Assembly (NCBI GenBank): GCA_005883305.1
Contig: VBAC01000001.1
Coordinates: 1,488,001 to 1,552,000 of the forward strand
Source of the DNA: Alphaproteobacteria bacterium
Lineage (GTDB): Bacteria > Pseudomonadota > Alphaproteobacteria > Sphingomonadales > Sphingomonadaceae
DNA: 64,000 nucleotides
Direction of reading: 5' to 3'
Positions 1 through 64,000 of this stretch are shown here, piece after piece (position 1 is the stretch's first letter; every line of letters starts with the position of its first letter). The notes beneath the pieces are model-generated. The model saw only the letters and a program-made list of their open reading frames with translations, was not told the DNA's origin and did no database searches. A program made the translations under genes and the position numbers.

Positions 1-87
1 GGGGTGACGGGCAAGGTAATATCCGGAGCCAAACAAGCCAACGACGCTGAATGTCGGTCCGTCCGAGGCCGGCCCAGGCTCAAGGCC

Positions 88-465
88 TCAGCAGGCGCCG
101 ATCTTGCGCGCCTGGGCGCGGAGCGCGAAGGGCGTGCCGTTGTGCAGGCCCTGGCTGTCGATCTGCACCAGCCGCGGAGTCTCCACCCGAAGCACCGTGC
201 GGCCGCGGCCGACGCCCGGGCAGACATAGTTGACCGTCACCGAATGGGCATCCGACGAGATCACCTCGTGGGTGCAGGCCTGGGGGCCGTGCTGCGGCTG
301 GGCGAGCAGGAAGGGATCGCCGAGGCAGACGGTTCCGGCCGGGCTGTCGCCGGACCGAAGCTCCCATTGCCCGCGCTCGACCGCGCCGAGCGGGCCGGGC
401 GCCTGCGACACGGCCGGCCAGGCCAGAGCGGCGGAAAGAAGCGCGAAGGGGGGAAGGATACGCAT
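88..465 (-). CDS. small secreted cysteine-containing protein, DUF3617-like
   Basis: This 125-residue protein begins with a clear Sec signal peptide (MRILPPFALLSAALAWP, probable cleavage after AVSQA near residue 21), so it should act in the periplasm. The mature part has four cysteines (in TVCLGD, QACTHE, YVCPG and the terminal GAC) and a pattern resembling DUF3617: a GxWE start, then paired cysteines, then a C-terminal Cys. The function of that family is unknown. It is transcribed away from hslO with about 60 bp between them. The family match is from pattern only; the reading frame and export signal are well supported. Confidence 0.65.
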   Translation of the reverse strand: MRILPPFALLSAALAWPAVSQAPGPLGAVERGQWELRSGDSPAGTVCLGDPFLLAQPQHGPQACTHEVISSDAHSVTVNYVCPGVGRGRTVLRVETPRLVQIDSQGLHNGTPFALRAQARKIGAC

Positions 466-526
466 GAGACGGGGCCTACTCGGTCCGAATTACAGCAAAT
501 TTACGGCATCGGCGCCCCGACCGCAA

Positions 527-1438
527 TCAATCGTTGAGTTCGCTCGCCTTGATCGGAAAGACTCTGGAGCAGAATTCGCAATCGACGCTGATGAAGCCCT
601 CGTCGTCGACCATCTCCGCCTGCTCCTCGGCCCCGAACCGTCCGATCACCCCGCGGATATAATCGTAGCTGCACCGGCAGCCCTTGCTCAGCGGCACGGC
701 AGCGAGCACGCGCGCCTCCTCCTCGTGGAACAGGCGCCAGAGCAGGGTTTCGAGCGGCAGGGCCGAATCGACCAGCTCCTCGCGGCGGATCGTTTCGCCG
801 AGCGCCCGGACATGGTCCCATTCGGGATGGTCGAGCCTGGTGTGCAGCCGCTCGCGCCCCTCCTCGCCTTCCGGCAAATGCTGGAGGAGAATTCCGCCGG
901 CGGCATGGCCCTTGTCCGAGACCGCGAGTCGAACGAGGCTCGGGATCTGCTCGGACTGGGCGAAGAAATGCTCGACCGCCTCGCCGAGGCTCCCGCCTTC
1001 GAGCGGGACGATGCCCTGGTAGCGCTCGTTCGACGCGGACTGGTCGAAGGTGATCGCCAGATAGCCCTTGCCGAACAGGGCGAAGAGCGAGGGCAGGTTC
1101 GGCTGCTCCGCGAGCCGCTCGGTATCGAAGCGGACATAGCCGCGAAGCTCGCCGCCGCGATAGTCGGCCACGAGCAGGTCGACGATCCCGGCCTCGGTCT
1201 GCGCCTGCAGAGTGAGCTGGCCGCCGGCGTCCTTGAGCGTTGCGCCGAGCAGGGCGGTCAGCACCAAAGCCTCGGAGAGGAGCCGGGCGATCGACGCCGG
1301 ATAATCGTGCGCCGAGAGGATGTCGTCGAGCACCGGGCCGAGGCGCACCAGCCGCCCGCGGGCGTGCCGGTCGGGAAGCGCGAAGCCGATCGCCGCGTCG
1401 ATCGCCGCGGCCGCATTGGTCGTTTTGTCGGAATCCAT
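527..1438 (-). CDS. hslO: Hsp33 redox-regulated holdase chaperone
   Basis: This 303-residue cytoplasmic protein matches Hsp33, an ATP-independent holdase that is inactive while its zinc site is reduced and is activated by oxidative unfolding. The zinc-binding cysteines are visible near the C-terminus as C254xC256 (KGCRCSYDYIRG) and C287xxC290 (VDCEFCSRVF), about 30 residues apart, as expected for the family. The N-terminal region carries the usual start (GRLVRLGPVLDDIL) and the GGQLTLQ segment. In many alphaproteobacteria hslO follows argD and argF; here argD lies about 2 kb away on the same strand and argF is missing from the gap. Confidence 0.95.
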   Translation of the reverse strand: MDSDKTTNAAAAIDAAIGFALPDRHARGRLVRLGPVLDDILSAHDYPASIARLLSEALVLTALLGATLKDAGGQLTLQAQTEAGIVDLLVADYRGGELRGYVRFDTERLAEQPNLPSLFALFGKGYLAITFDQSASNERYQGIVPLEGGSLGEAVEHFFAQSEQIPSLVRLAVSDKGHAAGGILLQHLPEGEEGRERLHTRLDHPEWDHVRALGETIRREELVDSALPLETLLWRLFHEEEARVLAAVPLSKGCRCSYDYIRGVIGRFGAEEQAEMVDDEGFISVDCEFCSRVFPIKASELND

Positions 1439-1512
1439 CGCGCCGATGTGGCGATTGAGTCGGCGGGGTCAATATCTTCCGTCCTGCGGGCCGCTTCTGT
1501 AGGGTGGGCGCC

Positions 1513-2634
1513 ATGGCCGACGCAGGGAAAGGGAAGCGCGAAGCGCCGGGCGTGCCGCTGGCCTCCGGCGACCACGCGCCGTGGTTCCGCGCCGCGGCGC
1601 TTTCGGGATCGCCCACTTATCAATTCGATACGGTCGCCGGGCGCCACGTCCTGCTGCTCTTCATCGGCTCGGCGAAGCACGAAGCGATGCGCCACGCGCT
1701 CGCCGTCGTCGCCCGCGAACGCGCTTTGTTCGACGACGAGACCGCCTGCTTCTTCGGAATAACCGTCGATCCACAGGACGCCGAGGCGGGCAGAATCGTC
1801 CAGCAGCTCCCGGGCGTCCGCTTCTTCCTCGATTTCGACCGCAAGGTCAGCGCGCTCTACGGGGCGATCGACGGCGAACGCTACCGCCCGCACTGGCTGC
1901 TGCTCGATCCCGGCCTCAGGGTCGTCGGCCGCTTCGCCGCGGACCAGGGCGAACAGGCCGTCGCCGCTCTGAGAGAGAGAATCGCCGGCGCCGGCGAGAG
2001 CGGCTGGGCTCCCGTCCTCGTCGTTCCGGACGTGTTCGAGCCGCAAATGTGCGCCACGCTGATCGGCCTTTACGAGGAGCAGGGCGGCGAGCCTTCGGGC
2101 TTCATGCGCGAGGTGGAGGGCAAGACCGTCCTCCAGGTCGATCCCGCCCACAAGCAGCGCCGCGACGCCGGGATCGAGGACGAGGCGCTTCGCCGGGCGC
2201 TCGTCGCCCGGCTGCGGCGCCGGCTGAGCCCGGCGGTCGAGCGCGCCTTCCAGTTCCGCCCGACCAGGATCGAGCGCTACATCGTCGCCTGCTACGAGGC
2301 CGGAGCGGGCTATTTCCGTCCCCACCGCGACAACACCACCGCCGGCACCGCGCACCGCAAGTTCGCCGTGACGATCAACCTCAACGCCGGGGATTATGAC
2401 GGCGGCGACCTTCGCTTCCCCGAATATGGCGCGCGCACCTACCGGGCGCCCACCGGCGGCGCGGTGGTCTTCTCCTGCTCGCTGCTCCACGAGGCGACCC
2501 CGGTCACCCGCGGCCGCCGCTTCGCCTTCCTCCCCTTCCTCTACGACGAGGAGGGAGCGAAGCTGCGCGAGGCCAACAACCCCCACCTCGGCGAGGGAGT
2601 CGACGCCTATCGCATGGGCAAGGCGGTGGATTGA
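1513..2634 (+). CDS. redoxin-domain / 2OG-Fe(II) oxygenase fusion protein
   Basis: This 373-residue protein has two parts. Residues about 12-160 resemble a peroxiredoxin/AhpC-TSA fold (GDHAPWF start, FFGITVDPQDAE, FFLDFDRKVSALYGA), but the usual peroxidatic Cys position is FIGSAKHEAM and has no Cys. Residues about 165-373 form a prolyl-4-hydroxylase-like 2OG-Fe(II) oxygenase with iron ligands H271xD273 (FRPHRDN) and H326 (LLHEATP), and the 2-oxoglutarate-binding R336. It is probably a cytoplasmic hydroxylase of a protein or small molecule; the substrate cannot be read from sequence. The ATG at 1513 is preferred over the GTG at 1504 because AGGG lies about 8 nt upstream. Confidence 0.85.
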   Translation: MADAGKGKREAPGVPLASGDHAPWFRAAALSGSPTYQFDTVAGRHVLLLFIGSAKHEAMRHALAVVARERALFDDETACFFGITVDPQDAEAGRIVQQLPGVRFFLDFDRKVSALYGAIDGERYRPHWLLLDPGLRVVGRFAADQGEQAVAALRERIAGAGESGWAPVLVVPDVFEPQMCATLIGLYEEQGGEPSGFMREVEGKTVLQVDPAHKQRRDAGIEDEALRRALVARLRRRLSPAVERAFQFRPTRIERYIVACYEAGAGYFRPHRDNTTAGTAHRKFAVTINLNAGDYDGGDLRFPEYGARTYRAPTGGAVVFSCSLLHEATPVTRGRRFAFLPFLYDEEGAKLREANNPHLGEGVDAYRMGKAVD

Positions 2635-2671
2635 GGCGCGCCGCCCCGAAGGTCGTCATGCGGAACGTGTT

Positions 2672-2860
2672 TCACTCCGCGCCCGATTCGCTCCGCGCCT
2701 TCTGGCCTTTCGCTTCGGCCGCGCCGCGGAACAAACGGTCGGAGGTCTCGACCGCCGCGTCCGGAGTGAAGGAAATGGCGACTCCGTCCGGCCCGTCGAC
2801 CTGGACCTCGCCTTCCTCGGCGGTGACCTCGCTCGGAGTCGCGTGCGGCTTGTTCTCCAT
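2672..2860 (-). CDS. small acidic hypothetical protein
   Basis: This is a 62-residue acidic protein starting MENKPHATPSEVTAEEGEV and containing a regular DGPDGVAISFTPDAAVETSDRL segment that reads like a real structured domain. It has no signal peptide or membrane segment. Translation from the internal ATG is preferred over the longer frame start because the upstream residues are arginine-rich and look like noncoding translation. It lies downstream of the toxin-antitoxin pair on the same strand. I do not recognise the family with certainty, and the function is unknown. Confidence 0.55.
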   Translation of the reverse strand: MENKPHATPSEVTAEEGEVQVDGPDGVAISFTPDAAVETSDRLFRGAAEAKGQKARSESGAE

Positions 2861-2938
2861 CCGGGCAAAACGGCCCGGAGCGCGGCGCGTTCCCCTCAAG
2901 CCGCCTGCGGCACTCCATCGTGTCTCCGCGGAGCAGGC

Positions 2939-3205
2939 TCAGTAATGATAACGGCACTGCGCCACTTCCAGCGTTTGCGCGTCGCCCTTCCCCGAGACTC
3001 GGTAGACCAGCCGATGCTTCTGGTCGATCCGGCGCGACCACCAACCGGTCAGATTGCCTCCCAGCGGCTCCGGCTTTCCGGTGCCGCGAAACGGATCGCG
3101 CATGCATCCCTTCAGAAGGGCGTTGAGGCGGGCCAGGATTTTATCGTCTTCCGCCTGCCAATAGAGATATTGGTCCCAGGCACGTTCCGAAAAGGCGAGC
3201 TTCAC
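2939..3205 (-). CDS. yoeB: Txe/YoeB family mRNA-interferase toxin
   Basis: This 88-residue protein matches YoeB, a ribosome-dependent RNase that cleaves mRNA in the A site. Residues corresponding to the catalytic set of E. coli YoeB are visible: Glu46 (GTGKPEPL), Arg65 (QKHRLVY) and the C-terminal His-Tyr (CRYHY, residues 87-88). Length and the LLKGCMRDPF and WWSRRID blocks also fit. Its start overlaps the stop of the antitoxin gene by 4 bp (ATGA), the usual translational coupling that keeps antitoxin in excess. All catalytic residues appear intact, so the toxin is probably active. Confidence 0.95.
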   Translation of the reverse strand: MKLAFSERAWDQYLYWQAEDDKILARLNALLKGCMRDPFRGTGKPEPLGGNLTGWWSRRIDQKHRLVYRVSGKGDAQTLEVAQCRYHY

Positions 3206-3456
3206 GGCTCGAGCAGATCCCGCTCAATGCCCCTTCCGGCGTCGAGATCGGCGATACTGGCGAGCAACTCGCGGGCATTGGCGGGCGAGCGCAGCAAATA
3301 GAGCGTCTCCTCGATCGACGCCCAGTCGCTTTCCGAAACCAGCACCGCGCCCTCGCCGCGCTGGCGGGTGATCGCGATCGGCATATGGTCGTCGACGCAC
3401 TGGTCGATCACCGATTTCAGATTCTCGCGCGCCTCGGAATAGCTGATCGCTTTCAT
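3202..3456 (-). CDS. yefM: YefM/Phd family antitoxin
   Basis: This 84-residue protein starts MKAISYSEARENLKSVIDQ, the hallmark of the Phd/YefM N-terminal DNA-binding fold. It continues with an ITRQRGEGAVLVSESDWASIEETLYLL core and a C-terminal tail rich in charged residues that would neutralise YoeB. The start at 3456 is chosen because homologues begin MKAISYSEAR; the longer frame to 3498 would run through the promoter and operator. The protein is expected to repress its own promoter together with YoeB. It precedes yoeB with a 4-bp overlap. Confidence 0.93.
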   Translation of the reverse strand: MKAISYSEARENLKSVIDQCVDDHMPIAITRQRGEGAVLVSESDWASIEETLYLLRSPANARELLASIADLDAGRGIERDLLEP

Positions 3457-3462
3457 CGCCGC

Positions 3463-3491
3463 GATATGGACAAAGGATTGTCCAATGTCAA
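3463..3491 (-). promoter_or_regulatory. toxin-antitoxin promoter with embedded operator palindrome
   Basis: On the minus strand a perfect -35 box TTGACA (3491-3486) is followed after 17 nt by CATATC (3468-3463), a partial -10 match. The spacer holds the inverted repeat GGACAA-AGGA-TTGTCC (3468-3483), well placed for autorepression by a YefM-YoeB complex. The implied transcription start falls at or next to the antitoxin ATG at 3456, so the message may be leaderless. Promoter and operator function are inferred from position and symmetry. Confidence 0.55.
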
Positions 3492-3504
3492 GATTCACGC
3501 CTGC

Positions 3505-4692
3505 CTAGGCCGCCTGCGGCACTTCGTAATCCCGCGCCGCCGCCGAGAGCTTCTCGACGAACTCGGCGATATGCGCCTCCCCGATCACCAGCGGCGGCAG
3601 CACCCGCATCACATTGTCCCCGGCGGCCACCGTCAGCAGCCCGTGCTCGCGTAGGTAATTGACGAAGGCCCGGCTGTCGGTCTTCATCTTCACGCCGAGC
3701 ATCAGGCCCATGCCGCGCACGCTTTCGAACAGATGGTCGTGATTGGGAATCATCTGCTCGAGCGCGCCCCTGAGGCGCTCGCCCATTTGGGCCACGTGGG
3801 CGAGGAAGTCCTCGTTGGCGACGACGTCGAGCACCGCCTGGCCCGCCGCGCAGGCGAGCGGGTTGCCGCCATAGGTGGAGCCGTGAGTGCCGACGACCAT
3901 CCCCGCCGCCGCCTTCTCGCTGGCGAGGCAGGCGCCCATCGGGAATCCCCCGCCGATGCCCTTGGCCACGGCCATGAGGTCCGGCTCGATCCCGTAATGC
4001 TCATAGGCGAACATCCTGCCGGTCCGCGCATAGCCGCACTGCACTTCGTCGAGCACGAGCATCAGGTCGTGCTCGTCGCAAAGCGCCCGAAGCCCCTTCA
4101 TGAACTCCTGGCTGGCCGGGCGGATTCCCCCCTCGCCCTGCACCGGCTCGACCAGGAAGCCGGCGGTGTGCGGCCCCATCGCCGCCTTCGCCGCCTCCAA
4201 ATCGTCGAACTCGACGACGGTGAAGCCCGGCATCAGCGGCGCGAAGCCGTCGCGCATCTTGGGCTGGTTGGTGGCGCTGATCGCGCCCAGCGTGCGGCCG
4301 TGGAAGGCGTTGGAAAAGGTGATCAGCTCGTGCTTGTCGGGGCGCCCGTGATGATGGTGGTAGCGACGCGCCGTCTTGATCGCGCACTCGATCGCCTCCA
4401 CGCCCGAATTGGTCAGGAACACGGTGTCGGCGAAGGTCAGGTCGCACAGGCGCTGGGCGAAGGCCTCGCCCTGCGGGCTCCCGTAGAGGTTGGAGACGTG
4501 CATCAGCGTCGCCGCCTGGTCTTGGATCGCTTTGGTCAGCACCGGATGGCCGTGGCCGAGCAGGTTGACCGCGATTCCCGCCGCGAAATCGAGATATTTC
4601 TCGCCGCCCTCGCCATAGAGATAGCACCCCTCGCCGCGAACCGGCCGCACCGGCGAGCGCGGATAGACGGGCATGAGCGGCGTGATGGCCAT
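3505..4692 (-). CDS. argD: acetylornithine/succinyldiaminopimelate aminotransferase
   Basis: This 395-residue class III PLP-dependent aminotransferase catalyses the N-acetylornithine step of arginine synthesis and usually also the succinyl-DAP step of lysine synthesis. Visible signatures are FLTNSGVEAIECAIKTARRYH, the FHGRTLG block, the PLP-binding VLDEVQCGYARTG and the Schiff-base lysine in AVAKGIGGGFP. Homologues start MAITPLMPVYPRS, so the ATG at 4692 is chosen; the longer upstream frame translates a palindromic repeat. ArgF, often the next gene in related genomes, is not in this window. Confidence 0.95.
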   Translation of the reverse strand: MAITPLMPVYPRSPVRPVRGEGCYLYGEGGEKYLDFAAGIAVNLLGHGHPVLTKAIQDQAATLMHVSNLYGSPQGEAFAQRLCDLTFADTVFLTNSGVEAIECAIKTARRYHHHHGRPDKHELITFSNAFHGRTLGAISATNQPKMRDGFAPLMPGFTVVEFDDLEAAKAAMGPHTAGFLVEPVQGEGGIRPASQEFMKGLRALCDEHDLMLVLDEVQCGYARTGRMFAYEHYGIEPDLMAVAKGIGGGFPMGACLASEKAAAGMVVGTHGSTYGGNPLACAAGQAVLDVVANEDFLAHVAQMGERLRGALEQMIPNHDHLFESVRGMGLMLGVKMKTDSRAFVNYLREHGLLTVAAGDNVMRVLPPLVIGEAHIAEFVEKLSAAARDYEVPQAA

Positions 4693-4785
4693 TTCGGAGC
4701 TCCGGATCAGGTGTTGAACGCGTCCCGGGGACGCAGGGGCCAGCCTATAGGGAAGGGGGGCGAGAAGCGTCAATCGAGCGTAACC

Positions 4786-4823
4786 TCCCTCTCCCATAGG
4801 GAGAGGGTCGGGGTGAGGGGTTC
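4786..4823. repeat. palindromic intergenic repeat, CCCTCTCCC...GGGAGAGGG family
   Basis: A short dyad (ccctctccc-atag-ggagaggg) is followed by the tail tcggggtgagggg. The same family occurs near 9346, 12378, 13074 and 42031-42164. The rest of the argD upstream gap (4693-5050) holds several other small dyads (gcagtg-ccc-gcactgc, catgtcc-ggg-ggacatg, cctccccctcagggggagg) and the terminator at 4981, but no gene. Confidence 0.7.
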
Positions 4824-4978
4824 GGGCGCGGGAGGTTACCCGCAAACTCCGTAAACCCCCACCATGAGAAGGTAAGCAGTGCCCCGCACTGCTTAGCCAT
4901 GTCCGGGGGACATGGCGACCTGCTCATCCTCCCCCTCAGGGGGAGGGCTTAAACGGATATTCGTTTCCTGGCGCCAAT

Positions 4979-5010
4979 AAGAAAGGCGGCCCCCTAAGGA
5001 GCCGCCTTCC
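4979..5010 (-). terminator. rho-independent terminator after the 5051-5416 gene
   Basis: On the minus strand GGAAGGCGGCTCC-TTA-GGGGGCCGCCTTTCTT forms a GC-rich stem followed by a T-rich run, about 40 bp past the stop codon of the small secreted protein. Position, stem and U-tract fit an intrinsic terminator. Confidence 0.75.
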
Positions 5011-5050
5011 CATTCCTTCACGCGGGGTTGCCCGCCTCGGTCGCTGCCGC

Positions 5051-5416
5051 TTAGCCGCGGCGGCCGTCCCGGTCGCGGCGCTCGTAGCGGAGCTGCTGCT
5101 CGAGGCGGTTGACCTGGTTCTGCAGGCTGGCGAACTCGCGGCCCGAAAGGCCGTTGCGCCCGCGATAGTTCAGCCGCATCCGGATCTGCTCGGCGTCGCG
5201 CCGCAGGGCGGTCGCCTCGCGCGGCGAGATCTGCCGGTAGCGAAGCGAGCGGTCGATCCGCAGGTTCACCTCGTTGAGCTGCCGCAGCAGGTTGTTGACG
5301 GCCGGGCGGGCGGGGCCGCGCTGGTTCCAGGCCGTATTGTGATACTGGGCGGCAGCCGGCGCGCTGGCTGCGATCGCGGCGGTCGCCAAAGCGACGGAAA
5401 CAATCAACTTACGCAT
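5051..5416 (-). CDS. small secreted helical protein (paralogue of 5647-6015)
   Basis: This 121-residue protein has a clear signal peptide (MRKLIVSVALATAAIAASAP, cleavage near AAAQ), followed by a basic, helical, mostly alpha domain: LLRQLNEVNLRIDRSLRYRQ, then ISPREATALRRDAEQIRMRL, then a C-terminal coiled-coil-like LQNQVNRLEQQLRYERRD. The ATG at 5416 is chosen because it begins the signal peptide; the extra 15 residues upstream look untranslated. The neighbouring gene at 5647 shares the ITxRQAxxxRRDAxxI motif. Function unknown; probably periplasmic. Confidence 0.75.
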   Translation of the reverse strand: MRKLIVSVALATAAIAASAPAAAQYHNTAWNQRGPARPAVNNLLRQLNEVNLRIDRSLRYRQISPREATALRRDAEQIRMRLNYRGRNGLSGREFASLQNQVNRLEQQLRYERRDRDGRRG

Positions 5417-5543
5417 GTTACTCACTCCTTGCTGCACTATTGCAGAGGCCGTTCTACGCACGAGCCGCTGTTAGGCTCCTGAATGCGTCCGACAGAATCC
5501 GTTCATAATTGTCGCAACTTGTATGAACGGAATCAGGCTCCTC

Positions 5544-5628
5544 TCGTCATTGCGAGCGTAGCGAAGCAATCCAGTGCGGCCTCTGAGGCCCGCTGGATTG
5601 CTTCGTCGCTTCGCTCCTCGCAATGACG
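5544..5628. repeat. long palindromic repeat (CGTCATTGCGAG family)
   Basis: Imperfect arms cgtcattgcgagcgtagcga / tcgcttcgctcctcgcaatg, each with an inner CAATCCAG/CTGGATTG block, form an 85-bp dyad between the two small secreted protein genes. It resembles widespread REP-type intergenic repeats and would fold into a long hairpin in either direction. Confidence 0.75.
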
Positions 5629-5646
5629 AAGCAGCGTATCCTTCCC

Positions 5647-6015
5647 TCAGTGAGCAGGCGGGGCAGTCGGCCGGGCAAGACTCCGGGCGGCGAAAAGCCG
5701 GCTCTGAAGCTGATCGGCCTCGAAATCGGACAAGCCGTCGCTGCCATAAGCCCACCAGCTATCGGCGATCGCCCGCGCATCGCGGCGCATGTCGCGTGCC
5801 TGGCGGCGCGTGATCTGCCCGCTGTCGCGAAGATCGTCGATCCGTTCCTCGAGCCGCCGGATCTGCCCGCCAAGCTCCACGCCGCGCGAGGCGTTGCGCG
5901 GGGCGGGCGCCTCCGTCCGGATCGTGCCCGCGATCCCGCCGCCGTGGCGCGGTGCGCCTGGCCCGGTGCCGGTCGTCAGCGGCAGATACATCGCGAGAAG
6001 CAGGACAATGTGCAC
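5647..6015 (-). CDS. small secreted helical protein (paralogue of 5051-5416)
   Basis: This 122-residue protein starts with a hydrophobic leader (MHIVLLLAMYLPLTTG) that could be a signal peptide or anchor, then a Pro/Gly/Ala-rich linker. Its helical domain (GGQIRRLEERIDDLRDSGQ, ITRRQARDMRRDARAIADSW) matches the ITxRxA/RRDA pattern of the neighbouring secreted protein. The C-terminal part keeps a GLSDFEADQLQSRL segment parallel to GLSGREFASLQNQV in the paralogue. The pair probably arose by local duplication. Function unknown. Confidence 0.65.
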   Translation of the reverse strand: MHIVLLLAMYLPLTTGTGPGAPRHGGGIAGTIRTEAPAPRNASRGVELGGQIRRLEERIDDLRDSGQITRRQARDMRRDARAIADSWWAYGSDGLSDFEADQLQSRLFAARSLARPTAPPAH

Positions 6016-6131
6016 CCGACACCTCCTCGAATGGCGATGCCGGGGAGCCTAGTCTGTCAAACCTGTTACGCAGATGAACCGACGCAGGGTTCGAACTCAA
6101 TCAGCTTGGGATGCTTTGCGTCTGATGTCAG

Positions 6132-6250
6132 GAGTCATCCCGGCGAAGGCCGGGACCCATGCACTCAGGACGCGCAGAAAAGGGCTGAGAAGCCTCGCGT
6201 CTCTTCACCCCGTCGTGCTCATGGGTCCCGGCCTTCGCCGGGATGACTCG
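6132..6250. repeat. long palindromic repeat (GAGTCATCCCGGCG family)
   Basis: Two inverted arms (gagtcatcccggcgaaggcc at the left, its complement at the right) with CCCATG/CATGGG inner blocks enclose about 65 bp of variable DNA. The same element recurs at 8042, 45262 and 58482. Confidence 0.85.
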
Positions 6251-6291
6251 TTTATCGCAACGATGAAGCGACTTCCAATCGGGTCCGGACC

Positions 6292-7119
6292 CTAGGATTT
6301 GATCTTCCACCCCGTCCTAAGCAGCCCGTAGCACAGCGCGCCCAGCCCGATATTGATCGCCAGCAGCAGCAGCGCCCCGAACATCACCGGCGAATCGCTC
6401 GTCCCGAGGAAGCCGTAGCGAAAGCCCGAGATGACGTAGAAGAACGGGTTGGCATGGCTCACCGCGCGGAAGGCGGGCGAGAGCTGCTCGATCGAATAGA
6501 AAGTGCCCGAAAGGAGGGCGAGCGGAGCGACGACGAAATTGCTCACCGCCGCCGCATGGTCGAACTTCTCGGCCCAGATCGAGGTGATGAGGCCGAGGAA
6601 GGCGAGCATCGAACTGCCCGCCAGGCCGAACCACAGCACCGCCCACAAATGACGCGGAATGACGTGAACGCCGGGCCACAGCAGCATTGCCAGCCACACG
6701 GCGAGGCCGACCAGCACGGCCCTGGTCACCGAGGCGCCGGCCAGGCCGCAGATCAGCTCGCCGGTCGAGAGCGGCGGCATCAGATAGTCGACGATCGTTC
6801 CCTGGATCTTGCCGACCAGCAGCGAGAAGCTCGAATTGGCGAAGGCGTTCTGGATCATGCCCATGACGATGAGGCCGGGAGCGATGAAATCGGCGAAGGG
6901 CACGCCCATCACCGTCCGCCCCGATCGGCCCAAAGCGACGGTGAAGATCACCAGGAAAAGCAAGGTGGTGACGGCCGGCGCCCAGATCGTCTGCAACTGG
7001 ACCTTGAAGAAACGCCTCACCTCCTTCACATAGAGCGTCGCAAGGCCGCCCCAATTGACGTTCCTGATGACAGGGACGCCTGGGGCGGTACGAACCCAAT
7101 TCGAAGGCTGGTCGTTCAC
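6292..7119 (-). CDS. ABC-2 type transporter permease
   Basis: This integral membrane protein of about 275 residues has the ABC-2 permease layout: a cytoplasmic N-terminus (GLATLYVKEVRRFFKVQLQ), then six predicted membrane segments (for example APAVTTLLFLVIFTVAL, AVLVGLAVWLAMLLW, MFGALLLLAINIGLGALCYG) and the family block VSNFVVAPLALLSGTFYSIE. It resembles export permeases of the DrrB/NodJ/YadH type. The GTG at 7119 is preferred because an upstream ATG at 7183 would overlap the gcrA start. No ATP-binding partner gene is adjacent, so its ATPase must be encoded elsewhere. Confidence 0.85.
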   Translation of the reverse strand: MNDQPSNWVRTAPGVPVIRNVNWGGLATLYVKEVRRFFKVQLQTIWAPAVTTLLFLVIFTVALGRSGRTVMGVPFADFIAPGLIVMGMIQNAFANSSFSLLVGKIQGTIVDYLMPPLSTGELICGLAGASVTRAVLVGLAVWLAMLLWPGVHVIPRHLWAVLWFGLAGSSMLAFLGLITSIWAEKFDHAAAVSNFVVAPLALLSGTFYSIEQLSPAFRAVSHANPFFYVISGFRYGFLGTSDSPVMFGALLLLAINIGLGALCYGLLRTGWKIKS

Positions 7120-7180
7120 AGGGGCCGTCGCTATCCGCAGACGCCTGTTGCCGCAAGCCGTGAGAGCATAGGACGAAGCC

Positions 7181-7870
7181 ATGTCGTGGACCGACGAACG
7201 GATCGATCGCCTGAAGGCGCTGTGGACCAAGGGAATGACGGCGAGCCACATCGCCGACGAGCTCGGCGGAGTCTCGCGCAACGCGGTGATCGGCAAGGCC
7301 CACCGCCTCGGCCTCCAGGCGCGTCCCTCGCCGGTCAAACCGAACGAGCCCGAGCCCAAGCCCAAGAAGACCAAAGAGCTGCCCGAGGCCGCCCCGGCTC
7401 CGGCGCCGCCCAGGCCTGTGGCCGCCGAGGCGTCCCGCCCCGCTCCCGCACGGCCCGAGCCCAAGCCCGCCCCCGCCCCGGCCGACGCCTCCACGGCAAC
7501 CGCCGAGCCGGCGGCGCGCCCCGCCGCCAAGGAGCCCCTCGTCCGCTCGATCGGCCCGGGCGGCTTCGTCCGCCAGGGTCCGGGCGACCAGCAGGCGCCG
7601 ATCCCCCCCGCCCCTCCGCGCCGCCTCGTGCCCGCCAAGCCGAGCCCCGAGGTCGCCGACAAGACCGGCCTGCTCGATCTCAACGAGAAGGTCTGCAAAT
7701 GGCCGATCGGGCACCCCGGGGAACCCGATTTCCACTTCTGCGGCAACCCGTCCAACCCCGGCTTCCCTTATTGCGTCCAGCATTGCGGAGTCGCCTACCA
7801 GGCCCAGCTCCCGCGCCGCGACAGGAAGCCCCCGCCTCCGCTTCCGTTTGGTGGACCGAGAGTGAGGTGA
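7181..7870 (+). CDS. gcrA: GcrA cell-cycle regulator
   Basis: This 229-residue protein has the GcrA N-terminal DNA-binding region (MSWTDERIDRLKALWTKGM, then ADELGGVSRNAVIGKAHRL). GcrA works with sigma-70 at methylated GANTC promoters in alphaproteobacteria. A long Pro/Ala/Lys-rich disordered linker (residues about 50-160) leads to a conserved C-terminal segment with cysteines (KVCKWPIGHP, FCGNPSNPG, YCVQHC), the sigma-interacting part in the family. The linker is longer than in Caulobacter GcrA. The gene is divergent from the ABC permease and is followed by a perfect 28-bp palindrome. Confidence 0.95.
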   Translation: MSWTDERIDRLKALWTKGMTASHIADELGGVSRNAVIGKAHRLGLQARPSPVKPNEPEPKPKKTKELPEAAPAPAPPRPVAAEASRPAPARPEPKPAPAPADASTATAEPAARPAAKEPLVRSIGPGGFVRQGPGDQQAPIPPAPPRRLVPAKPSPEVADKTGLLDLNEKVCKWPIGHPGEPDFHFCGNPSNPGFPYCVQHCGVAYQAQLPRRDRKPPPPLPFGGPRVR

Positions 7871-7877
7871 AGCCGTC

Positions 7878-7905
7878 CCGCTAATAGTGCGCGCACTATT
7901 AGCGG
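7878..7905. other. perfect 28-bp palindrome downstream of gcrA
   Basis: The 14-nt half-site CCGCTAATAGTGCG is followed immediately by its exact reverse complement, starting 8 bp after the gcrA stop. It could act as a hairpin terminator, though it lacks a T-tract on either side, or as a symmetric protein-binding site. The core is AT-richer than its surroundings. Confidence 0.6.
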
Positions 7906-7960
7906 AGTCGGCTCACCCGGCCGGCGGGGCGGCGGGCCTTAAGTCCGCCGAACCCGTCCG

Positions 7961-7988
7961 ACGTCACGGGACAATGGTTCCGTGACGT
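7961..7988. repeat. inverted repeat (9-bp arms)
   Basis: ACGTCACGG and CCGTGACGT flank a 10-nt loop in the gcrA-methyltransferase intergenic region. It lacks a T-tract. Together with the palindrome at 7878, the long repeat at 8042 and the dyad at 8172 it fills the 406-bp gap, in which I see no gene. Confidence 0.55.
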
Positions 7989-8041
7989 TTCCGCCAAGAC
8001 AGGCTTCAACCGACAAGTGCCCTGCCCTTCTGCCCCAAAGG

Positions 8042-8158
8042 GAGTCATCCCGGCGTAGGCCGGGACCCATGAACTCTGAGAGTGAAGTGCGGGCCGCGCG
8101 GGCGTCGCCTCTCCTGACGGTCGGTGTTCATGGGTCCCGGCCTTCGCCGGGATGACTC
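8042..8158. repeat. long palindromic repeat (GAGTCATCCCGGCG family)
   Basis: Same family as 6132-6250: inverted arms with GGCGTAGGCC/GGCCTTCGCC and CCCATGAA/TTCATGGG blocks enclosing variable sequence. Confidence 0.85.
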
Positions 8159-8171
8159 TGAATTGCGAACC

Positions 8172-8187
8172 GTTCCAAATTTGGAAC
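8172..8187. promoter_or_regulatory. 16-bp perfect palindrome upstream of methyltransferase
   Basis: GTTCCAAATTTGGAAC lies about 90 bp upstream of the methyltransferase start. Its AT-rich symmetric form fits a dimeric repressor or activator site. Regulatory function is inferred from symmetry and position only. Confidence 0.35.
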
Positions 8188-8276
8188 CGCCCGCCGTCAA
8201 CAGGCTCCCGCTCGCCATCTCGTACCGCCCGCGATATGATCCCCCCTTCGAGTCCCGCGCCTGAAAGGGGAAAGCG

Positions 8277-9338
8277 ATGGCCTCCGCGATCGACGAAGAA
8301 AAGCTGCACGCCTTCATCGGCAAGATGCTTGGCGACATCGGCGGCGCGATGAGCGTTCCGACGGTGCGCATCGGGCACCGCCTCGGCCTGTTCGCTGCCT
8401 TGGACGAGGGCCCCGCCACCGCCGCCGAGCTCGCGGAGCGCGCCGGGGGCCTTCACGAGCGTTACGTCCGCGAATGGGCGCTTGCCCAGGCCGCCAACGG
8501 CTATGTCGACTACGATCCCGCGACCGAGCGCTTCAGCCTCTCGCCCGAGCAGGCGATGGTCTTCACCGTCAAGGACAGCCCGGTCTATCTCGCCGGCGCG
8601 TTCGAGCTGGTCGCGGCGATGATCGAGGCCGAGCCCAGGGTCGAGGAGTGCTTCCGCCGCGGCACCGGCGTTCGCTGGGGCGACCATGCCGGCTGCCTGT
8701 TCTGCGCCACCGGCGCCTTCTTCCGCCCGGGCTACGTCAACAACATCGTCCAGAGCTGGATCCCGGCGCTCGACGGCGTTGGAGCCAAGCTCGAGGCCGG
8801 CGCGAAGGTCGCCGACGTCGGCTGCGGAGTGGGCTTCTCGACCCTTCTGATGGCCGAGGCCTGGCCCAATTCCAGCTTCGTCGGCTACGATTTCCACGAG
8901 CCCTCGATCCGCGAGGCCCGCGCCCATGCGCAAAGCCACGGCCTCGCCGATCGCGTCCGCTTCGAGGTCGCCGCGGCCAAGGACATCGCCGAGGACGGCT
9001 TCGATCTCGTCACCATGTACGATTGCCTCCACGACATGGGCGATCCCAAAGGCTGCGCCGGCCACATGCGCCGAATCCTCGCGGACGGCGGAAGCTGGAT
9101 GATCGTCGAGCCGATCGCCGGCAATTCGCCCGCCGACAACATGAACCCGGTCGGCCGGCTCTACTACAACGCCTCGACCATGATCTGCGTCCCCACCTCG
9201 CTCGACCAGGAGGTCGGCGAGGGCCTCGGCGCCCAGGCCGGCGAGGCGCGCCTGTCGGAGGTGATCCGCAGCGGCGGCTTCGCCAGCGTGCGCCGGGCCA
9301 CCGAGGGGCCTTTCAATATGGTCCTCGAAGCGCGCTAA
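8277..9338 (+). CDS. class I SAM-dependent methyltransferase with N-terminal winged-helix domain
   Basis: This 353-residue protein has an N-terminal dimerisation/winged-helix region (RIGHRLGLFAALDEGPATAAELAERAGG, typical of O-methyltransferase-like proteins) and a Rossmann methyltransferase domain with motif I VADVGCGVGFSTLLM (about residues 178-192), the acidic loop FVGYDFHEPSI and the post-motif DLVTMYDCLHDMGDP. It resembles the mycobacterial Rv2258c-type family. Substrate unknown. The ATG follows a GAAAGGGGAAAG purine-rich RBS. A palindrome upstream may control it. Confidence 0.85.
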   Translation: MASAIDEEKLHAFIGKMLGDIGGAMSVPTVRIGHRLGLFAALDEGPATAAELAERAGGLHERYVREWALAQAANGYVDYDPATERFSLSPEQAMVFTVKDSPVYLAGAFELVAAMIEAEPRVEECFRRGTGVRWGDHAGCLFCATGAFFRPGYVNNIVQSWIPALDGVGAKLEAGAKVADVGCGVGFSTLLMAEAWPNSSFVGYDFHEPSIREARAHAQSHGLADRVRFEVAAAKDIAEDGFDLVTMYDCLHDMGDPKGCAGHMRRILADGGSWMIVEPIAGNSPADNMNPVGRLYYNASTMICVPTSLDQEVGEGLGAQAGEARLSEVIRSGGFASVRRATEGPFNMVLEAR

Positions 9339-9345
9339 GCTGACT

Positions 9346-9366
9346 CCCTCTCCCATGGGGAGAGGG
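9346..9366. repeat. short palindromic repeat (CCCTCTCCC family)
   Basis: ccctctccc-atg-gggagaggg dyad just after the methyltransferase stop; same family as 4786. It may also form the 3' hairpin of that transcript. Confidence 0.65.
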
Positions 9367-9456
9367 TTTTGGCGCCAACCCCTTCATCGAGCCAATTCAA
9401 CCCCTTACCCCACCCGAACATTCCCCTCCGCCCCGCGATCTGCCAGCATCGCGCCC

Positions 9457-10338
9457 ATGTCCACCGCCCCCGAACCTGCCCCCACGCTGCGATTCGCCTG
9501 CACGTCGTGCGGCGCCTGCTGCAACCGTTCGCCGGAGGTGCAATTGTCCGAGGCGGCGGCGCTGGCGGGCACGTTCGTCTTCCGCCTGATGTTCCGCCTC
9601 TACGATCTTCCGCGCGCCTTCGCGGCCCGCACCGCCGCCGCCGCTTCGCCCGCCGAATTTTACGAATCGAGGCGCCTGCTCGCCGCCTTCGCCGCCCGCC
9701 AATATCCCGCGAAGCTGAGGCGCGAGGGCAAGCCGGTCGACTATATCCGCTCGCTCGCCGTCTCCGCGCTGTCGCTCGACACCGGCGGCGGCGCCTGCGC
9801 CGCCCTCCACGAGGGCCGCTGCACGATCTACGAGCGCCGCCCCGCCGCCTGCCGGAGCGTGCCCTTCCATTATTCGCGCGCCGAGGCCTCGGCCGGGCGC
9901 GACCTCGCGGCCTTCGTCGCCACGCCGGGCTATGGCTGCGACACCGGCCCAAACGCTCCGATCGTCCTCGAAGCGGGCCGGATCGTCGACTCCGAGACGC
10001 GCCGGGCGCGAAGCGACGCGCTGGCCCTCGCCGGGCAGGACCGCCCCTGGACCCGGGCCATTCTTCGCCGGATGAAGCCCGGCTCCAGGAATAGCGGACT
10101 GCCCGGCCATCGCGAGATCGAGGCCAACGCGCCGTTCGGGGCGACGACGGTTTCGATGGGCGTCGCCTGGCGGATCGCCGCCGATGCCGGGCTGATCGCC
10201 CCCGGCCAGTGCCGCTCGCTGATCGCCGACCAGAGCGCTCTGATCGGCGAGGCGCTCGCCGCCCCGCTCTGCCCGCCCGACGAGCGCGAAACGCTTCGCG
10301 AGATGCGCGCCGAATATCGCGCGCTGCTGAACGGCTGA
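9457..10338 (+). CDS. YkgJ-type cysteine cluster protein
   Basis: This 293-residue protein begins with the FACTSCGACCNRSPEVQLSE block of the YkgJ/UPF0153 zinc- or iron-binding cysteine-cluster family. It continues with further metal-binding candidates CAALHEGRCTIYERRPAACR and GYGCDTGPN. The family function is not established; some members are linked to metal chelation. The start at 9457 (MSTAPEPAPT) is chosen because it directly precedes the conserved cysteine block; the longer frame overlaps repeat DNA. There is no membrane segment, so it is probably cytoplasmic. Confidence 0.8.
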   Translation: MSTAPEPAPTLRFACTSCGACCNRSPEVQLSEAAALAGTFVFRLMFRLYDLPRAFAARTAAAASPAEFYESRRLLAAFAARQYPAKLRREGKPVDYIRSLAVSALSLDTGGGACAALHEGRCTIYERRPAACRSVPFHYSRAEASAGRDLAAFVATPGYGCDTGPNAPIVLEAGRIVDSETRRARSDALALAGQDRPWTRAILRRMKPGSRNSGLPGHREIEANAPFGATTVSMGVAWRIAADAGLIAPGQCRSLIADQSALIGEALAAPLCPPDERETLREMRAEYRALLNG

Positions 10339-10418
10339 TCGCGGTTGCGGGCGCGGACCGATCTGCTAATCTGCCGGGCATGGAAGGCGGCCTTCGCGGC
10401 CGATATTCGGGGGTCCCA

Positions 10419-10589
10419 GTGAAGCTTTACCGGATCAACAAGCTGACCAGGCCCGGCGGGACCGTGCTCAAGAAGAAGGACGTCCTCGCCGCCTCCGACC
10501 GCGAGGCGCTTCGCCGCGCCGACGAGAGCGACGATTGCCCGGTCTGCGAGGTGCTCCGCGACGGCAATCCGGTCGGCTCGGTCGTCTAG
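10419..10589 (+). CDS. small hypothetical protein
   Basis: This 56-residue basic/acidic protein (MKLYRINKLTRPGGTVLKKK, ending CPVCEVLRDGNPVGSVV) contains a CPVC pair. The GTG at 10419 gives the most natural N-terminus; the ATG at 10380 would add 13 residues (MEGGLRGRYSGVP) and cannot be excluded. It has no signal or membrane segment. It reads as a genuine folded mini-protein, but I do not recognise a family. Confidence 0.55.
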   Translation: MKLYRINKLTRPGGTVLKKKDVLAASDREALRRADESDDCPVCEVLRDGNPVGSVV

Positions 10590-10618
10590 GGGCCTGATCG
10601 CCTTCGACAGCCCTCTCC

Positions 10619-10717
10619 GCTCATCCTGAGGAGCCGTTGAGCTTGTCGAAACGGCGTCTCGAAGGACGGTCCTTCGATACGGGCCTTCGCCAAGCTCAGT
10701 CCCTACTCAGGATGAGC
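10619..10717. repeat. long palindromic repeat (GCTCATCCTGAGG family)
   Basis: Inverted arms GCTCATCCTGAG / CTCAGGATGAGC, with inner TTGAGCTTGTCGAA / TTCGCCAAGCTCA blocks, lie between two small genes. It resembles common GAGCTTGTCGAA-type repeats; related pieces occur at 51421 and 53779. Confidence 0.8.
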
Positions 10718-10755
10718 GGTTCAAAATAAAGCTGATTATTCCCTAGCCGTCCCCC

Positions 10756-10923
10756 TCAGCCCGCGCCGCCGCCTTCCTCCAGGATCCGCCTGATATCCGC
10801 CTCGCCCTCCTCGGCCATGGCCCGAAGGATGGAGGCGGCGCGCGGATCGGTCGTCGCCGCCGCGAGCCGCCGGCACTGCGCCACCCGCGCCCGCATCTTG
10901 GCGACGATCTCACCCTCGTCCAT
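10756..10923 (-). CDS. small helical protein downstream of terminase
   Basis: This 55-residue, probably all-helical protein (MDEGEIVAKMRARVAQCRRL, ATTDPRAASILRAMAEEGEA) resembles small sphingomonad proteins with a CRRLAxxTxDP motif. It lies 98 bp after the terminase stop on the same strand and could belong to the same transcript. The function is unknown. A portal protein gene would be expected here in a complete gene-transfer-agent cluster but is absent. Confidence 0.55.
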   Translation of the reverse strand: MDEGEIVAKMRARVAQCRRLAAATTDPRAASILRAMAEEGEADIRRILEEGGGAG

Positions 10924-11021
10924 GGGGGCCCCAAACCGGCGGAAGCGCCGCCGCGTTCCGCCGTTCGCCGCGCGCGGCGCACATTCGGCGGCACTGTTGC
11001 GCCCGGGCGACAGGCGCGCGC

Positions 11022-12434
11022 CTAGAGCCAGGCGATCCGCGGCCCGCCCCGCTCGCGCCCGAGCATCAGATCGGTCAGCGCCCAGACCATCGCGTCCGCG
11101 CGGTCCGGCGATCCCTTCCCCGCATAGCCGCCGCCCCGGATCATCGCGCACAATTCGTCCTCGAGCTCGGGGAAGCGCCCGGCGAACTTCGCCCGGCCGC
11201 TCTCGAACAGCATCGCCACCGGCTCGGCCCTGTCGCCCTTGCCGAAGCGGGCGAAGACCGGCCGCACCGGAAGCCCCCGGTCGGCCGCGCGAAGCACGCT
11301 CCTCACCATGTCCCCGCCCTGGTTCTTCTCGACGATCACGCATTCCGCGCCCCAATGCTCGGCCGCGGCGACCACCCGGGCCGCCCACCCCTCGGGCGAG
11401 AGCCCGCGCTCGCTATGGTCGCCGAGCACATAGCCGAGGCCCTCCGCATCCACCCCGCAGGCGACGATCCCGCACGCATCCCCCTCGGCCGAAGCCGGCG
11501 GATCCACCCCGATCACGATCCGGCGAAGCCGTTCCCCGGCGGAGGCCGGGGCCCAGGCCTCGCTTCGGCCACCTTCCACCATCCCCCGAGTCCACAGCGC
11601 CCCTTCCGCCTCCGCGATCAGCTCGCCCTCCAGCTCCTCGCGCCCCTTGCGCGTGCCGCCATAATCGGCCTCGAGCTTCGCCACCCGCGCCGCCGGCAGG
11701 TTGAGATTGTCGGCCGTCCGCCCGTTGGTCCGGGCGACGTCGCCCGCCGCCGCCAGCCTGCGAAGCAGCGGCACCGCGCGCGGCGTGGTCGTCACCAAAG
11801 TCCTGGGCGCGCTCCCGAGCCTCAAGCCCAGCTGCAGATTGTCCCACGTCTCCTCGGGGTAGCGCCATTTGGCGATCTCGTCGCACCAGGCGAAATGATG
11901 CTCGGGCCCGCGCAGCTTCTCCGGGCAGGCGCCCGAATAGAGAGTGGCCTCGGCCCCCGAGGCGAAGCGAACCACCCCCGCCGTCCGCGCGAACGTCACC
12001 GCCTCCCCGGTCCGAGCCACCGCGATCAGCCCGCTCACACCGTCGACCATCACCTTGCGCGCATCCTCGATCGTCGCTCCGACGAGGGCGATCCGCAAGG
12101 ACCCGTCGGCCCGCGCCAGCGCACTGACCCACTCGGCCCCCGCGCGGGTCTTGCCGAAGCCGCGCCCGGTGACCATCAGCCAGGCCGGCCAGTCTCCCGG
12201 CGGCGGCAATTGCCCCTCATGCGCCCAGCCCGCCCAGAATTCGTTGAAGGTGCGCTTCTCGGGCACGGAGAGCCGCCGAACGATCCACGCCCTCTTGTCC
12301 GCCGGCAGCCGCGCGATCCGGTACACCGTCCGCCGCAACGCCCGTTCGTCGCGGGTCAGGCCTCGCTGCCCGGTGCTCTCTCTCCCATGGGGAGAGGGCT
12401 GGGGTGAGGGGGTACGGTGTTCGGCATCACTCAC
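11022..12434 (-). CDS. terminase large subunit (gene-transfer-agent / phage DNA packaging)
   Basis: This protein of about 470 residues has the terminase ATPase (GDWPAWLMVTGRGFGKTRAG, a Walker A region; HHFAWCDEIAKW, Walker B-like DE) and the C-terminal nuclease (RIVIGVDPPAS, then ECVIVEKNQGGD, then RADAMVWALTDL). It packages DNA into capsids; alphaproteobacterial gene transfer agents carry this type. The GTG start at 12434 overlaps the small subunit gene by 8 bp. Two palindromic repeats are translated in frame: HRTPSPQPSPHGRE near the N-terminus and EAWAPASAGE within the nuclease half. No portal, protease or capsid gene follows. Confidence 0.88.
   Translation of the reverse strand: MSDAEHRTPSPQPSPHGRESTGQRGLTRDERALRRTVYRIARLPADKRAWIVRRLSVPEKRTFNEFWAGWAHEGQLPPPGDWPAWLMVTGRGFGKTRAGAEWVSALARADGSLRIALVGATIEDARKVMVDGVSGLIAVARTGEAVTFARTAGVVRFASGAEATLYSGACPEKLRGPEHHFAWCDEIAKWRYPEETWDNLQLGLRLGSAPRTLVTTTPRAVPLLRRLAAAGDVARTNGRTADNLNLPAARVAKLEADYGGTRKGREELEGELIAEAEGALWTRGMVEGGRSEAWAPASAGERLRRIVIGVDPPASAEGDACGIVACGVDAEGLGYVLGDHSERGLSPEGWAARVVAAAEHWGAECVIVEKNQGGDMVRSVLRAADRGLPVRPVFARFGKGDRAEPVAMLFESGRAKFAGRFPELEDELCAMIRGGGYAGKGSPDRADAMVWALTDLMLGRERGGPRIAWL
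11531..11557. repeat. CCCCGGCG..GGCCGGGG half-repeat embedded in terminase CDS
   Basis: gttccccggcggaggccggg plus gcccagg matches one arm of the repeats at 24891 and 27298 but lies inside the terminase coding sequence, where it encodes WAPASAGE in frame. Confidence 0.7.
12378..12412. repeat. CCCTCTCCC-family repeat embedded in terminase 5' CDS
   Basis: ctctcccatggggagagggc followed by tggggtgaggg matches the intergenic repeat family at 4786 and 13074. It is read in frame as SPQPSPHGRE near the terminase N-terminus. Confidence 0.7.
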
Positions 12435-13014
12435 CCTCGCCTCCATCCATACCGGCCGCCGCCGCCACATCGCCCCGAGTCTTCAGCTTGCGCACCTGCT
12501 CGCGCTTCAGCCTGAGCCGCCGGTTGAGCACCTCCAGCTTGGCCAGCAGCGATTCGTCCAGCGCCTTCTCGCTGACCCGCCTGGGCGCGTAGCCGGCCCG
12601 CCCGGTGCGCTTCTCGCCGGCCTTGCGCCGCAGCCGCAGCAGATGCAGCCCCAGCTCCCTGTCGGGCGGCAGCGGCTCGGGCGCCGGCTCCGGCGAGTCC
12701 GGCCCCGGCCCGTCGGGCCAGCCGCCGGCCGCCAGCGCGATCATCTGCGCCTCGAGATTGCCGTAGCCGATCTCCAGCGCCTCATCGAATTGCCCGGCGA
12801 AGACGGGATCGCGCCGCCGGTGATAGTTCACCGTCTCCGGCGTGATCCCCGCCGCCTCCGCCGCCGCCTTGAGGTTGCAGCAGGTCGCGATGTGATCGAG
12901 CACGATCCGCTTCTTCGCCGCCGTGAACCCGTCCTTGCGCTCCTTGCGCGCCTGCACCTTGCGCTTGTTGCCGCCCCTGATGCTCACGCTTTTCCCGTCC
13001 GTCTTGCGCGCCAT
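12427..13014 (-). CDS. terminase small subunit-like HTH protein
   Basis: This 195-residue basic protein has an N-terminal lysine-rich stretch, then a helix-turn-helix core (VLDHIATCCNLKAAAEAAGI, TPETVNYHRRRDPVFAGQF) like phage/GTA small terminases that bind DNA, and a C-terminal coiled-coil region (LLAKLEVLNRRLRLKREQV). The ATG at 13014 is chosen because the residues upstream translate the terminator hairpin. It overlaps the large subunit gene, as terminase pairs usually do. Confidence 0.75.
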   Translation of the reverse strand: MARKTDGKSVSIRGGNKRKVQARKERKDGFTAAKKRIVLDHIATCCNLKAAAEAAGITPETVNYHRRRDPVFAGQFDEALEIGYGNLEAQMIALAAGGWPDGPGPDSPEPAPEPLPPDRELGLHLLRLRRKAGEKRTGRAGYAPRRVSEKALDESLLAKLEVLNRRLRLKREQVRKLKTRGDVAAAAGMDGGEGE

Positions 13015-13039
13015 TCCCGCTCTCCGTCTGCGAAAAATG

Positions 13040-13067
13040 AAAAAGGCCGCGGCGAAACGCCACGGCC
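13040..13067 (-). terminator. rho-independent terminator just upstream of the terminase pair
   Basis: On the minus strand GGCCGTGGCG-TTT-CGCCGCGGCC (10-bp stem with one G-U wobble on this strand) is followed by TTTTTCATTTTTC. It lies 26 nt before the terminase small-subunit ATG, and would stop transcription arriving from the 1331-aa gene or act as an attenuator for the terminase pair. Confidence 0.75.
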
Positions 13068-13073
13068 TCAAAT

Positions 13074-13111
13074 CCCCTCTCCCCTAGCGGGAGAGGGTTA
13101 GGGTGAGGGGG
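13074..13111. repeat. palindromic repeat (CCCTCTCCC family)
   Basis: cccctctcccctagcgggag followed by agggttagggtgaggggg, upstream of the terminase genes; same family as 4786 and 12378. The remaining gap to 13368 contains only the small dyad at 13322 and no recognisable gene. Confidence 0.7.
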
Positions 13112-13321
13112 TTCGGCGCCTGAGATCAGACCCAAATGTCACCGCCCACCACGATGTGAAAATCGTCCCCGCGACTCGCCCACCGGCGCGACTCGCAATT
13201 CTCGACGATGACCAAAATGTGCCATATCAGTGTGTAGCTGTCAACCAGAAAATCCTGACCGGTTCATCTCCGACAAAATCCCGCCCTTTTCGGCACTTTC
13301 CCGCCGCTGAGGGGGGCGGAA

Positions 13322-13341
13322 TGTCGGATCGGAAATCCGAC
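13322..13341. repeat. 8-bp inverted repeat after the 1331-aa gene
   Basis: TGTCGGAT-CGGA-ATCCGACA lies 28 bp downstream of the stop of the minus-strand 1331-aa gene. The stem is stable, but there is no clear T-tract on that strand; it may be a weak terminator or RNA-stabilising hairpin. Confidence 0.45.
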
Positions 13342-13368
13342 AAAATGCAGGAAAAATGCGCGACGAAT

Positions 13369-16300
13369 TTATTTTTTCGAGCCGCCGCGCGGACGTTTTG
13401 CTTTTTGATTCGGGTTAAGCACGGCCTTGGACATAAAGTGCCCGTGCAACCAATCACGGATATACTCAATTAGGTGCGGTTGCCTCCACACGGACGCTAA
13501 TACTGTCCGCAAAATTATCGGATAATCAGCCTGACGCTGGCGCACTAGTTGACGTAGCAAGTAGCCGGTCACTGGCTCGCGATACCTAGCAGCTGCAACA
13601 TCACTCCAGAGTTCCTGCAAGCAGTCGATGGTTGCTTGAATATGCGAGACAGGCTCTGCTGCTGATCCGCCGATCTGCTGACTGAGGGTCCGGAACAGAT
13701 AACCTGGGGATCCTTCCGACAGGGCGTCCAGCCGCGCAGCTTGAGCTAATGCTGCGCCCGAAACACCAAGATAGTTGTGCCCGGCTCCAACCAAATTCGC
13801 TGACCACCGAACGTATTGGTCGAAATTGATGTTGCCGCGATTGCAGGCGACTCCGAACACCACATGTAGCCATGCGCCACCGGCTCCTCCCATGAGTCGA
13901 TCCAGTTGCCGCGTTGTCAAATCATCGGTCACCAGAAGCAAAGAATTTTGATGTGCCACGACCACGCTGTCACAGATATCGGAGCGTCCGAGGCGCAGGT
14001 GCTCACGCAACGCCTCAGGAAGTTCATCGCTAGCTACTATTGGCAATATCGTCGCATTCGACTCAGCCCACACGAGAGCACGATCCACCTCCTCACGAAG
14101 CTTGCAAACGACCTCTGCTGGCGTTTCTTGGAGGACGATCTTGCCTTTTTCGTAGCTGGCGCTCTTGTGGCTATCGGCCGTGAAGGCTTCCAATCGTTCG
14201 CGGCGCGCACGAAGGCGATCCAGGACGCTCGGCGGCAAATGAATTGGACCACAAGTGGCTCTCACTGCATCAAACGCCTCAAGCCGCCATATCGTCCAAA
14301 ATGCCAAGAGATCGAGGACACAGCCCCGCTTGGCGTTGTCATTTACCGCTTCATTTGCAGCTTCACGTTCCTCGAGGTTTCCAATGGCAACTTTCAGCTT
14401 CAAGCCCTGCTCGGCCAGTCCAGCTGCAACCTCGATCGTGTCCATTCCCAGCCGATGAGCCAGGATGCCAAGTGGCATTGGCCCATTCAGATATTGGGCT
14501 TGCTCCTGTTCAATCCATTCACGCCGCGATTTGAGCTGGGCGATTAATCCATCGAGCCCGCCGGGCTGATCAACATCCACTGCGACGCGCTTAAAGCCAA
14601 AGATCTCCGGAAAGCGCGATTCATGATGATCGATGACATAATGAAATCGAGCCACATATTTGTGGCGAATTTGGCTGACTTCCCCACTGCGGCCATCGGG
14701 AGCTACAAACGTATCGCCAACTTTCAATCCTATGACGTTGCGAACTGTGGCATGATCCAACTCCCACGACTCTGGGTCGAGCCTGCGCAGACCTGCATCT
14801 GGTTCCACGACGAAAAACAGATCACTTCCGTCGTCGAATTTCAAATCTACTGCCATGTTCGGAGCGACTTGCGAGGCATCCCAAAGCGTGCCTGCGTTTT
14901 GGTCCCCCTGACCTTCGCCGAGAACCAACATGGAAAGCGTCATCCATGCGCGAGATCTATCTCGGTGCTGAAGAAAGAGCCGGTAAGCCAATTCAGCGGC
15001 GCGCTCTACAAACCCGAAGTGCCCTAGCAAAGATGCAAGGCGGAATTGATCACTTGGACGTTGCCACGCAAGGCGTTCGAGGGGCTTTTCTAGTTCTGCA
15101 AATAACTCATTTGATCGATCCTGCCGAATTAGGATTTCAATTCGAAGGAGCCGGGCCCGAGGTTCATCCGGTTGTTGTTGCAGGAGTTCATCGACTGCGG
15201 TTAGTGACGCAGCAAGGTCGCCAAGATTCCAAGCATGAGCGGCAACCGTCCACAAGGTTTCCGGATCATTTCGGACTTCTGGGGCCGATTCAGCCAGTGC
15301 TTGGCGAAAGGCTTTGTCGCGCCGCGCCGCCGCGAGGCTGTCAAGAAAAAGCGTTGTGGAGGGACTCTGTCGGCTCAAGTCGACATGGCCTTCCAGTAGA
15401 TGCGACGCCTCTTCCGGCAAATCTTGGTGTTTCAGCTCGGCTGCCAAGAAGTATCGAGACATCATATCGAGATCGGCTGGAACAGTTGCGGCAAGGGCGC
15501 GGAGCCTGGTTTGTGCAGCCTCGTCATCGGCGGAGGCCTTTCGATCGGCCCGAATCTCCAGCAAGCTGGCAGCGATGTCATCAGGATCAAGTGAGCGCAG
15601 ACCTCCGACGGCGCTGGTGAGGGCTGCATCGTCACCCAGTCGGACTGCCACTTCGCCAATTATTCGCCATCGCAGGCGAATTATTCGATCGGAAACACCA
15701 TCCGTTTCAATGGCTAGAGCGCTTGCTAGTGCTCCCGGCAAATCGCCGGTGGAGGCGAGAAGCTCCGCGCGAAAAATCTGATTTTCGGGGTCGGCATCAT
15801 CTCTGAGTGTCTGGATTGCTTCATCGTCCCGCCCTTGAGCGGCACGTGCGATCGCAAGCAGTCGACGTAGTTGAGGCTCGTCCCCAATTCTGGAGATCCC
15901 CTTAACCAACAACTCTTCACTTTCGGCGTGACGCTGGCAAAGGCGAAGCAAGACTGCCGCATTGTTCAGATGTGCCACTAAATCGTGCGTGTCTTGAAAG
16001 CCGACATCGAGGCAATGCTCTGCCAGCTTCTTGGTGTCGTCGGCAGCCGCGTTCAGCTCTTGCGTGGTGACCGGACCGTGACCGCCAGCAATCGTGTCAG
16101 CGGATTCAACCGCCAAAGCGAGAATGGCGACACTGCGAACACGGGTGAACTCCGATGCATCCGGATGACGCCGCACTATCTCCAAGACGCTCCCCTCCCA
16201 GTGGGGCGGGCTCCGTCTGCGCAGGTATTCGGCTAGACCAAGGTCGGCGTGGGTCGATCCGATCATGTCGGCCGGGATCAAACTTTCTGGATCGCCTTTG

Positions 16301-17364
16301 AAGTCGCTTTGCGCCGCCGCTTGGAGCAAATATCCGACGGCATGATCTGCGCGTGGTTCACCAGCTAGCGCCGATCGCGCGGCCTCTATCGCTTCGTCGA
16401 AACGTCCTTGAATGGTTCGAGCGAGGGCGAGGTTCGCCAAGGCATTTGGATCTTCGGGACGAATGGAATGGGCAGTTTCAAATCGACCCGCGGCCTCTTC
16501 CTCTCGGCCAAGATCGATCGCAATTGCTCCAAGGTTGGTTTCGATCCGATAGCGAGCCCAGGGTTTGTCTGAGAGATCCTCTGTGTCTAAGATCGAAAGC
16601 AGGCCCTTCTTGGCCAAGATTGTCTCGTCTTGATCATTGAACAGATCGCGAAATGTGTCGATGCGCGCATGTAAGGCTGGATCTTCATCAGCACCGGTAG
16701 CGACTTCGCGCTGTGGCGCCGTGAAGACCGAATTGCGAAGCTGTTCTACAACTTGGCTGGCAATGAGGGCTGCCAGTTCTGGCTGATCCGCTGACAAAGC
16801 GGTGTTCTGATGAGCCGCGCTCGCGACAGCAGACGGATGAAAGGCATTGTGGGCTTGCTCGTGGAGCGCAATCAGCGTTTGAAGCTGGCCCCAGCCGTAG
16901 ACTGCGACCTCCAAATCGTGACCTTCGGCTTTGAGAGCTCGCGTCACTGCGATGGCCGCATCCGCCGCTCCAGTATCGTCTTTGGCCGTAGTAGCGAAAA
17001 TGAGCTCCTTCAAGTCCGCCTTAAGCTCTAAAGCAGCACGGGCGTCCGAGAGGATTTTTGCCTCTTTAAGGGGATTGACGATCAATCGGCATTGAACACC
17101 TACAAAATGATCACCGCGGCCGTCGCGCCGGCCAAGAATGTCGATGCCCCTTTGTTTCTGGCCTGCGCGGCCATATTCCTGGGCATGAGGATCTTTCAGT
17201 TCAGATCGGAATAGCAATACGCAGTTGCGCTGGAATGCTTGCCAATCCTTCGGCTTGGGTATCTCAATCGCAAGGCGCGTGGTGATCGGAACAAAGGCTT
17301 TCACGCCCGTACCTGCTGGTGCGGGCGGATTCACATCATTGGGAGGCTTTGTCTCCTTCGACAC
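13369..17364 (-). CDS. multidomain REase-like / TPR / GreA-C-like / PIN-like protein, candidate defence gene
   Basis: This is a 1331-residue, probably cytoplasmic protein. Residues about 35-175 resemble an Mrr-type restriction-endonuclease fold: GRAGQKQRGIDI (Asp75), then VGVQCR (Gln91-x-Arg93), a D-QxK-like motif in which Lys is replaced by Arg. Residues about 265-840 are tetratricopeptide-like helices (for example NLGAIAIDLGREEEAAGRFE and NLALARTIQGRFDEAIEAAR). Residues about 850-930 (NVIGLKVGDTFVAPDG) resemble the C-terminal fold of GreA. Residues about 1013-1160 look like a PIN nuclease, with acidic residues at Asp1018, SDICDS and LLVTDDLT. The base composition is clearly lower in GC than the neighbours, and there is no partner gene on its strand. 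Domain calls are from pattern; the defence role is inference. Confidence 0.75.
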   Translation of the reverse strand: MSKETKPPNDVNPPAPAGTGVKAFVPITTRLAIEIPKPKDWQAFQRNCVLLFRSELKDPHAQEYGRAGQKQRGIDILGRRDGRGDHFVGVQCRLIVNPLKEAKILSDARAALELKADLKELIFATTAKDDTGAADAAIAVTRALKAEGHDLEVAVYGWGQLQTLIALHEQAHNAFHPSAVASAAHQNTALSADQPELAALIASQVVEQLRNSVFTAPQREVATGADEDPALHARIDTFRDLFNDQDETILAKKGLLSILDTEDLSDKPWARYRIETNLGAIAIDLGREEEAAGRFETAHSIRPEDPNALANLALARTIQGRFDEAIEAARSALAGEPRADHAVGYLLQAAAQSDFKGDPESLIPADMIGSTHADLGLAEYLRRRSPPHWEGSVLEIVRRHPDASEFTRVRSVAILALAVESADTIAGGHGPVTTQELNAAADDTKKLAEHCLDVGFQDTHDLVAHLNNAAVLLRLCQRHAESEELLVKGISRIGDEPQLRRLLAIARAAQGRDDEAIQTLRDDADPENQIFRAELLASTGDLPGALASALAIETDGVSDRIIRLRWRIIGEVAVRLGDDAALTSAVGGLRSLDPDDIAASLLEIRADRKASADDEAAQTRLRALAATVPADLDMMSRYFLAAELKHQDLPEEASHLLEGHVDLSRQSPSTTLFLDSLAAARRDKAFRQALAESAPEVRNDPETLWTVAAHAWNLGDLAASLTAVDELLQQQPDEPRARLLRIEILIRQDRSNELFAELEKPLERLAWQRPSDQFRLASLLGHFGFVERAAELAYRLFLQHRDRSRAWMTLSMLVLGEGQGDQNAGTLWDASQVAPNMAVDLKFDDGSDLFFVVEPDAGLRRLDPESWELDHATVRNVIGLKVGDTFVAPDGRSGEVSQIRHKYVARFHYVIDHHESRFPEIFGFKRVAVDVDQPGGLDGLIAQLKSRREWIEQEQAQYLNGPMPLGILAHRLGMDTIEVAAGLAEQGLKLKVAIGNLEEREAANEAVNDNAKRGCVLDLLAFWTIWRLEAFDAVRATCGPIHLPPSVLDRLRARRERLEAFTADSHKSASYEKGKIVLQETPAEVVCKLREEVDRALVWAESNATILPIVASDELPEALREHLRLGRSDICDSVVVAHQNSLLLVTDDLTTRQLDRLMGGAGGAWLHVVFGVACNRGNINFDQYVRWSANLVGAGHNYLGVSGAALAQAARLDALSEGSPGYLFRTLSQQIGGSAAEPVSHIQATIDCLQELWSDVAAARYREPVTGYLLRQLVRQRQADYPIILRTVLASVWRQPHLIEYIRDWLHGHFMSKAVLNPNQKAKRPRGGSKK

Positions 17365-17522
17365 CCCACAGCCTTCTCATACGCAACATCTCCTTCCCCC
17401 TAACGGACCAAGGCGTCAGACTGCTGCTTTCTTCCTATGCGATAAATATAGGAAATTGGAGGCTTAAAGGCCAGTTCTTCGGGGCTCCTTTCCACAGAAT
17501 TCAACGGCCACGTCCCGCCCCG

Positions 17523-17581
17523 CTTGCCCTCAAGATTCCCCCGCTCCATACCCCTCCGATGTCCGACGACCTGTTCGCTTC
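17523..17581 (+). repeat. direct repeat, truncated copy of the parE 5' end
   Basis: This 59-bp segment matches 17980-18038 at 57 of 59 positions, covering the parE upstream region (cttgccctcaagattccccc), the ATG and the first eight codons. After 17581 the similarity stops. Confidence 0.9.
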
Positions 17582-17636
17582 TCCCCGTCCTGAGCCCGCC
17601 CAAGGGGCCTTCCGCCGGAAGCCGGCAAACCCATGA
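17559..17636 (+). pseudogene. truncated parE start (25-codon remnant)
   Basis: Translation gives MSDDLFAS, identical to the ParE N-terminus, then an unrelated tail (PRPEPAQGAFRRKPANP) and a stop. The stop overlaps the ATG of the next small gene (ATGA at 17633), so the remnant may act as a short upstream frame coupling translation of that gene. Confidence 0.7.
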
Positions 17637-17848
17637 CCGCCCCGGAATGGGTGGTCTGGCTCACGGCTATCGCATCGTTTCTGGCGGCAATGATCGTGTC
17701 GACGATCGTCTCGGTGCGGAGCGCCGCCAGGGGCGAGAGCCTGTTCCGCGAATGGGGCAAGCGCGGCCTCTACAGTTCGCTCGCCATGTTCGGTGTGTGG
17801 GCCGCCTATTTCCTCGTCTTCACCATCGTCGCCGCAATCCACGGCTGA
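17633..17848 (+). CDS. small membrane protein between the two parE 5' copies
   Basis: This 71-residue protein has two predicted membrane segments, WVVWLTAIASFLAAMIVSTI and LAMFGVWAAYFLVFTIVAAI, separated by a basic loop (RSAARGESLFREWGKR). The topology resembles small inner-membrane proteins of unknown role. It lies between the truncated and the intact parE 5' ends and could be expressed from the duplicated parE promoter region. Confidence 0.65.
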   Translation: MTAPEWVVWLTAIASFLAAMIVSTIVSVRSAARGESLFREWGKRGLYSSLAMFGVWAAYFLVFTIVAAIHG

Positions 17849-17979
17849 ACCGAAGCCGGCCTGCTTCGCGCCTTCGCGCCTTCGCGTGAGACCCCCTTTC
17901 GCTTCTCCGCGCCACGTCTCCCCTCCCTCCGCGTCTCCGCGCGCACCCAATCCACCTGTGGATAGAACAGCCCCTCAAA

Positions 17980-18038
17980 CTTGCCCTCAAGATTCCCCCG
18001 CCCCATACCCCTCCCATGTCCGACGACCTGTTCGCTTC
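17980..18038 (+). repeat. direct repeat, intact parE 5' copy
   Basis: Second copy of the 59-bp repeat at 17523, separated by 457 bp start to start; here it continues into the complete parE gene. Confidence 0.9.
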
Positions 18039-20022
18039 CGCCTCCCGCACCAGCACCGATTACGACGCCCACTCGATCGAGGTGCTCGAAGGCCTGGAGC
18101 CCGTCCGCCGCCGCCCGGGCATGTATATCGGCGGGACCGACGAGCGGGCGCTTCACCATCTCGCCGCCGAGGTGCTCGACAACAGCATGGACGAGGCGGT
18201 GGCCGGGCACGCCAACCGGATCGAGGTCGCGCTGGAGGCCGCCGAAGGCGCCGCCGGGCGGCTGACGATCGCCGACAACGGCCGCGGCATGCCGGTCGAC
18301 GAGCATCCCAAATATCCGGGCAAGTCGGCGCTCGAGGTGATCATGACCACGCTCCATTCGGGCGGGAAGTTCACCGACAAGGCCTACGCCACGTCGGGCG
18401 GCCTTCACGGCGTCGGGGTCTCGGTGGTCAATGCGCTGTCGACCGACACGATGGTCGAGGTCGCCCGGGGCAAGATGGTCTACCGCCAGAGCTTCTCGCG
18501 CGGGGTTCCGACCAGCGAGCTGATCGAAGTGGGGGCCACCCAGAACCGTCGCGGCACCACCGTCGCCTTTACCCCCGACGCGGAGATTTTCGGGGCCGAC
18601 GCGCGGTTCAAGCCGGCGCGGCTCTACCGGCTCGCGCGGTCCAAGGCTTACCTCTTCGCCGGGGTCGAGATACGCTGGAAGTGCGACCCTTCCCTGCTCT
18701 CCGAGGAGGACCGCAAGGCGGGCATTCCCGACGAGGCGGTGTTCCAGTTCCCCGGCGGCCTCGCCGATCACCTCCGCGAGCAGGTCGAGGGCAAGGAGAC
18801 GGCGACCTCGACGCCCTTCACCGGGCGGCAGGATTTCGCGGGCGGGGCCGGCTCGGTCGAATGGGCGGTGGCCTGGCCGCTCTGGGGCGAGGGCAACGCC
18901 TCCTTCTACTGCAACACGATCCCGACGCCCGACGGGGGCACCCACGAGCAGGGGCTTCGCCAGGCGCTGACCCGCGGGCTTCGCGCCTTCGCCGAGTTGG
19001 TCGGGCAGAAGAAGGCCAGGGACATCCAGGCCGAGGACGTCACCAACGGCGCCGAGATCATGCTTTCGCTCTTCATCCGCGATCCGCAATTCCAGAGCCA
19101 GACCAAGGATAGGCTGACCTCGCCCGACGCGACGCGGCTGGTCGAGGCCGCGGTGCGCGACCATTTCGACCATTATCTCGCCGACCATATGGAGCGCGGG
19201 CGGGCTTTGCTCGGCTTCGTGCTCGAGCGGATGGACGAAAGGCTGGCGCGCCGCGCCGAGCGCGAGATCAAGCGCAAGACGGCGACCTCGGGGCGCAAGC
19301 TGCGGCTTCCGGGCAAGCTCACCGACTGCGCCAACGACGATCCGGCGGGGACCGAGATCTTCATCGTCGAGGGCGACAGCGCGGGCGGCTCGGCCAAGCA
19401 GGCGCGCAACCGCAAGACGCAGGCGATCCTTCCGATACGCGGCAAGATCCTGAACGTCGCTTCCGCCACCGCCGACAAGATCCGCGCCAACAGCGAGATC
19501 GCCGACCTGATCCAGGCTTTGGGCTGCGGCACGCGCGACAAGTGCAGGCCCGAGGATCTGCGCTACGAGCGCGTCGTGATCATGACCGACGCCGACGTCG
19601 ACGGCGCCCACATCGCCACTCTGTTGATGACTTTTTTCTTCAATGAAATGAAGGACTTAGTTCAACAAGGCCACCTCTACCTCGCCCAGCCGCCGCTCTA
19701 CCGGCTCGTCTCGGGCGGGACGATCGCTTATGCGCGCGACGATGCGCACCGCGCCGAGCTCGAGGCGGGCACCTTCAAGGGCAAGAAGGTCGAGGTCTCG
19801 CGCTTCAAGGGCCTCGGCGAGATGAACCCGAACCAGCTCAAGGAAACCACCATGGATCCCGCAACGCGGTCCATGCTCCGAATCACCCTCCCCCACGACC
19901 CCGAGGGCCGCTTCGAGGTCAAGGACCTCGTCGAGCGCCTGATGGGCCGCAACCCCGAGCACCGCTTCCATTTCATCCAGACCCGGGCCGCCGAGCTCGA
20001 TGAGGAAGCGATTGACGCGTAG
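18016..20022 (+). CDS. parE: DNA topoisomerase IV subunit B
   Basis: This 668-residue GHKL ATPase subunit decatenates chromosomes together with ParC. Visible blocks are the N-terminal HSIEVLEGLEPVRRRPGMYI, ATP-binding EVLDNSMDEA and DNGRGMPVD, the GGKFTDKAYATSGGLHGVGV lid, the TOPRIM motif EIFIVEGDSAGGSAKQARNR with DADVDGAHI, and the C-terminal RFKGLGEMNPNQL. It is parE rather than gyrB by length and by the VRRRPGMYIGGTDERALHHL pattern. The start at 18016 is supported by the family N-terminus. The 5' end is partly duplicated upstream. Confidence 0.95.
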   Translation: MSDDLFASASRTSTDYDAHSIEVLEGLEPVRRRPGMYIGGTDERALHHLAAEVLDNSMDEAVAGHANRIEVALEAAEGAAGRLTIADNGRGMPVDEHPKYPGKSALEVIMTTLHSGGKFTDKAYATSGGLHGVGVSVVNALSTDTMVEVARGKMVYRQSFSRGVPTSELIEVGATQNRRGTTVAFTPDAEIFGADARFKPARLYRLARSKAYLFAGVEIRWKCDPSLLSEEDRKAGIPDEAVFQFPGGLADHLREQVEGKETATSTPFTGRQDFAGGAGSVEWAVAWPLWGEGNASFYCNTIPTPDGGTHEQGLRQALTRGLRAFAELVGQKKARDIQAEDVTNGAEIMLSLFIRDPQFQSQTKDRLTSPDATRLVEAAVRDHFDHYLADHMERGRALLGFVLERMDERLARRAEREIKRKTATSGRKLRLPGKLTDCANDDPAGTEIFIVEGDSAGGSAKQARNRKTQAILPIRGKILNVASATADKIRANSEIADLIQALGCGTRDKCRPEDLRYERVVIMTDADVDGAHIATLLMTFFFNEMKDLVQQGHLYLAQPPLYRLVSGGTIAYARDDAHRAELEAGTFKGKKVEVSRFKGLGEMNPNQLKETTMDPATRSMLRITLPHDPEGRFEVKDLVERLMGRNPEHRFHFIQTRAAELDEEAIDA

Positions 20023-20359
20023 CCGCCGCCCGCCTCCTCAAAAAAGGGACGGCCCGCTCGCCTTCTGGACGATCCAGCGGGCGACCGTTGCCGGGATCGC
20101 AGCGGGCGTCGCGGCGTTGCTGCTTTCCGCCTTGGGCGGGAGCTGGCACGAGCCGTTGCTCGGAATCTATGCCGGCTTGCTCGCCTTCACGTCGTGCTGC
20201 GGCGCGTCCGTCCTGTGGATCACCATGCTCGACGTCCGCAATCGCGGCCGCGGCGGCCGGATGCGGCCGATCCGGGTCTTCGACGTCGCCGCCGGCCTCG
20301 CGCTCATTTTGCCGAGCGCCTACGCGCTGTGGCTGGTCTGGCCGGAGCTCGGCCTATGA
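20000..20359 (+). CDS. small integral membrane protein
   Basis: This 119-residue protein has a basic N-terminus and three hydrophobic segments: VAGIAAGVAALLLSALGGSW, LLGIYAGLLAFTSCCGASVL and VFDVAAGLALILPSAYALWL. It overlaps the 3' end of parE by 23 bp on the same strand, so it is probably co-transcribed. I do not recognise a family; it is inner-membrane by hydrophobicity. Confidence 0.6.
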   Translation: MRKRLTRSRRPPPQKRDGPLAFWTIQRATVAGIAAGVAALLLSALGGSWHEPLLGIYAGLLAFTSCCGASVLWITMLDVRNRGRGGRMRPIRVFDVAAGLALILPSAYALWLVWPELGL

Positions 20360-20614
20360 GGCGTCGGTCTCGGCGGCGTCGAGCGCCGCCTCGACCATTC
20401 TGTGCCAATTGTCGACGTCGCCGGCCTCGGCCATGGCCGGGTCCGGCTCGCGCAGCGTGCGCAGGATCGAGAGCGCGTCCTCGCGATAATCGCGCCAGGT
20501 CGAATCGACCTCGTCCGAAGCGGAAGCATCCTCGCCCTCGGCGTTGATGCTGAGCACGCGCCCGGCGATGACCCGCGCGATCCGCTCCACCAGGCTCATG
20601 TTGGACACCGGCAC
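20354..20614 (-). CDS. acidic hypothetical protein
   Basis: This 86-residue acidic protein (MPVSNMSLVERIARVIAGRV, then ASDEVDSTWRDYREDALSIL, then VDNWHRMVEAALDAAETDAS) looks helical and is typical of small conserved proteobacterial proteins of unknown function. The GTG at 20614 is preferred because AGGGAGAG sits at good spacing upstream; the ATG at 20599 is an alternative. Its 3' end meets the preceding membrane-protein gene convergently with 6 bp overlap. Confidence 0.65.
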   Translation of the reverse strand: MPVSNMSLVERIARVIAGRVLSINAEGEDASASDEVDSTWRDYREDALSILRTLREPDPAMAEAGDVDNWHRMVEAALDAAETDAS

Positions 20615-20701
20615 GGCGCTCTCCCTTTTTCAATGGTTCGAGCGTGTAACGGTGGAGCGGTGGAGAGGTTTCGCCTAGATTCGCGCCCGGAGGTTCAGAC
20701 C

Positions 20702-21973
20702 ATGCGTGTTCTTTTCCTGATCCTGTTGCTCCTGTTTGGCCTTGCCGGTCCGGTCCGGGCGCAAGAAGCGGAGGCCGGCCTGCGCGCCCGCGCCGAGCAG
20801 GTCGTCGAATTGTTGCGCGGCGGCGGCGATCCCACCGCCTTGTTCACTCCCGTCTTTCTCGCGCAGGTCCCGCCGGACCAGGTCCGCGCCGTCTCCCGGC
20901 AGCTCGCCGCGCAATATGGGGCGGTGCGCGGACTCGCGGGAGTCGACGCGGCCTCGGCGCAGGCGGGCGTGATTCACGTCGCGTTCGAGCGCGGCACGGT
21001 GCACATGCGGATTGTCCTCGAGCCCGACCCGCCGGGACGCGTGGCCGGCTTGCTCGTGACCGGAGCCGAGACGCAGGGCGACAGCCTGAGCGGGGTCGTC
21101 GGCGAGATGCGTGCGCTGCCCGGAACGACGTCGCTGGCGGTCGCTCGGCTCGGGCCCGGCGCGCCCCAGATGCTCGCCTCGCTCGAGCCGGACCGGCCGA
21201 TGGCCATCGGCTCCGCATTCAAGCTTTTCATCCTCGCCGAGCTGACCCGCCAGGTGCAGGCGGGACGGCGGCACTGGAGCGACGTGGTCGCGCTCGATCG
21301 GCACTCGATCCCCACGGGCAGCCTTCAGACCTGGCCGCTCGGGTCTCCGGTGACGCTGCACACGCTCGGGGCGCTGATGATCTCGGTCAGCGACAACACC
21401 GCCGCGGACGTGCTTCTGCACACGTTGGGCCGGGAGAATGTCGAGCGGATGATGACCACGATCGGGGTCGCCGATCCCGCCCGCAACATCCCGTTTCTTT
21501 CGACTCTGGAGGTATCGACGCTCAAGACCGCGCCGGCCCCGGCGCTGAACGCCTGGCTGCAGGCGGATGCGGCGGGACGGCGGCAGCTGCTGGCGCGGGA
21601 CTATGCGAATCCGGACCCAACGCGAGTCGACATCTCCCGGCTCGAGGGCGGCCCTCTTCACATCGACAGCCTCGAATGGTTCGCGTCGACGGCGGACCTG
21701 GTCAAGGCGATGGACTGGCTTCGGCGCAACGGCGACGATACGGCGCGCGCGATCCTGGCGATCAACGGCGCGCTCGGACCCAATTCGGGCGGCTTCGCCT
21801 ATGCGGGCTACAAGGGCGGATCGGAGGCCGGCGTGCTCAACCTGACCTGGCTGGTGCGCAATCGCTCGGGCGTGTGGCATGCGCTTAGCGGCACTTGGAA
21901 CGATCCCGCGGCGAGGCTGGAGGAAAGCCGCTTCATCGGCCTGATGGCCCGGGTCGCCCAGCAGCTGCGTTGA
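20702..21973 (+). CDS. class A beta-lactamase-like serine hydrolase
   Basis: This 423-residue exported protein has a signal peptide (MRVLFLILLLLFGLAGPVRA, mature QEAEAG). The catalytic domain shows the class A / PBP-like motifs SAFK (SxxK), SDN in MISVSDNTAADVLL and KGG in GYKGGSEAG. An N-terminal domain of about 100 residues (DUF3887-like: LLRGGGDPTALFTP...VRAVSRQLAAQYG) precedes it. It could act on peptidoglycan or beta-lactams; the substrate is not predictable. A GGAGG RBS lies 8 nt before the ATG at 20702. Confidence 0.85.
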   Translation: MRVLFLILLLLFGLAGPVRAQEAEAGLRARAEQVVELLRGGGDPTALFTPVFLAQVPPDQVRAVSRQLAAQYGAVRGLAGVDAASAQAGVIHVAFERGTVHMRIVLEPDPPGRVAGLLVTGAETQGDSLSGVVGEMRALPGTTSLAVARLGPGAPQMLASLEPDRPMAIGSAFKLFILAELTRQVQAGRRHWSDVVALDRHSIPTGSLQTWPLGSPVTLHTLGALMISVSDNTAADVLLHTLGRENVERMMTTIGVADPARNIPFLSTLEVSTLKTAPAPALNAWLQADAAGRRQLLARDYANPDPTRVDISRLEGGPLHIDSLEWFASTADLVKAMDWLRRNGDDTARAILAINGALGPNSGGFAYAGYKGGSEAGVLNLTWLVRNRSGVWHALSGTWNDPAARLEESRFIGLMARVAQQLR

Positions 21974-22040
21974 TCCGCGTTCATTAACCGGATGTTTGCC
22001 GCCCGCTTCTAGATTTGCCCGTCGCCTTCGGGAGTGGAGC

Positions 22041-22535
22041 ATGACGGCTCGCAGCTTTGGTCGCAAATCCCTGGCGGGCGCCGCGCCGGCGCCCTCGCGC
22101 ATCGCCCTCGTCGCCGGCCAGCCGCGAAGCTTCGAGCCGATTCATAGAGCGAAGCGCACCGACGAGGAAATCGAGGCGCGCCGCGCCGCCTTCGTCGCCG
22201 AGGAGCGCGCGCGCGCAGGGCCGAAGGCCGAGGAAGCGCCTCAGGAGGCAAGTGAAGAGGCCCTCCGCGCTTTCAAGGCGGAATTGGCTCCCACCGACCG
22301 GTCGCTGAAAATCGCCTACGCTTCGTGGTTCCTGACCGGCCTCGCCGGCGGCCATCGCTTCTACCTGCGGCGTCCGATCACCGGCGGCATCCAGGCGACG
22401 CTCTTTTTCGGCTGCTGGGGCGCGGCCCTGCTCGAATATTACTGGGCGTTCGCGGGCCTGGCGCTCAGTTGCCTGTGGATGGTCGCCGACGGCTTCCTGG
22501 TCGAGCGCATGCACCGGAATTCGGGGCGCCAATGA
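22041..22535 (+). CDS. TM2-domain membrane protein (first of tandem pair)
   Basis: This 164-residue protein has a basic, charged N-terminal half (RTDEEIEARRAAFVAEERAR) and a C-terminal TM2 domain of two membrane helices: IAYASWFLTGLAGGHRFYLR, including the typical GGHRFYL turn, and LALSCLWMVADGFLV. TM2 proteins have no agreed bacterial function. The ATG at 22041 follows GGGAGTGGAGC. Its stop overlaps the next gene (ATGA), so the pair is translationally coupled. Confidence 0.8.
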   Translation: MTARSFGRKSLAGAAPAPSRIALVAGQPRSFEPIHRAKRTDEEIEARRAAFVAEERARAGPKAEEAPQEASEEALRAFKAELAPTDRSLKIAYASWFLTGLAGGHRFYLRRPITGGIQATLFFGCWGAALLEYYWAFAGLALSCLWMVADGFLVERMHRNSGRQ

Positions 22536-22966
22536 GCGGCGCGACCTTTGGCCGCAAGCAGGCGGAAGCGGGCGCGGATCAGGCGCTCGCCGCACGGCGT
22601 GCCGCGTTCCTCGCCGAGGAGCGCGCCCGCCGGAACCAGCCGCAGGCGCAAGGCGATCCCATCGGCGCCGCGCGAGCCCCCCTGTTCGTGCGCGAGAAAT
22701 CCACAGGCACTGCCTATTTGCTGTGGTTCTTCCTTTGCGGTTTCTCCGCGCACCGCTTCTATCTCGGCTATTCCACCTCGGCCGTGATCCAGCTCGCGCT
22801 GACGCCGATCGGCTATGCGATGCTGATCGCCGGCTCGCTGGCCGGGTTGCCGGTCCTCTTCTGCGGCGGCCTGTGGATGCTCGCCGACGTCTTCATCATC
22901 CCCTCGATGGTCCGCGAGGCCAATCGCAACATCCGCGACCGCGCCGTCGGCACGGTCTTCGCCTAA
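22532..22966 (+). CDS. TM2-domain membrane protein (second of tandem pair)
   Basis: This 144-residue paralogue of the preceding gene shares the LAARRAAFLAEERARRNQ N-terminal motif and the TM2 core (YLLWFFLCGFSAHRFYLGY, then GGLWMLADVFIIPSMV). The spacing of the two membrane helices is conserved. It ends convergently with apaG, overlapping by 4 bp. Role unknown. Confidence 0.8.
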   Translation: MSGATFGRKQAEAGADQALAARRAAFLAEERARRNQPQAQGDPIGAARAPLFVREKSTGTAYLLWFFLCGFSAHRFYLGYSTSAVIQLALTPIGYAMLIAGSLAGLPVLFCGGLWMLADVFIIPSMVREANRNIRDRAVGTVFA

Positions 22967-23361
22967 TTCGCGACCGCAGGCGCGATGAGCGGGAAGCGGG
23001 GGATCTCGACCGGGAAGCTCGATCCGTCCGCCGCGATCATGAAATAGCGCCCCTCCATCGCCCCGGTCGGAGTGGTCAGCGGGCAGCCCGAGACATAATC
23101 GAAGGAGGCGCCGGGCTCGAGCACCGGCTGCTCGCCGACGACCCCTTCGCCGCGCACTTCGTGGCGGGCGCCGCGGCCGTCGGAGATGATCCATTCGCGG
23201 CTGACCAGCTTCACCGTCCGGCCTCCGCCATTCTCGACGCGCACGTGATAGGCCCAGAACCAGCGTCCCTTGCCGGGCTCCGATTGCTCCGGGAGAAAGC
23301 TGACCGAGACGCGGACAGTGATGTCGCCGGTCGTCGCGCTGTGGGGAAAAAGCTCTTTCAC
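22963..23361 (-). CDS. apaG: ApaG family protein
   Basis: This 132-residue protein matches ApaG, a fibronectin-III-like fold linked to Co2+/Mg2+ resistance. Family blocks are DITVRVSVSFLPEQSEP, FWAYHVRVENGGGRTVKLVS, EWIISDGRG, EVRGEGVVGEQPVLEPGASF and the PTGAMEGRYFM motif. Length is normal. It is convergent with the TM2 gene and 31 bp from the recO stop, reading away from recO. Confidence 0.93.
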   Translation of the reverse strand: MKELFPHSATTGDITVRVSVSFLPEQSEPGKGRWFWAYHVRVENGGGRTVKLVSREWIISDGRGARHEVRGEGVVGEQPVLEPGASFDYVSGCPLTTPTGAMEGRYFMIAADGSSFPVEIPRFPLIAPAVAN

Positions 23362-23392
23362 CCGCGCTTGATGAGACGGAGCGAGGGCGCGG

Positions 23393-23995
23393 TCAACCGG
23401 CCATGCGCCCGAGCCGCTCGACCAGCCGCTCGCGTGCGGCCAGCACCACGCCGCGCCGGTCGGCGAGCAGGTCGCGCGCGAGACGCTCGCCGGTGATCTT
23501 CATCGCGTCGCGAACGGCATTGGGCAGCGCCTCGATCTCCTCCTCGTCAAGCCCGAAGCCGAGCTCGGCGAGCAGCAGAAGCTCGTAGCGCACGACGGCC
23601 CCCGCCCAGCCGCGCGCGCTGGGCGCAGCCTCGATCGCTGCCAGCAAACCGTCGAGTCCTTCGAACAGGGCCGGATAAGGCTGCGCCTCGGGCAAGGCGG
23701 CCGCGGTCAACGCCGTCGCCCACTCGATCCCCGCCGCGGCGAGCGGCTCGGAAAGGACGAACGCGCGGCTGCGGACGAGTTCCACTGAGAGATGGGCAAG
23801 CTGCTCCTCGGTGCGCGCGCGATAGTCGGCCTCGACGACATTGCCCGCCATCAAAACCGGCCTGAGGCGCCGCGAGCGTCCGCCGCGGACATAGCCGGCC
23901 TGCAACCCGTCGTCCGGAGTCAGCGCACGAACGATCGCGCCATGCTCGCCATGGCCGCGGACGGCGCAGATGATGGCTCGGGTCGCCAGATGCAT
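23393..23995 (-). CDS. recO: DNA repair protein RecO
   Basis: This 200-residue RecO helps load RecA on SSB-coated gaps in the RecFOR pathway. It has the N-terminal OB-fold ([20 protein letters not shown], then [14 protein letters not shown]) and a helical C-terminal region ([14 protein letters not shown]). The zinc-binding cysteines found in many RecO proteins are absent. It is somewhat shorter than E. coli RecO (242), which is common in alphaproteobacteria. It is divergent from the cupin gene at 24043. Confidence 0.9.
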
Positions 23996-24042
23996 GCCCC
24001 CTCGGTAACCGATTGGCGACGGTTTTGCGCTAGGGACGCGGC

Positions 24043-24888
24043 ATGTCGATCTTCTCCGAAAGCGATCTTTCGCGCCTGCGCGAGCTTTATCCCGAACAGC
24101 CGGGCAAATTGTCCCACAAGCTGCTCGATCATCCGCTGCTCACCCTCGAGGCGCTGGTCGAGCTGGGAAAGCGCCTGCCGCGCTTCAGCGTCGAATATAA
24201 TGCGGGCGATCTGCCCTATGGCGTCGATCCCGAAGCGGTCGGCCACACCGGTCTTTCGGTCGAGGACACGATCCGGCGCATCGAGGAATGCGGCAGCTGG
24301 ATGGTGCTCAAGCATGTCGACCAGGACCCGGCCTACAAGGCGTTGCTGGACGAATGCCTCGGCGAGCTGGCGGACGTGATCGAGCCCGTGTCGGGCGAGA
24401 TGGTGACCAAGGTCGGCTTCATCTTCGTCTCCTCTCCGGGCGCGGTGACTCCGTTCCATCTCGATCCCGAGCACAATGTGCTGCTCCAGATCCGTGGGCG
24501 GAAGACGATGATGATCGTGCCGGGCGAAAGCGACGTCGTGCCGGACGAGAAGCACGAGGCCTATCATGTCGGCGGCCACCGCAACGTGCCCTGGGAGGAC
24601 GAGTACGAGGCGCGCGGCGAGAAGTTCGAGCTGACCCCCGGCGACGCGGTCCACGTGCCCTTGATGTGGCCGCATTGGGTGAAGAATGGGCCGGAGCCCT
24701 CGATCAGCTTCTCGATCACCTGGAAGTCCCACTGGATCTACCAGGAAGCCGACGCCCGCGGGCTCAACCACATCTTGCGCCGCGTGGGGCTTCAGCCGAG
24801 CTCGCCGGCGCCCTTCCCCCGCAGCAACGCAGGCAAGGCCTACGCCTACCGCGCGATCAGAAAGGCGAAGCAGGCTGTCGGGCGCTGA
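24043..24888 (+). CDS. cupin/JmjC-like domain protein
   Basis: This 281-residue protein has a cupin-like core with possible metal ligands: [19 protein letters not shown] (HxD..H type) and [17 protein letters not shown]. These resemble JmjC/FIH-like 2OG dioxygenases seen in alphaproteobacteria. The N-terminal part ([20 protein letters not shown], then [18 protein letters not shown]) is helical. Substrate unknown; probably cytoplasmic. The gene is followed by a palindromic repeat. Confidence 0.7.
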
Positions 24889-24890
24889 AC

Positions 24891-24959
24891 GTTCCCCGGC
24901 AAAGGCCGGGGTCCAGGCCCTGTTCCAGTGCCCCTGGGCCCCGGCCTTCGCCGGGGAAC
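24891..24959. repeat. palindromic repeat (GTTCCCCGGC..GCCGGGGAAC family)
   Basis: gttccccggcaaaggccggg and its inverted partner surround about 20 bp between convergent genes (cupin and uvrC). A single arm is embedded in the terminase gene at 11531 and a looser pair lies at 27298-27456. Confidence 0.8.
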
Positions 24960-24965
24960 AGGATA

Positions 24966-26903
24966 TCACCCCCCCGGGTGGAAATAATCGTAGACCTTGC
25001 GCGCCACCGTGGCCGAAATCCCCGGCGCCTGCTCCAGATCCTGGAGCGCCGCATTTCTCACCGCCCGCGCCGTGCCGAAGTGCATCAGCAGCGCCCGCTT
25101 GCGCCCCGGGCCGATTCCCGGGACCTCGTCGAGCGGGCTTGCGGTGAAGCTCTTGGCGCGCTTCTGCCGGTGCGCGCCGATCGCGAAGCGGTGCGCCTCG
25201 TCGCGCAGGCGCTGGAGGTAGAAGAGCAAAGGCGCGTTCATCGGAAACGTGATCTCGCGCCCGCCCGGCAAATGAAAAATCTCGCGCCCCGCGTTGCGGT
25301 CCGGCCCCTTCGACACCGCGACCACCGGAACGTCGTGGACTCCGGCATCCTCCATCACCTCGCAGACCGCCGAGAGCTGGCCCTTGCCGCCGTCGATCAG
25401 CAGCAGGTCCGGCCAATCGCCCTTCGACCGGTCAGGATCCTCCTTCTCGAGCCGGGCGAAGCGGCGCGACAGCACCTCGCGCATCATCGCGAAATCGTCG
25501 CCCGGCGCCGTCTCGGGCCGCTTGATGTTGAATTTGCGATACTGGTTCTTGCGAAAGCCCTCCGGCCCGGCGACGATCATCGCGCCGACCGCGTTGGTGC
25601 CCATCACATGGCTGTTGTCGTAGACCTCGATCCGCTGCGGTGGCTCGGCCAGCTCGAACGCGTCGGCCAGCTCGCGCAGATTCTTCGCCTGGGTCGAGCT
25701 TTCGGCGAGGCGGCGGTCGAGCTCCTCCTCGGCGTTGCGCGCAGCCTGGCGGATCATCCGCGCCTGCTCGCCCCGTTGCGGAGTCTTGAGCTGGACCTTG
25801 CGCTCGGCGCGCTCTGAAAAAGCCTCGCAGAGCAACTCCGCTTCGGGGACCGGACGGTCGGTCAGGATCAATTTGGGCGGCGGCACCTCCTCGTAGAACT
25901 GGACGAGGAAGCTCTGCAGCACCTCCGCCTCGGGCACGTCGTTGGTATGCGCCGGGAAGAAGCTGCGATGGCCCCAATTCTGGCCGCCGCGGATGAAGAA
26001 GGCCTGGATGCACATCGTCCCGCCCTTGCAGGCGAGCGCGAACATGTCGGCGTCGCCAAGCCGCTCGGCGTTGATCGCCTGGCTGCCCTGGACGTAGGTC
26101 AGCGCGCGAAGGCGGTCGCGATAAACCGCCGCCAGCTCGAAGTTCATCGCCTCCGAGGCCTCCGACATCAGAGTCTGTAGCTTCTGCTGGATCTTGGTCG
26201 ATTTGCCGCCGAGGAAATCCTTGGCGTCGCGGACCAGCTCGTCATAGCCGCCCTCGTCGATCCGCCCGACGCAGGGCGCCGAGCAGCGGCGGATTTGATA
26301 GAGCAGGCAGGGCCGCGTGCGGTTCTGGAAGAAACTGTCGGAGCAGCTCCGGAGGAGGAACAATTTCTGCAGAGAATTGAGCGTGTTGCGCACCGATCCG
26401 GCGCTCGCGAAAGGCCCGTAATATTGCCCCTTGATCCGCCGCGCGCCGCGGTGGAGCTGGACGCGGGGAAAATCGTGGTCCTCGCGCAGCAGGATGAACG
26501 GAAAGCTTTTGTCGTCGCGCAAAAGCACGTTGTAGGGCGGCCGGTAGCGCTTGATCAGCTGCGCCTCGAGCAGCAGCGCCTCCGCCTCGCTGTGGGTCGT
26601 GACGATCTGCATCGAGCGCGTTTGCGAGATCATCCGCAGCAAGCGCTTCGGCTGCCGCGCGACCTGGGTATATTGAGTGACCCGGTTCTTCAGCGCCCGC
26701 GCCTTGCCGACATAGAGCACGTCGCCGCGCGAATCGAGCATCCGGTAGACCCCGGGCCGCACCGGCAGAGTCTTCACCACCGACCGGATCGCCGCCACGC
26801 CCGCCTCCAGATCGGGCTGGCCGGCGCCGCGCACGGTGTATGTCGCTTTCTCCTCGTTGAAGCGTTCGGGCGCGTTCGGGATGTCTGGACGCTCGGCGGA
26901 CAT
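24966..26903 (-). CDS. uvrC: excinuclease ABC subunit C
   Basis: This 645-residue UvrC makes the dual incisions in nucleotide excision repair with UvrA and UvrB. It has an N-terminal GIY-YIG nuclease (LPVRPGVYRMLDSRGDVLYV, GKARALKNRVTQY), a UVR motif region (LMSEASEAMNFELAAVYRDR), the C-terminal RNase H-like nuclease (IEVYDNSHVMGTNAVGAMIV, DLLLIDGGKGQL) and helix-hairpin-helix motifs (LDEVPGIGPGRKRALLMHF). Length is normal. Its stop is 6 bp from the palindromic repeat. Confidence 0.96.
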   Translation of the reverse strand: MSAERPDIPNAPERFNEEKATYTVRGAGQPDLEAGVAAIRSVVKTLPVRPGVYRMLDSRGDVLYVGKARALKNRVTQYTQVARQPKRLLRMISQTRSMQIVTTHSEAEALLLEAQLIKRYRPPYNVLLRDDKSFPFILLREDHDFPRVQLHRGARRIKGQYYGPFASAGSVRNTLNSLQKLFLLRSCSDSFFQNRTRPCLLYQIRRCSAPCVGRIDEGGYDELVRDAKDFLGGKSTKIQQKLQTLMSEASEAMNFELAAVYRDRLRALTYVQGSQAINAERLGDADMFALACKGGTMCIQAFFIRGGQNWGHRSFFPAHTNDVPEAEVLQSFLVQFYEEVPPPKLILTDRPVPEAELLCEAFSERAERKVQLKTPQRGEQARMIRQAARNAEEELDRRLAESSTQAKNLRELADAFELAEPPQRIEVYDNSHVMGTNAVGAMIVAGPEGFRKNQYRKFNIKRPETAPGDDFAMMREVLSRRFARLEKEDPDRSKGDWPDLLLIDGGKGQLSAVCEVMEDAGVHDVPVVAVSKGPDRNAGREIFHLPGGREITFPMNAPLLFYLQRLRDEAHRFAIGAHRQKRAKSFTASPLDEVPGIGPGRKRALLMHFGTARAVRNAALQDLEQAPGISATVARKVYDYFHPGG

Positions 26904-26948
26904 GGGGAGGATTTAGGGATTTGCCCGCGCGCATGATAGCCTCAGCCC

Positions 26949-27278
26949 ATGGCCAGCGCGGACGATTTCCGGCGGATCGCTCTCTCCTTCCCAGGCGCGG
27001 AGGAGAAGGCGCACATGAACCACCCCGATTTCCGGGTTGGCGGCAGGATCTTCGCCACGCTCCACGCGCCGGGCAAGGGCACCGGCGCGGTGATGCTGCT
27101 GCCCGAGCAACAGGAACTGGCGATGGAGGCGGAACCGGAGGCGTTCACGCCAGCGACCGGTGCGTGGGGCCGGAGCGGGTCGACCTTGGTGCGGCTGGAT
27201 GCGGTGTCGGACGAATGGCTGGAGCGGACGCTACAATGGGCCTGGGCGAAGCGGGCGCCGAAAGCTCGTCTCGAATGA
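26949..27278 (+). CDS. MmcQ/YjbR family DNA-binding-fold protein
   Basis: This 109-residue protein matches the MmcQ/YjbR family: ALSFPGAEEKAHMNHPDFRV, then GGRIFATLHAPGK, and the C-terminal WLERTLQWAWAKRAPKA. The fold resembles a DNA-binding domain, but the function is unproven. The length is typical. It is divergent from uvrC with 45 bp between start codons. Confidence 0.88.
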   Translation: MASADDFRRIALSFPGAEEKAHMNHPDFRVGGRIFATLHAPGKGTGAVMLLPEQQELAMEAEPEAFTPATGAWGRSGSTLVRLDAVSDEWLERTLQWAWAKRAPKARLE

Positions 27279-27297
27279 TGGGGCTCGCACGATGCGG

Positions 27298-27456
27298 TTC
27301 CCCGGCGAAGGCCGGGGCCCAGGAGCCGAAGGCTTTTTTTGCAAGTCTGCAGCGAGGCTAGACGAGGAAGCGGACCCTTGCTGAGATCCCCGCTTGCGCG
27401 CTCGTCCTAACCCCCGGCTCACGCCGGGCCTGGACCCCCGCCTTCGCCGGGGAGCA
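27298..27456. repeat. pair of CCCCGGCGAAGG-type repeat arms
   Basis: ttccccggcgaaggccgggg at the left and tggacccccgccttcgccgg at the right are inverted copies of the family at 24891, enclosing about 100 bp without a gene between the MmcQ-like gene and the ATP synthase operon end. The right arm may double as a terminator region for the operon. Confidence 0.7.
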
Positions 27457-27457
27457 T

Positions 27458-28039
27458 CTAGCGCTTGCCCAATTCCGCGATCGCCGCGTCGACCATCGCC
27501 TTGTCGGCTTTGGCGTCCACCTTCTCCCGGATCAGCGACTCCGCCGCCGCGGTCGCGGCGCGGGCGGCGGTGGCGCGGACCTCCTCGATCGCGGCGCGCT
27601 CGGCGGCGGCGATCTTGTCCTCGGCCATGCGCGCGCGGCGCTCGACCAGGGAGGCGGCGTCGGCCTCGGCCTGCCTGACGATGGCGTCGGCTTCGCCGCG
27701 GGCGCGCTCGATCATGGTCACGGCCTCGGCGTCGGCCTGGGCCGACTTCGCCTCATATTCTGCCTTCAGCGCCTCGGCCTCGGAGCGCAGCTGCGCGGCC
27801 TCGTCGAGCTGCTCGCGGATTCCGGCGATCTTGCGGTCGAGCGCGGCGCCGATCAGCGCCGGGACTCGCTTCCAGATGAGGATGGCGAGAACCGCGACCA
27901 TCGCCAGCGCGATCCACTGCGGCGCGTCGAGACCGAAGGCCGTCGGCTCGGGATGATGCTCGGGCGCCCCGACATGCTCGACATTGCCGCCGTCGCCCGG
28001 AGGCGCGGCGACATGGGTGTCCTGGGAATTAAGCGCCAT
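27458..28039 (-). CDS. atpF: ATP synthase F0 subunit b
   Basis: This 193-residue stator subunit has one N-terminal membrane helix (APQWIALAMVAVLAILIWKR) after a soluble acidic extension of about 40 residues, then a long coiled coil rich in Ala/Glu/Arg (EQLDEAAQLRSEAEALKAEY). It is the last gene of the F0 operon and overlaps the b' gene by 11 bp. Confidence 0.93.
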   Translation of the reverse strand: MALNSQDTHVAAPPGDGGNVEHVGAPEHHPEPTAFGLDAPQWIALAMVAVLAILIWKRVPALIGAALDRKIAGIREQLDEAAQLRSEAEALKAEYEAKSAQADAEAVTMIERARGEADAIVRQAEADAASLVERRARMAEDKIAAAERAAIEEVRATAARAATAAAESLIREKVDAKADKAMVDAAIAELGKR

Positions 28040-28526
28040 GGGAAAGTGCCGCCTTCACGGCCCGCGCCGCCTCTGAAGCGCCGACCGAAACGCCGGCCAG
28101 ACGCTTGACCATATCCTGTGCCGCTTCCGCCGCCACGCTTTCGATATCCGCCAGAGCGGCGTCGGTGGCCGCGCGGATGCGCTGCTCCGCCGCATCGACC
28201 CTGGCCTCGATCTCGCCGTTGGCGGAACGGATCCGCTCCTCGGTCGCCTGCGCGCTCGACTGCTTCGCGGCGGCGGCGACCTTCAGCGCCTCGGCGCGGC
28301 TCGAATCCATTCGCGCGCGATAGGCCGCTTCCGTCTCGTCGGCCGCGGTACGCGCGGCCTGAGCGGCGGCGAGATCGTCGGCGATCCGCTTGTCGCGCGA
28401 ATCGACGGTCGACTGGATCTTCGGCAGCATGGCGTGGCCGATGCCGAAATAGATGAGCGCGAGCACCACCAGCAGCCAGAAGAACTGCGAGTAGGCGACG
28501 AGCGCGAGCTGGTTGATCTGAGGCAT
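28029..28526 (-). CDS. atpF': ATP synthase F0 subunit b'
   Basis: This 165-residue second stator protein is typical of alphaproteobacteria and photosynthetic lineages. The N-terminus MPQINQLALVAYSQFFWLLV, then ALIYFGIGHAMLPKI and DSRDKRIADDLAAAQ, is the b' signature. The single membrane helix lies at the very N-terminus, without the extension seen in b. It lies between atpE and atpF. Confidence 0.93.
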   Translation of the reverse strand: MPQINQLALVAYSQFFWLLVVLALIYFGIGHAMLPKIQSTVDSRDKRIADDLAAAQAARTAADETEAAYRARMDSSRAEALKVAAAAKQSSAQATEERIRSANGEIEARVDAAEQRIRAATDAALADIESVAAEAAQDMVKRLAGVSVGASEAARAVKAALSHGA

Positions 28527-28573
28527 CGGCCCTTATCCGGGGACAGTCGCGGACAACTGTCCCCTCTCGGTTC

Positions 28574-28801
28574 TTACTGGGCGTAGAGGATGATCATCGC
28601 CACGGCGAACGCGATCAGGCCGAGGAGCTCGGCGGCCGCGAAGCCGATGAACAGGCGGCCCTGCTGGCCGTCGGCGGCGGCCGGATTGCGGATCGCGCTC
28701 TCGAGGAACGAGCCGAACACGTTGCCGACGCCGATGGCGGCGGCGCCGACGCCGATCGCCGCGAGGCCGGCGCCGATCACTTTTGCAGATGCGAGGTCCA
28801 T
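28574..28801 (-). CDS. atpE: ATP synthase F0 subunit c
   Basis: This 75-residue hydrophobic hairpin subunit forms the rotating c-ring. It has the GAGLAAIGVGAAAIGVGNVF first helix, the RNP loop (ESAIRNPAAADGQQ) and the second helix with the ion-binding Glu (FAAAELLGLIAFAVAM). The loop and acidic residue indicate a proton-driven c subunit. It follows atpB closely in the operon. Confidence 0.96.
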   Translation of the reverse strand: MDLASAKVIGAGLAAIGVGAAAIGVGNVFGSFLESAIRNPAAADGQQGRLFIGFAAAELLGLIAFAVAMIILYAQ

Positions 28802-28832
28802 GATATTCTCCTTGGGTAAACGCTTGAATAGA

Positions 28833-29606
28833 TTAGTGAAGGTTGACCGCGTCGTTGATGTAGAGCGAGGTCAGAAGAGCGAAGACATAGGCCTGGATGG
28901 CGCAGACCAGCACCTCCAGCGCCATCACGCCGACGATGAAAACGAACGACAGCAGGCTGATCGCCGGGCCTGCCACGCCGCCCGCGTTGATTCCGCTGAC
29001 GACGAAGCTTCCGAACACCTCGACGAGGATATGGCCGGCGATCATCGCCACGAACAGTCGAAGCGCGAGGCTGAACGGGCGCACCATGAACGAGACGAAC
29101 TCGATCGGAACGATCAGCAGCTTGAGGATGAAGGGCGTGCCGTGCGGCACGAACAGCGAGAAGAAATGAAAGCCGTGCCGCCAGAAGCCGGTGATCAGGA
29201 CGATCGAGAAGCTGATGATCGCCATCACTCCGGTGACGGTGAACTGGCTCGTGACCGTGAAGGGCTGGGCGCCGACCAGGGCGAAAGGCATCAGCCCCAG
29301 CAGGTTGGCGAACAGGATGAACATGAAGATGGTGAAGACCCAGGGGACGTATTTGCGTCCTTCGGGGCCGACGCTCGTCTCCAGCATTCCGGCGACGAAG
29401 CCCGTGACGCCTTCGACCATCGCCTGCCAGCGCCCCGGAACGAGCGCGCGCTTCATCCCGCCGAGCATGAACAGCCAGACGAGCGCGAGAATGACGAACA
29501 TCCACAGCGCGCTGTTGGTGAAGACGAACGGGCTGCCGTCCAGATTGCCCGCGAGCGGGCTGATCTGGAATTGATGCATAGGATCTATCTTGCTCTCGGC
29601 CGCCAC
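28833..29606 (-). CDS. atpB: ATP synthase F0 subunit a
   Basis: This 257-residue membrane subunit forms the proton half-channels against the c-ring. It has several membrane segments and the conserved region MVRPFSLALRLFVAMIAGHI containing the essential Arg, followed by the helix ALEVLVCAIQAYVFALLTSL. The GTG at 29606 has GAGGGAAG upstream; the alternative ATG at 29579 (MHQFQI) is possible. It precedes atpE. Confidence 0.95.
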   Translation of the reverse strand: MAAESKIDPMHQFQISPLAGNLDGSPFVFTNSALWMFVILALVWLFMLGGMKRALVPGRWQAMVEGVTGFVAGMLETSVGPEGRKYVPWVFTIFMFILFANLLGLMPFALVGAQPFTVTSQFTVTGVMAIISFSIVLITGFWRHGFHFFSLFVPHGTPFILKLLIVPIEFVSFMVRPFSLALRLFVAMIAGHILVEVFGSFVVSGINAGGVAGPAISLLSFVFIVGVMALEVLVCAIQAYVFALLTSLYINDAVNLH

Positions 29607-29619
29607 TCTTATGCTTCCC

Positions 29620-29943
29620 TCAGCCCTTCGGGCTTTGCTTCGACAGTTTCCACACTTCCCACATGGCCGTAGCGAAGCCGACGAACAGCATCGCGACCCA
29701 GATCCCGCGCGTTCCCGCCACGCGGTCGATCACGTAGCCGATCAGCGCGCTCCCCAGCGGGTAGCTGACCAACACCGACAGGATTCGGCCGAGCTCGGCC
29801 TGCCCCTTTGCCCGTGCGCGCCTTTTCATCGGGCGGGTCCTCGCCGCCTCCTCTGCCTGCGCTTGGGCGAGCCGCTCGTCGAGCGAGGCCAGCCGCGCAT
29901 CCTGGGGAGACATCGGGTCCTGCCAGGGTTCGTTTTCCGCCAT
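29620..29943 (-). CDS. atpZ: AtpZ/AtpI family ATP synthase accessory protein
   Basis: This 107-residue protein leads the F0 operon. It has a charged helical N-terminal half (LASLDERLAQAQAEEAARTR) and two membrane helices: ILSVLVSYPLGSALIGYVID and TRGIWVAMLFVGFATAMWEV. The family is thought to assist c-ring assembly or Mg2+ transport. It lies 13 bp before atpB on the same strand. Confidence 0.85.
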   Translation of the reverse strand: MAENEPWQDPMSPQDARLASLDERLAQAQAEEAARTRPMKRRARAKGQAELGRILSVLVSYPLGSALIGYVIDRVAGTRGIWVAMLFVGFATAMWEVWKLSKQSPKG

Positions 29944-30126
29944 GCCGTTCTTTCCTATGCGGCCGCGCGCTCGAAAGCTCAGGCGGCGAGGGCGAGGGAC
30001 ATGCCGGCGAACGAGCCCGCCAAGGCGCGGTTCCTTTAGGAAGGGGCCGGGGCCAAGTCAACACTTCGCCGCGGTGCAGCATCGGTCGGGCTTTGGCGGT
30101 GGCGCGGGGGCGGTTATGGTGGCGGG

Positions 30127-30807
30127 ATGATCGCCCTTCTGGTCTTTCTGCTCGCTGCTCAGCCGGGGGCATTCGAGCGCCGCGAAGACACCCCCCTGCT
30201 CAGCTTCCACTACGCCTGGCCGGCGGAGGCGAAGGCCATTCCTGCCCTGCGCGCCGAGCTGCGGCGCCAGATGGCAAGGGCGCGCGCCGAGGCACTGGCA
30301 AATGCGCGGGAGACGCGCGAAGTCTCACGCGAAGCGCAGGTCGCTTTCCATCAGGAGATGTTCGACAAGGTCTGGAGCGTCGAGGCAAGCAATGGCCGGT
30401 TGCTGAGCCTCACCGCCGACAATCGCACCGATCAGAACGGCGCCCATCCGAACCGCGATTTCGATTCCCTGATCTGGGACCGCGTTCGGGGCCGGCGGAC
30501 GTCCGTCGCAGCCGTGCTAGGCGCGGCGGCGCTGACCGGAATGAACGCGCGCTATTGCAGCGCGCTGGCGGCGATGGTCGCCCGGCACGGCGGCGAGCCG
30601 CCGGAGCGCTGTCCGCCGCTCGCGGAGCGGGTCCTCGCCTTCTCCGACGCCGATCATGACGGTCGCTTCGACGCGCTGCACGTGCTCATCGCGCCCTATG
30701 TCGCGGCCTCCTATGCCGACGGCTCGTTCGTTGTCGATGTGCCGTTCGAGGCTTCCGACCTGACCGCCGTCGCCGCAGCCTACCGCCCAGCCTTCGAAAG
30801 CCGCTAG
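30127..30807 (+). CDS. exported DUF3298/DUF4163-like protein (first of pair)
   Basis: This 226-residue protein has a short signal peptide (MIALLVFLLAAQPGAF) and a periplasmic domain with the DUF4163/DUF3298 pattern: LSFHYAWPAEAKAIPALRAE, then SLTADNRTDQNGAHPNRDFD and a C-terminal HVLIAPYVAASYADGSFVVD. In place of the usual GGAHG motif it has NGAHPN. It is followed 8 bp later by a longer paralogue on the same strand. Function unknown. Confidence 0.7.
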   Translation: MIALLVFLLAAQPGAFERREDTPLLSFHYAWPAEAKAIPALRAELRRQMARARAEALANARETREVSREAQVAFHQEMFDKVWSVEASNGRLLSLTADNRTDQNGAHPNRDFDSLIWDRVRGRRTSVAAVLGAAALTGMNARYCSALAAMVARHGGEPPERCPPLAERVLAFSDADHDGRFDALHVLIAPYVAASYADGSFVVDVPFEASDLTAVAAAYRPAFESR

Positions 30808-30815
30808 GATTTACG

Positions 30816-31595
30816 ATGCTGTCACGCGCCTTCCTGGCCCTCGCCGGATTGCTCCTCCCCGCCGCTGCCTTGGCCCAGGACCCGCCGCAGGACCCGTCCT
30901 GTCCGCTCGGCGACATGGCGTCGGCGCGGCCGCCCGGATCGCTGTGCATCGGCCGGCTGACTCGCGGCTACGCCTTCGCCCTCGCCTACGATGCTGAGAT
31001 CCGTACTGTGCCGGCGCTCGAAGCGATTATGAGGGAGGAGGCGCGGCGCGCCGAAAGCTGGATCGCCGGGATCGCGCGGGATTGGGTGCGGGAACGCGAG
31101 CAGGCGGGCGCCGAGATCTTCCCGCTAAGCTATTCGGGCCTATGGTCGATCGACGCCGCCGCGCCCGATCTGGTCGCGGCGTCGGGCTCGATCCAGCATT
31201 ATACCGGCGGGGCGCACGGGGGGATCGAGTTCAAGACGATCCTGATCGACCGCCGCCGGGGCCGGCGGATCGCGCTCGCCGATCTGTTCACCGATCCCTC
31301 GCGCGCGTGGCCGCTCGTCCAGAACGGCTTCTGCGCCGCGCTCCGCCAAGAGATGGGCGAGCGGCGCGGCACAGACGAATCGGGCGCCGAATGTCCGGTC
31401 CCGGCGCAGCAGCCGATCACCTTGAAACTCGGGCCGGGCGGGCGGATCGACAGCTTCTACGCTTTGCTCAATCCCTATGTGGCCGGAAGCTGGGCGGAAG
31501 GACCCTACGATTTCGCCTTCCCGGTGACGGTGGAGCTGCTCGCACTCATCAAGCCGGAATATCGCGAGGCGTTCGCGGTTCGCGCCGCCGATTGA
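30816..31595 (+). CDS. exported DUF3298/DUF4163-like protein (second of pair)
   Basis: This 259-residue protein has a signal peptide (MLSRAFLALAGLLLPAAALA, mature QDPPQD) and the DUF3298 hallmark QHYTGGAHGGIEFKTILIDR, followed by RRIALADLFTDPSRAW and the C-terminal LLNPYVAGSWAEGPYDFAFP. The family includes the PdaC/RsiV-like accessory domain. It is paralogous to the gene 8 bp upstream, and both are probably co-expressed in the periplasm. Two cysteine pairs (PSCPLG/LCIG, NGFCAA/AECPVP) could form disulfides. Confidence 0.75.
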   Translation: MLSRAFLALAGLLLPAAALAQDPPQDPSCPLGDMASARPPGSLCIGRLTRGYAFALAYDAEIRTVPALEAIMREEARRAESWIAGIARDWVREREQAGAEIFPLSYSGLWSIDAAAPDLVAASGSIQHYTGGAHGGIEFKTILIDRRRGRRIALADLFTDPSRAWPLVQNGFCAALRQEMGERRGTDESGAECPVPAQQPITLKLGPGGRIDSFYALLNPYVAGSWAEGPYDFAFPVTVELLALIKPEYREAFAVRAAD

Positions 31596-31596
31596 A

Positions 31597-31732
31597 CTTT
31601 CCTCCCTGTCCGCACAGCGGATGGGGAGGGGGACCGCACGAAGTGCGGTGGAGGGGCTTCAGGCGCCGATGGCCCGTCCACCATGCGTCGCATGGTCCCC
31701 CTCCCCATGAGCTACGCTCACAGGGAGGAAAG
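31597..31732. repeat. long palindromic repeat with nested dyads
   Basis: ctttcctccctg at the left and cagggaggaaag at the right form outer arms; inside, gatggggagggggacc / ggtccccctccccat and gcacgaagtgc-type dyads are nested. It lies between convergent genes and contains no gene. Confidence 0.8.
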
Positions 31733-31740
31733 GGATTCAC

Positions 31741-32127
31741 TCACCCGCAATGGCTCGGCCGAGGCACCGGCTCGTTGCCGTTGCGCTGGCGCCAGACGCC
31801 GTCGGGCAGGCGGTAATATTGGCCGGGGCCGACTCGGCCGGAGAAGAGCTGGCAGGCGGTGGCCGCCGCGACCTCCTCGATCGTCGCCCCGCGCTGGGTG
31901 GCGAGCTGGGTATAGGCCGCGCGTCGCTGGATGTTGACCTGCTCCATTTGCGCGCGGACGTCGGCCGGCGCGGCGCCGACGAGGCCGAGATAGCCGTCGG
32001 ACTGCTCGCCGACCTGGCCCGAGGCGCGCAGCTGCCCGGCGGCGTCCTGCATGGCGTAGGCGCGCGTTACCGCGACCACGGCGATGCCGATGCCGGCGGC
32101 GATCAGCAATTTGGTTCGGCGGTTCAT
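31741..32127 (-). CDS. ydbL: YdbL family (DUF1318) periplasmic protein
   Basis: This 128-residue protein has a signal peptide (MNRRTKLLIAAGIGIAVVAV) and the DUF1318 pattern GQVGEQSDGYLGLV, then VNIQRRAAYTQLATQRGATI and the C-terminal PGQYYRLPDGVWRQR. In E. coli the corresponding YdbL works with YnbE and YdbH in outer-membrane lipid homeostasis. Its ATG overlaps the ynbE stop (ATGA), so all three genes form one coupled operon. Confidence 0.88.
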   Translation of the reverse strand: MNRRTKLLIAAGIGIAVVAVTRAYAMQDAAGQLRASGQVGEQSDGYLGLVGAAPADVRAQMEQVNIQRRAAYTQLATQRGATIEEVAAATACQLFSGRVGPGQYYRLPDGVWRQRNGNEPVPRPSHCG

Positions 32128-32312
32128 CAGAATACTCCCGGGTTGTTCTGGATCAGCTCCTGCGCGTCGCGCTGGAGCCTGACCACGACTTCCTGGCGGA
32201 TGGTAATGTTGAGGTTGATCTCGATCGGCCGCTCCGGCGCTGAGACGTTGACGCACCCGCCAAGCCCGGCCGCCGCGGCGATCACCGACAATCCTCCTCC
32301 GATCCGCTTCAT
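32127..32312 (-). CDS. ynbE: YnbE-like outer-membrane lipoprotein
   Basis: This lipoprotein of about 61 residues has a lipobox at AAAGLGGC followed by a short mature part VNVSAPERPIEINLNITIRQ and ending QELIQNNPGVF. YnbE is known as the outer-membrane anchor that pairs with the C-terminus of YdbH. The ATG at 32312 gives a normal signal peptide (MKRIGGGLSVIAAAAG); the ATG at 32363, which overlaps the ydbH stop as ATGA, would add 17 residues and is an alternative. Confidence 0.85.
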   Translation of the reverse strand: MKRIGGGLSVIAAAAGLGGCVNVSAPERPIEINLNITIRQEVVVRLQRDAQELIQNNPGVF

Positions 32313-32359
32313 TCCTTTCCGGCTCGCATCGCGGGCCCGGTTCGTCAAGCTTGGCAGGA

Positions 32360-35300
32360 TCATGGCTGAGGCTCGCTTTCGTGAGGCTGAACGTTGTTGT
32401 CAGGCTGTGTTTCAAGAAGCTGCGGGAGCGCGGCGCGGATCAGTTCGCTCGGATCCTCGAACGAGCGCGCCGTTGCGAGCAAGGCGCGGAAGCGGCCCTG
32501 GATGCGGATATTGAAGTGGAACGGGATTCGCGCGAGCTGGCCGAGCACCCGACCGACGACCATCGCCCTGATCCCGCCCGCGGGCTCGCGCGTGCCGGCG
32601 ACGTCGCGGGCGATGCCGTCGAGATTGACGTGGGTGATGAACTCCCCGTCGAGCGCGCCGTCCATGGTCAGATCGAGCCTGCTGTAGCGCATCGACTTCA
32701 GCGCATCGAAGGCGAGGATGCCGTAGGGGCCGAGATCGCGGTCGGAGAGCTCGCCGACATAGGAGAGGGTGCCGCCCTCGGGCCGGGCGACGAGGTGGCC
32801 GCCCACGATCCGTCCGCCCGCCTGGCTGAACTGCATGGGGACGATTCCGTCGAACGTGCCGGTGGCGGCAATGTTGCTGAATTCCATCTGCTGGATGAAG
32901 CGCGCCGCGTCGAGCCCCTCGACCCGGAAGGTGAGGTTCTTGGTCGATTCGCGGCTGAAATCGAGGATCGTCGGCTCCAGCGTGAGCGTGCCGCCGGCGA
33001 ACGGCCAGCGCCCGCTCTCGACCGCTACATGGTAGTTCGGCTGGAGCTGGTAGCGGACCACGCCGTCATAGACATCGATGCCCGGCTGAATCAGGCGCAC
33101 CCGCGCCTCCTGGTGGGGGGCGCTGGCGAGGCCGAGCAGGTCGGTGAAATCGATCGTCGTCGACAGCCCCTCCACCGGCCCGAACGGCGCCGCCAGGTTC
33201 ATGTTCGACGTCGAGAATTGGCCGGAGCTGCGCGAGCCGCGCGAATCCCATTCGATCCGTCCCTGTCCGGAGACGCTGCCATCCACCAGGGCGACGACGC
33301 CGACGGTGTAGGGGGTGAGCGCCTCGGGCTGGAATTGCGGCGTGAAGCGCAGATCGGACACGTCGAGCAGGGCCCGCCCGGCGCCGCTGGCGAGATCGTG
33401 GTCGATCGTGGCCAAAGCAACGCGCGTACCGCTTTGGGGATGGGCCAGGGTCCCCGTCACATGGAGCCGGTTGCCCGCGAGGGTCAGGCGCACGTCGTCG
33501 CTGCGCAGCGGATGGAAGCGAAGCGGCTCCGCCGTGTCGAGAGCCGCGAGCCGGCCGTTCGCGGAGAGGGTCCCGCCGCGCAGCCGCCAATCGCCCTGCG
33601 CTTCGCGAACCTCGATCGCAACGCCCGCCAGCGCGCCGGAAAGGCCGGCGAAGCGCCCCGCCATGCCGCCAGGGACGAAGCGCCCGGTGAGGCTGGCGGC
33701 CTCGAAACGGCTTATGCGCATGATCCAGCCGGCGCGCACGGTCAGGCCCGCCGCGGCAAAGCCGCCCGCGTCGATCCGAAACCGGCTGGCGGCGAGCGCG
33801 ATCGGGACGCCGCCCATACGCCCGGCGAGGCGAGGCCCCCGGAGCTCCGCCCCGAAATGGATGCCGCCGCCATCGCTCCACAGCAGCGCGCGGCCGGTGG
33901 GGCAGATCGGCAGGCGGCTCGGGCCTATCGCCAGCCCTTGGAGCTGCAAGGCCTGGAAAGAGGCGGTAACGCAGCGCTCGCCGAGAGCGAAGCCGCCGCG
34001 TCCAAATCGCCCGGTCAGCGGAAGCCTGAGGCCACGGACGCGGCCATCCCCGAGCGGCCCGTCGACGAGCGCGGTGGTTCGGAAGGTGGTGGTCCCGCCG
34101 CCGGTGGTGAACGCAATTTCGCCCAACGCCAGCCGCGCGCCGCCAGCGGACATTGGGGCGATTTGCCCCGCGCCGATCACCACGCCATCGGAGCCGCCGG
34201 CGAACGCCAGTCTCGTGTCGGGGAATCCTCCGCCGGTCAGAGTGAAGTCGCGGTCCAGCTGTAGCGCCCCGCTCGGCCAGGCATAGCTCAACGCCGCGCC
34301 GCCCGGGGCGGTCAGGCGCGCGCCGCTGCGACTCGCAACGTCGATCGACGCCAGCCGCAACGAGCCGCCGCCTGAACCCGTATCCAGCAGGAGAAGGGCT
34401 TCACCCTCGGCGCCGCCGCGCCCTGCATTCAGCACGGCCCGAGCGAGCGCCTCGCCAATCGGGCCGAGCGGCGTGCCGCGCGCCCCACGCAGCCCGGAGG
34501 TGATCGAGGCCAGCGCCGGCTCGGCCACCCGCAGCCCGTGGACGGCGAGGGTGGCCTCCATCGCGAACTGGTTGCGGCGGGCGGCGAGATCGTAGCGTCC
34601 GGCGACGGCGGCGCTCGTGCTTCGCAGCATGCCCAGTGCTGCGGCACCGGTGTCGATCGAGAAATCGCCGCGGGTCCGGTCGGCCGTCCCGTCGAAGCCA
34701 ACTCGACCTTCAATGCCTGCGACGATCTGCGTGCCCGCGCGCAGGTTGGCGATGCGGGTCGCGGCAATGCCGCGCCAGCGGTCCAGGGCCGGCGAGAGCT
34801 GCGCGCCCAGCGCGAAGAGCGGCCGCTCGGCGGTGAAGCCGCCGCCGCAAGCGAGTCGCCGGATTGCGGCCGGTCCGTTCACCTGCGGCCGCTCGTTCTC
34901 GACGCGCAGGCGGAGGCGGGCGACGAGGCCGTCCAGCCTGCACGTGCCCAGACGAAGCTCGCGGGAGGCGAGCGCAATGCCGCCGATGAAACCGTCCGCC
35001 AGATTGCCCCGGCCGGCAAAGCCGATGGCGAGCCGCCCGGCGGGCGTGGCGAGATCAAGCGCCGCGTCTTTCAGGTCGAGACGCTGGTCGGGCAGGCGGA
35101 ATGGCTGCCCGCTCGGCGGCGGAAGCAGCTTATCGACTTCGCCGAGCGTAAGCCGCCCGTTCTCGATCCGGCCGTGCAGGCGCACCCCTCGCGCGGTGAT
35201 CAGGCCGATCCGCGGCCCTGTGAGCCCGATGAGCACCTGCACCTCGACTCGCCGGGCGGTGAGATCGGGACGGCGCGGGTCGCCGAGCGCGAGATTTTCG

Positions 35301-35515
35301 AAGATTTGAGTGCCGAGCCCGATCCGCCTGATCTCGTAGGTCGCGCGCACGCCGCGGGCGCGCAACTCGGCCTCGATATAGCGGGTGGCGAGGTCCTCAC
35401 GCATCGGCCAGACGATGGCGAAGGCGAGGACGAGGAGAAGCGCCAGCCCGAGCAGGGCGATGCCGAGCCTCCGCGGCCAGCGCCGCTTCCGCACCACTTC
35501 AGTCGCTTCATCCAC
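32360..35515 (-). CDS. ydbH: YdbH-type intermembrane lipid-transport protein (AsmA-like)
   Basis: This 1051-residue protein has an N-terminal membrane anchor (RRLGIALLGLALLLVLAFAI) and a long periplasmic beta-rich body with repeated short strands, typical of YdbH/AsmA-like proteins that bridge the inner and outer membranes. The C-terminal region keeps YdbH-like blocks (GRIEWDSRGSRSSGQFSTSN, then GPVEGLSTTIDFTDLLGL, and IVPMQFSQAGGRIVGGHLVA). It heads the ydbH-ynbE-ydbL operon. Together they probably move phospholipid between membranes. It is longer than E. coli YdbH (about 880). Confidence 0.88.
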   Translation of the reverse strand: MDEATEVVRKRRWPRRLGIALLGLALLLVLAFAIVWPMREDLATRYIEAELRARGVRATYEIRRIGLGTQIFENLALGDPRRPDLTARRVEVQVLIGLTGPRIGLITARGVRLHGRIENGRLTLGEVDKLLPPPSGQPFRLPDQRLDLKDAALDLATPAGRLAIGFAGRGNLADGFIGGIALASRELRLGTCRLDGLVARLRLRVENERPQVNGPAAIRRLACGGGFTAERPLFALGAQLSPALDRWRGIAATRIANLRAGTQIVAGIEGRVGFDGTADRTRGDFSIDTGAAALGMLRSTSAAVAGRYDLAARRNQFAMEATLAVHGLRVAEPALASITSGLRGARGTPLGPIGEALARAVLNAGRGGAEGEALLLLDTGSGGGSLRLASIDVASRSGARLTAPGGAALSYAWPSGALQLDRDFTLTGGGFPDTRLAFAGGSDGVVIGAGQIAPMSAGGARLALGEIAFTTGGGTTTFRTTALVDGPLGDGRVRGLRLPLTGRFGRGGFALGERCVTASFQALQLQGLAIGPSRLPICPTGRALLWSDGGGIHFGAELRGPRLAGRMGGVPIALAASRFRIDAGGFAAAGLTVRAGWIMRISRFEAASLTGRFVPGGMAGRFAGLSGALAGVAIEVREAQGDWRLRGGTLSANGRLAALDTAEPLRFHPLRSDDVRLTLAGNRLHVTGTLAHPQSGTRVALATIDHDLASGAGRALLDVSDLRFTPQFQPEALTPYTVGVVALVDGSVSGQGRIEWDSRGSRSSGQFSTSNMNLAAPFGPVEGLSTTIDFTDLLGLASAPHQEARVRLIQPGIDVYDGVVRYQLQPNYHVAVESGRWPFAGGTLTLEPTILDFSRESTKNLTFRVEGLDAARFIQQMEFSNIAATGTFDGIVPMQFSQAGGRIVGGHLVARPEGGTLSYVGELSDRDLGPYGILAFDALKSMRYSRLDLTMDGALDGEFITHVNLDGIARDVAGTREPAGGIRAMVVGRVLGQLARIPFHFNIRIQGRFRALLATARSFEDPSELIRAALPQLLETQPDNNVQPHESEPQP

Positions 35516-35556
35516 GCCGTTTGCCTAACCGGACGGCCCGTTTTAATCCATTGCCG

Positions 35557-36243
35557 ATGGCCGACGACGCCTCGATCGACGGCGCGGGACACCGCGCACG
35601 CCTCCGCCAGCGCCTGTTCGTGGGCGGACCGGATGCTTTGCTCGACCATGAGATCGTCGAATATCTGCTCGGCCTGTCGATCAAGCGGATGGACACCAAG
35701 CCGATCGCCAAGCGGCTGATCGCCCAGTTCGGCGGCTTCGGCGGGCTGCTCGCCGCCGATCCGCATGCGCTCGAGCGGGTCGGCAAGCTCGGCGAGACGA
35801 CCGTCGCCGCGCTCAAGATCGTCCAGGCCGCGTCGCTGAGGCTGCTCGAGGAGCAGATCAAGGAGCGGCCGGTGCTCGGCTCGTGGCAGGCCCTGCTCGA
35901 TTACCTGCGCGCCGACATGGCGCATGAGCCGATCGAGCGGGTGCGCGTGCTGTTTCTCAATTCGAAGAACGTGCTGATCGCCAACGAGACGATGTGGGAA
36001 GGCTCGGTCGACGAATCGGCGGTCTACATCCGCGAAATCATGCGCCGCGCTCTCGACCTTCACGCCACCGCGATCATCGTCGTCCACAACCATCCGTCGG
36101 GCGACCCCTCGCCGAGCCAGCAGGATATCCGGCTGACCCGCGACCTCGCCGCCGCCGGCCGCAACCTCAACGTCACGCTCCACGACCATGTGATCATCGC
36201 CGCATCCGGCCATTCGAGCCTGAAAGGACTCGGCCTGATCTAG
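35557..36243 (+). CDS. radC: RadC/YicR family JAB-domain protein
   Basis: This 228-residue protein has an N-terminal helix-hairpin-helix-like part (FGGFGGLLAADPHALERVGK) and a C-terminal JAB/MPN domain with the JAMM metal motif HNHPSGDPSPSQQD, preceded by Glu in LHATAIIVV. RadC proteins have an uncertain DNA-associated role despite the historical repair name. The ATG at 35557 (MADDASIDGAGHRARLRQRL) matches family N-termini. It is divergent from ydbH. Confidence 0.92.
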   Translation: MADDASIDGAGHRARLRQRLFVGGPDALLDHEIVEYLLGLSIKRMDTKPIAKRLIAQFGGFGGLLAADPHALERVGKLGETTVAALKIVQAASLRLLEEQIKERPVLGSWQALLDYLRADMAHEPIERVRVLFLNSKNVLIANETMWEGSVDESAVYIREIMRRALDLHATAIIVVHNHPSGDPSPSQQDIRLTRDLAAAGRNLNVTLHDHVIIAASGHSSLKGLGLI

Positions 36244-36734
36244 TCGGCCGGTGCTGCGGAGACCCGAACGAACCTCGGCCGTTCGGCCACCGGCCGCCAG
36301 CTGTCGCCGCTGCGAATTTCCTGGCTGACGACATAGGCATCGTCACCGTCGCGCGTCCAGGTGCCCCGCATCTGCGTCGGCGGGTCCGCCAGGGGAATGC
36401 TTAGCTCGAAGGCGAGTCCCTGCGGGGCGGGCGCGGCCGTCCCGCGGATGATCAGCCCTTGCGACTGGTAATAGTCGAACCGGATCTGGCGCGCGCCCGA
36501 ATCCCAGCGATAGATCGTCTCTCCCGCATAATCGGCGCCCGTCAGGCGATGGCGGTCTCTCACGAACCGCCCGCCGTACATGCTGGTGAAGCAATGGGTG
36601 TCGGTCACGTGACCGTTTCCCATGGTCGTGCGCCAGCAGGAGCCGACGAGAAAGGCGAGAGGCTGAAGCTCGGGCGCGAGCGTTTGCGCCGGAGCGGGCT
36701 GGGCAGCGAGGAGGAGGAAGCCGAGTGCGATCAT
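36240..36734 (-). CDS. exported hypothetical protein, DUF1579-like
   Basis: This 164-residue protein has a signal peptide (MIALGFLLLAAQPAPAQ) and a beta-rich domain of calycin-like pattern (LQPLAFLVGSCWRTTMGNGH, then SMYGGRFVRDRHRLTG, then ETIYRWDSGARQIRFDYYQS). The ATG at 36734 starts the signal peptide; the upstream 12 residues are probably untranslated. It meets radC convergently with a 4-bp overlap. Likely periplasmic; function unknown. Confidence 0.7.
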   Translation of the reverse strand: MIALGFLLLAAQPAPAQTLAPELQPLAFLVGSCWRTTMGNGHVTDTHCFTSMYGGRFVRDRHRLTGADYAGETIYRWDSGARQIRFDYYQSQGLIIRGTAAPAPQGLAFELSIPLADPPTQMRGTWTRDGDDAYVVSQEIRSGDSWRPVAERPRFVRVSAAPAD

Positions 36735-36805
36735 ATCGAAGGCTTGCCTGACGGGGCCTCGGTCCGTCAAGTTGCGCGTCCCCGGCGCGGTTGCTAGGCG
36801 GCCTC

Positions 36806-38116
36806 ATGGTTCCCCGCTACGCCCGCCCCGCGATGACCGCCCTTTGGGAACCGGAGGCGCGTTTCCGCATCTGGTTCGAAATCGAGGCGCACGCGACCGA
36901 CGCTCTGGCGGAACTCGGCGTGGTGCCGAAGGAGGCGGCAAAGGCGCTTTGGGACTGGTGGGCGACCGATCCGGCGATCGACGTGCCGGCGATCGACGCG
37001 ATCGAGGCGGTCACCAGGCACGACGTGATCGCCTTCCTCACCTGGGTCGCGGATCAGGTCGGCGAGCAGGCGCGCTTCATGCACCAGGGGATGACCAGCT
37101 CCGACGTGCTCGACACCTGCCTCGCGGTGCAGCTGTCGCGCGCCGCCGACATATTGATCGCGGATCTCGACGCGCTGCTCGAAGTGCTGAAGCGGCGCGC
37201 GTTCGAGCACAAGCTGACGCCGACGATCGGCCGCAGCCACGGCATCCATGCCGAGCCCGTCACCTTCGGCCTCAAGCTCGCGCAGGCCTATGCCGAGTTC
37301 GCCCGCAATCGCGCCCGTCTGCTCGCGGCGCGAGCCGACATCGCCACCTGCGCCATCTCCGGCGCGGTCGGCACCTTCGCCAACATCGATCCCAGGGTTG
37401 AGGCCTATGTCGCTCGGAAAATGGGCCTGACCGTCGAACCCGTCTCGACCCAAGTGATCCCGCGCGATCGTCACGCGATGTTCTTCGCGACCCTCGGCGT
37501 GATCGCCTCCTCGGTCGAGCGGCTGGCGACCGAGATCCGGCATTTGCAGCGGACCGAGGTGCTGGAGGCCGAGGAATATTTCGCGCCGGGCCAGAAGGGC
37601 AGCAGCGCGATGCCGCACAAGCGCAACCCTGTGCTGACCGAGAATCTGACGGGCCTCGCGCGGATGGTCCGCGCCGCGGTGACTCCGGCGCTCGAAAACG
37701 TCGCCTTGTGGCACGAGCGCGACATCAGCCACTCCTCGGTCGAGCGCTTCATCGGCCCGGACTCCACGATCACCCTCGATTTCGCGCTCGCCCGCCTCAC
37801 CGGCGTGGTCGACAAATTGCTCGTCTATCCCGAGCGCATGCAGAAGAATCTCGACCGGATGGGCGGCCTCGTCCACTCCCAGCGCGTCCTGCTTGCGCTG
37901 ACCCAAGCCGGCGCCAGTCGCGAGGATTCCTACCGCCTCGTCCAGCGCAACGCGATGAAGGTCTGGGAATCGGACGGGCGATTGTCGCTGCTGGAGCTGC
38001 TCAAGGACGACCCGGAGGTCACCGCTTTGCTCCCGCCCGCCGAGATCGAGGCCAATTTCGACCTCGATTATCACTACAAACACGTCGACACGATCTTCGC
38101 GCGCGTTTTCGGCTGA
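36806..38116 (+). CDS. purB: adenylosuccinate lyase
   Basis: This 436-residue enzyme catalyses two fumarate-releasing steps of purine synthesis, from SAICAR and adenylosuccinate. Signatures are MVPRYARPAMTALWEPEARF, then MTSSDVLDTCLAVQL, catalytic-site GRSHGIHAEPVTFGLK and the fumarase/aspartase signature GQKGSSAMPHKRNPVLTEN. The start at 36806 matches the family N-terminus. Length is normal for the bacterial 430-aa class. Confidence 0.96.
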   Translation: MVPRYARPAMTALWEPEARFRIWFEIEAHATDALAELGVVPKEAAKALWDWWATDPAIDVPAIDAIEAVTRHDVIAFLTWVADQVGEQARFMHQGMTSSDVLDTCLAVQLSRAADILIADLDALLEVLKRRAFEHKLTPTIGRSHGIHAEPVTFGLKLAQAYAEFARNRARLLAARADIATCAISGAVGTFANIDPRVEAYVARKMGLTVEPVSTQVIPRDRHAMFFATLGVIASSVERLATEIRHLQRTEVLEAEEYFAPGQKGSSAMPHKRNPVLTENLTGLARMVRAAVTPALENVALWHERDISHSSVERFIGPDSTITLDFALARLTGVVDKLLVYPERMQKNLDRMGGLVHSQRVLLALTQAGASREDSYRLVQRNAMKVWESDGRLSLLELLKDDPEVTALLPPAEIEANFDLDYHYKHVDTIFARVFG

Positions 38117-38128
38117 CCGCCCCCTTGT

Positions 38129-39148
38129 TTAGCTCGCCAGCCCGGTCACCATCAGGCCGCGAAGGTCCGGAAGCGCGAAACTGGTCTTTCCGTCGCCGCC
38201 ATAGATGGTGCCGATCAGATCGAAGAGCGGCTCGTTGGCCGAGACTTGCCACAGCGAGCCGTCGCAAAGCGCCCAGCCCGCAGGCACCTGCGCGCCGCCA
38301 TAAGCGATGATTTGGCCGAGAAACTGGCCGGTGTCGGGAAAGGCTCCTGAACCGGAGCTCGGCGGAACGGGCCCTTCGATCGAAATCAGATAATTGACGC
38401 CGAGACCCGGTATCGGCCCGGCGATCTGCTGGCCGAGCGCCACCGGTGCCCGGCCCGGGCCCTGACCCGCGCCGACCGGGGCGGCGCCATTGAGATCGGG
38501 CAGCATGAAGTCGAGCCCGGCGCTGCCGCCGAAGGCCGTGCCGATCGCTTCATAGAGCGGGACCCACTGAGCGACCGCCAGCGTGCTGCCGTCGCAAAAA
38601 GCCCAGCCGTCCGGCGCGTAATTGCCGCCGAACATGGCGAGCGTGCCCGGTTCCGGTGCGAGCGTCGAGGGTCCGGTCGAGATCAGCCACGTCAGGCCCA
38701 AAGTGCCCTGCCCGAAGCTTCCGACCTGCTGCGGCTCGCCGATCGCGGCCCGGCCGACGAGATTGGGAATGCCGAACGTCCTGATCGCGTCGCCGCCGAA
38801 CGAGGTTCCGAACACCGAGAACAGAGCTTGATTGCTCGGCGGATTGCTGAGCTGCAGGACCTGCCCTTCCGCGCGCGGCGCGCCGAAAGCGGGGCTGAGG
38901 CCCGCGAAGGTCTGGACCATGGCCAGGGTGAAATAGGCATTGGTGCCGCCGTCGCCTCGGGTCGGAAACTCGCCGGAAAGGGCAACGAGCTGCGGCATCG
39001 CCTTTGTCGTCGGGCCCGGCGCCGGCCTGAAGGCGTCGACATCGGGTTCCTGCGTCCCGGGGCCTGGTGCCGGATGCGCTTCGGGCTCAGGGCTGCCCAA
39101 GCCGAGCAAGCGCTGCAGGCTGCGGAGGAACGCGCGAATCGAGGCCAT
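38129..39148 (-). CDS. phage tail-collar domain protein
   Basis: This 339-residue protein contains repeated tail-collar modules of the microcystin-dependent-protein type: GTLAMFGGNYAPDGWAFCDG followed by PLYEAIGTAFGG and DFMLPDLNG, and a second unit GQIIAYGGAQVPAGWALCDG, PLFDLIGTIYGG, TSFALPDLRG. A more diverged first unit covers residues about 70-170. Such proteins can be phage tail tips or free-standing secreted surface proteins. No phage gene surrounds it. There is no classical signal peptide. Confidence 0.8.
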   Translation of the reverse strand: MASIRAFLRSLQRLLGLGSPEPEAHPAPGPGTQEPDVDAFRPAPGPTTKAMPQLVALSGEFPTRGDGGTNAYFTLAMVQTFAGLSPAFGAPRAEGQVLQLSNPPSNQALFSVFGTSFGGDAIRTFGIPNLVGRAAIGEPQQVGSFGQGTLGLTWLISTGPSTLAPEPGTLAMFGGNYAPDGWAFCDGSTLAVAQWVPLYEAIGTAFGGSAGLDFMLPDLNGAAPVGAGQGPGRAPVALGQQIAGPIPGLGVNYLISIEGPVPPSSGSGAFPDTGQFLGQIIAYGGAQVPAGWALCDGSLWQVSANEPLFDLIGTIYGGDGKTSFALPDLRGLMVTGLAS

Positions 39149-39216
39149 GTCGGAGTTCTCCCACGGAGGATGCGCCGGTCCGTTTAACCTATGATAGGAG
39201 GATTGCGTGCGAAGGG

Positions 39217-40122
39217 CTAGCGGCGCTCCTCGCCGATCCCCCCATGGTCGCGCATCAGGCTTCGGTAAACCGTCTCGGTGAACGAGGCGCCGGTGATGAA
39301 GTCGCCCGGGTGGGCATAGGCGTCGGCATGGCCCTCGGCCTTGAGCTGATCGAGCGTGCGCCCGGCCGCGATTCCCTGGCCGACGCGATTGCGGACGTGG
39401 ATCAGCATGTCGCGGAAGCGCTCGAGATCGGCTTTGTGCCCGATCGGGCCATGGCCGGGGATCACGACTGTGCGCTCATCCGCCAACTCGATCCCCTGCG
39501 CTACTCCGGCGATCATCCCGTCGATCGATCCGCCCGAATCGAGATCGATGAACGGCAGCATCCCGTTCCAGAAGACGTCGCCCATGTGAAGCACGTTCGC
39601 GTGGGTGAAATAGACCAAGGCGTCGCCGTCGGTATGGGCGTTGGCGACATGGACCACGCGCAAATCGTCGCCGTTCAGGTGGAACGTGACGCCCTCGGCG
39701 AAGGTCACGACCGGCAGCGCGCCCGAGGGCGACGGCTGAACGATCTCGCCGCGCACCAGCTGCTCGGCCGACATCCGCCGGCGGACATTGTCGTGGGCGA
39801 CGATCACCGCCCCGGTGCGCGCGACATTCTCGTTCCCGCCGGTATGATCGCCGTGCCAGTGGGTGTTGATGACGAAGCGCACCGGATCGGGGTCGAGCGT
39901 CCGGATCGCGGCGAGGATCCGCTCCGTCAGCGGCGCATATTGATCGTCGATGATGATGTTGCCGTCCGCGCCGTAGGAGAGGCCGATATTGCCGCCCCGG
40001 CCGAACAGCACGGCGACTCCGGGCGCGACCCGCTCGACCCGGATCTGGACGTTCTCCATAGTGCTCGTCTGGGCGGCGGCTGGCGCGGCGAGGGCGAGCA
40101 GCAGTGCGGCGGCGGCTTTCAT
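39217..40122 (-). CDS. exported metallo-beta-lactamase-fold hydrolase
   Basis: This 301-residue protein has a signal peptide (MKAAAALLLALAAPAAAQ) and the MBL metal site FVINTHWHGDHTGGNE (HxHxDH), then ANAHTDGDALVYF and VVIPGHGPIG. It resembles subclass B3-like or quorum-quenching-type hydrolases as commonly annotated in sphingomonads; the substrate is uncertain. The ATG at 40122 is preferred because GGGGG precedes it by 6 nt. Confidence 0.85.
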   Translation of the reverse strand: MKAAAALLLALAAPAAAQTSTMENVQIRVERVAPGVAVLFGRGGNIGLSYGADGNIIIDDQYAPLTERILAAIRTLDPDPVRFVINTHWHGDHTGGNENVARTGAVIVAHDNVRRRMSAEQLVRGEIVQPSPSGALPVVTFAEGVTFHLNGDDLRVVHVANAHTDGDALVYFTHANVLHMGDVFWNGMLPFIDLDSGGSIDGMIAGVAQGIELADERTVVIPGHGPIGHKADLERFRDMLIHVRNRVGQGIAAGRTLDQLKAEGHADAYAHPGDFITGASFTETVYRSLMRDHGGIGEERR

Positions 40123-40186
40123 CGGCATCCCCCTTTTGCGCGATGGATTAGGCCTTATGTCGGGCCTCTGTCGAGGGAGCAGCCGA

Positions 40187-40894
40187 ATGAGCGACCTGTC
40201 CGCCTTCCCCATCGCCCGCCGCTGGCCCGCCGGGCATCCCGACCGGTTGCAGCTCTATTCGGTGCCGACGCCAAACGGCGTGAAAGTCTCGATCATGCTC
40301 GAGGAAACCGGCTTGCCCTACGAGCCGCACTTCATTCCCCTCGGCGAACCGGAGGGTACAGGGTCCGCCGAGTTCCGCTCGCTCAACCCCAACGGCAAGA
40401 TCCCGGCGATCGTCGATCCGGATGGGCCGGACGGCCGTCCCATCGGCCTGTTCGAATCCGGCGCGATCCTCATCTACCTCGCCGAGAAAACCGGAAAGCT
40501 GCTCGGCACCGGCGCGCGCCGCTACGAGACGATCGCCTGGCTGATGTTTCAGATGGGCGGCGTCGGCCCGATGTTCGGCCAGCTCGGCTTCTTCAACAAG
40601 TTCGCCGGCCGCGAGTGGGAGGACAAGCGCCCGCTTGCACGCTACGTCGCCGAGGCGAAAAGGCTGCTGGGCGTGCTTGAGGAGCGGCTCGAAGGACGCG
40701 AATGGATCGTGGGCGATTATTCGATCGCCGACGTCGCGACCCTGGGCTGGGTCCGCAACCTGATCACCTTCTATGAAGCGCGGGAACTGGTCGAGTTCGA
40801 CGCTCTATCCAACGTGCCCGCCTGGTTGGAGCGCGGGCTGGCGCGGCCGGCGGTGCAGCGCGGTCTGACGATTCCCGCTCGTCCCGAGACATAG
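40187..40894 (+). CDS. glutathione S-transferase (YfcG/YghU-like)
   Basis: This 235-residue GST has the N-terminal thioredoxin-like fold (LQLYSVPTPNGVKVSIMLEE, LNPNGKIPAIVDPDG, then GLFESGAILIYLAEKTGKLL) and the helical C-terminal domain ending WIVGDYSIADVATLGW. The TPNGxKV motif with Thr/Asn in the active-site region resembles nu-class disulfide-reductase GSTs such as YfcG. The ATG at 40187 starts the family-like N-terminus. It is divergent from the MBL gene and convergent with dnaJ. Confidence 0.9.
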   Translation: MSDLSAFPIARRWPAGHPDRLQLYSVPTPNGVKVSIMLEETGLPYEPHFIPLGEPEGTGSAEFRSLNPNGKIPAIVDPDGPDGRPIGLFESGAILIYLAEKTGKLLGTGARRYETIAWLMFQMGGVGPMFGQLGFFNKFAGREWEDKRPLARYVAEAKRLLGVLEERLEGREWIVGDYSIADVATLGWVRNLITFYEARELVEFDALSNVPAWLERGLARPAVQRGLTIPARPET

Positions 40895-40904
40895 CCGCCC
40901 GCGG

Positions 40905-42026
40905 TTACGCCCCCAGCGCCACCTTGATCTTCTGGAAGAAGCCCCGCGAATTGGGGCATTCGTCGCCGGTCTCGGTGGCGCGGAACTGCTCGAGTATCTC
41001 GCGCTGCTTGGCGCTGAGCTTGGTCGGCGTTTCGACCTCGACCTGGATCACCATGTCGCCATGGCCGTTGCGGCCGACCGAGGGCATGCCCGCGCCGCGC
41101 TGGCGAAGCTGCTTGCCGGATTGCGTGCCGGCCGGGATCTTGATCTCGTGCGGAGTCTTGTCGAGGCCGGGCACCGTAATCGTCCCGCCGAGCGCCGCGG
41201 TGGTGAAGCTGATCGGGCAGCGGGCGAGGAGGTTGGTCCCCTCGCGCTGGAAGATCGCGTGGCGGGCGACGTGGACGAAGATGTAGAGGTCGCCCGCCGG
41301 CCCTCCGCGCACGCCCGCCTCCCCCTCTCCGGCGATTCGGATTCGGGTGCCTTCGTCGACACCCGCGGGGACGTTGACCTGGAGCGACTTGCGCTTCTCC
41401 ACGCGCCCGTCGCCGCGGCAGGTCGGACAGGGATCGGCGATCGTCTGGCCGGCGCCGCGGCAATTGGGGCAGGTCTGGTCGATGACGAAGAAGCCCTGCC
41501 GCGCGCGAACCTGTCCGCGGCCGCCGCAGGTGCCGCAGGTCTTGGCCGAGGTGCCCGCCTTGGCGCCGGAGCCGTCGCATGGCGCGCAGGGCGCGGTCGT
41601 ATCGAGCTGGAGCTCCACCGCGCGTCCGTTGAACGCGTCCTCGAGCGTGATCTGGAGGTCGTAGCGAAGGTCCGAGCCGCGCAGCACGTTGCCGCGCCCG
41701 CCGCCCTGCTGGGCGCCGCCCATGAACTCGCCGAAGATGTTGTCGAAGATGTCGGCGAAGGAGCTGAAATCCTGCGCTCCGCCGCCATTGCCGTTGCCGC
41801 CCTGGAAGGCGGCATGGCCGAAACGGTCATAGGCCGCCCGCTTCTGCGGGTCCTTCAGGCATTCATAGGCTTCGCTCAGCGCCTTGAACTTCGCCTCGGC
41901 ATTGGTGCAGCCGCCGTTGCGGTCCGGATGGCATTCCATCGCCAGCTTGCGATAGGCGGATTTGATCGTGGCGGGGTCCGCCGTCCGCTCCACCTGCAGC
42001 ATCTCGTAATAATCGGTCTCAGCCAT
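40905..42026 (-). CDS. dnaJ: chaperone DnaJ
   Basis: This 373-residue class A J-protein stimulates the DnaK ATPase. It has the J-domain with HPD (AMECHPDRNGG), a Gly/Phe-rich region (GNGNGGGAQDFSSFADIFDN), four zinc-finger CxxCxGxG repeats (CAPCDGSGAK, CGTCGGRGQV, CPNCRGAGQT, CPTCRGDGRV) and the C-terminal substrate-binding region. Length and domain order are normal. dnaK lies directly upstream on the same strand. Confidence 0.97.
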   Translation of the reverse strand: MAETDYYEMLQVERTADPATIKSAYRKLAMECHPDRNGGCTNAEAKFKALSEAYECLKDPQKRAAYDRFGHAAFQGGNGNGGGAQDFSSFADIFDNIFGEFMGGAQQGGGRGNVLRGSDLRYDLQITLEDAFNGRAVELQLDTTAPCAPCDGSGAKAGTSAKTCGTCGGRGQVRARQGFFVIDQTCPNCRGAGQTIADPCPTCRGDGRVEKRKSLQVNVPAGVDEGTRIRIAGEGEAGVRGGPAGDLYIFVHVARHAIFQREGTNLLARCPISFTTAALGGTITVPGLDKTPHEIKIPAGTQSGKQLRQRGAGMPSVGRNGHGDMVIQVEVETPTKLSAKQREILEQFRATETGDECPNSRGFFQKIKVALGA

Positions 42027-42030
42027 TTAA

Positions 42031-42164
42031 CCCTCGCCCCTCTGGGGAGAGGGAAGAGCCGCGAAGCGGCGAAGGGAGAGGGGCAGTGCCTGGCAATCAC
42101 ACACGCAGCTCATCTCCCAAATTCCCCCTCTCCCCGGCCCTCTCCCCAGAGGGGAGAGGGAGGG
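42031..42164. repeat. paired CCCTCTCCCC-family repeats between dnaK and dnaJ
   Basis: tcgcccctctggggagaggg at the left and ccctctccccagaggggaga at the right are related dyads flanking about 70 bp with a gccgcgaagcggc hairpin. They lie in the 142-bp dnaK-dnaJ gap, where they may modulate the dnaJ level by hairpin formation. Confidence 0.65.
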
Positions 42165-42168
42165 ATCT

Positions 42169-44097
42169 TCAGCCCTTGCTCTCTTCATCGACTTCGGAGA
42201 ATTCGGCGTCGACGACGTCCTCTGCGCCGCCCTCGCTGCCGGCCGAAGCGCCGCCTTCCGGCTGCGCCGCGGCTTCGGCTTGGCCCTTCTCGTAGATCGC
42301 CTGGCCGAGCTTCATCGCCACCTGCTTCAGCGCCTCGACCTTGGTCTTGATCGCGTCGGTGTCGTCGCCTTCGAGCGCGGTCTTGGTTTCGGCGACCGCA
42401 GCCTCGATTTCGGACTTCAGCGAAGAGTCGATCTTGTCGCCATGCTCGCCGAGCTGCTGCTCGGTGGCGTGCACCAGGCTGTCGCCCTCGTTGCGCGCCT
42501 CGGCTGCGGCACGGCGCTTCTTGTCCTCGTCGGCGAACTGCTCCGCTTCCTGGACCATCTTCTCGATGTCCGCGTCCGAAAGGCCGCCCGAGGCCTGGAT
42601 TCGGATCTGCTGCTCCTTGCCGGTGCCCTTGTCCTTGGCATGGACGTTGACGATGCCATTGGCGTCGATGTCGAAGGTGACCTCGATCTGCGGCACGCCG
42701 CGCGGCGCCGGCGGGATTCCGACCAGATCGAACTGGCCTAGCAGCTTGTTGTCCGCCGCCATCTCGCGCTCGCCCTGGAAGACGCGGATGGTCACCGCAT
42801 TCTGGTTGTCCTCGGCGGTCGAATAGGTCTGCGACTTCTTGGTCGGGATGGTCGTGTTGCGGTCGATCATCCGGGTGAAGACTCCACCGAGCGTTTCGAT
42901 TCCGAGCGAGAGCGGGGTGACGTCGAGCAGGAGGACGTCCTTGACCTCGCCCTGGAGAACGCCGGCCTGGATCGCGGCGCCCATGGCGACGACCTCGTCG
43001 GGATTGACGCCGGTGTGCGGCTCCTGACCGAAGAACTCCTTCACCGTGTCGCGCACCTTGGGCATGCGGGTCATGCCGCCGACGAGGACGACCTCGGCAA
43101 TGTCCGCGGCCTTGACGCCCGCGTCGGCCAGCGCCTTCTTGCAAGGCTCCAGCGTGCGCTTGATCAGGTCGGCGACGATCTTCTCGAGGTCGGCGCGGCT
43201 GATCGTCTCGACGAGGTGGAGCGGGGTCGAGGCGCCGCCCTCCATCCGCGCGGTGATGAACGGCAGGTTCACCTCCGTCGTCTGGGCCGAGGAGAGCTCG
43301 ATCTTGGCCTTCTCGGCCGCTTCCTTGAGCCGCTGCAGCGCGAGCCGGTCGGTGCGAAGGTCGATATTCTCCTTCGCCTTGAACTTGTCGGCCAGGTAAT
43401 CGACCAGCTTGGCGTCGAAATCCTCGCCGCCGAGGAAGGTATCGCCGTTGGTGGACTTCACCTCGAACACGCCGTCGCCGATCTCGAGGATCGAGATGTC
43501 GAACGTGCCGCCGCCGAGGTCGTAGACCGCGATCGTCTTTCCGTCCTGCTTCTCCAGGCCATAGGAGAGCGCGGCCGCGGTCGGCTCGTTGATGATTCGA
43601 AGCACCTCGAGGCCGGCGATCTGGCCGGCGTCCTTGGTCGCCTGGCGCTGGGCGTCGTTGAAATAGGCGGGAACGGTGATCACCGCCTGGGTGACGGGCT
43701 CGCCGAGATAGGCTTCGGCGGTTTCCTTCATCTTCTGGAGGATGAAGGCGGAAATCTGGCTCGGGCTGTAATCCTTGCCGCCGGCCTGGACCCAGGCGTC
43801 GCCGTTGGCGCCCTTGACGATCTTGTAGGGGACCAGCTCGGTGTCCTTCTTGGTGATCGGATCGTCGAAGCGGCGGCCGATCAGGCGCTTCACCGCGAAC
43901 ACGGTATTGTCGGGATTGGTGACCGCCTGACGCTTCGCCGGCTGTCCGATCAGGCGCTCGCCGTCCTTGGTGAAGGCGACCACCGAAGGCGTGGTGCGCG
44001 CGCCTTCCGCATTCTCGATGACCTTGGGTTTGCCGCCCTCCATGACAGCCACCGCGCTGTTGGTGGTGCCGAGGTCGATGCCGATCACTCTTGCCAT
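42169..44097 (-). CDS. dnaK: chaperone DnaK (Hsp70)
   Basis: This 642-residue Hsp70 ATPase chaperone has phosphate loop [20 protein letters not shown], then [33 protein letters not shown], the linker [14 protein letters not shown] and a substrate-binding domain. Its C-terminus [20 protein letters not shown] followed by SEVDEESKG carries the usual EEVD-like acidic tail of bacterial DnaK (DAEFSEVD). The ATG at 44097 ([10 protein letters not shown]) is the family start. dnaJ follows; grpE is at 48150. Confidence 0.97.
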
Positions 44098-44230
44098 GTC
44101 TATCCTCTTGTGCCCCAATAAAATTCAAGCCGCCCGCGGCCGCTTCCGAAGGCAGCGCGGGTGTTTACCGAGGCGATATAGGAGCCGAATTTCTTGCGAC
44201 AAGAAGCCGGGCGGCACTAAGGGCACCGCC

Positions 44231-44662
44231 ATGAGAATGCCTGTCCCGGTCCTGGCCGCCCTGGCCGCCCTCGGCGGATGCAGCCAGGGAAGCGATCCGA
44301 CCTGCGCCGCGCCCATCGAGGCGTCGATCCGGCTGCCGGCCGTGCCGGCAGGCCCGGGCGCCGGCTATTTCCGGATTCCGTCCGACGCCGCGCTGGTCTC
44401 CGTCAGCTCGCCGCGCGTCCAGCGGATCGAGATGCACGAGACGATGTCCGGCGGCCGGATGACATCGATGCGGCCCATCGCGCGCGCAACCGGGGACGCT
44501 TGCGGCATCACCTTCTCGCCCGGTGGCCGCCACCTGATGCTCTTCGGAATCGACCCGGGGGTCCACGCCGGCGATGAAATTCCGCTGGTCTTCCATTTCG
44601 AACAGGGACCCCCGCGGACCGAACTTGCGCGGGTCGAATCCGCGGGCGGGGAGACCCGCTAG
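44231..44662 (+). CDS. PCuAC-like copper chaperone lipoprotein
   Basis: This 143-residue protein has a lipoprotein signal (MRMPVPVLAALAALGGC, Cys17) and a PCu(A)C domain: MHETMSGGRMTSMRPI followed by FSPGGRHLMLFGIDP, giving the His/Met set expected for periplasmic Cu(I) binding and delivery to cytochrome oxidase. It is divergent from dnaK. No oxidase genes are adjacent. Confidence 0.8.
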   Translation: MRMPVPVLAALAALGGCSQGSDPTCAAPIEASIRLPAVPAGPGAGYFRIPSDAALVSVSSPRVQRIEMHETMSGGRMTSMRPIARATGDACGITFSPGGRHLMLFGIDPGVHAGDEIPLVFHFEQGPPRTELARVESAGGETR

Positions 44663-44723
44663 CAAGCGGTTTCGCGGCCACCTCGTCCATGCTAGCCATC
44701 GCCGGCGACAGGGAGGGTAGAAG

Positions 44724-45221
44724 ATGGAAGCAGCGCTCGACACGTTCCGGCCCTCGACGCTCGGCTGGCTGCGCGGCACGCTCGCCGGATGGGGAACCGT
44801 CCTTCTCGCCCTCGCCGGGATCCTAGTGACACTCATGGGCTACGGCACCTGGTGGCTCGGCCTCACCGCCCTCGCCTCGCTGATCGTCGTGTGGAAGTGG
44901 TTCCAGAACGTCGCCGCGAAATATGAGGTCACCGAGGAGCGGCTGATCGTCCGCCGCGGGATCGTCAACAAGAGCATTGACGAGATCGAGCTCTACCGGA
45001 TCAAGGACGTGCGCATCGACTTCACCCTCGTCAACCAGATGGCGGGCATCGGCCGGATCAGCGTCTCCTCGTCGGACGAGACCACCCGCGGCGGGGACTT
45101 CGTCATGCGCGACATCGAGCGCGCCCAGGAGCGCCGCGAGCAGCTCCGCCGCCTCGTCGACACCGCGCGGCAAAAACGCAGCGTGCGGGAAATCGACATG
45201 GTGCACGAGGACGCGCCTTAG
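44724..45221 (+). CDS. PH-domain (bPH/YdbT-like) membrane protein
   Basis: This 165-residue protein has two adjacent membrane helices (GWGTVLLALAGILVTLMGYG and WWLGLTALASLIVVWKW) followed by a bacterial PH domain (YEVTEERLIVRRGIVNKSID, IELYRIKDVRIDFTLVNQMA) and a charged tail. DUF304/bPH2 proteins are common inner-membrane proteins of uncertain role. A GGGAGGGTAGAAG RBS precedes the ATG. Confidence 0.82.
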   Translation: MEAALDTFRPSTLGWLRGTLAGWGTVLLALAGILVTLMGYGTWWLGLTALASLIVVWKWFQNVAAKYEVTEERLIVRRGIVNKSIDEIELYRIKDVRIDFTLVNQMAGIGRISVSSSDETTRGGDFVMRDIERAQERREQLRRLVDTARQKRSVREIDMVHEDAP

Positions 45222-45261
45222 GGTCGGGACTCAATTGGAATTGAGCTTTGGGGCAAAAATG

Positions 45262-45379
45262 GAGTCATCCCGGCGCAGGCCGGGACCCATGCACACCGAC
45301 GGGTGAAAAAGGGGCCGCAAGTCCCGAGCTGCTTCTGCCAATACAGTGTTCATGGATCCCGGCCTTCGCCGGGATGACT
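45262..45379. repeat. long palindromic repeat (GAGTCATCCCGGCG family)
   Basis: Same family as 6132 and 8042: gagtcatcccggcgcaggcc and its inverted partner around about 60 bp, between the PH-domain gene and the phhA stop (45222-45418). No gene is visible in this gap. Confidence 0.85.
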
Positions 45380-45418
45380 GTGTAAACGAAAACGCTCAAC
45401 CCCTTTTAAGTACCGACC

Positions 45419-46207
45419 CTAGGCCGGATCGAGGTCGGGCTGGCCTTCCAGCGCGTCATAGAGTTCGGGCAGTGCGACATCGTTCAGCATGCCGAGCAGC
45501 GCGTCGAAGCTCGGAATGACGAAATAGCTCTCCTGGAAGGCGTCCGAGCGGTAGCGGGTGCGAAGCACGCGCTCGATCTCGAACGGCCGGCGCCGCGGCT
45601 TCGGGCTTTCAAGCGCGAAGTGGGCCTCGCCGAAGCTGGAAAGAAGACCGGCGCCGTAGAGGCGAGTCTCACCCGCCTCCTCCGCAAGCCCGAACTCGAC
45701 GCTGTACCAGTAGAGCCGCGACAGACGATGGAGCGCCCCGTGCTCGATCGCCGCCAGCCCTTCGGCGCCCATCGCCTGCATGAAATCGGCGACCGCCGGC
45801 TGGGCGAGCAGCGGCACGTGTCCGAACACGTCGTGGAAGACATCGGGCTGCTCGATATAATCGAGGCTGCCGCGAGCGCGGATGAAGTTGCCGGCCGGGA
45901 AGCGACGCTTGCTCAGATGCTCGAAGAACACGTCGTCGGGCACCAGTCCGGGGACCGAGACCACCGTCCAGCCTGTGCGCGCGAACAGCCGCTCGTTGAG
46001 CTCGTCGAAATCGGGAATTCCGGGCTTCGACAGCTTGAGGACGTCGAGCCCGCTGAAGAAGTCGGAGACCGCCCTCCCCTTCAGCTCCTCGGATTGGCGC
46101 GCGAAGAGCAGGTCCCACACGGCATGCTCCTCGCGGGTAAATCGCTCCCAATTCTGGGGGATCGTCCAATCGCCCCTCTGGGCCTTGATGATGGTCTCGG
46201 TCAGCAT
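45419..46207 (-). CDS. phhA: phenylalanine 4-hydroxylase
   Basis: This 262-residue enzyme hydroxylates phenylalanine to tyrosine with tetrahydropterin and iron. The iron ligands are visible: two His in DVFHDVFGHVPLLAQ and Glu in YWYSVEFGLAEE. Length is typical of bacterial monomeric PhhA without the mammalian regulatory domain. The RBS GTGAGGAAGACCA precedes the ATG. Upstream lie a terminator (46222-46256) and a Tyr-rich leader peptide (46287-46346), so its transcription is probably controlled by tyrosine-dependent attenuation. That would give it a biosynthetic role, not a purely catabolic one. Confidence 0.95.
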   Translation of the reverse strand: MLTETIIKAQRGDWTIPQNWERFTREEHAVWDLLFARQSEELKGRAVSDFFSGLDVLKLSKPGIPDFDELNERLFARTGWTVVSVPGLVPDDVFFEHLSKRRFPAGNFIRARGSLDYIEQPDVFHDVFGHVPLLAQPAVADFMQAMGAEGLAAIEHGALHRLSRLYWYSVEFGLAEEAGETRLYGAGLLSSFGEAHFALESPKPRRRPFEIERVLRTRYRSDAFQESYFVIPSFDALLGMLNDVALPELYDALEGQPDLDPA

Positions 46208-46221
46208 TGGTCTTCCTCACG

Positions 46222-46256
46222 CAAAGAAAAACCCCGCCCGGAGGTCCGGACGGGGC
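46222..46256 (-). terminator. attenuator terminator upstream of phhA
   Basis: On the minus strand CCCCGTCCGGA-CC-TCCGGGCGGGG (46255-46232) makes an 11-bp stem with one U-G wobble, followed by TTTTTCTTT. The wobble pairs only on this strand, supporting minus-strand use. It ends about 20 nt before the phhA start, after the leader peptide, so it would abort phhA transcription when formed. Confidence 0.85.
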
Positions 46257-46286
46257 GTATCTGAAATCTGGCTTGTTAAGCGCGCG

Positions 46287-46346
46287 TCAGATCGGTCCCG
46301 CCCGGGCGAGCCGATAATAATAGACGGTTGCGATCATCGTGCGCAT
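46287..46346 (-). CDS. tyrosine-rich leader peptide of phhA
   Basis: This 19-residue frame reads MRTMIATVYYYRLARAGPI and stops 80 nt before phhA. Three consecutive TAT Tyr codons (46322-46314) are characteristic of attenuation leaders. The 3' part CGGGCGGG (46304-46297) can pair with CCCGTCCG of the terminator 5' arm (46254-46247), eight pairs including one G-U, forming an antiterminator. A ribosome stalled on the Tyr codons leaves this segment free, whereas one that reaches the stop codon covers it. No strong RBS is visible. The role is inferred from architecture. Confidence 0.75.
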   Translation of the reverse strand: MRTMIATVYYYRLARAGPI

Positions 46347-46378
46347 TGGTTCGTCGGTCGCTTTATCATGCCTGTCTG

Positions 46379-47584
46379 TCAAGGGGCTGAACGCCCCAGA
46401 TGGGCCGCGAGTTGCTCCTCGATCTGGCGGAAGGCAGAGCGGCCGCGCGGCGGATCGTCGCCGTTGCCGGTGGAGATATAGGCGATCCCGGTGCCGGTGC
46501 GGATGTCGATCCACAGGCCCGAGCGCACGCCATAGGCGTCGCCGGCATGGCCGATCATGATCCGCCCGCCCCCGAAAAGATCGTCGTTGCAGCCGGGGGC
46601 GGCGAGTGGAAGGCTCTGCACAGCGAGGCCATAAGCGCAGTAGAAGCCGCCGTCGGTATCGCCGTTGGCGCCATCGAAGCGCCACTCCGGGCCGAGCATG
46701 GCCGTCAGGCTCTGCTCGCTGAGAAACGGGGCGCCCTGGTGCCAGCCGCGGTCGAGCAGCAGGCGGCCGACGGTGACGAGATCGCGCACCGACACGCGCA
46801 GGCCTCCCTGGGGCGAGAAGAGCGCGCCGTTGCTTCCGGGCTCATAGGTGGAGAGATCGCACCCGGACGGCGCCAGCACCGGGCAATCGGGGCGATGGCC
46901 GCCGAGGTCGTCGCGCATGACCGCTCCGTCGGCTCCGTAAAGCACGACCGCGCGCGCAACCGCCGAGTCGCTGCACGTCGTCCAGTTGAAGCAGGCGTCC
47001 ATATGGAGCGGACCGAAAACGAGGCGCTGCATCAGCTTGTCGAACCGCTCGCCGGAGACTCGCTCCATCGCCGAGGCGATCACCGGGAAATTGAGGTTCG
47101 AATAACGGAAATAGGCTCCGGGCGCGTGCTCGGCGTCGAACGCCGCCGGGTGGGCGAGCGCCTGGCGCAGCGTCGTGCCGAGCGGAATCGCATAGTCGAT
47201 CCCGTCCTTGAGCGAGGAGCGGTGGCCGAGCAGCAGGCGGAGCGTGACCGGCCGCTCGGGAAAAGCCGGGTTTCGCAGGCTCCAGCCGAGATAGTCCGAA
47301 ACGTCGCGGTCGAGATCGAGCTTCCCCTGCTCCACCATCCGTATCACGCCCAATGCGACGACGAGCTTGGAAATCGACGCGATCCGCACAGGATCGTCGA
47401 TCGTAAGCGCCCGCCCCCGCGCCCGGTCGGCGAGGCCGGAGGCGCCGGCGCTGTGGATTCGCGAGCCGTCGAACGTCGCCCAGGCATAAGCGGGCGCCGG
47501 CGAGGACGGAGCAGGCGCCGCCTCACGCGCCGGCACTGTCGCGCAAGCGCCGAGCATGAAGCAAAGGATCGGCAGCCGGGTCAT
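46379..47584 (-). CDS. class C beta-lactamase-like serine hydrolase (lipoprotein)
   Basis: This 401-residue protein has a lipobox (LPILCFMLGAC, Cys14) and a beta-lactamase/esterase domain with SxxK in RIASISKLVVALG, YSN in YFRYSNLNFP and the C-terminal HAG triad equivalent in MIGHAGDAYGVRSG. Family members are peptidases, esterases or penicillin-binding-like proteins; the substrate is unknown. It is upstream of the phhA leader on the same strand with 32 bp between, so readthrough into phhA is possible. Confidence 0.85.
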   Translation of the reverse strand: MTRLPILCFMLGACATVPAREAAPAPSSPAPAYAWATFDGSRIHSAGASGLADRARGRALTIDDPVRIASISKLVVALGVIRMVEQGKLDLDRDVSDYLGWSLRNPAFPERPVTLRLLLGHRSSLKDGIDYAIPLGTTLRQALAHPAAFDAEHAPGAYFRYSNLNFPVIASAMERVSGERFDKLMQRLVFGPLHMDACFNWTTCSDSAVARAVVLYGADGAVMRDDLGGHRPDCPVLAPSGCDLSTYEPGSNGALFSPQGGLRVSVRDLVTVGRLLLDRGWHQGAPFLSEQSLTAMLGPEWRFDGANGDTDGGFYCAYGLAVQSLPLAAPGCNDDLFGGGRIMIGHAGDAYGVRSGLWIDIRTGTGIAYISTGNGDDPPRGRSAFRQIEEQLAAHLGRSAP

Positions 47585-47591
47585 ACCCCAT

Positions 47592-47626
47592 CGTCATTCC
47601 CGCGAACGCGGGAATCCAGCTTTTTC
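47592..47626. repeat. left inverted repeat flanking the HNH gene
   Basis: cgtcattcccgcgaacgcgg followed by gaatccagctttttc; its inverted copy lies at 48106-48142. The arm contains its own small dyad (ttcccgcg/cgcgggaa). Confidence 0.85.
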
Positions 47627-47666
47627 TTCGCTCGCGATTCACGATTTCTCAGAAAAATCGGGACTA

Positions 47667-48107
47667 ATGAGCGCTATGGCTTCAAAATCCGCGCGCAAGG
47701 AAAATCCGCTCCACGCGGCTCGGCCCTGCCTTGAGGATATGCCCTACCGGGCGCTCGTCTTCAAAGAGCTGAACCATCATCAAAAGCCGCTCTATTGGGT
47801 CGCTGGCTCCGATGCCGATCCCTCAGGAGCGGAAAAAGCGCTCAAGGAAGCCCACCGAGTCCACGGCGGCAACTGCTTCTATTGCAAGAAACCGGTCGTA
47901 CATGAGGAACTTACGATCGACCACGCCGAGCCGATAAAGGTTGGCGGACGTGACGAGATTCAGAACCTCCTCATTGCCTGCAAACCCTGCAACCGCCGCA
48001 AGGATCATAAGCCGATCGAGGCCTTCAATCCCGACGCCGGACATGAATGGCTGAGCGCCTTGCTCAAGCAAGTCCAGGATCGCCTGAACCGCCTCCAGAG
48101 CTTCTGA
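47667..48107 (+). CDS. HNH endonuclease
   Basis: This 146-residue protein has a complete HNH domain with zinc-binding CFYCKKPV and LLIACKPCNRRKD, and the catalytic TIDHAEPIKVGGRDEIQN (DH...N). The N-terminal part (LEDMPYRALVFKELNHHQKP) is unfamiliar. The ATG at 47667 is preferred; the longer frame runs through the flanking repeat. Base composition is lower in GC than the neighbours. The gene lies exactly between two inverted repeat copies, suggesting it moves, or has moved, as a small cassette. Confidence 0.82.
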   Translation: MSAMASKSARKENPLHAARPCLEDMPYRALVFKELNHHQKPLYWVAGSDADPSGAEKALKEAHRVHGGNCFYCKKPVVHEELTIDHAEPIKVGGRDEIQNLLIACKPCNRRKDHKPIEAFNPDAGHEWLSALLKQVQDRLNRLQSF

Positions 48108-48142
48108 AAAAGAGCTGGATTCCCGCTTTCGCGGGAATGACG
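48106..48142. repeat. right inverted repeat flanking the HNH gene
   Basis: gaaaaagagctggattcccg followed by ctttcgcgggaatgacg is the near-exact reverse complement of 47592-47626 and overlaps the HNH stop codon by 2 bp. Confidence 0.85.
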
Positions 48143-48149
48143 GAGGTGC

Positions 48150-48674
48150 TCAGCCCTTCCGCGCCACCCCGACCAGGGCCGGCCGGAGCAGCCGATCCTT
48201 GATCGTGTAACCGGCCTGCATCTCCTGGACGATCCTGCCCGGCTCCTCGTCGCTCGGCACTTCCAGCATCGCCTGGTGGAAATGCGGGTCGAGCATCTGG
48301 CCCATCGCTTCGACCCGGGCGATGCCGTGGCGCTGGAAGGCGGCGTCGAGCTCGCGGCCGGTCGCCTCGATCCCGGCGACCAGGCTCTTCATTCGATCGT
48401 CGGCGCGCAGGTCCTCGGGGATCGCGGCCAGCGCGCGCTCGAGATTGTCCTTCACGCTCAGCATGTCGCGGGCAAAGGCGGTCGCGGCATATTGCGTGGC
48501 CGCGCTTTTCTCCTGCTCGAGCCGGCGGCGGACGTTCTGGGTCTCCGCCTGGGCGTAGAGGACGTGCTGGCGCACCTCCTCCAATTCCTTCTCCAGCTCG
48601 CCCAGCCGGTCGAGGTTCATCTCGCCCGAAAGGTCGATCTCGGCGTCGTCGGTGGTGCTGTGTTCGTCGCTCAT
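48150..48674 (-). CDS. grpE: nucleotide exchange factor GrpE
   Basis: This 174-residue GrpE promotes ADP release from DnaK. It has an N-terminal coiled coil (LDRLGELEKELEEVRQHVLY, AQAETQNVRRRLEQE) and the conserved C-terminal wing (GQMLDPHFHQAMLEVPSDEE, IVQEMQAGYTIKDRLLRPAL). The start overlaps the hrcA stop by 4 bp (ATGA). It is separated from dnaK-dnaJ by about 6 kb. Confidence 0.96.
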   Translation of the reverse strand: MSDEHSTTDDAEIDLSGEMNLDRLGELEKELEEVRQHVLYAQAETQNVRRRLEQEKSAATQYAATAFARDMLSVKDNLERALAAIPEDLRADDRMKSLVAGIEATGRELDAAFQRHGIARVEAMGQMLDPHFHQAMLEVPSDEEPGRIVQEMQAGYTIKDRLLRPALVGVARKG

Positions 48675-49711
48675 CTCAACAATCTCGATAGTGCCTTCGC
48701 AGTGAAATCCACCATGGGAACCACCCGCGCATAGTTCAACCGGGTCGGGCCGATCACGCCGACGACGCCGACCACTTTTCCGTCCTGCCCGCGATAGGGC
48801 GCGGCAATAACGGACGAGCCCGACAAAGCGAACAATTCATTCTCCGAGCCGATGAAGATTTTCATCGCCGCCCCGGAGCGCGCCTGATCGAGCAGGCGGG
48901 CGATCTCCTCCTTGCCCTCGAGCTCATCGAGCAGCTGGCGGACCCGTTCCAGATCGGCGGCGACATGCTCGTCGATCAGATTCGCCTGGCCACGCACGAT
49001 CATCACCGGCCGGCGCGAGCCGTCTTCGGACCAGAGCGCCAGGCCGGCCTCGATCAGCTTGCGCGCAGCCTTGTCGAGCGCCGCATGCCCGTCGCGAATC
49101 TCGGCAGACAGGCGGGCCTGGGCGTCGGACAGCGTCAGCCCGGAAAGCCGGGCGGTGACATAATTGCCGACCTCCGCGAGCGTCCCGGCCGTCACCCCGT
49201 GCGGCAGATCGACAACCCTATTCTCGATGCGGCCGTCGCTGCCGACGACCACCGCCACCGCCTGGCCCGCCGAGAGGGGGACGAAGGCGAGTTGGCGGAG
49301 CACCGGCTCTTCCTTCGGCACCAGCACGATACCGGCGCAGGCGGACATGCCCGACAGCGCCGCCGTGGCATTGGCGATCGCCTCTTCGATCGGCCCGCCG
49401 CGGTCGAGCTGGGCGGCGATCGCCGCGCGATCCTCGGGCCGCGGCTCCGCGACCTGCATGATCCCGTCGACGAACAGGCGCAGCCCGCTCTCGGTCGGGA
49501 TCCGTCCCGCCGAGGTGTGCGGCGCCGCGAGCAGGCCCGATTCCTCCAAATCCTGCATCACGTTGCGGATCGAGGCTGGCGAAAGGTTGAGCGTCGAGGT
49601 GCGCGAGATGGTCCGCGAGCCGACCGGCTGCCCGCTCTCCAGATAGGCTTCGACCACCATCCGGAACACGTCGCGCGCGCGGTCGCTCATTTCGCCGATG
49701 CTGGTGGTCAT
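48671..49711 (-). CDS. hrcA: heat-inducible transcription repressor HrcA
   Basis: This 346-residue repressor of class I heat-shock genes normally binds CIRCE elements. It has an N-terminal winged helix (LESGQPVGSRTISRTSTLNL, SPASIRNVMQDLEESGLLAA, PHTSAGRIPTESGLRLFVDG) and a dimerisation/GAF-like C-terminal region ending GVIGPTRLNYARVVPMVDFT. I found no CIRCE inverted repeat in front of hrcA or dnaK in this window. It is divergent from rph. Confidence 0.95.
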   Translation of the reverse strand: MTTSIGEMSDRARDVFRMVVEAYLESGQPVGSRTISRTSTLNLSPASIRNVMQDLEESGLLAAPHTSAGRIPTESGLRLFVDGIMQVAEPRPEDRAAIAAQLDRGGPIEEAIANATAALSGMSACAGIVLVPKEEPVLRQLAFVPLSAGQAVAVVVGSDGRIENRVVDLPHGVTAGTLAEVGNYVTARLSGLTLSDAQARLSAEIRDGHAALDKAARKLIEAGLALWSEDGSRRPVMIVRGQANLIDEHVAADLERVRQLLDELEGKEEIARLLDQARSGAAMKIFIGSENELFALSGSSVIAAPYRGQDGKVVGVVGVIGPTRLNYARVVPMVDFTAKALSRLLR

Positions 49712-49783
49712 GGAAGGAGATGTAGTGATCCGTTACTCCAGCGGAAGCTGGAATCTCGTTTCGTCATGCGGGACGCGCCCGCG

Positions 49784-49987
49784 TCACCGCCCGATCCGCC
49801 GTCCGATCGCGATCATCACCGCGCCGAGGGCGGCGAGGACCAGGCCGTGCATGCTCCATTCGGAATGGTCGACCATGAAGCTTTCGGCCGGCCAACGGAC
49901 AATACCCAGCCCCTGGCCGATCCAGAGCAGGCCTAGGATCAGGCAAAGCGCCCCGATCACGACGATGAGCAGCCGGACGATCGCCAT
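49784..49987 (-). CDS. small inner-membrane protein
   Basis: This 67-residue protein has two hydrophobic segments ([20 protein letters not shown] and [20 protein letters not shown]) joined by a short loop ([16 protein letters not shown]). It lies between hrcA and rph and is transcribed in the hrcA direction. The family is common in sphingomonads; function unknown. A GAGAAGGAAATGG context supports the start. Confidence 0.65.
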
Positions 49988-50041
49988 TTCCTTCTCTCCC
50001 CCTTTGGGGCTAAAGCGCGCCCCTTCGTCTCAGGAGTTTCT

Positions 50042-50758
50042 ATGCGTCCCTCAGGCCGCGCGCCAGACCAGATGCGCGCAATCAATATGGAACCCGGCTT
50101 CACCCGCCATGCCGAGGGTAGTTGCCTGGTCTCCTTCGGCGACACGCGAGTGCTCTGCACCGCCTCGGTCGAGACCAGCCTGCCCTCCTGGCTTCGCGGC
50201 AAGGGGCGCGGCTGGGTGACCGGCGAATATGGCATGCTTCCGCGCGCCACCCACACCCGCGGCCGGCGCGAGGCGGCAGGCGGCAAGCAATCGGGCCGCA
50301 CCCAGGAGATCCAGCGGCTGATCGGCCGTTCCCTGCGCGCCGTTGTCGATCTCGAGAAGCTCGGCGAGCGTCAGATCACGCTCGATTGCGACGTGATCCA
50401 GGCCGACGGCGGCACCCGCACGGCGGCCATTTCCGGCGCCTGGGTGGCGCTGCGGCTGGCGGTCGACGGGCTGATTGCGAAGAAGCTGATCGAAACCGAC
50501 CCGATCCGCCAGAAGGTCGCCGCGGTCAGCTCAGGAATCCACGGCGGGCAGGCGGTGCTCGACCTCGATTATGTCGAGGACAGCAACGCCGGCTGCGACG
50601 GCAATTTCGTGCTGACCGACGACGGCAAATTGGTCGAGGCTCAGCTCACCGCCGAGGGCGAGTGCTTCGACGAGGAGGGCCTGCTCCGCCTGCTTCGCCT
50701 CGCCCGCATCGGCTGCGCCGAGATCTTCGCGGCGCAGGACAAGGCGACCGGACGGTGA
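50042..50758 (+). CDS. rph: ribonuclease PH
   Basis: This 238-residue phosphorolytic exoribonuclease matures tRNA 3' ends. Signatures are [20 protein letters not shown], then [39 protein letters not shown] and [18 protein letters not shown]. The stop overlaps the GTG of rdgB (GTGA). rph-rdgB-hemW divergent from hrcA-grpE is a conserved arrangement. Confidence 0.96.
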
Positions 50759-51402
50759 GGAAGCTACAGGCCGGCAAGCTGGTCATCGCCAGCCATAATG
50801 AGGGCAAGGTGCGCGAGATCCGCGAGCTGCTCGGCCCCTATGGAATCGAGCCGGTTTCCGCGGCCGAGCTGGACCTGCCCGAGCCCGACGAGATCGGCAC
50901 GACCTTCATCGACAACGCCGATTTGAAGGCGCGCGCGGCCGCCGACCTTTCCGGGCTTCCCGCGCTCGCCGACGACAGCGGCCTGTGCGTCGAGGCGCTC
51001 GGCGACCGGCCCGGCATCTTCTCGGCGCGCTGGGCGATGGCCGATGCGAGCGTTCCCGCCGCCGCCGGTCCCGGCGAGGTGAGCGGCGAGCGCGACTTCA
51101 ACCGCGCGATGCGCCGCGTCCATGACGAGCTGGAGGCGCTCGACCCCGATGCGAGCCGAAACGCCCATTTCGTCTGCGCCCTCGCGCTGTGCTGGCCCGA
51201 CGGCCATTGCGAATGGTTCGAGGGCCGTGTCGACGGCACTTTGGTCTGGCCGCCGCGCGGCGCCAACGGCTTCGGCTACGACCCGATCTTCGTGCCCGCC
51301 GGCCGCGAGGAGACGTTCGGCGAGATGGACCCGGCCGAGAAGCACGCCATGAGCCACCGGGCGGATGCCTTCGGGAAGCTGGTGGCGGCGCTGCTCGGTT
51401 GA
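50755..51402 (+). CDS. rdgB: RdgB/HAM1 non-canonical purine NTP pyrophosphatase
   Basis: This 215-residue protein hydrolyses dITP and XTP to keep them out of DNA. It has family blocks [52 protein letters not shown], then [20 protein letters not shown] and [13 protein letters not shown]. The GTG start at 50755 overlaps the rph stop as GTGA. Confidence 0.95.
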
Positions 51403-51420
51403 CCGTCGAAATACAGACCC

Positions 51421-51520
51421 GTTCGCCCCGAGCGAAGTCGAGGGACCCCTTCGAGCGCAGCGAGAATACGAGCCTCGACATGGCTCGGCAGGGTGTCTCG
51501 ACTTCGCTCGACACGAACGG
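51421..51520. repeat. palindromic repeat between rdgB and hemW, partly translated
   Basis: gttcgccccgagcgaagtcg at the left and cgacttcgctcgacacgaac at the right form inverted arms around a CCTTCGAGCGCAGCGAG core, a common GAGCGAAGTCGAG-type repeat. The right part is translated as the hemW N-terminus. Confidence 0.8.
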
Positions 51521-52640
51521 TTCCGGAGAGCCCCGTTCCCAGCTCGCCCTCTACGTCCACTGGCCCTTCTGCGTCTCCAAATGCCCCTATTGCGACTTCA
51601 ACAGCCATGTGCGCGAGTCGATCGACCAGGAGGTGTGGCGTACCGCCTTGCTCGCCGACCTCGCCCATGAAGCGCGCGAGACCGCTGGCCGCCGCCTGAC
51701 CTCGATTTTCTTCGGCGGCGGCACGCCGTCGCTGATGCCCCCGCAGACTGTCGCCGCGCTGATCGCCGCGGCCGAGGCGCATTGGGGATTCGCACCGGAC
51801 GTCGAGATCACGCTCGAAGCCAATCCCTCCTCGGTCGAGGCGGCGCGCTTCGCTGATCTTGCCGCCGCAGGGGTCAACCGAGTCTCGCTCGGTCTCCAAT
51901 CGCTCGACGATGAGGCGCTGCGCTTTCTCGGTCGGGCGCATGATGTCGAAGAAGGCCTGAGAGCGCTCGAGACCGCCCAAGCGGCCTTCGCGCGGGCCAG
52001 CTTCGACCTCATCTACGCCTTGCCGGGTCAAAGCGAAGCCGCCTGGGCCGATGAGCTGCGGCGGGCGCTGTCCTTCGGCACGGGGCATTTGTCGCTCTAT
52101 CAACTGACGATCGAGCCCGGCACGCGCTTCGCCACGCTCGCGGCGCGCGGCGACCTGGCGATCCCCGATCCCGACTCGAGCGCCTCGCTCTACGAGCTGA
52201 CCCAGGCGATGACGTCGCAGGCCGGGCTCCCCGCCTACGAAATTTCCAACCACGCCCGGCCCGGCCAGGAGAGCCGGCACAATCTCGCTTACTGGCGCTA
52301 CGATCCCTATGCCGGCGTCGGCCCCGGGGCGCACGGCCGGCGCGGCGGCCACGCCACGCAACGCCACCGCAAGCCGGAAAATTGGCTCGCCGGCATCGCG
52401 CGCAACGGCCACGGAATCGTAGAGGAAACGACGATCACGCTCGCGGATCAGCGGATCGAGCGGCTGCTGATGGGCCTTCGCCTCGCGGAAGGGATTCCCT
52501 TCAAACCCGGGGGACTGAACCTTCCGGCCGTCGAACGGCTCGTCTCCCAGGGCCTGCTCGAGCGAAGCGAAGAACGGCTCGGCGCAACCCCGCGGGGGAT
52601 GCTGCTCCTCGACGCGATACTGGCCGAGATCGTCAGTTGA
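51480..52640 (+). CDS. hemW: radical SAM heme chaperone HemW
   Basis: This 386-residue HemN-like protein, now regarded as a heme chaperone, has the radical SAM cluster motif CVSKCPYCDFN (CxxxCxxC), then SIFFGGGTPSLM, RVSLGLQSLDDEALRFLGRA and the conserved YEISNHARPGQESRHNLAYW. Homologues start close to LALYVHWPFC. Here the ATG at 51480 lies inside a palindromic repeat, adding MARQGVSTSLDTNGSGEPRS. An upstream TTG at 51399 overlapping the rdgB stop is an alternative start. Confidence 0.93.
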   Translation: MARQGVSTSLDTNGSGEPRSQLALYVHWPFCVSKCPYCDFNSHVRESIDQEVWRTALLADLAHEARETAGRRLTSIFFGGGTPSLMPPQTVAALIAAAEAHWGFAPDVEITLEANPSSVEAARFADLAAAGVNRVSLGLQSLDDEALRFLGRAHDVEEGLRALETAQAAFARASFDLIYALPGQSEAAWADELRRALSFGTGHLSLYQLTIEPGTRFATLAARGDLAIPDPDSSASLYELTQAMTSQAGLPAYEISNHARPGQESRHNLAYWRYDPYAGVGPGAHGRRGGHATQRHRKPENWLAGIARNGHGIVEETTITLADQRIERLLMGLRLAEGIPFKPGGLNLPAVERLVSQGLLERSEERLGATPRGMLLLDAILAEIVS

Positions 52641-53826
52641 AGCCGCGCGGGGCGGGCGAGACCACGCTCGTCCCCGTCGCATTCACCTCGCGCACCTCCA
52701 GCGCCCGCTCGGCTACGCCGTCGCGGCCGAAGCGAAACGCGCCGTCCACACCCGAAAAACCGCCGGGATCGCGCAGCGCGCGCTCGGGAAAATCGCGCCC
52801 GAGCGGCCAGTTCGCGGCGGCGCGTATGACCAGCAGCACAGCGTCGTAGCCTAGCGTCGAAAGGCGGAAGGGCGCCGCGTTGTAACGGGCGCGGTAGCGG
52901 GTGCGGAACGGACCGAAATTGGCGTCGCTCGGAGCCGCGAACCAGGCACCGCGAAGCGCGGCATTGGCGCCGATCTCCCCCTCCGCCGCCCAGCGCTCGG
53001 TCGCCAGCAGGCGCGCCTGGGGCGAGGCCTGGCGAAGGACGGGGACCGCGGAGGCCACCGTGCGCGGTACGTCGGCGACCAGCACCGCGTCTGCCGCTCC
53101 CCTCGCCGCAAGCCGGGTCCCCGCGGCGCGGGCGCCAGCTGGGCTTGCATCGAACGTCTCAATGCCGATCAGCCGCCCCCTCTCGCCCTGGACCGCCTGG
53201 GTCATCGCGAGCCCGGCGCGCTCGCCATAAGTGTTGGCCGGCACCAGCCCGCCGAAGCTGCGGGCGCCGCCGGCGCGGGCGAAAGAGACCACCCGCTCGA
53301 TCGACTGGGCCGGGTTGAAGCCCATCAGATAGACCCCTTCGCCCGCCACGCTGACGTCGTTGGAGAAGGCGATCACCGGCACGCGTGCCTGCCGGGCGAC
53401 GCCGGCCACAGCCCGCACGTCCTCGGCCAGCAGGGGCCCGAGGATCAGGCCGTTGCCCTCGGCGAGCGCGCTGTTCGCCGCCGGGAGCGCCCCGGCCGCC
53501 GTATCGTAGGCGGTGATCCGGATCCGCTGCCCGCCCATATCGAGCAAGGCAAGGTTGGCGGAGTTGAGGATCGAGCGGCCGAGCGCCGAATTGGGGCCGG
53601 TGAGCGGCACCAGAACGGCGACCCGGTTGTGCGTCTCGCCGGGCGGCAGCCGGCTCGGGGCCTCCTCCCGGGGCGGCGGCGCCGGCGGCGCGACAGGCCT
53701 CGTCCGCGACACGCAGCCGGCGAGGGCGACCGAGATCAGGGCGAGGACGCCGAGCTTCACCAGGTTGAAAGCGGCCCCCCGGCCTTGCTCGGGACAGGCT
53801 TGCGGGCGGAGCGACAGCGATGCCAT
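52633..53826 (-). CDS. LpoA-like penicillin-binding protein activator lipoprotein
   Basis: This 397-residue lipoprotein has a lipobox LISVALAGC and a Pro-rich linker, then a periplasmic-binding-protein-like domain (RVAVLVPLTGPNSALGRSIL, LILGPLLAEDVRAVAGVARQ, GGLVPANTYGERAGLAMTQA). It matches the LpoA C-terminal/YraM-type activator family acting on peptidoglycan synthases. The signal region contains a translated repeat (ACPEQGRG). Its 3' end overlaps hemW convergently by 8 bp and it is divergent from rsmI, the typical yraM-rsmI-yraN neighbourhood. Confidence 0.85.
   Translation of the reverse strand: MASLSLRPQACPEQGRGAAFNLVKLGVLALISVALAGCVSRTRPVAPPAPPPREEAPSRLPPGETHNRVAVLVPLTGPNSALGRSILNSANLALLDMGGQRIRITAYDTAAGALPAANSALAEGNGLILGPLLAEDVRAVAGVARQARVPVIAFSNDVSVAGEGVYLMGFNPAQSIERVVSFARAGGARSFGGLVPANTYGERAGLAMTQAVQGERGRLIGIETFDASPAGARAAGTRLAARGAADAVLVADVPRTVASAVPVLRQASPQARLLATERWAAEGEIGANAALRGAWFAAPSDANFGPFRTRYRARYNAAPFRLSTLGYDAVLLVIRAAANWPLGRDFPERALRDPGGFSGVDGAFRFGRDGVAERALEVREVNATGTSVVSPAPRGFN
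53779..53807. repeat. CCTTGCTCGGGACAGGCTTG-type repeat inside lipoprotein signal region
   Basis: ccggccttgctcgggacagg followed by cttgcgggc resembles the common CTTGCTCGGGACAGGCTT intergenic repeat. Here it is read on the minus strand as QACPEQGRG upstream of the lipobox. Confidence 0.6.
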
Positions 53827-53839
53827 GACGTGAATCCTC

Positions 53840-54670
53840 ATGAGCGAGAAACTTCAGCCGGGCCTCTATATCGTCGCCACCCCGATCGGCAATCTATCCG
53901 ATTTGAGTCCGCGCGCGGCCGATATCCTGGCGCGTGCCGACGCCATCGCGGTCGAGGACAGCAGGGTCACCGCGAAGCTGCTCCAGCATATCGGCGTCAG
54001 GCGGACGATGCTCCCTTACCACGATCACAATGCCGACAGGGTGCGGCCCGGCCTCATCGAGCGCATGCGCGGCGAAGCGGTCGCGCTCGTCTCCGACGCC
54101 GGAACGCCGCTCATTTCCGATCCCGGGTACAAGCTGGTGCGCGACGCGCGCTCGGCCGGGATCGCCGTCACAACCATCCCCGGGCCGAGCGCGGTCATCG
54201 CCGCCTTGACCCTGGCCGGCCTCCCCACCGACCGCTTCGCCTTCTTCGGCTTCCTCCCCGCCAAAGCCGGCGCCCGTGCCTCGGCGATCGCCGAGGCGGC
54301 GGCCTTCAAGGGCACCCTCGCCTTCTACGAAAGCGGGCCCCGGCTCGCCGCCTCGCTCGCCGCGCTCGGCCAGGGGCTCGGGAATCGCGACGCGGCGGTC
54401 GCGCGCGAGATCAGCAAGCGGTTCGAGGAATGCGTCACGGGCACGCTCGCAATGCTGGCCGAGCGCTACGCCGAGGCGCCGCCCAAAGGCGAGATCGTGA
54501 TCGTCGTTGGTCCGCCGGGAGAGGCGCCCGGCGCGAGCGAGGCCGAGCTCGACGCCGCGCTCGGCGAGGCGATGCTGCGCCTTTCCCCGTCGCGCGCCGC
54601 GGCCGAGGTGGCCGAACGGCTCGGCGTCCAGCGCCGGCTCGCCTACGAGCGGGCGCAGCGGCTCAAGTGA
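53840..54670 (+). CDS. rsmI: 16S rRNA (cytidine-1402-2'-O)-methyltransferase
   Basis: This 276-residue tetrapyrrole-methylase-fold enzyme modifies C1402 of 16S rRNA. Family blocks are GLYIVATPIGNLSDLSPRA, VEDSRVTAKLLQHIGV, ALVSDAGTPLISDPGYKLVR, TIPGPSAVIAALTLAGLPTD and AFFGFLPAKAGAR. The stop overlaps the GTG start of yraN (GTGA). Confidence 0.95.
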   Translation: MSEKLQPGLYIVATPIGNLSDLSPRAADILARADAIAVEDSRVTAKLLQHIGVRRTMLPYHDHNADRVRPGLIERMRGEAVALVSDAGTPLISDPGYKLVRDARSAGIAVTTIPGPSAVIAALTLAGLPTDRFAFFGFLPAKAGARASAIAEAAAFKGTLAFYESGPRLAASLAALGQGLGNRDAAVAREISKRFEECVTGTLAMLAERYAEAPPKGEIVIVVGPPGEAPGASEAELDAALGEAMLRLSPSRAAAEVAERLGVQRRLAYERAQRLK

Positions 54671-55017
54671 CCCGCCGCCGTGCCGAGCGTGGCGGGCGGC
54701 GGGCGGAGCGCCTCGCCGCCTGGTGGCTGAGGCTGCAGGGTTGGCGGATCCTGGGGATGCGCGTCCGAACCCCGGTCGGAGAGGTCGACCTCATCGCCCG
54801 CCGCGGCCGAATGCTCATCTTCGTCGAGGTCAAGGCTCGGGCGACGGCCGCCGACAGCGAAGCGGCGCTCGACGAGTGGCGCCTGCGCCGCGTTGTCCGC
54901 GCCGCCGAGGCCTTGCTTCCGCGCTACGCGAAAGAGGGAGACGTTGTGCGAATCGACGCCATGTTCATTACCCCTTGGGCACTGCCGAAATGGCTGCAAA
55001 ACGTTTCTCAACTATAA
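54667..55017 (+). CDS. yraN: YraN family (UPF0102) endonuclease-like protein
   Basis: This 116-residue protein has a restriction-endonuclease-like fold: ERLAAWWLRLQGWRILGMRV, then GEVDLIARRGRMLIFVEVKA with the D...ExK motif, and RRVVRAAEALLPRYA. Function unproven; it usually neighbours rsmI, as here. The GTG at 54667 overlaps the rsmI stop. Confidence 0.92.
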   Translation: MTRRRAERGGRRAERLAAWWLRLQGWRILGMRVRTPVGEVDLIARRGRMLIFVEVKARATAADSEAALDEWRLRRVVRAAEALLPRYAKEGDVVRIDAMFITPWALPKWLQNVSQL

Positions 55018-55163
55018 CGGTCGAGTAAAGCGAAGTCGCGCAAGCCACGGATTCCGCAATGATTGTCGAAACGGTCCTTAAACGTCTTTGACCCGTCTTC
55101 TTTCCGTGTGAGTATGACACGGGGCGACTCGACGAATCGAGACGAGAGAGCGGGAGACACATC

Positions 55164-58100
55164 ATGCCGACGAACAACACTTCGAACGATTTTCAGCTGT
55201 GGTTCGGCGGAACGGGCGGGGGCGAAGCGCTCGTCTACGTCAGCGGAGATGCCGGGTCCGGCGGCGGCAATACGGCGATCGCTCTGACCTATATCCTGCA
55301 GGGCAACCCGAACCTCTTCGCTCCTCGCGACATCGTGCTCGACACCGTCCACGACAAGTTCTTCTTCGTCGATTCGGATGTTTCGGGCGGCCACAACAGG
55401 ATCATCCAGGGCAGCATCAGCCAGGTCCTGGCCAATCCGGGATCGCCGGCCTTCACCACCTTGTACCAGGACACGGGCACGACCGCGGCGGCGAGCCTTC
55501 GCGCGCTGGCCATCGATCCCGAGCACGGCCTGATCTACTTCGATCACGGAACGACGTTCGACAAGATCGGCTACGACTCGGCTCTTCAGACCCCGACCGT
55601 TCTCGCCAACCTCGGCGCCGGCAATTTCATCACCCAGATCGCGATCGATTTCGCCACCGGCGACGTCTATCTCGCGAGCAGCCGCACGGACAGCTTCTTC
55701 GGCCAGGACATCGTCGAGGACAATTACATCTATCACGCCTCCGGCCTCACGCCGGCTTCGGCCAGCCTCACCTTCACCACCCTGCCCTTCGGCCCCGACG
55801 ACGCAGCCTTCGGCGATCCGGACATCCCGCCGGTCCCCGGCAACGGCTTTCCGCAGGAACTCGGGGCGATCCGCGGGCTGGACTACGATCCGGTCACCCA
55901 CACGCTCTACATCAGCACCGCGTCGGTCGCGCTGGACACCAGCACCGATCAGGACGGGTCCGAGATCACCACTTATTATGGCGGCGTCTTCTCCTACCAG
56001 ACGACCGGTAATGGGAGCGGCGCCTACACCACCATCTACCAGCAGGACGGCGTGACCGGCCCGGTCGGCTCGCTCGGCTTCATCGAGGTCGATCCTTCGA
56101 CCGGCCGCTATTTCGTCGTCGACACCACCGGCGGCCCGGCCAACGGCGACGGCGGAGTCTATGTCGGCAGCCTTTCGGGCGGCACTCCGACGCTCTTCGC
56201 CACGATCGGCAATCCCGGCGACCTCATCCCGCAGGGCATCGACATCCTCCACGCGCCCACCCTCGCCGGCACCGAGACCGGCGCCACGGCGACGGAGACG
56301 GCGGGCGTCGGCTCGGGCTTCAGCAACCAGGCCCAGCCCTTCGCCTCGATCACCGCGAGCGATCTCGATTCGGCGGCGTTCACCGATCAGCTCCGCGGCG
56401 CTCAGGTGCGCATCTCCGGCGGGTTCAATTCGGCCCCGGGCAGCGCCGAGCAGCTGACGATCGGCGGCACGACCAGCGGCGTGCTCGGCACCGGCATCTC
56501 CTACAGCTACAACAGCCTGACCGGCGTGATGACCCTCGCCGGCGTCAACAGCTTCGACAATTACGAAGCGGCGCTGCAGATGGTTTCCTATTCGATCAGC
56601 GGCGACAATCCGGACGCCAGCGGAACGGCGCCGACCCGGACCATCTCCTTCTCGGTCAATGACGGCCTGCTCGCCAGCGACGAGTTCGACACCACGGTCA
56701 ACGTCGTCAACACCGACGACGCCCCCGTCAACACCACCGGCGGCGCGGTCTCGGCGAGCGAGGATGGGAGCGCCGTCGCGGTCACCGGGCTCTCGGTGAA
56801 CGACGTGGATTCGAACGCCCTCACCGTCACCCTGTCGGTGACTCACGGCGCGATCAACGTCGCGACCGGAGTCTCCGGCGGCCTCGGCGCCGGGCAGGTG
56901 AGCGGCAACGGCACCGGCTCGGTCGTCCTTTCCGGCACCCAGAGCCAGATCAACGCCACTCTGGCCGCGATGAACGGTGTCACCTACACGCCCGCGCCCG
57001 ACTTCAACGGCTCCGACACGCTGCAAATGGTCAGCAGCGACGGCACGCTGAGCGACAGCGACAGCGTCGCGATCACCGTCAGCGCGGTCGCCGACATCGC
57101 GGGCGACGCCGCCTCGGCCAGCGAGGACAGCGCCGCAAATGTCTTCGTCCTCGCCAACGACAGCTTCGAGGCCGTCCCGGCAATCGCCGGCTTCACCCAG
57201 GGCGTCCATGGCAGCGTCACACTCAACGACAACGGCACCGCGGGCGATACGAGCGACGACTATCTGGTCTACACCGGCAGCGCCGATTTCAACGGCTCGG
57301 ACAGCTTCACCTATACGGTGGCGTCGGGCGGGGCGACCGAGACGGCCACCGTCAACATGACGGTCAATGCGGTCGCCGACATCGTCGGCGACAGCGTGAC
57401 GGTCGACGAGGACAGTGTCGCGAACGCTCTCAATCTGCTCGCCAACGAGAATTTCGAAAATCCCGGGCGGTCCATCACGGCGGTCACCCAGGGCCTCAAC
57501 GGCGGCGTGGTTTCCATCAACAACAACGGAACGCCAGGCAACACCGCCGACGATTTCGTCACCTACACGCCGGCGCCCAATTATGTCGGATCGGACAGCT
57601 TCACCTACACCGTGACCTCGGCGGGCACGACCGAGACCGCCACGGTCAACGTCACCGTCAGCGACATCAACGACGCGCCGACTGGCGTGACCGGCACGCT
57701 CCAGGCCCCCGAGGATGCGAACAACGGCAGCGCGGTCGGCACGGTGACCGCGCAGGATCCGGACAGCAGCGTGTTCACCTACACATTGCTCAACGATGCC
57801 GGCGGTCGCTTCGCAATGGATTCGGCGGGCAACGTTACCGTCGCCGACGGCCTGCTGCTCGATTACGAGCAAGCCGCCAGCCACACGATTCGCGTACGCG
57901 CCACCGACGACGAAGGCGCGTCCGCCGATTTCGACATGAACGTGAGCGTTCTCGACGTTCACGGCGAGAACGTGCTCGGCGACGGCCGCAACAACACCTT
58001 CTGGGGCGGCGCCGAAAGCGACACTCTGAACGGCGCGGGCGGCGCCGATACGCTTCGCGGCGGCGGCGGACAGGACACGATTCTCGGCGGCACCGGCAAC

Positions 58101-58448
58101 GACGTGCTCTACGGCGACGGCGGCAATGACGACATCTCGGGCGGCGACGGCAACGACGTCCTGAACGGCGGCGCCGGCGCGGACGTGCTGCGCGGCGGCG
58201 CCGGAGAGGACATCTTCGTCTTCCACAAGGGCGAGGCCGACGGCGACACGATCATCGACTTCTGGGGCCAGGGCGCCTCGATCGAAGATTCGATCGTTCT
58301 CGAAGGCTATGCGCCGGGCACCACGCTCACCCGGGTCGGCACGGGCAGCTCGACGCATTACGAGATAAACGACCACGGCTTCATCGAGCACATCACGGTG
58401 ATCGCCACCGGCCAGGTCCATCCGACCGACTGGGGCGTCATCCCGTAG
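55164..58448 (+). CDS. large secreted RTX/Ig-like repeat protein
   Basis: This 1094-residue acidic protein has no N-terminal signal, as expected for type I secretion. Residues about 40-370 form repeated propeller-like blades (DIVLDTVHDKFFFVDSD, ALAIDPEHGLIYFDHG, GLDYDPVTHTLYISTA, FIEVDPSTGRYFVVDT). Residues about 370-930 are Ig/cadherin/VCBS-like repeats with the recurring blocks FNGSDSFTYTV and AVADI. Residues about 940-1030 carry glycine-rich RTX calcium-binding repeats (GGTGNDVLYGDGGNDDISGG, then GADVLRGGAGEDIFVF). It is probably a surface adhesin or matrix protein. No secretion genes are adjacent. Confidence 0.87.
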   Translation: MPTNNTSNDFQLWFGGTGGGEALVYVSGDAGSGGGNTAIALTYILQGNPNLFAPRDIVLDTVHDKFFFVDSDVSGGHNRIIQGSISQVLANPGSPAFTTLYQDTGTTAAASLRALAIDPEHGLIYFDHGTTFDKIGYDSALQTPTVLANLGAGNFITQIAIDFATGDVYLASSRTDSFFGQDIVEDNYIYHASGLTPASASLTFTTLPFGPDDAAFGDPDIPPVPGNGFPQELGAIRGLDYDPVTHTLYISTASVALDTSTDQDGSEITTYYGGVFSYQTTGNGSGAYTTIYQQDGVTGPVGSLGFIEVDPSTGRYFVVDTTGGPANGDGGVYVGSLSGGTPTLFATIGNPGDLIPQGIDILHAPTLAGTETGATATETAGVGSGFSNQAQPFASITASDLDSAAFTDQLRGAQVRISGGFNSAPGSAEQLTIGGTTSGVLGTGISYSYNSLTGVMTLAGVNSFDNYEAALQMVSYSISGDNPDASGTAPTRTISFSVNDGLLASDEFDTTVNVVNTDDAPVNTTGGAVSASEDGSAVAVTGLSVNDVDSNALTVTLSVTHGAINVATGVSGGLGAGQVSGNGTGSVVLSGTQSQINATLAAMNGVTYTPAPDFNGSDTLQMVSSDGTLSDSDSVAITVSAVADIAGDAASASEDSAANVFVLANDSFEAVPAIAGFTQGVHGSVTLNDNGTAGDTSDDYLVYTGSADFNGSDSFTYTVASGGATETATVNMTVNAVADIVGDSVTVDEDSVANALNLLANENFENPGRSITAVTQGLNGGVVSINNNGTPGNTADDFVTYTPAPNYVGSDSFTYTVTSAGTTETATVNVTVSDINDAPTGVTGTLQAPEDANNGSAVGTVTAQDPDSSVFTYTLLNDAGGRFAMDSAGNVTVADGLLLDYEQAASHTIRVRATDDEGASADFDMNVSVLDVHGENVLGDGRNNTFWGGAESDTLNGAGGADTLRGGGGQDTILGGTGNDVLYGDGGNDDISGGDGNDVLNGGAGADVLRGGAGEDIFVFHKGEADGDTIIDFWGQGASIEDSIVLEGYAPGTTLTRVGTGSSTHYEINDHGFIEHITVIATGQVHPTDWGVIP

Positions 58449-58481
58449 GGCACGGATCGGCAGGAAAGATCGGTAAGAGGG

Positions 58482-58598
58482 GAGTCATCCCGGCGAAAGC
58501 CGGGACCCATGAACACGGAATTTGAGGGAGAGGCGACCACGATCTCGCATTCCTGCCGGGCTGACGTTCATGGGTCCCGACTTTCGTCGGGATGACTC
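58482..58598. repeat. long palindromic repeat (GAGTCATCCCGGCG family)
   Basis: Same family as 6132, 8042 and 45262; the right arm is slightly diverged (gactttcgtcggg). It follows the RTX gene. Confidence 0.82.
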
Positions 58599-58646
58599 CT
58601 GTGAGGATGGGGTGACAAGGCTGTATTACCCAGCTAAGTCAGTGCC

Positions 58647-59594
58647 ATGAGCCTGCGCGTCGCCGTCCAGATGGATCCCCTCGACTCGATCAATATCGGG
58701 GGGGATTCGACCTTCGCCATCATGCTCGGCGGCCAGGCGCGCGGCCACCGCCTGTGGCATTATTCGCCGCAGGATCTGACCTGGTGGGACGGACGGCTGT
58801 GGACCATGGCCAGCCCCGTCACCGTGCAGCGAGTCGCCGGCGCCCATTACGAATTCGGCGAGCCGGAAAAGCTCGACCTCGGCCGCGACGTGGACGTCGT
58901 GCTGATGCGCCAGGATCCGCCCTTCGACCTCGGCTACATCACCGCCACCCATTTGCTCGAGCGCATCCAGAGCGAGACGCTCGTGGTCAACGATCCGGCG
59001 AGCGTTCGCAACGCGCCCGAAAAGATATGGGTGCTCGATTTCGCCCGCTTCATGCCCCCGACCGTCGTCACCCGTTCGCTCGGCGTGGCGCGCAAGTTCC
59101 TCGCCGAGCATAAGGAGATCGTGGTCAAGCCCCTGCACGGCTTCGCCGGCGGCTCGGTCTTCCGGGTCGGCAGCGACGGCGCCAACCTCGCCTCGCTGAT
59201 GGAATTGTTCAACACCGCCTATCGCGAGCCCCACGTCGTGCAGGCCTTTCTCCCCGGCGTGGCGGGAGGGGACAAGCGGATCGTCCTAGTCGACGGCGAG
59301 GTGGCGGGCGCGGTCAACCGAATCCCGGGGGCAGGCGAAATCCGCTCCAACCTCGCCGTCGGCGGCAAGGCGGCGAAGACCGAGCTCACCCCGCGCGAGC
59401 AGGAGATTTGCGCGGCGATCGGCCCCCAGCTCAGGAAGCGCGGCCTGCTCTTCGTCGGAATCGACGTGATCGGCGGCGAATGGCTGACCGAGATCAACGT
59501 CACCTCCCCTACCGGCATCGTCGCCATCGACCGCTTCAACGGCACCGACACGCCGGCGCGCATCTGGGACGCGATCGAAGGGAAGGTCGGCTGA
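58647..59594 (+). CDS. gshB: glutathione synthase
   Basis: This 315-residue ATP-grasp ligase joins gamma-glutamylcysteine and glycine. Visible blocks are LRVAVQMDPLDSINIGGDST, VLMRQDPPFDLGYITATHLL, VVKPLHGFAGGSVFRV and the C-terminal LLFVGIDVIGGEWLTEINVT followed by SPTGI. Length is normal. Its stop overlaps the proposed CTG start of the DedA gene by 3 bases. Confidence 0.95.
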   Translation: MSLRVAVQMDPLDSINIGGDSTFAIMLGGQARGHRLWHYSPQDLTWWDGRLWTMASPVTVQRVAGAHYEFGEPEKLDLGRDVDVVLMRQDPPFDLGYITATHLLERIQSETLVVNDPASVRNAPEKIWVLDFARFMPPTVVTRSLGVARKFLAEHKEIVVKPLHGFAGGSVFRVGSDGANLASLMELFNTAYREPHVVQAFLPGVAGGDKRIVLVDGEVAGAVNRIPGAGEIRSNLAVGGKAAKTELTPREQEICAAIGPQLRKRGLLFVGIDVIGGEWLTEINVTSPTGIVAIDRFNGTDTPARIWDAIEGKVG

Positions 59595-60226
59595 CCGACT
59601 GGGTCCTGCGGCTGATCGAATGGGGCGGCTATCCGGCCGTCTTCGCGCTGATGCTGTTCGAAACGATGTTCCCGCCGATGCCGTCGGAGGTGATTCTGCC
59701 GCTCTCCGGCTACCAGGCGTGGCGGGGCACGCTCAGCCTTCCCGGCGTGGTCGTCTTCGCAACGCTCGGCTCGATGGCCGGCAATTTCCTCTGGTACCAG
59801 ATCGCGCGCTCGATCGGAGAGGAACGGCTGCACCGCTTCATCGACCGGCACGGGCGCTGGCTGACGATGGATTGGGAAGAGGTCGAGCGGGTGCAGCGCC
59901 TGTTCGACCGCCACGGATCCGGAATCGTCTTCGCCGCCCGAATCCTGCCCGCGGTGCGCACCTTCGTCTCGATTCCGGCGGGCATCGCGCGGATGAACCT
60001 GGCCAAATATCTGCTCTGGTCGAGCGCGGGCACGGCACTGTGGAGCTGGGCGCTGGCGGCCATCGGATTCGGCCTCGGCCGCCGCTTCGGAATCACCGCC
60101 GAGCTGATCGGCCCGGTCACCGCGGGCACCGTCGCCCTGCTCGCGATCTGGTACGTCTGGCGGCAATTCACCTGGGACAAGCGCGCGCTCAGGCGCGCGG
60201 ATGAGCGTTGCGATAAACGTCCATGA
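59591..60226 (+). CDS. DedA family membrane protein
   Basis: This 211-residue inner-membrane protein of the DedA/VTT superfamily (proposed undecaprenyl- or phospholipid-scramblase-like) has family blocks MLFETMFPPMPSEVILPLSG, GSMAGNFLWYQIARSIGEER, FDRHGSGIVFAARILPAVRT and FVSIPAGIARMNLAKYL. Alignment to usual DedA N-termini (MTDWVLRLIE-like) points to a CTG start at 59591, overlapping the gshB stop as CTGA. No ATG, GTG or TTG gives a better N-terminus; the next ATG lies inside the first helix. The 3' end overlaps xerC convergently by 38 bp. Confidence 0.85.
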   Translation: MTDWVLRLIEWGGYPAVFALMLFETMFPPMPSEVILPLSGYQAWRGTLSLPGVVVFATLGSMAGNFLWYQIARSIGEERLHRFIDRHGRWLTMDWEEVERVQRLFDRHGSGIVFAARILPAVRTFVSIPAGIARMNLAKYLLWSSAGTALWSWALAAIGFGLGRRFGITAELIGPVTAGTVALLAIWYVWRQFTWDKRALRRADERCDKRP

Positions 60227-61112
60227 GATGCGCGGCGTCGACCGCGGTGTAGATCTGGGTCGAGGAGAGGCTGGCATGGCCGAGCAGCTCCTGAAGCGAG
60301 CGCAAGTCCGCCCCGCGCCCGAGCAGATGGGTGGCGAAGCTGTGGCGAAGCGCATGCGGCGTGGTCCGCTCCGAAAGGCCGAGCGTCCGCCGCGCCTTGA
60401 CCACCGCGCGCCGGACGATCTCGCCCCTGAGCGGCCCGCCCCGAGCGCCGCGAAACAAAGGCTGCTCCCTGGCCGTCGGCCACGGGCAAAGCGAAAGGTA
60501 TCGCTCGATTTCCTCGCGCACCGGCACGAGCAGGGGAACGACTCGGGTCTTGTTGCGCTTGCCGGTAACCATCAGCGCCTCGCCGAGCGGAAGCGCGGCG
60601 CCGGTCAGGCCGAGCGCTTCGGCGACGCGCAGGCCCGAGCCGTAGAGCAGCATCAGCACCGCCTGGTCGCGTGCAGCGATCCACGGCTCGTCCGAATCCC
60701 CGGCCGCGGTTTCGGCGAGCGACACCGCTTCGTCGGGCGAGATCGGGCGCGGGACGGAGCGAGGCCTCTTCGGCCCCTTGAGCCGCGGCACCGAGGCCTC
60801 GCGCCCGGCCTCCGCCGCGGCGAAGGCGAGGAAGCCGCGAACGGCGGAGAGCTCGCGCGCCGCCGAAGAATTGCCGAGACCCTCGGCGCGGCGAACGGTG
60901 AGGAAGGCCCTGAGGTCCGAGGGCTTGAGGCCGGCCAGCGCCTCGGCATGAAGCGGACCGCCGAGATGGCCGCCGAGAAAGCCGATCAGGCGGTGGGCGG
61001 TGGCGACATAGGCGCGGACCGTATGTTCGGAGCGGCGCCGCTCGCGCGTCAGATGGTCGTGCCAGCGCGCGGCGACGGCGGCCGCGGGATGGCTGCCTAG
61101 GGGATCAGCCAC
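60189..61112 (-). CDS. xerC: tyrosine recombinase XerC
   Basis: This 307-residue recombinase resolves chromosome dimers at dif with XerD. It has an N-terminal SAM-like core-binding domain (HDHLTRERRRSEHTVRAYVA) and a catalytic domain with Arg in LLYGSGLRVAEALGL, then HALRHSFATHLLGRGADLRS and LLGHASLSSTQIYTAV (HxxR, H, Tyr). The GTG at 61112 overlaps the DUF484 gene by 16 bp. The DUF484 neighbour supports XerC over XerD. Confidence 0.93.
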   Translation of the reverse strand: MADPLGSHPAAAVAARWHDHLTRERRRSEHTVRAYVATAHRLIGFLGGHLGGPLHAEALAGLKPSDLRAFLTVRRAEGLGNSSAARELSAVRGFLAFAAAEAGREASVPRLKGPKRPRSVPRPISPDEAVSLAETAAGDSDEPWIAARDQAVLMLLYGSGLRVAEALGLTGAALPLGEALMVTGKRNKTRVVPLLVPVREEIERYLSLCPWPTAREQPLFRGARGGPLRGEIVRRAVVKARRTLGLSERTTPHALRHSFATHLLGRGADLRSLQELLGHASLSSTQIYTAVDAAHLMDVYRNAHPRA

Positions 61113-61657
61113 CGGCCCATGCAGCGGGTCAGCACCCGGCCGAGGAAGACGAGCAGCTCGGAGCCGTGGCGCGTGTCGAAACTTTGCGGGTTGCGCTGGC
61201 CGAGCGCGAGCAGGCCGCTCGGCAGCGGGGGCTCGCTGGTCAGCCGGATCAGCGCCTCTGCGCGGATCAACTCGCAGGCCGGGCCGAACAGGGGATGGCC
61301 GCGCTCGACTCCGCGGAGGAGCACGCCCTGGAAATCGCAGACCGACCGCTCGATCAGCCGCGGATCGACGAACTGCAGCCCCGAGGCGTCGGCGCGAACG
61401 CCCATCTCGCCTGCGAAAAGGGCAACGGCGACCGCGTCCAGCCCGAGCATCTGCGGCCATTCCTGGGTCACGACATGGAGCAGATGATCGAGGCCCTCCG
61501 ATTCGATCGCCGCAAGAACGGCGGTGTGGATCGAGGCGACCGCGCCCGAATGGCCGCGCGCGAAGGCGATGAGGTCCTGATTGGCCTCCTCCGCCGCGGC
61601 GACCCGGGCGCGCAGGCTGGCCAGCGCCCGGTCCTCGAAGTTGATCACCGTACCCAT
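61097..61657 (-). CDS. DUF484 family protein
   Basis: This 186-residue protein matches DUF484, a GAF-like domain protein usually encoded immediately before xerC. Visible are the N-terminal coiled coil (LASLRARVAAAEEANQDLIA) and the C-terminal GLLALGQRNPQSFDTRHGSE followed by LLVFLGRVLTRCM. Function unknown. The overlap with xerC indicates co-translation. Confidence 0.9.
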   Translation of the reverse strand: MGTVINFEDRALASLRARVAAAEEANQDLIAFARGHSGAVASIHTAVLAAIESEGLDHLLHVVTQEWPQMLGLDAVAVALFAGEMGVRADASGLQFVDPRLIERSVCDFQGVLLRGVERGHPLFGPACELIRAEALIRLTSEPPLPSGLLALGQRNPQSFDTRHGSELLVFLGRVLTRCMGRWLIP

Positions 61658-61803
61658 GAGACCAGCCTAAACCGAATATGGTTAAGATGCGATGGGCAAG
61701 GCGTTTCGGCTAACCGCAACGGAAGGAGCGCCGGAGCGTGGCGACGTCGGCTCTTTTCAGGGCAATTGGGCATGAAGCGGCTGCGATCCGGAACACCGGC
61801 TCT

Positions 61804-61831
61804 TTGTAATTCCGCCGATCCGCGCAATAAG
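61804..61831 (+). promoter_or_regulatory. conserved upstream element of first HTH-TM gene
   Basis: TTGTAA-N16-AATAAG lies 9 nt before the ATG. A 30-bp block including it matches 26 of 30 positions in front of the paralogous HTH gene (63343). It resembles a sigma-70-type promoter giving a very short leader, or a shared operator. Confidence 0.45.
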
Positions 61832-61840
61832 CGTGAGCGA

Positions 61841-62278
61841 ATGGACGAGCATCGCCTGAAACACCTAACCGAAAAACAGCGCGAATGCCTGCGCCTGGTC
61901 TACGCGCATATGTCGTCCAAGGAGATCGCCAAGCAACTCGGTGTCGAGCCCGGCACGGTCGACCAATATGTAAAGACGGCGATGCGGATTTTGGGGGTCA
62001 GCGAGCGGCGAGCGGCCGCGCGGATTCTGGCGGCAAATGAAAATGCGGCGCAGCCGGCGCGGGCGATGCGCGAGGAGCAGGATGTGTTTGAAGCGGGGCC
62101 GCCGCGGCCGTCGGCCCGATGGCCGCTCCCGCTGCGCGGCGTCACCCCTGCCGACCTGAGACCACTGCAAAGACTGGCCTGGATCTTCGCAATCATGATG
62201 GCGATTGCCTTCGCCTTCGGCGTCTTCCTCGCCGGACTGGAGGCGCTCTCACGGCTCGGTCGGACGCTCGTTTCGTGA
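61841..62278 (+). CDS. membrane-anchored LuxR-type HTH protein (first copy)
   Basis: This 145-residue protein has an N-terminal LuxR/sigma-70-region-4-like HTH (LTEKQRECLRLVYAHMSSKE, IAKQLGVEPGTVDQYVKTAM, RILGVSERRAAARIL), a Pro/Ala-rich linker and one C-terminal membrane helix (RLAWIFAIMMAIAFAFGVFL). No sensor or receiver domain is present. It should bind DNA while tethered to the inner membrane. Its stop overlaps the GTG of the next membrane gene (GTGA). A paralogue lies at 63380. Confidence 0.8.
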   Translation: MDEHRLKHLTEKQRECLRLVYAHMSSKEIAKQLGVEPGTVDQYVKTAMRILGVSERRAAARILAANENAAQPARAMREEQDVFEAGPPRPSARWPLPLRGVTPADLRPLQRLAWIFAIMMAIAFAFGVFLAGLEALSRLGRTLVS

Positions 62279-62721
62279 ATTATTATTTCGTCGCTCTCCT
62301 CGCGATTTGCTCGGCCTACGCCCTTGCGGTCGGCGGCGCGCCTGAGCGGATTGCAGCGGCGAGCTACGCCTTGTCCTGTGGTGGGACCCACTTCGCCTTG
62401 GCGAGTCACGCGGGCAGCCGCTGGCTGAAGCTCGAAGTCGGCGTGTTGATCATCGACTTCCTGATATTTGCGTGTTTCTGTGTGCTCGCGTCGCGCGCCG
62501 ACCGATTCTGGCCGATATGGGCGAGCGCATTGCTTGGCCTTGGAGTGCTCGGCCATTTGGCGCGATGGCTTACGCCCAATCTAGGCTCGTGGCCTTATGC
62601 CGTCAGCCTGACCATCTGGAGCTACCCGATACTGTTCTTGATGGCGTTGGGAGCATGGACTCATCGCCGTCGCCTAGCGCGATTTGGAGAGGACAGGCCT
62701 TGGACTCTGTTCTCGGCCTGA
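62275..62721 (+). CDS. integral membrane protein coupled to HTH gene
   Basis: This 148-residue protein has about four membrane helices (for example YYFVALLAICSAYALAVGG, LEVGVLIIDFLIFACFCVLA, WASALLGLGVLGHLARWL, YAVSLTIWSYPILFLMALGA). The GTG start overlaps the preceding HTH gene's stop, so the two are co-translated and may act together. I do not recognise the family. Confidence 0.65.
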   Translation: MNYYFVALLAICSAYALAVGGAPERIAAASYALSCGGTHFALASHAGSRWLKLEVGVLIIDFLIFACFCVLASRADRFWPIWASALLGLGVLGHLARWLTPNLGSWPYAVSLTIWSYPILFLMALGAWTHRRRLARFGEDRPWTLFSA

Positions 62722-62819
62722 TCGTTGATCTTGATTATTGGAATACCAATTGCCGGAGATTGCCGGTGCTCCCGGCATGACGCCTAACTCCTTGCGATAT
62801 CCGCTGCCGGGACATTGCA

Positions 62820-63278
62820 TTGAAGGAAACCGCCGCCGCGCCCGATGCGCTCGATCGCGCCGCAACATTGTCGGTGCTCAGCCGGGAGTTGGCGGCATGG
62901 GTGCCGATCCTTCGGCGCATGGCGGAAACCGTCGCTCTCGAGATTAACCCGGCAACCGTCCGCGCTCTCATCGCCGCGCGCCGCTTGCGCGACGAGCATT
63001 TCTGGCCGGCGATGAGCGAGGGCGCATGGGACGTTCTGCTGGAATTGTTCGCCTGCCGGCTCGAGGGCCGGCGACTCACGGTGGCGGAGCTCAGCGACAC
63101 AACCGCGCTCCCCCTCGATTCGGTGCTTCACTGGATCGATTCGATCGCCGCGCGCGGCCTGATATCGCGCAGGATTCCCGAGGGCGAGGAGGCGCTGGTC
63201 GACCTTACCGACGACGGCGCCGACCGGATGCGCGCCTACCTGCTGGCGGCGCTCAACCTGTCGCCTTGGGCGCCATAG
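62820..63278 (+). CDS. winged-helix (MarR-like) regulator
   Basis: This 152-residue protein has a winged-helix DNA-binding pattern: WDVLLELFACRLEGRRLTVA, then ELSDTTALPLDSVLHWIDSI and AARGLISRRIPEGEEALVDL, resembling MarR-type regulators. The first 50 residues are helical. A TTG start at 62820 gives MKETAAAPDAL; no stronger start is visible. It lies between the two HTH-TM genes on the same strand. Confidence 0.7.
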   Translation: MKETAAAPDALDRAATLSVLSRELAAWVPILRRMAETVALEINPATVRALIAARRLRDEHFWPAMSEGAWDVLLELFACRLEGRRLTVAELSDTTALPLDSVLHWIDSIAARGLISRRIPEGEEALVDLTDDGADRMRAYLLAALNLSPWAP

Positions 63279-63342
63279 CCAATACATCGCTTGGGGCGTG
63301 ACGGCGGGCACGGGCGCCCCCCCGGCGGCCATAGACGGGCCT

Positions 63343-63370
63343 TTGTAATCGCGCCGATTCGCGCGATAAG
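63343..63370 (+). promoter_or_regulatory. conserved upstream element of second HTH-TM gene
   Basis: TTGTAA-N16-GATAAG lies 9 nt before the ATG, matching the element at 61804 in sequence and spacing. Confidence 0.45.
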
Positions 63371-63379
63371 GGAAAAGCC

Positions 63380-63904
63380 ATGAAACCCGAGGGCCTTGAC
63401 CGGTTGACGGAGAAGCAGCGCGAATGCCTGCGCCTCGTTTACGCGCACAAGGAAACCAAGGAGATCGCCCGGCAGCTGGGCCTCAGTCCCGACGGCGTCA
63501 ACCAGCGCATCAAGACCGCGATGAATACCCTCGGCGTCAGCCGCCGCCGCGACGCCGCCCAAATGCTGGCCGAGGCGGAAGGCCTTGGGACCTACCCGCC
63601 GCTGGTATACCGGTCGCGGGACATTGCCTCAGCGTCTGAACCGGCGATGCTTGGCCCATCAACCGAGGGCGGGCGGCAAAGCGGGTTCTCGGGCGAAGCG
63701 ATGAGGGAAGACCAGGCTGCCTTCTGGGTAGCGCCTCAAAGCAGAGAACCCGCGCTGCCGCTCCCAATTGGGAGAATGAGGCCAGATGACATAGGGTTGG
63801 TTGGACGGCTGGCATGGATTGCCGCCATTACGATCGGGGTCGCGCTCGCATTTGGCGCCCTGATCGCCGGAGTTGAAGGACTGACACGGCTCATCTGGGG
63901 CTGA
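63380..63904 (+). CDS. membrane-anchored LuxR-type HTH protein (second copy)
   Basis: This 174-residue paralogue of the 61841 gene shares the LTEKQRECLRLVYAHKETKE and IARQLGLSPDGVNQRIKTAM HTH, has a longer linker, and ends with one membrane helix (RLAWIAAITIGVALAFGALI). The HTH is the most conserved part; the linkers are unrelated in sequence. A GGGAAAAG RBS precedes the ATG. Confidence 0.8.
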   Translation: MKPEGLDRLTEKQRECLRLVYAHKETKEIARQLGLSPDGVNQRIKTAMNTLGVSRRRDAAQMLAEAEGLGTYPPLVYRSRDIASASEPAMLGPSTEGGRQSGFSGEAMREDQAAFWVAPQSREPALPLPIGRMRPDDIGLVGRLAWIAAITIGVALAFGALIAGVEGLTRLIWG

Positions 63905-63932
63905 ACAGTAGAGAAACCGAAAAACCAAATGA

Positions 63933-63954
63933 CCACGCAGCCACGGCTGCGTGG
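63933..63954. repeat. hairpin upstream of the terminal open frame
   Basis: CCACGCAGCC and GGCTGCGTGG are complementary arms around a 2-nt centre, about 30 bp after the HTH-TM stop and 17 bp before the next start codon. There is no T-tract. It may be a regulatory hairpin or weak terminator. Confidence 0.5.
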
Positions 63955-63970
63955 AGAGGGGGAAGCTTTA

Positions 63971-64000
63971 TGCTGAAGGCTCGTCGTAGTGCTGCGATCA
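63971..64000 (+). CDS. start of a gene truncated by the window end
   Basis: An ATG with strong upstream GAGAGGGGGAAG opens a frame reading MLKARRSAAI to the window end. A short basic N-terminus followed by small residues would suit a Flp-pilin or small secreted protein, but ten residues do not identify it. Confidence 0.45.

Follow-up and report, generated by a model that had tools for sequence, protein, structure and literature searches.

Leader-peptide attenuators of amino-acid operons are a classic kind of regulation. The trpL/rnTrpL leader of S. meliloti is such a leader-peptide attenuator and at the same time a leaderless precedent (PMC7298713, PMC10117765). A T-box controls phenylalanine-4-hydroxylase in the Bacillus cereus group (PMC2494555), and putative attenuators taken from the Merino website are reported before tyrA operons, e.g. 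hisHb-tyrA of Agrobacterium (PMC1173090). The cysS leader uORFC-8-2 of Rhodobacterales is a candidate for ribosome-mediated attenuation (PMC8632094), and a paper of 2005 places tyrosine under T-boxes, and histidine, threonine and phenylalanine under attenuators (PMC1262725). PhhA, phenylalanine 4-hydroxylase, is already known as a biosynthetic enzyme (PMC7311316).

The window (the whole stretch of DNA analysed, 64,000 nucleotides) possesses, upstream of phhA, what we read with a probability of roughly 0.88 as a transcription attenuator of phhA that is mediated by the ribosome and responds to charged tRNA-Tyr. Like S. meliloti trpL, this candidate combines tandem codons of the regulated amino acid, a mutually exclusive antiterminator and terminator, a biosynthetic gene downstream and an alphaproteobacterial host, and its leader ORF may likewise begin at the 5' end of the RNA; unlike trpL, its codons are Tyr instead of Trp, and its target would make Tyr by hydroxylation of Phe. 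With the B. cereus T-box it shares an orthologous activity, antitermination at the RNA level and a type of element that reads tRNA charging, but the T-box binds tRNA directly, whereas in the phhA leader a ribosome would read a leader peptide. None of 4227 Rfam families reaches its gathering score in the 64-kb window, and the T-box model is unmatched. The Agrobacterium hisHb-tyrA case likewise concerns an alphaproteobacterium and a tyrosine-pathway gene for which attenuation is predicted, but its gene is tyrA and the sensed molecule is unstated in the excerpt consulted. The uORFC-8-2 leader, also an alphaproteobacterial candidate with tandem codons of one amino acid, differs in its Cys codons and its aminoacyl-tRNA synthetase target. 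In Dyella and Legionella PhhA is, as proposed here, a biosynthetic route where prephenate dehydrogenase (PDH) is missing; the excerpt consulted mentions no attenuator there. A Tyr leader peptide on phhA was not found in the open-licence literature, nor in the excerpts of PMC2965389, PMC4833913 and PMC4117421, in agreement with an earlier note on this DNA, which knew of no described Tyr attenuator on phhA. Thus, as far as the open-licence literature is concerned, the type of attenuator and the biosynthetic PhhA are known, and the tyrosine specificity and the phhA target were not found described.

Layout of the leader locus

All features of the locus are located on the minus strand. The phhA gene (45419-46207) encodes a phenylalanine 4-hydroxylase (Biopterin_H, PF00351; Pfam score 149.5 bits, cut-off 22.7), the one match of this family in its own genome. 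It is preceded by a 19-codon leader peptide ORF, MRTMIATVYYYRLARAGPI plus stop (46287-46346), to which related leaders exist in relatives and which contains the proposed sensor, three consecutive TAT codons (46314-46322). A 1:2 hairpin (pause/protector, 46291-46315) reaches -13.6 kcal/mol in the fold of the isolated RNA segment. The antiterminator segment CCGGGCGGG (46297-46305) is predicted to pair at -15.2 kcal/mol with the 5' arm of the terminator (46246-46256), which according to RNA fold and alignment is common to both structures. RNA fold and terminator scan place the 3' arm at 46231-46241, and sequence and terminator scan the T run at 46223-46231. The terminator stem (46256-46231) consists of 11 pairs, 9 of them G-C, followed by TTTTTCTTT, and its hairpin reaches -23.8 kcal/mol. 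A Shine-Dalgarno-like AGGAAG (46212-46217) is recognizable from the sequence. The earlier note had described this layout correctly as regards the 19-aa frame, the three TAT codons, the stop codon and the 11-pair stem, but had put phhA 20 nt beyond the terminator; the gap between the T run and the phhA ATG (46207) is 15 nt. The segment just after the Tyr codons, CGGGCGGG, is located at 46304-46297 as the note had given it, and it pairs with the 5' arm of the terminator.

Two further features of the region were recorded. A GCGC stretch directly after the leader stop (46286-46281) is largely conserved in the genus alignment, and an inverted repeat with CCCGGC...GCCGGGA-like arms, recognized by eye downstream of phhA (45265-45380), resembles a dispersed repeat.

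The predicted leader promoter comprises a -35 box TTGACA (46377-46382), identified by its position relative to the leader start, and a weak matching -10 box GACCGA (46359-46354); a consensus scan of 45300-46600 finds no full sigma-70 site. In 23 of 27 leader loci a TTGACA-like box (at most one mismatch) is found 35-38 nt ahead of an in-frame start of the leader; in leaders with several possible starts the one at this distance was taken. The four loci without the box are the g77 leaders among the 27. The -10 boxes are weak, and several leaders have more than one possible start codon. Given a 17-nt spacer, a box at this distance would put the transcription start on the ATG or no more than about three bases away from it, which suggests that the leader mRNA may be leaderless and read from its 5' end.

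Alternative folds of the leader RNA

In the proposed mechanism RNA polymerase would start at, or very close to, the leader ATG. If tyrosine is scarce, the ribosome would stall on the Tyr codons and block the 1:2 hairpin, leaving CCGGGCGGG free to pair with the 5' arm of the terminator, and transcription would continue into phhA. If tyrosine is plentiful, a ribosome at the stop codon would cover the CCGGGCGGG segment and the terminator would form. The PhhA made under scarcity would convert Phe to Tyr.

Folding of the window RNA is consistent with such a switch. Cut at the edge of a stalled ribosome, with the 3' arm not yet made, the RNA has the antiterminator as its predicted fold; the cut was placed by the generally known reach of a ribosome. 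Once the 3' arm is complete, the terminator is favoured over the antiterminator, and switching would therefore have to take place while the RNA is being transcribed, as it does in known attenuators.

In an alignment of 20 leaders, 92.2% of the cells in the antiterminator columns are standard pairs, vs 33.6-63.3% when the columns are slid. Alignment columns 37 and 92, an antiterminator pair, are paired in 20/20 rows, as G-C in seven, G-U in seven and A-U in six. The antiterminator covariation score is 0.154 vs 0.120 in shuffled alignments, and nine of 500 shuffles score as high. In the comparison of upstream regions in relatives that the earlier note had called for, the Tyr runs are conserved, and the terminator stem has no covariation beyond shuffles (20 rows). 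The latter result is uninformative because seven of ten stem pairs never vary; one pair is mismatched in 8/20 rows. The ends of the leader peptides vary (ARAGPI, PGTGPI, ARTGTD) despite a constant G-rich RNA segment, an indication that selection acts on the RNA rather than on the end of the peptide.

Against shuffles preserving composition only, the antiterminator duplex stands out (p <= 0.05) in 23 of 40 leaders. These passes are distributed unevenly, with 22/24 in the window's own genus and genus g45, the window included (L095 and L103 fail), and 1/16 in g77, for which the antiterminator is accordingly not claimed. The g77 result, a failure in 15 of 16 leaders, is what could be cited for a mechanism in which the Tyr stretch acts by ribosome pausing on translation or Rho instead of antitermination. 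We regard this as improbable, since the support for the antiterminator in the other two genera stands against it, as does the intrinsic-terminator hairpin, located 25-34 nt past the leader stop codon in 40/40 leaders measured, 12 of which had been detected with a model that itself contains the hairpin.

PhhA as a probable route to tyrosine

The genome to which the window belongs (G000, 99.8% complete) lacks detectable PDH (PF02153; 14/14 control genomes positive), prephenate dehydratase (searched as PF00800; 14/14 controls positive) and chorismate mutase of the CM_2 family (PF01817; 13/14 controls positive). The PDH controls refer to the genus search and to that of g77 and g45; in a search of 298 family genomes 13/14 were positive. 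With all three undetected, the strain probably imports phenylalanine, from which PhhA would make tyrosine, and PhhA is probably the only Tyr route of this genome, fed by scavenged phenylalanine. The gene downstream of the leader would hence make the sensed amino acid, phhA being identified by Pfam homology and PDH not being found. That phhA serves to make Tyr, as the earlier note had proposed, is supported by the missing PDH and by the gene context in relatives described below.

Among the 26 genomes of the genus, PDH is present over cut-off in six, prephenate dehydratase in 18 and CM_2 in 23. PDH and the leader occur together in five of them (G001, G006, G008, G016, G024), so PhhA is not the sole Tyr route throughout the genus. 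None of the six genus tyrA loci with PDH over cut-off has a Tyr leader before tyrA. The 24 genomes of g77 and g45 contain no PDH over cut-off and three weak matches. One of these three, L223, was rejected as a candidate PDH, as its protein is NAD_binding_2.

Besides the window's genome, G007 and G011 lack detectable PDH, prephenate dehydratase and CM_2 and keep phhA, the Tyr leader and hpd (4-hydroxyphenylpyruvate dioxygenase, Tyr breakdown); for all three, Phe auxotrophy is predicted from gene content. In G002 and G025 of the same genus phhA, PDH and prephenate dehydratase were not found and hpd is present, and auxotrophy for both Phe and Tyr is predicted.

The presence of hpd in 25/26 genus genomes, including that of the window, means that gene content also allows a catabolic use of PhhA. 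The Tyr leader might accordingly regulate a phhA that mainly serves Phe/Tyr catabolism via 4-hydroxyphenylpyruvate and homogentisate, and phhA is indeed common in PDH-bearing relatives. In the family, PDH is found in 265/298 genomes (E <= 0.001; 263 over cut-off, the two weak matches including G168 of g77) and phhA in 254/298, i.e. by subtraction in 223/265 PDH-bearing genomes, so that having phhA is not in itself linked to PDH loss. We nevertheless give a mainly catabolic role little credence, because a gene switched on under Tyr scarcity fits synthesis and not breakdown, because PDH was not found in the window's genome or over cut-off in any of the 24 g77 and g45 genomes, and because phhA stands behind genes of the aromatic pathway in relatives.

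This gene context is most complete in G022, where one strand begins, by Pfam, with a chorismate mutase-DAHP synthase fusion and continues, beyond an intervening stretch, with prephenate dehydratase, chorismate synthase, dehydroquinate synthase, shikimate dehydrogenase and PhhA in this order. In G024 prephenate dehydratase, chorismate synthase, dehydroquinate synthase and shikimate dehydrogenase precede phhA, and a class I DAHP synthase follows. Both genomes possess the order pheA, aroC, aroB, aroE, leader, phhA. EPSP synthase, prephenate dehydratase and chorismate synthase are located upstream of phhA in G004, and in G019 the leader is closely preceded by prephenate dehydratase. The window neighbours of phhA are a PF00144 protein of beta-lactamase fold, a bPH_2 protein, an HNH protein, GrpE and HrcA. 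The upstream genes thus differ (PF00144 in the window, aroE in both G022 and G024), but the leader is retained next to phhA.

A tentative reading, to which we would give clearly less than even odds, is that the leader was an internal Tyr attenuator ending a chorismate-to-Phe cluster, where it would have set the split from Phe to Tyr by tRNA-Tyr charging. It would have been kept with phhA when the cluster was dispersed and also, in the genome of the window, when the Phe branch was lost, and would there now govern Tyr made from scavenged Phe. In this reading the leader RNA, leaderless and some 124 nt long when terminated, might also function in trans like rnTrpL.

Distribution and conservation

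Within the genus, phhA is present in 22/26 genomes. The leader's conservation with its hairpin, on which the earlier note had staked its claim beforehand, is found upstream of phhA in 21 of these 22 genomes, as a Tyr-rich leader plus terminator, and in two more genera. In the 22nd (G010) a run of N covers the leader site, and in G019 the leader lies at a contig end with phhA beyond the visible sequence. Among the named records in this leader-bearing group are Sphingosinicella terrae (L002), which has PDH, and two further Sphingosinicella with the leader and no detected PDH, sp. LHD-64 (L003) and sp. CPCC 101087 (L005); L002-L005 were taken as G024, G021, G015 and G009 and counted once. G003 has a second phhA with an identical leader peptide (G003:C1:1236-2138 and 3023036-3023954; L104, L105, L088), for which the match is split in two close to the start of the contig and which is possibly an assembly overlap of contig ends; L104 and L105, at this second place, were left out of the counts.

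The Tyr leader further occurs in 2/2 genomes of g45 and in 16 genomes of g77. All 26 PDH-lacking family genomes outside the genus possess phhA (13 of these genomes are listed and 13 inferred from numbering gaps, and the total agrees with the tally). The leader is present in six of the 26, two of g45 and four of g77, and phhA occurs without it in the remaining 20 (L112, L113, L116, L117, L121-L136); an anabolic phhA therefore needs no leader.

A search of 396 genomes of the order with RNA models (R1 and R2, the latter with stricter filters) yields 18 matches of at least 45 bits, all in the window's genus, g45 and g77. Each of the 15 that were read is a Tyr leader of phhA; the other three, in the window's genome, G017 and G069, are already established leaders. 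Weaker matches are mixed, as 12 were read and comprise one phhA leader (G101) and 11 sites like ordinary terminators, so that the 27 order-search loci read amount to 16 phhA leaders and 11 loci resembling ordinary terminators of other genes. In g77, six genomes out of 22 (G410, G411, G423, G454, G467, G524) have weak RNA-model matches only. Since R2 used stricter filters and few of the weaker matches were read, divergent leaders may have escaped the search.

On a tree of 84 PhhA proteins, whose bootstrap had not settled, the leader label needs two changes, vs a mean of 23.7 for shuffled labels; L083 was labelled leader-bearing with its Tyr codons in an N gap. The exception is L016, Sphingomonas daechungensis, which is nested among leader-bearing PhhA and has no leader. 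Its phhA directly follows a gene which, by eye from the translation, we take to resemble shikimate dehydrogenase. L014 (QDFQ01000002.1), titled Arthrobacter sp. TPD3018, carries a PhhA 60% identical to the query that falls among the sphingomonad ones, possibly from a mislabelled genome.

Conservation with phhA, and not folding energy, is the ground on which chance is ruled out. The fold energy of the 140-nt leader is unexceptional (z -1.57; 18/200 shuffles equally good), and in 1.3 kb there are two overlapping terminator-like sites, including the leader terminator, vs 0.9 expected by shuffling, so that the terminator alone is unremarkable. All 27 leader loci contain at least two Tyr within five codons (at least three in 22/27) and an intrinsic terminator between leader and phhA. 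Their Tyr codons comprise 75 TAT and 15 TAC, those of six window genes 22 TAT and 15 TAC. A detector, devised after leaders had been seen, is positive in 27/27 leader loci and in 0/120 other phhA upstream regions, namely 0/76 named loci (L006-L081, L016 included, PDH status untested), 0/24 PDH-bearing and 0/20 PDH-lacking ones; these controls, the best match per genome only, partly overlap (the proteins of L010 and L178 are identical). The idea that the hairpin is merely the 3' terminator of the upstream PF00144 gene, which ends at 46379 on the same minus strand, and that the Tyr ORF arose by chance, has the frequency of terminator-like sites in its favour and is very improbable, given the outcome of the detector and the leader and terminator that precede phhA behind other upstream genes as well, i.e. 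aroE in G022 and G024.

If the reading as a tRNA-Tyr-sensing attenuator is true, tyrosine would be added to the amino acids sensed by leader-peptide attenuators. The leader would also offer evidence, obtained from sequence only, for a biosynthetic phhA in one lineage of bacteria, and this could be of use wherever PhhA is assumed to be catabolic by default.
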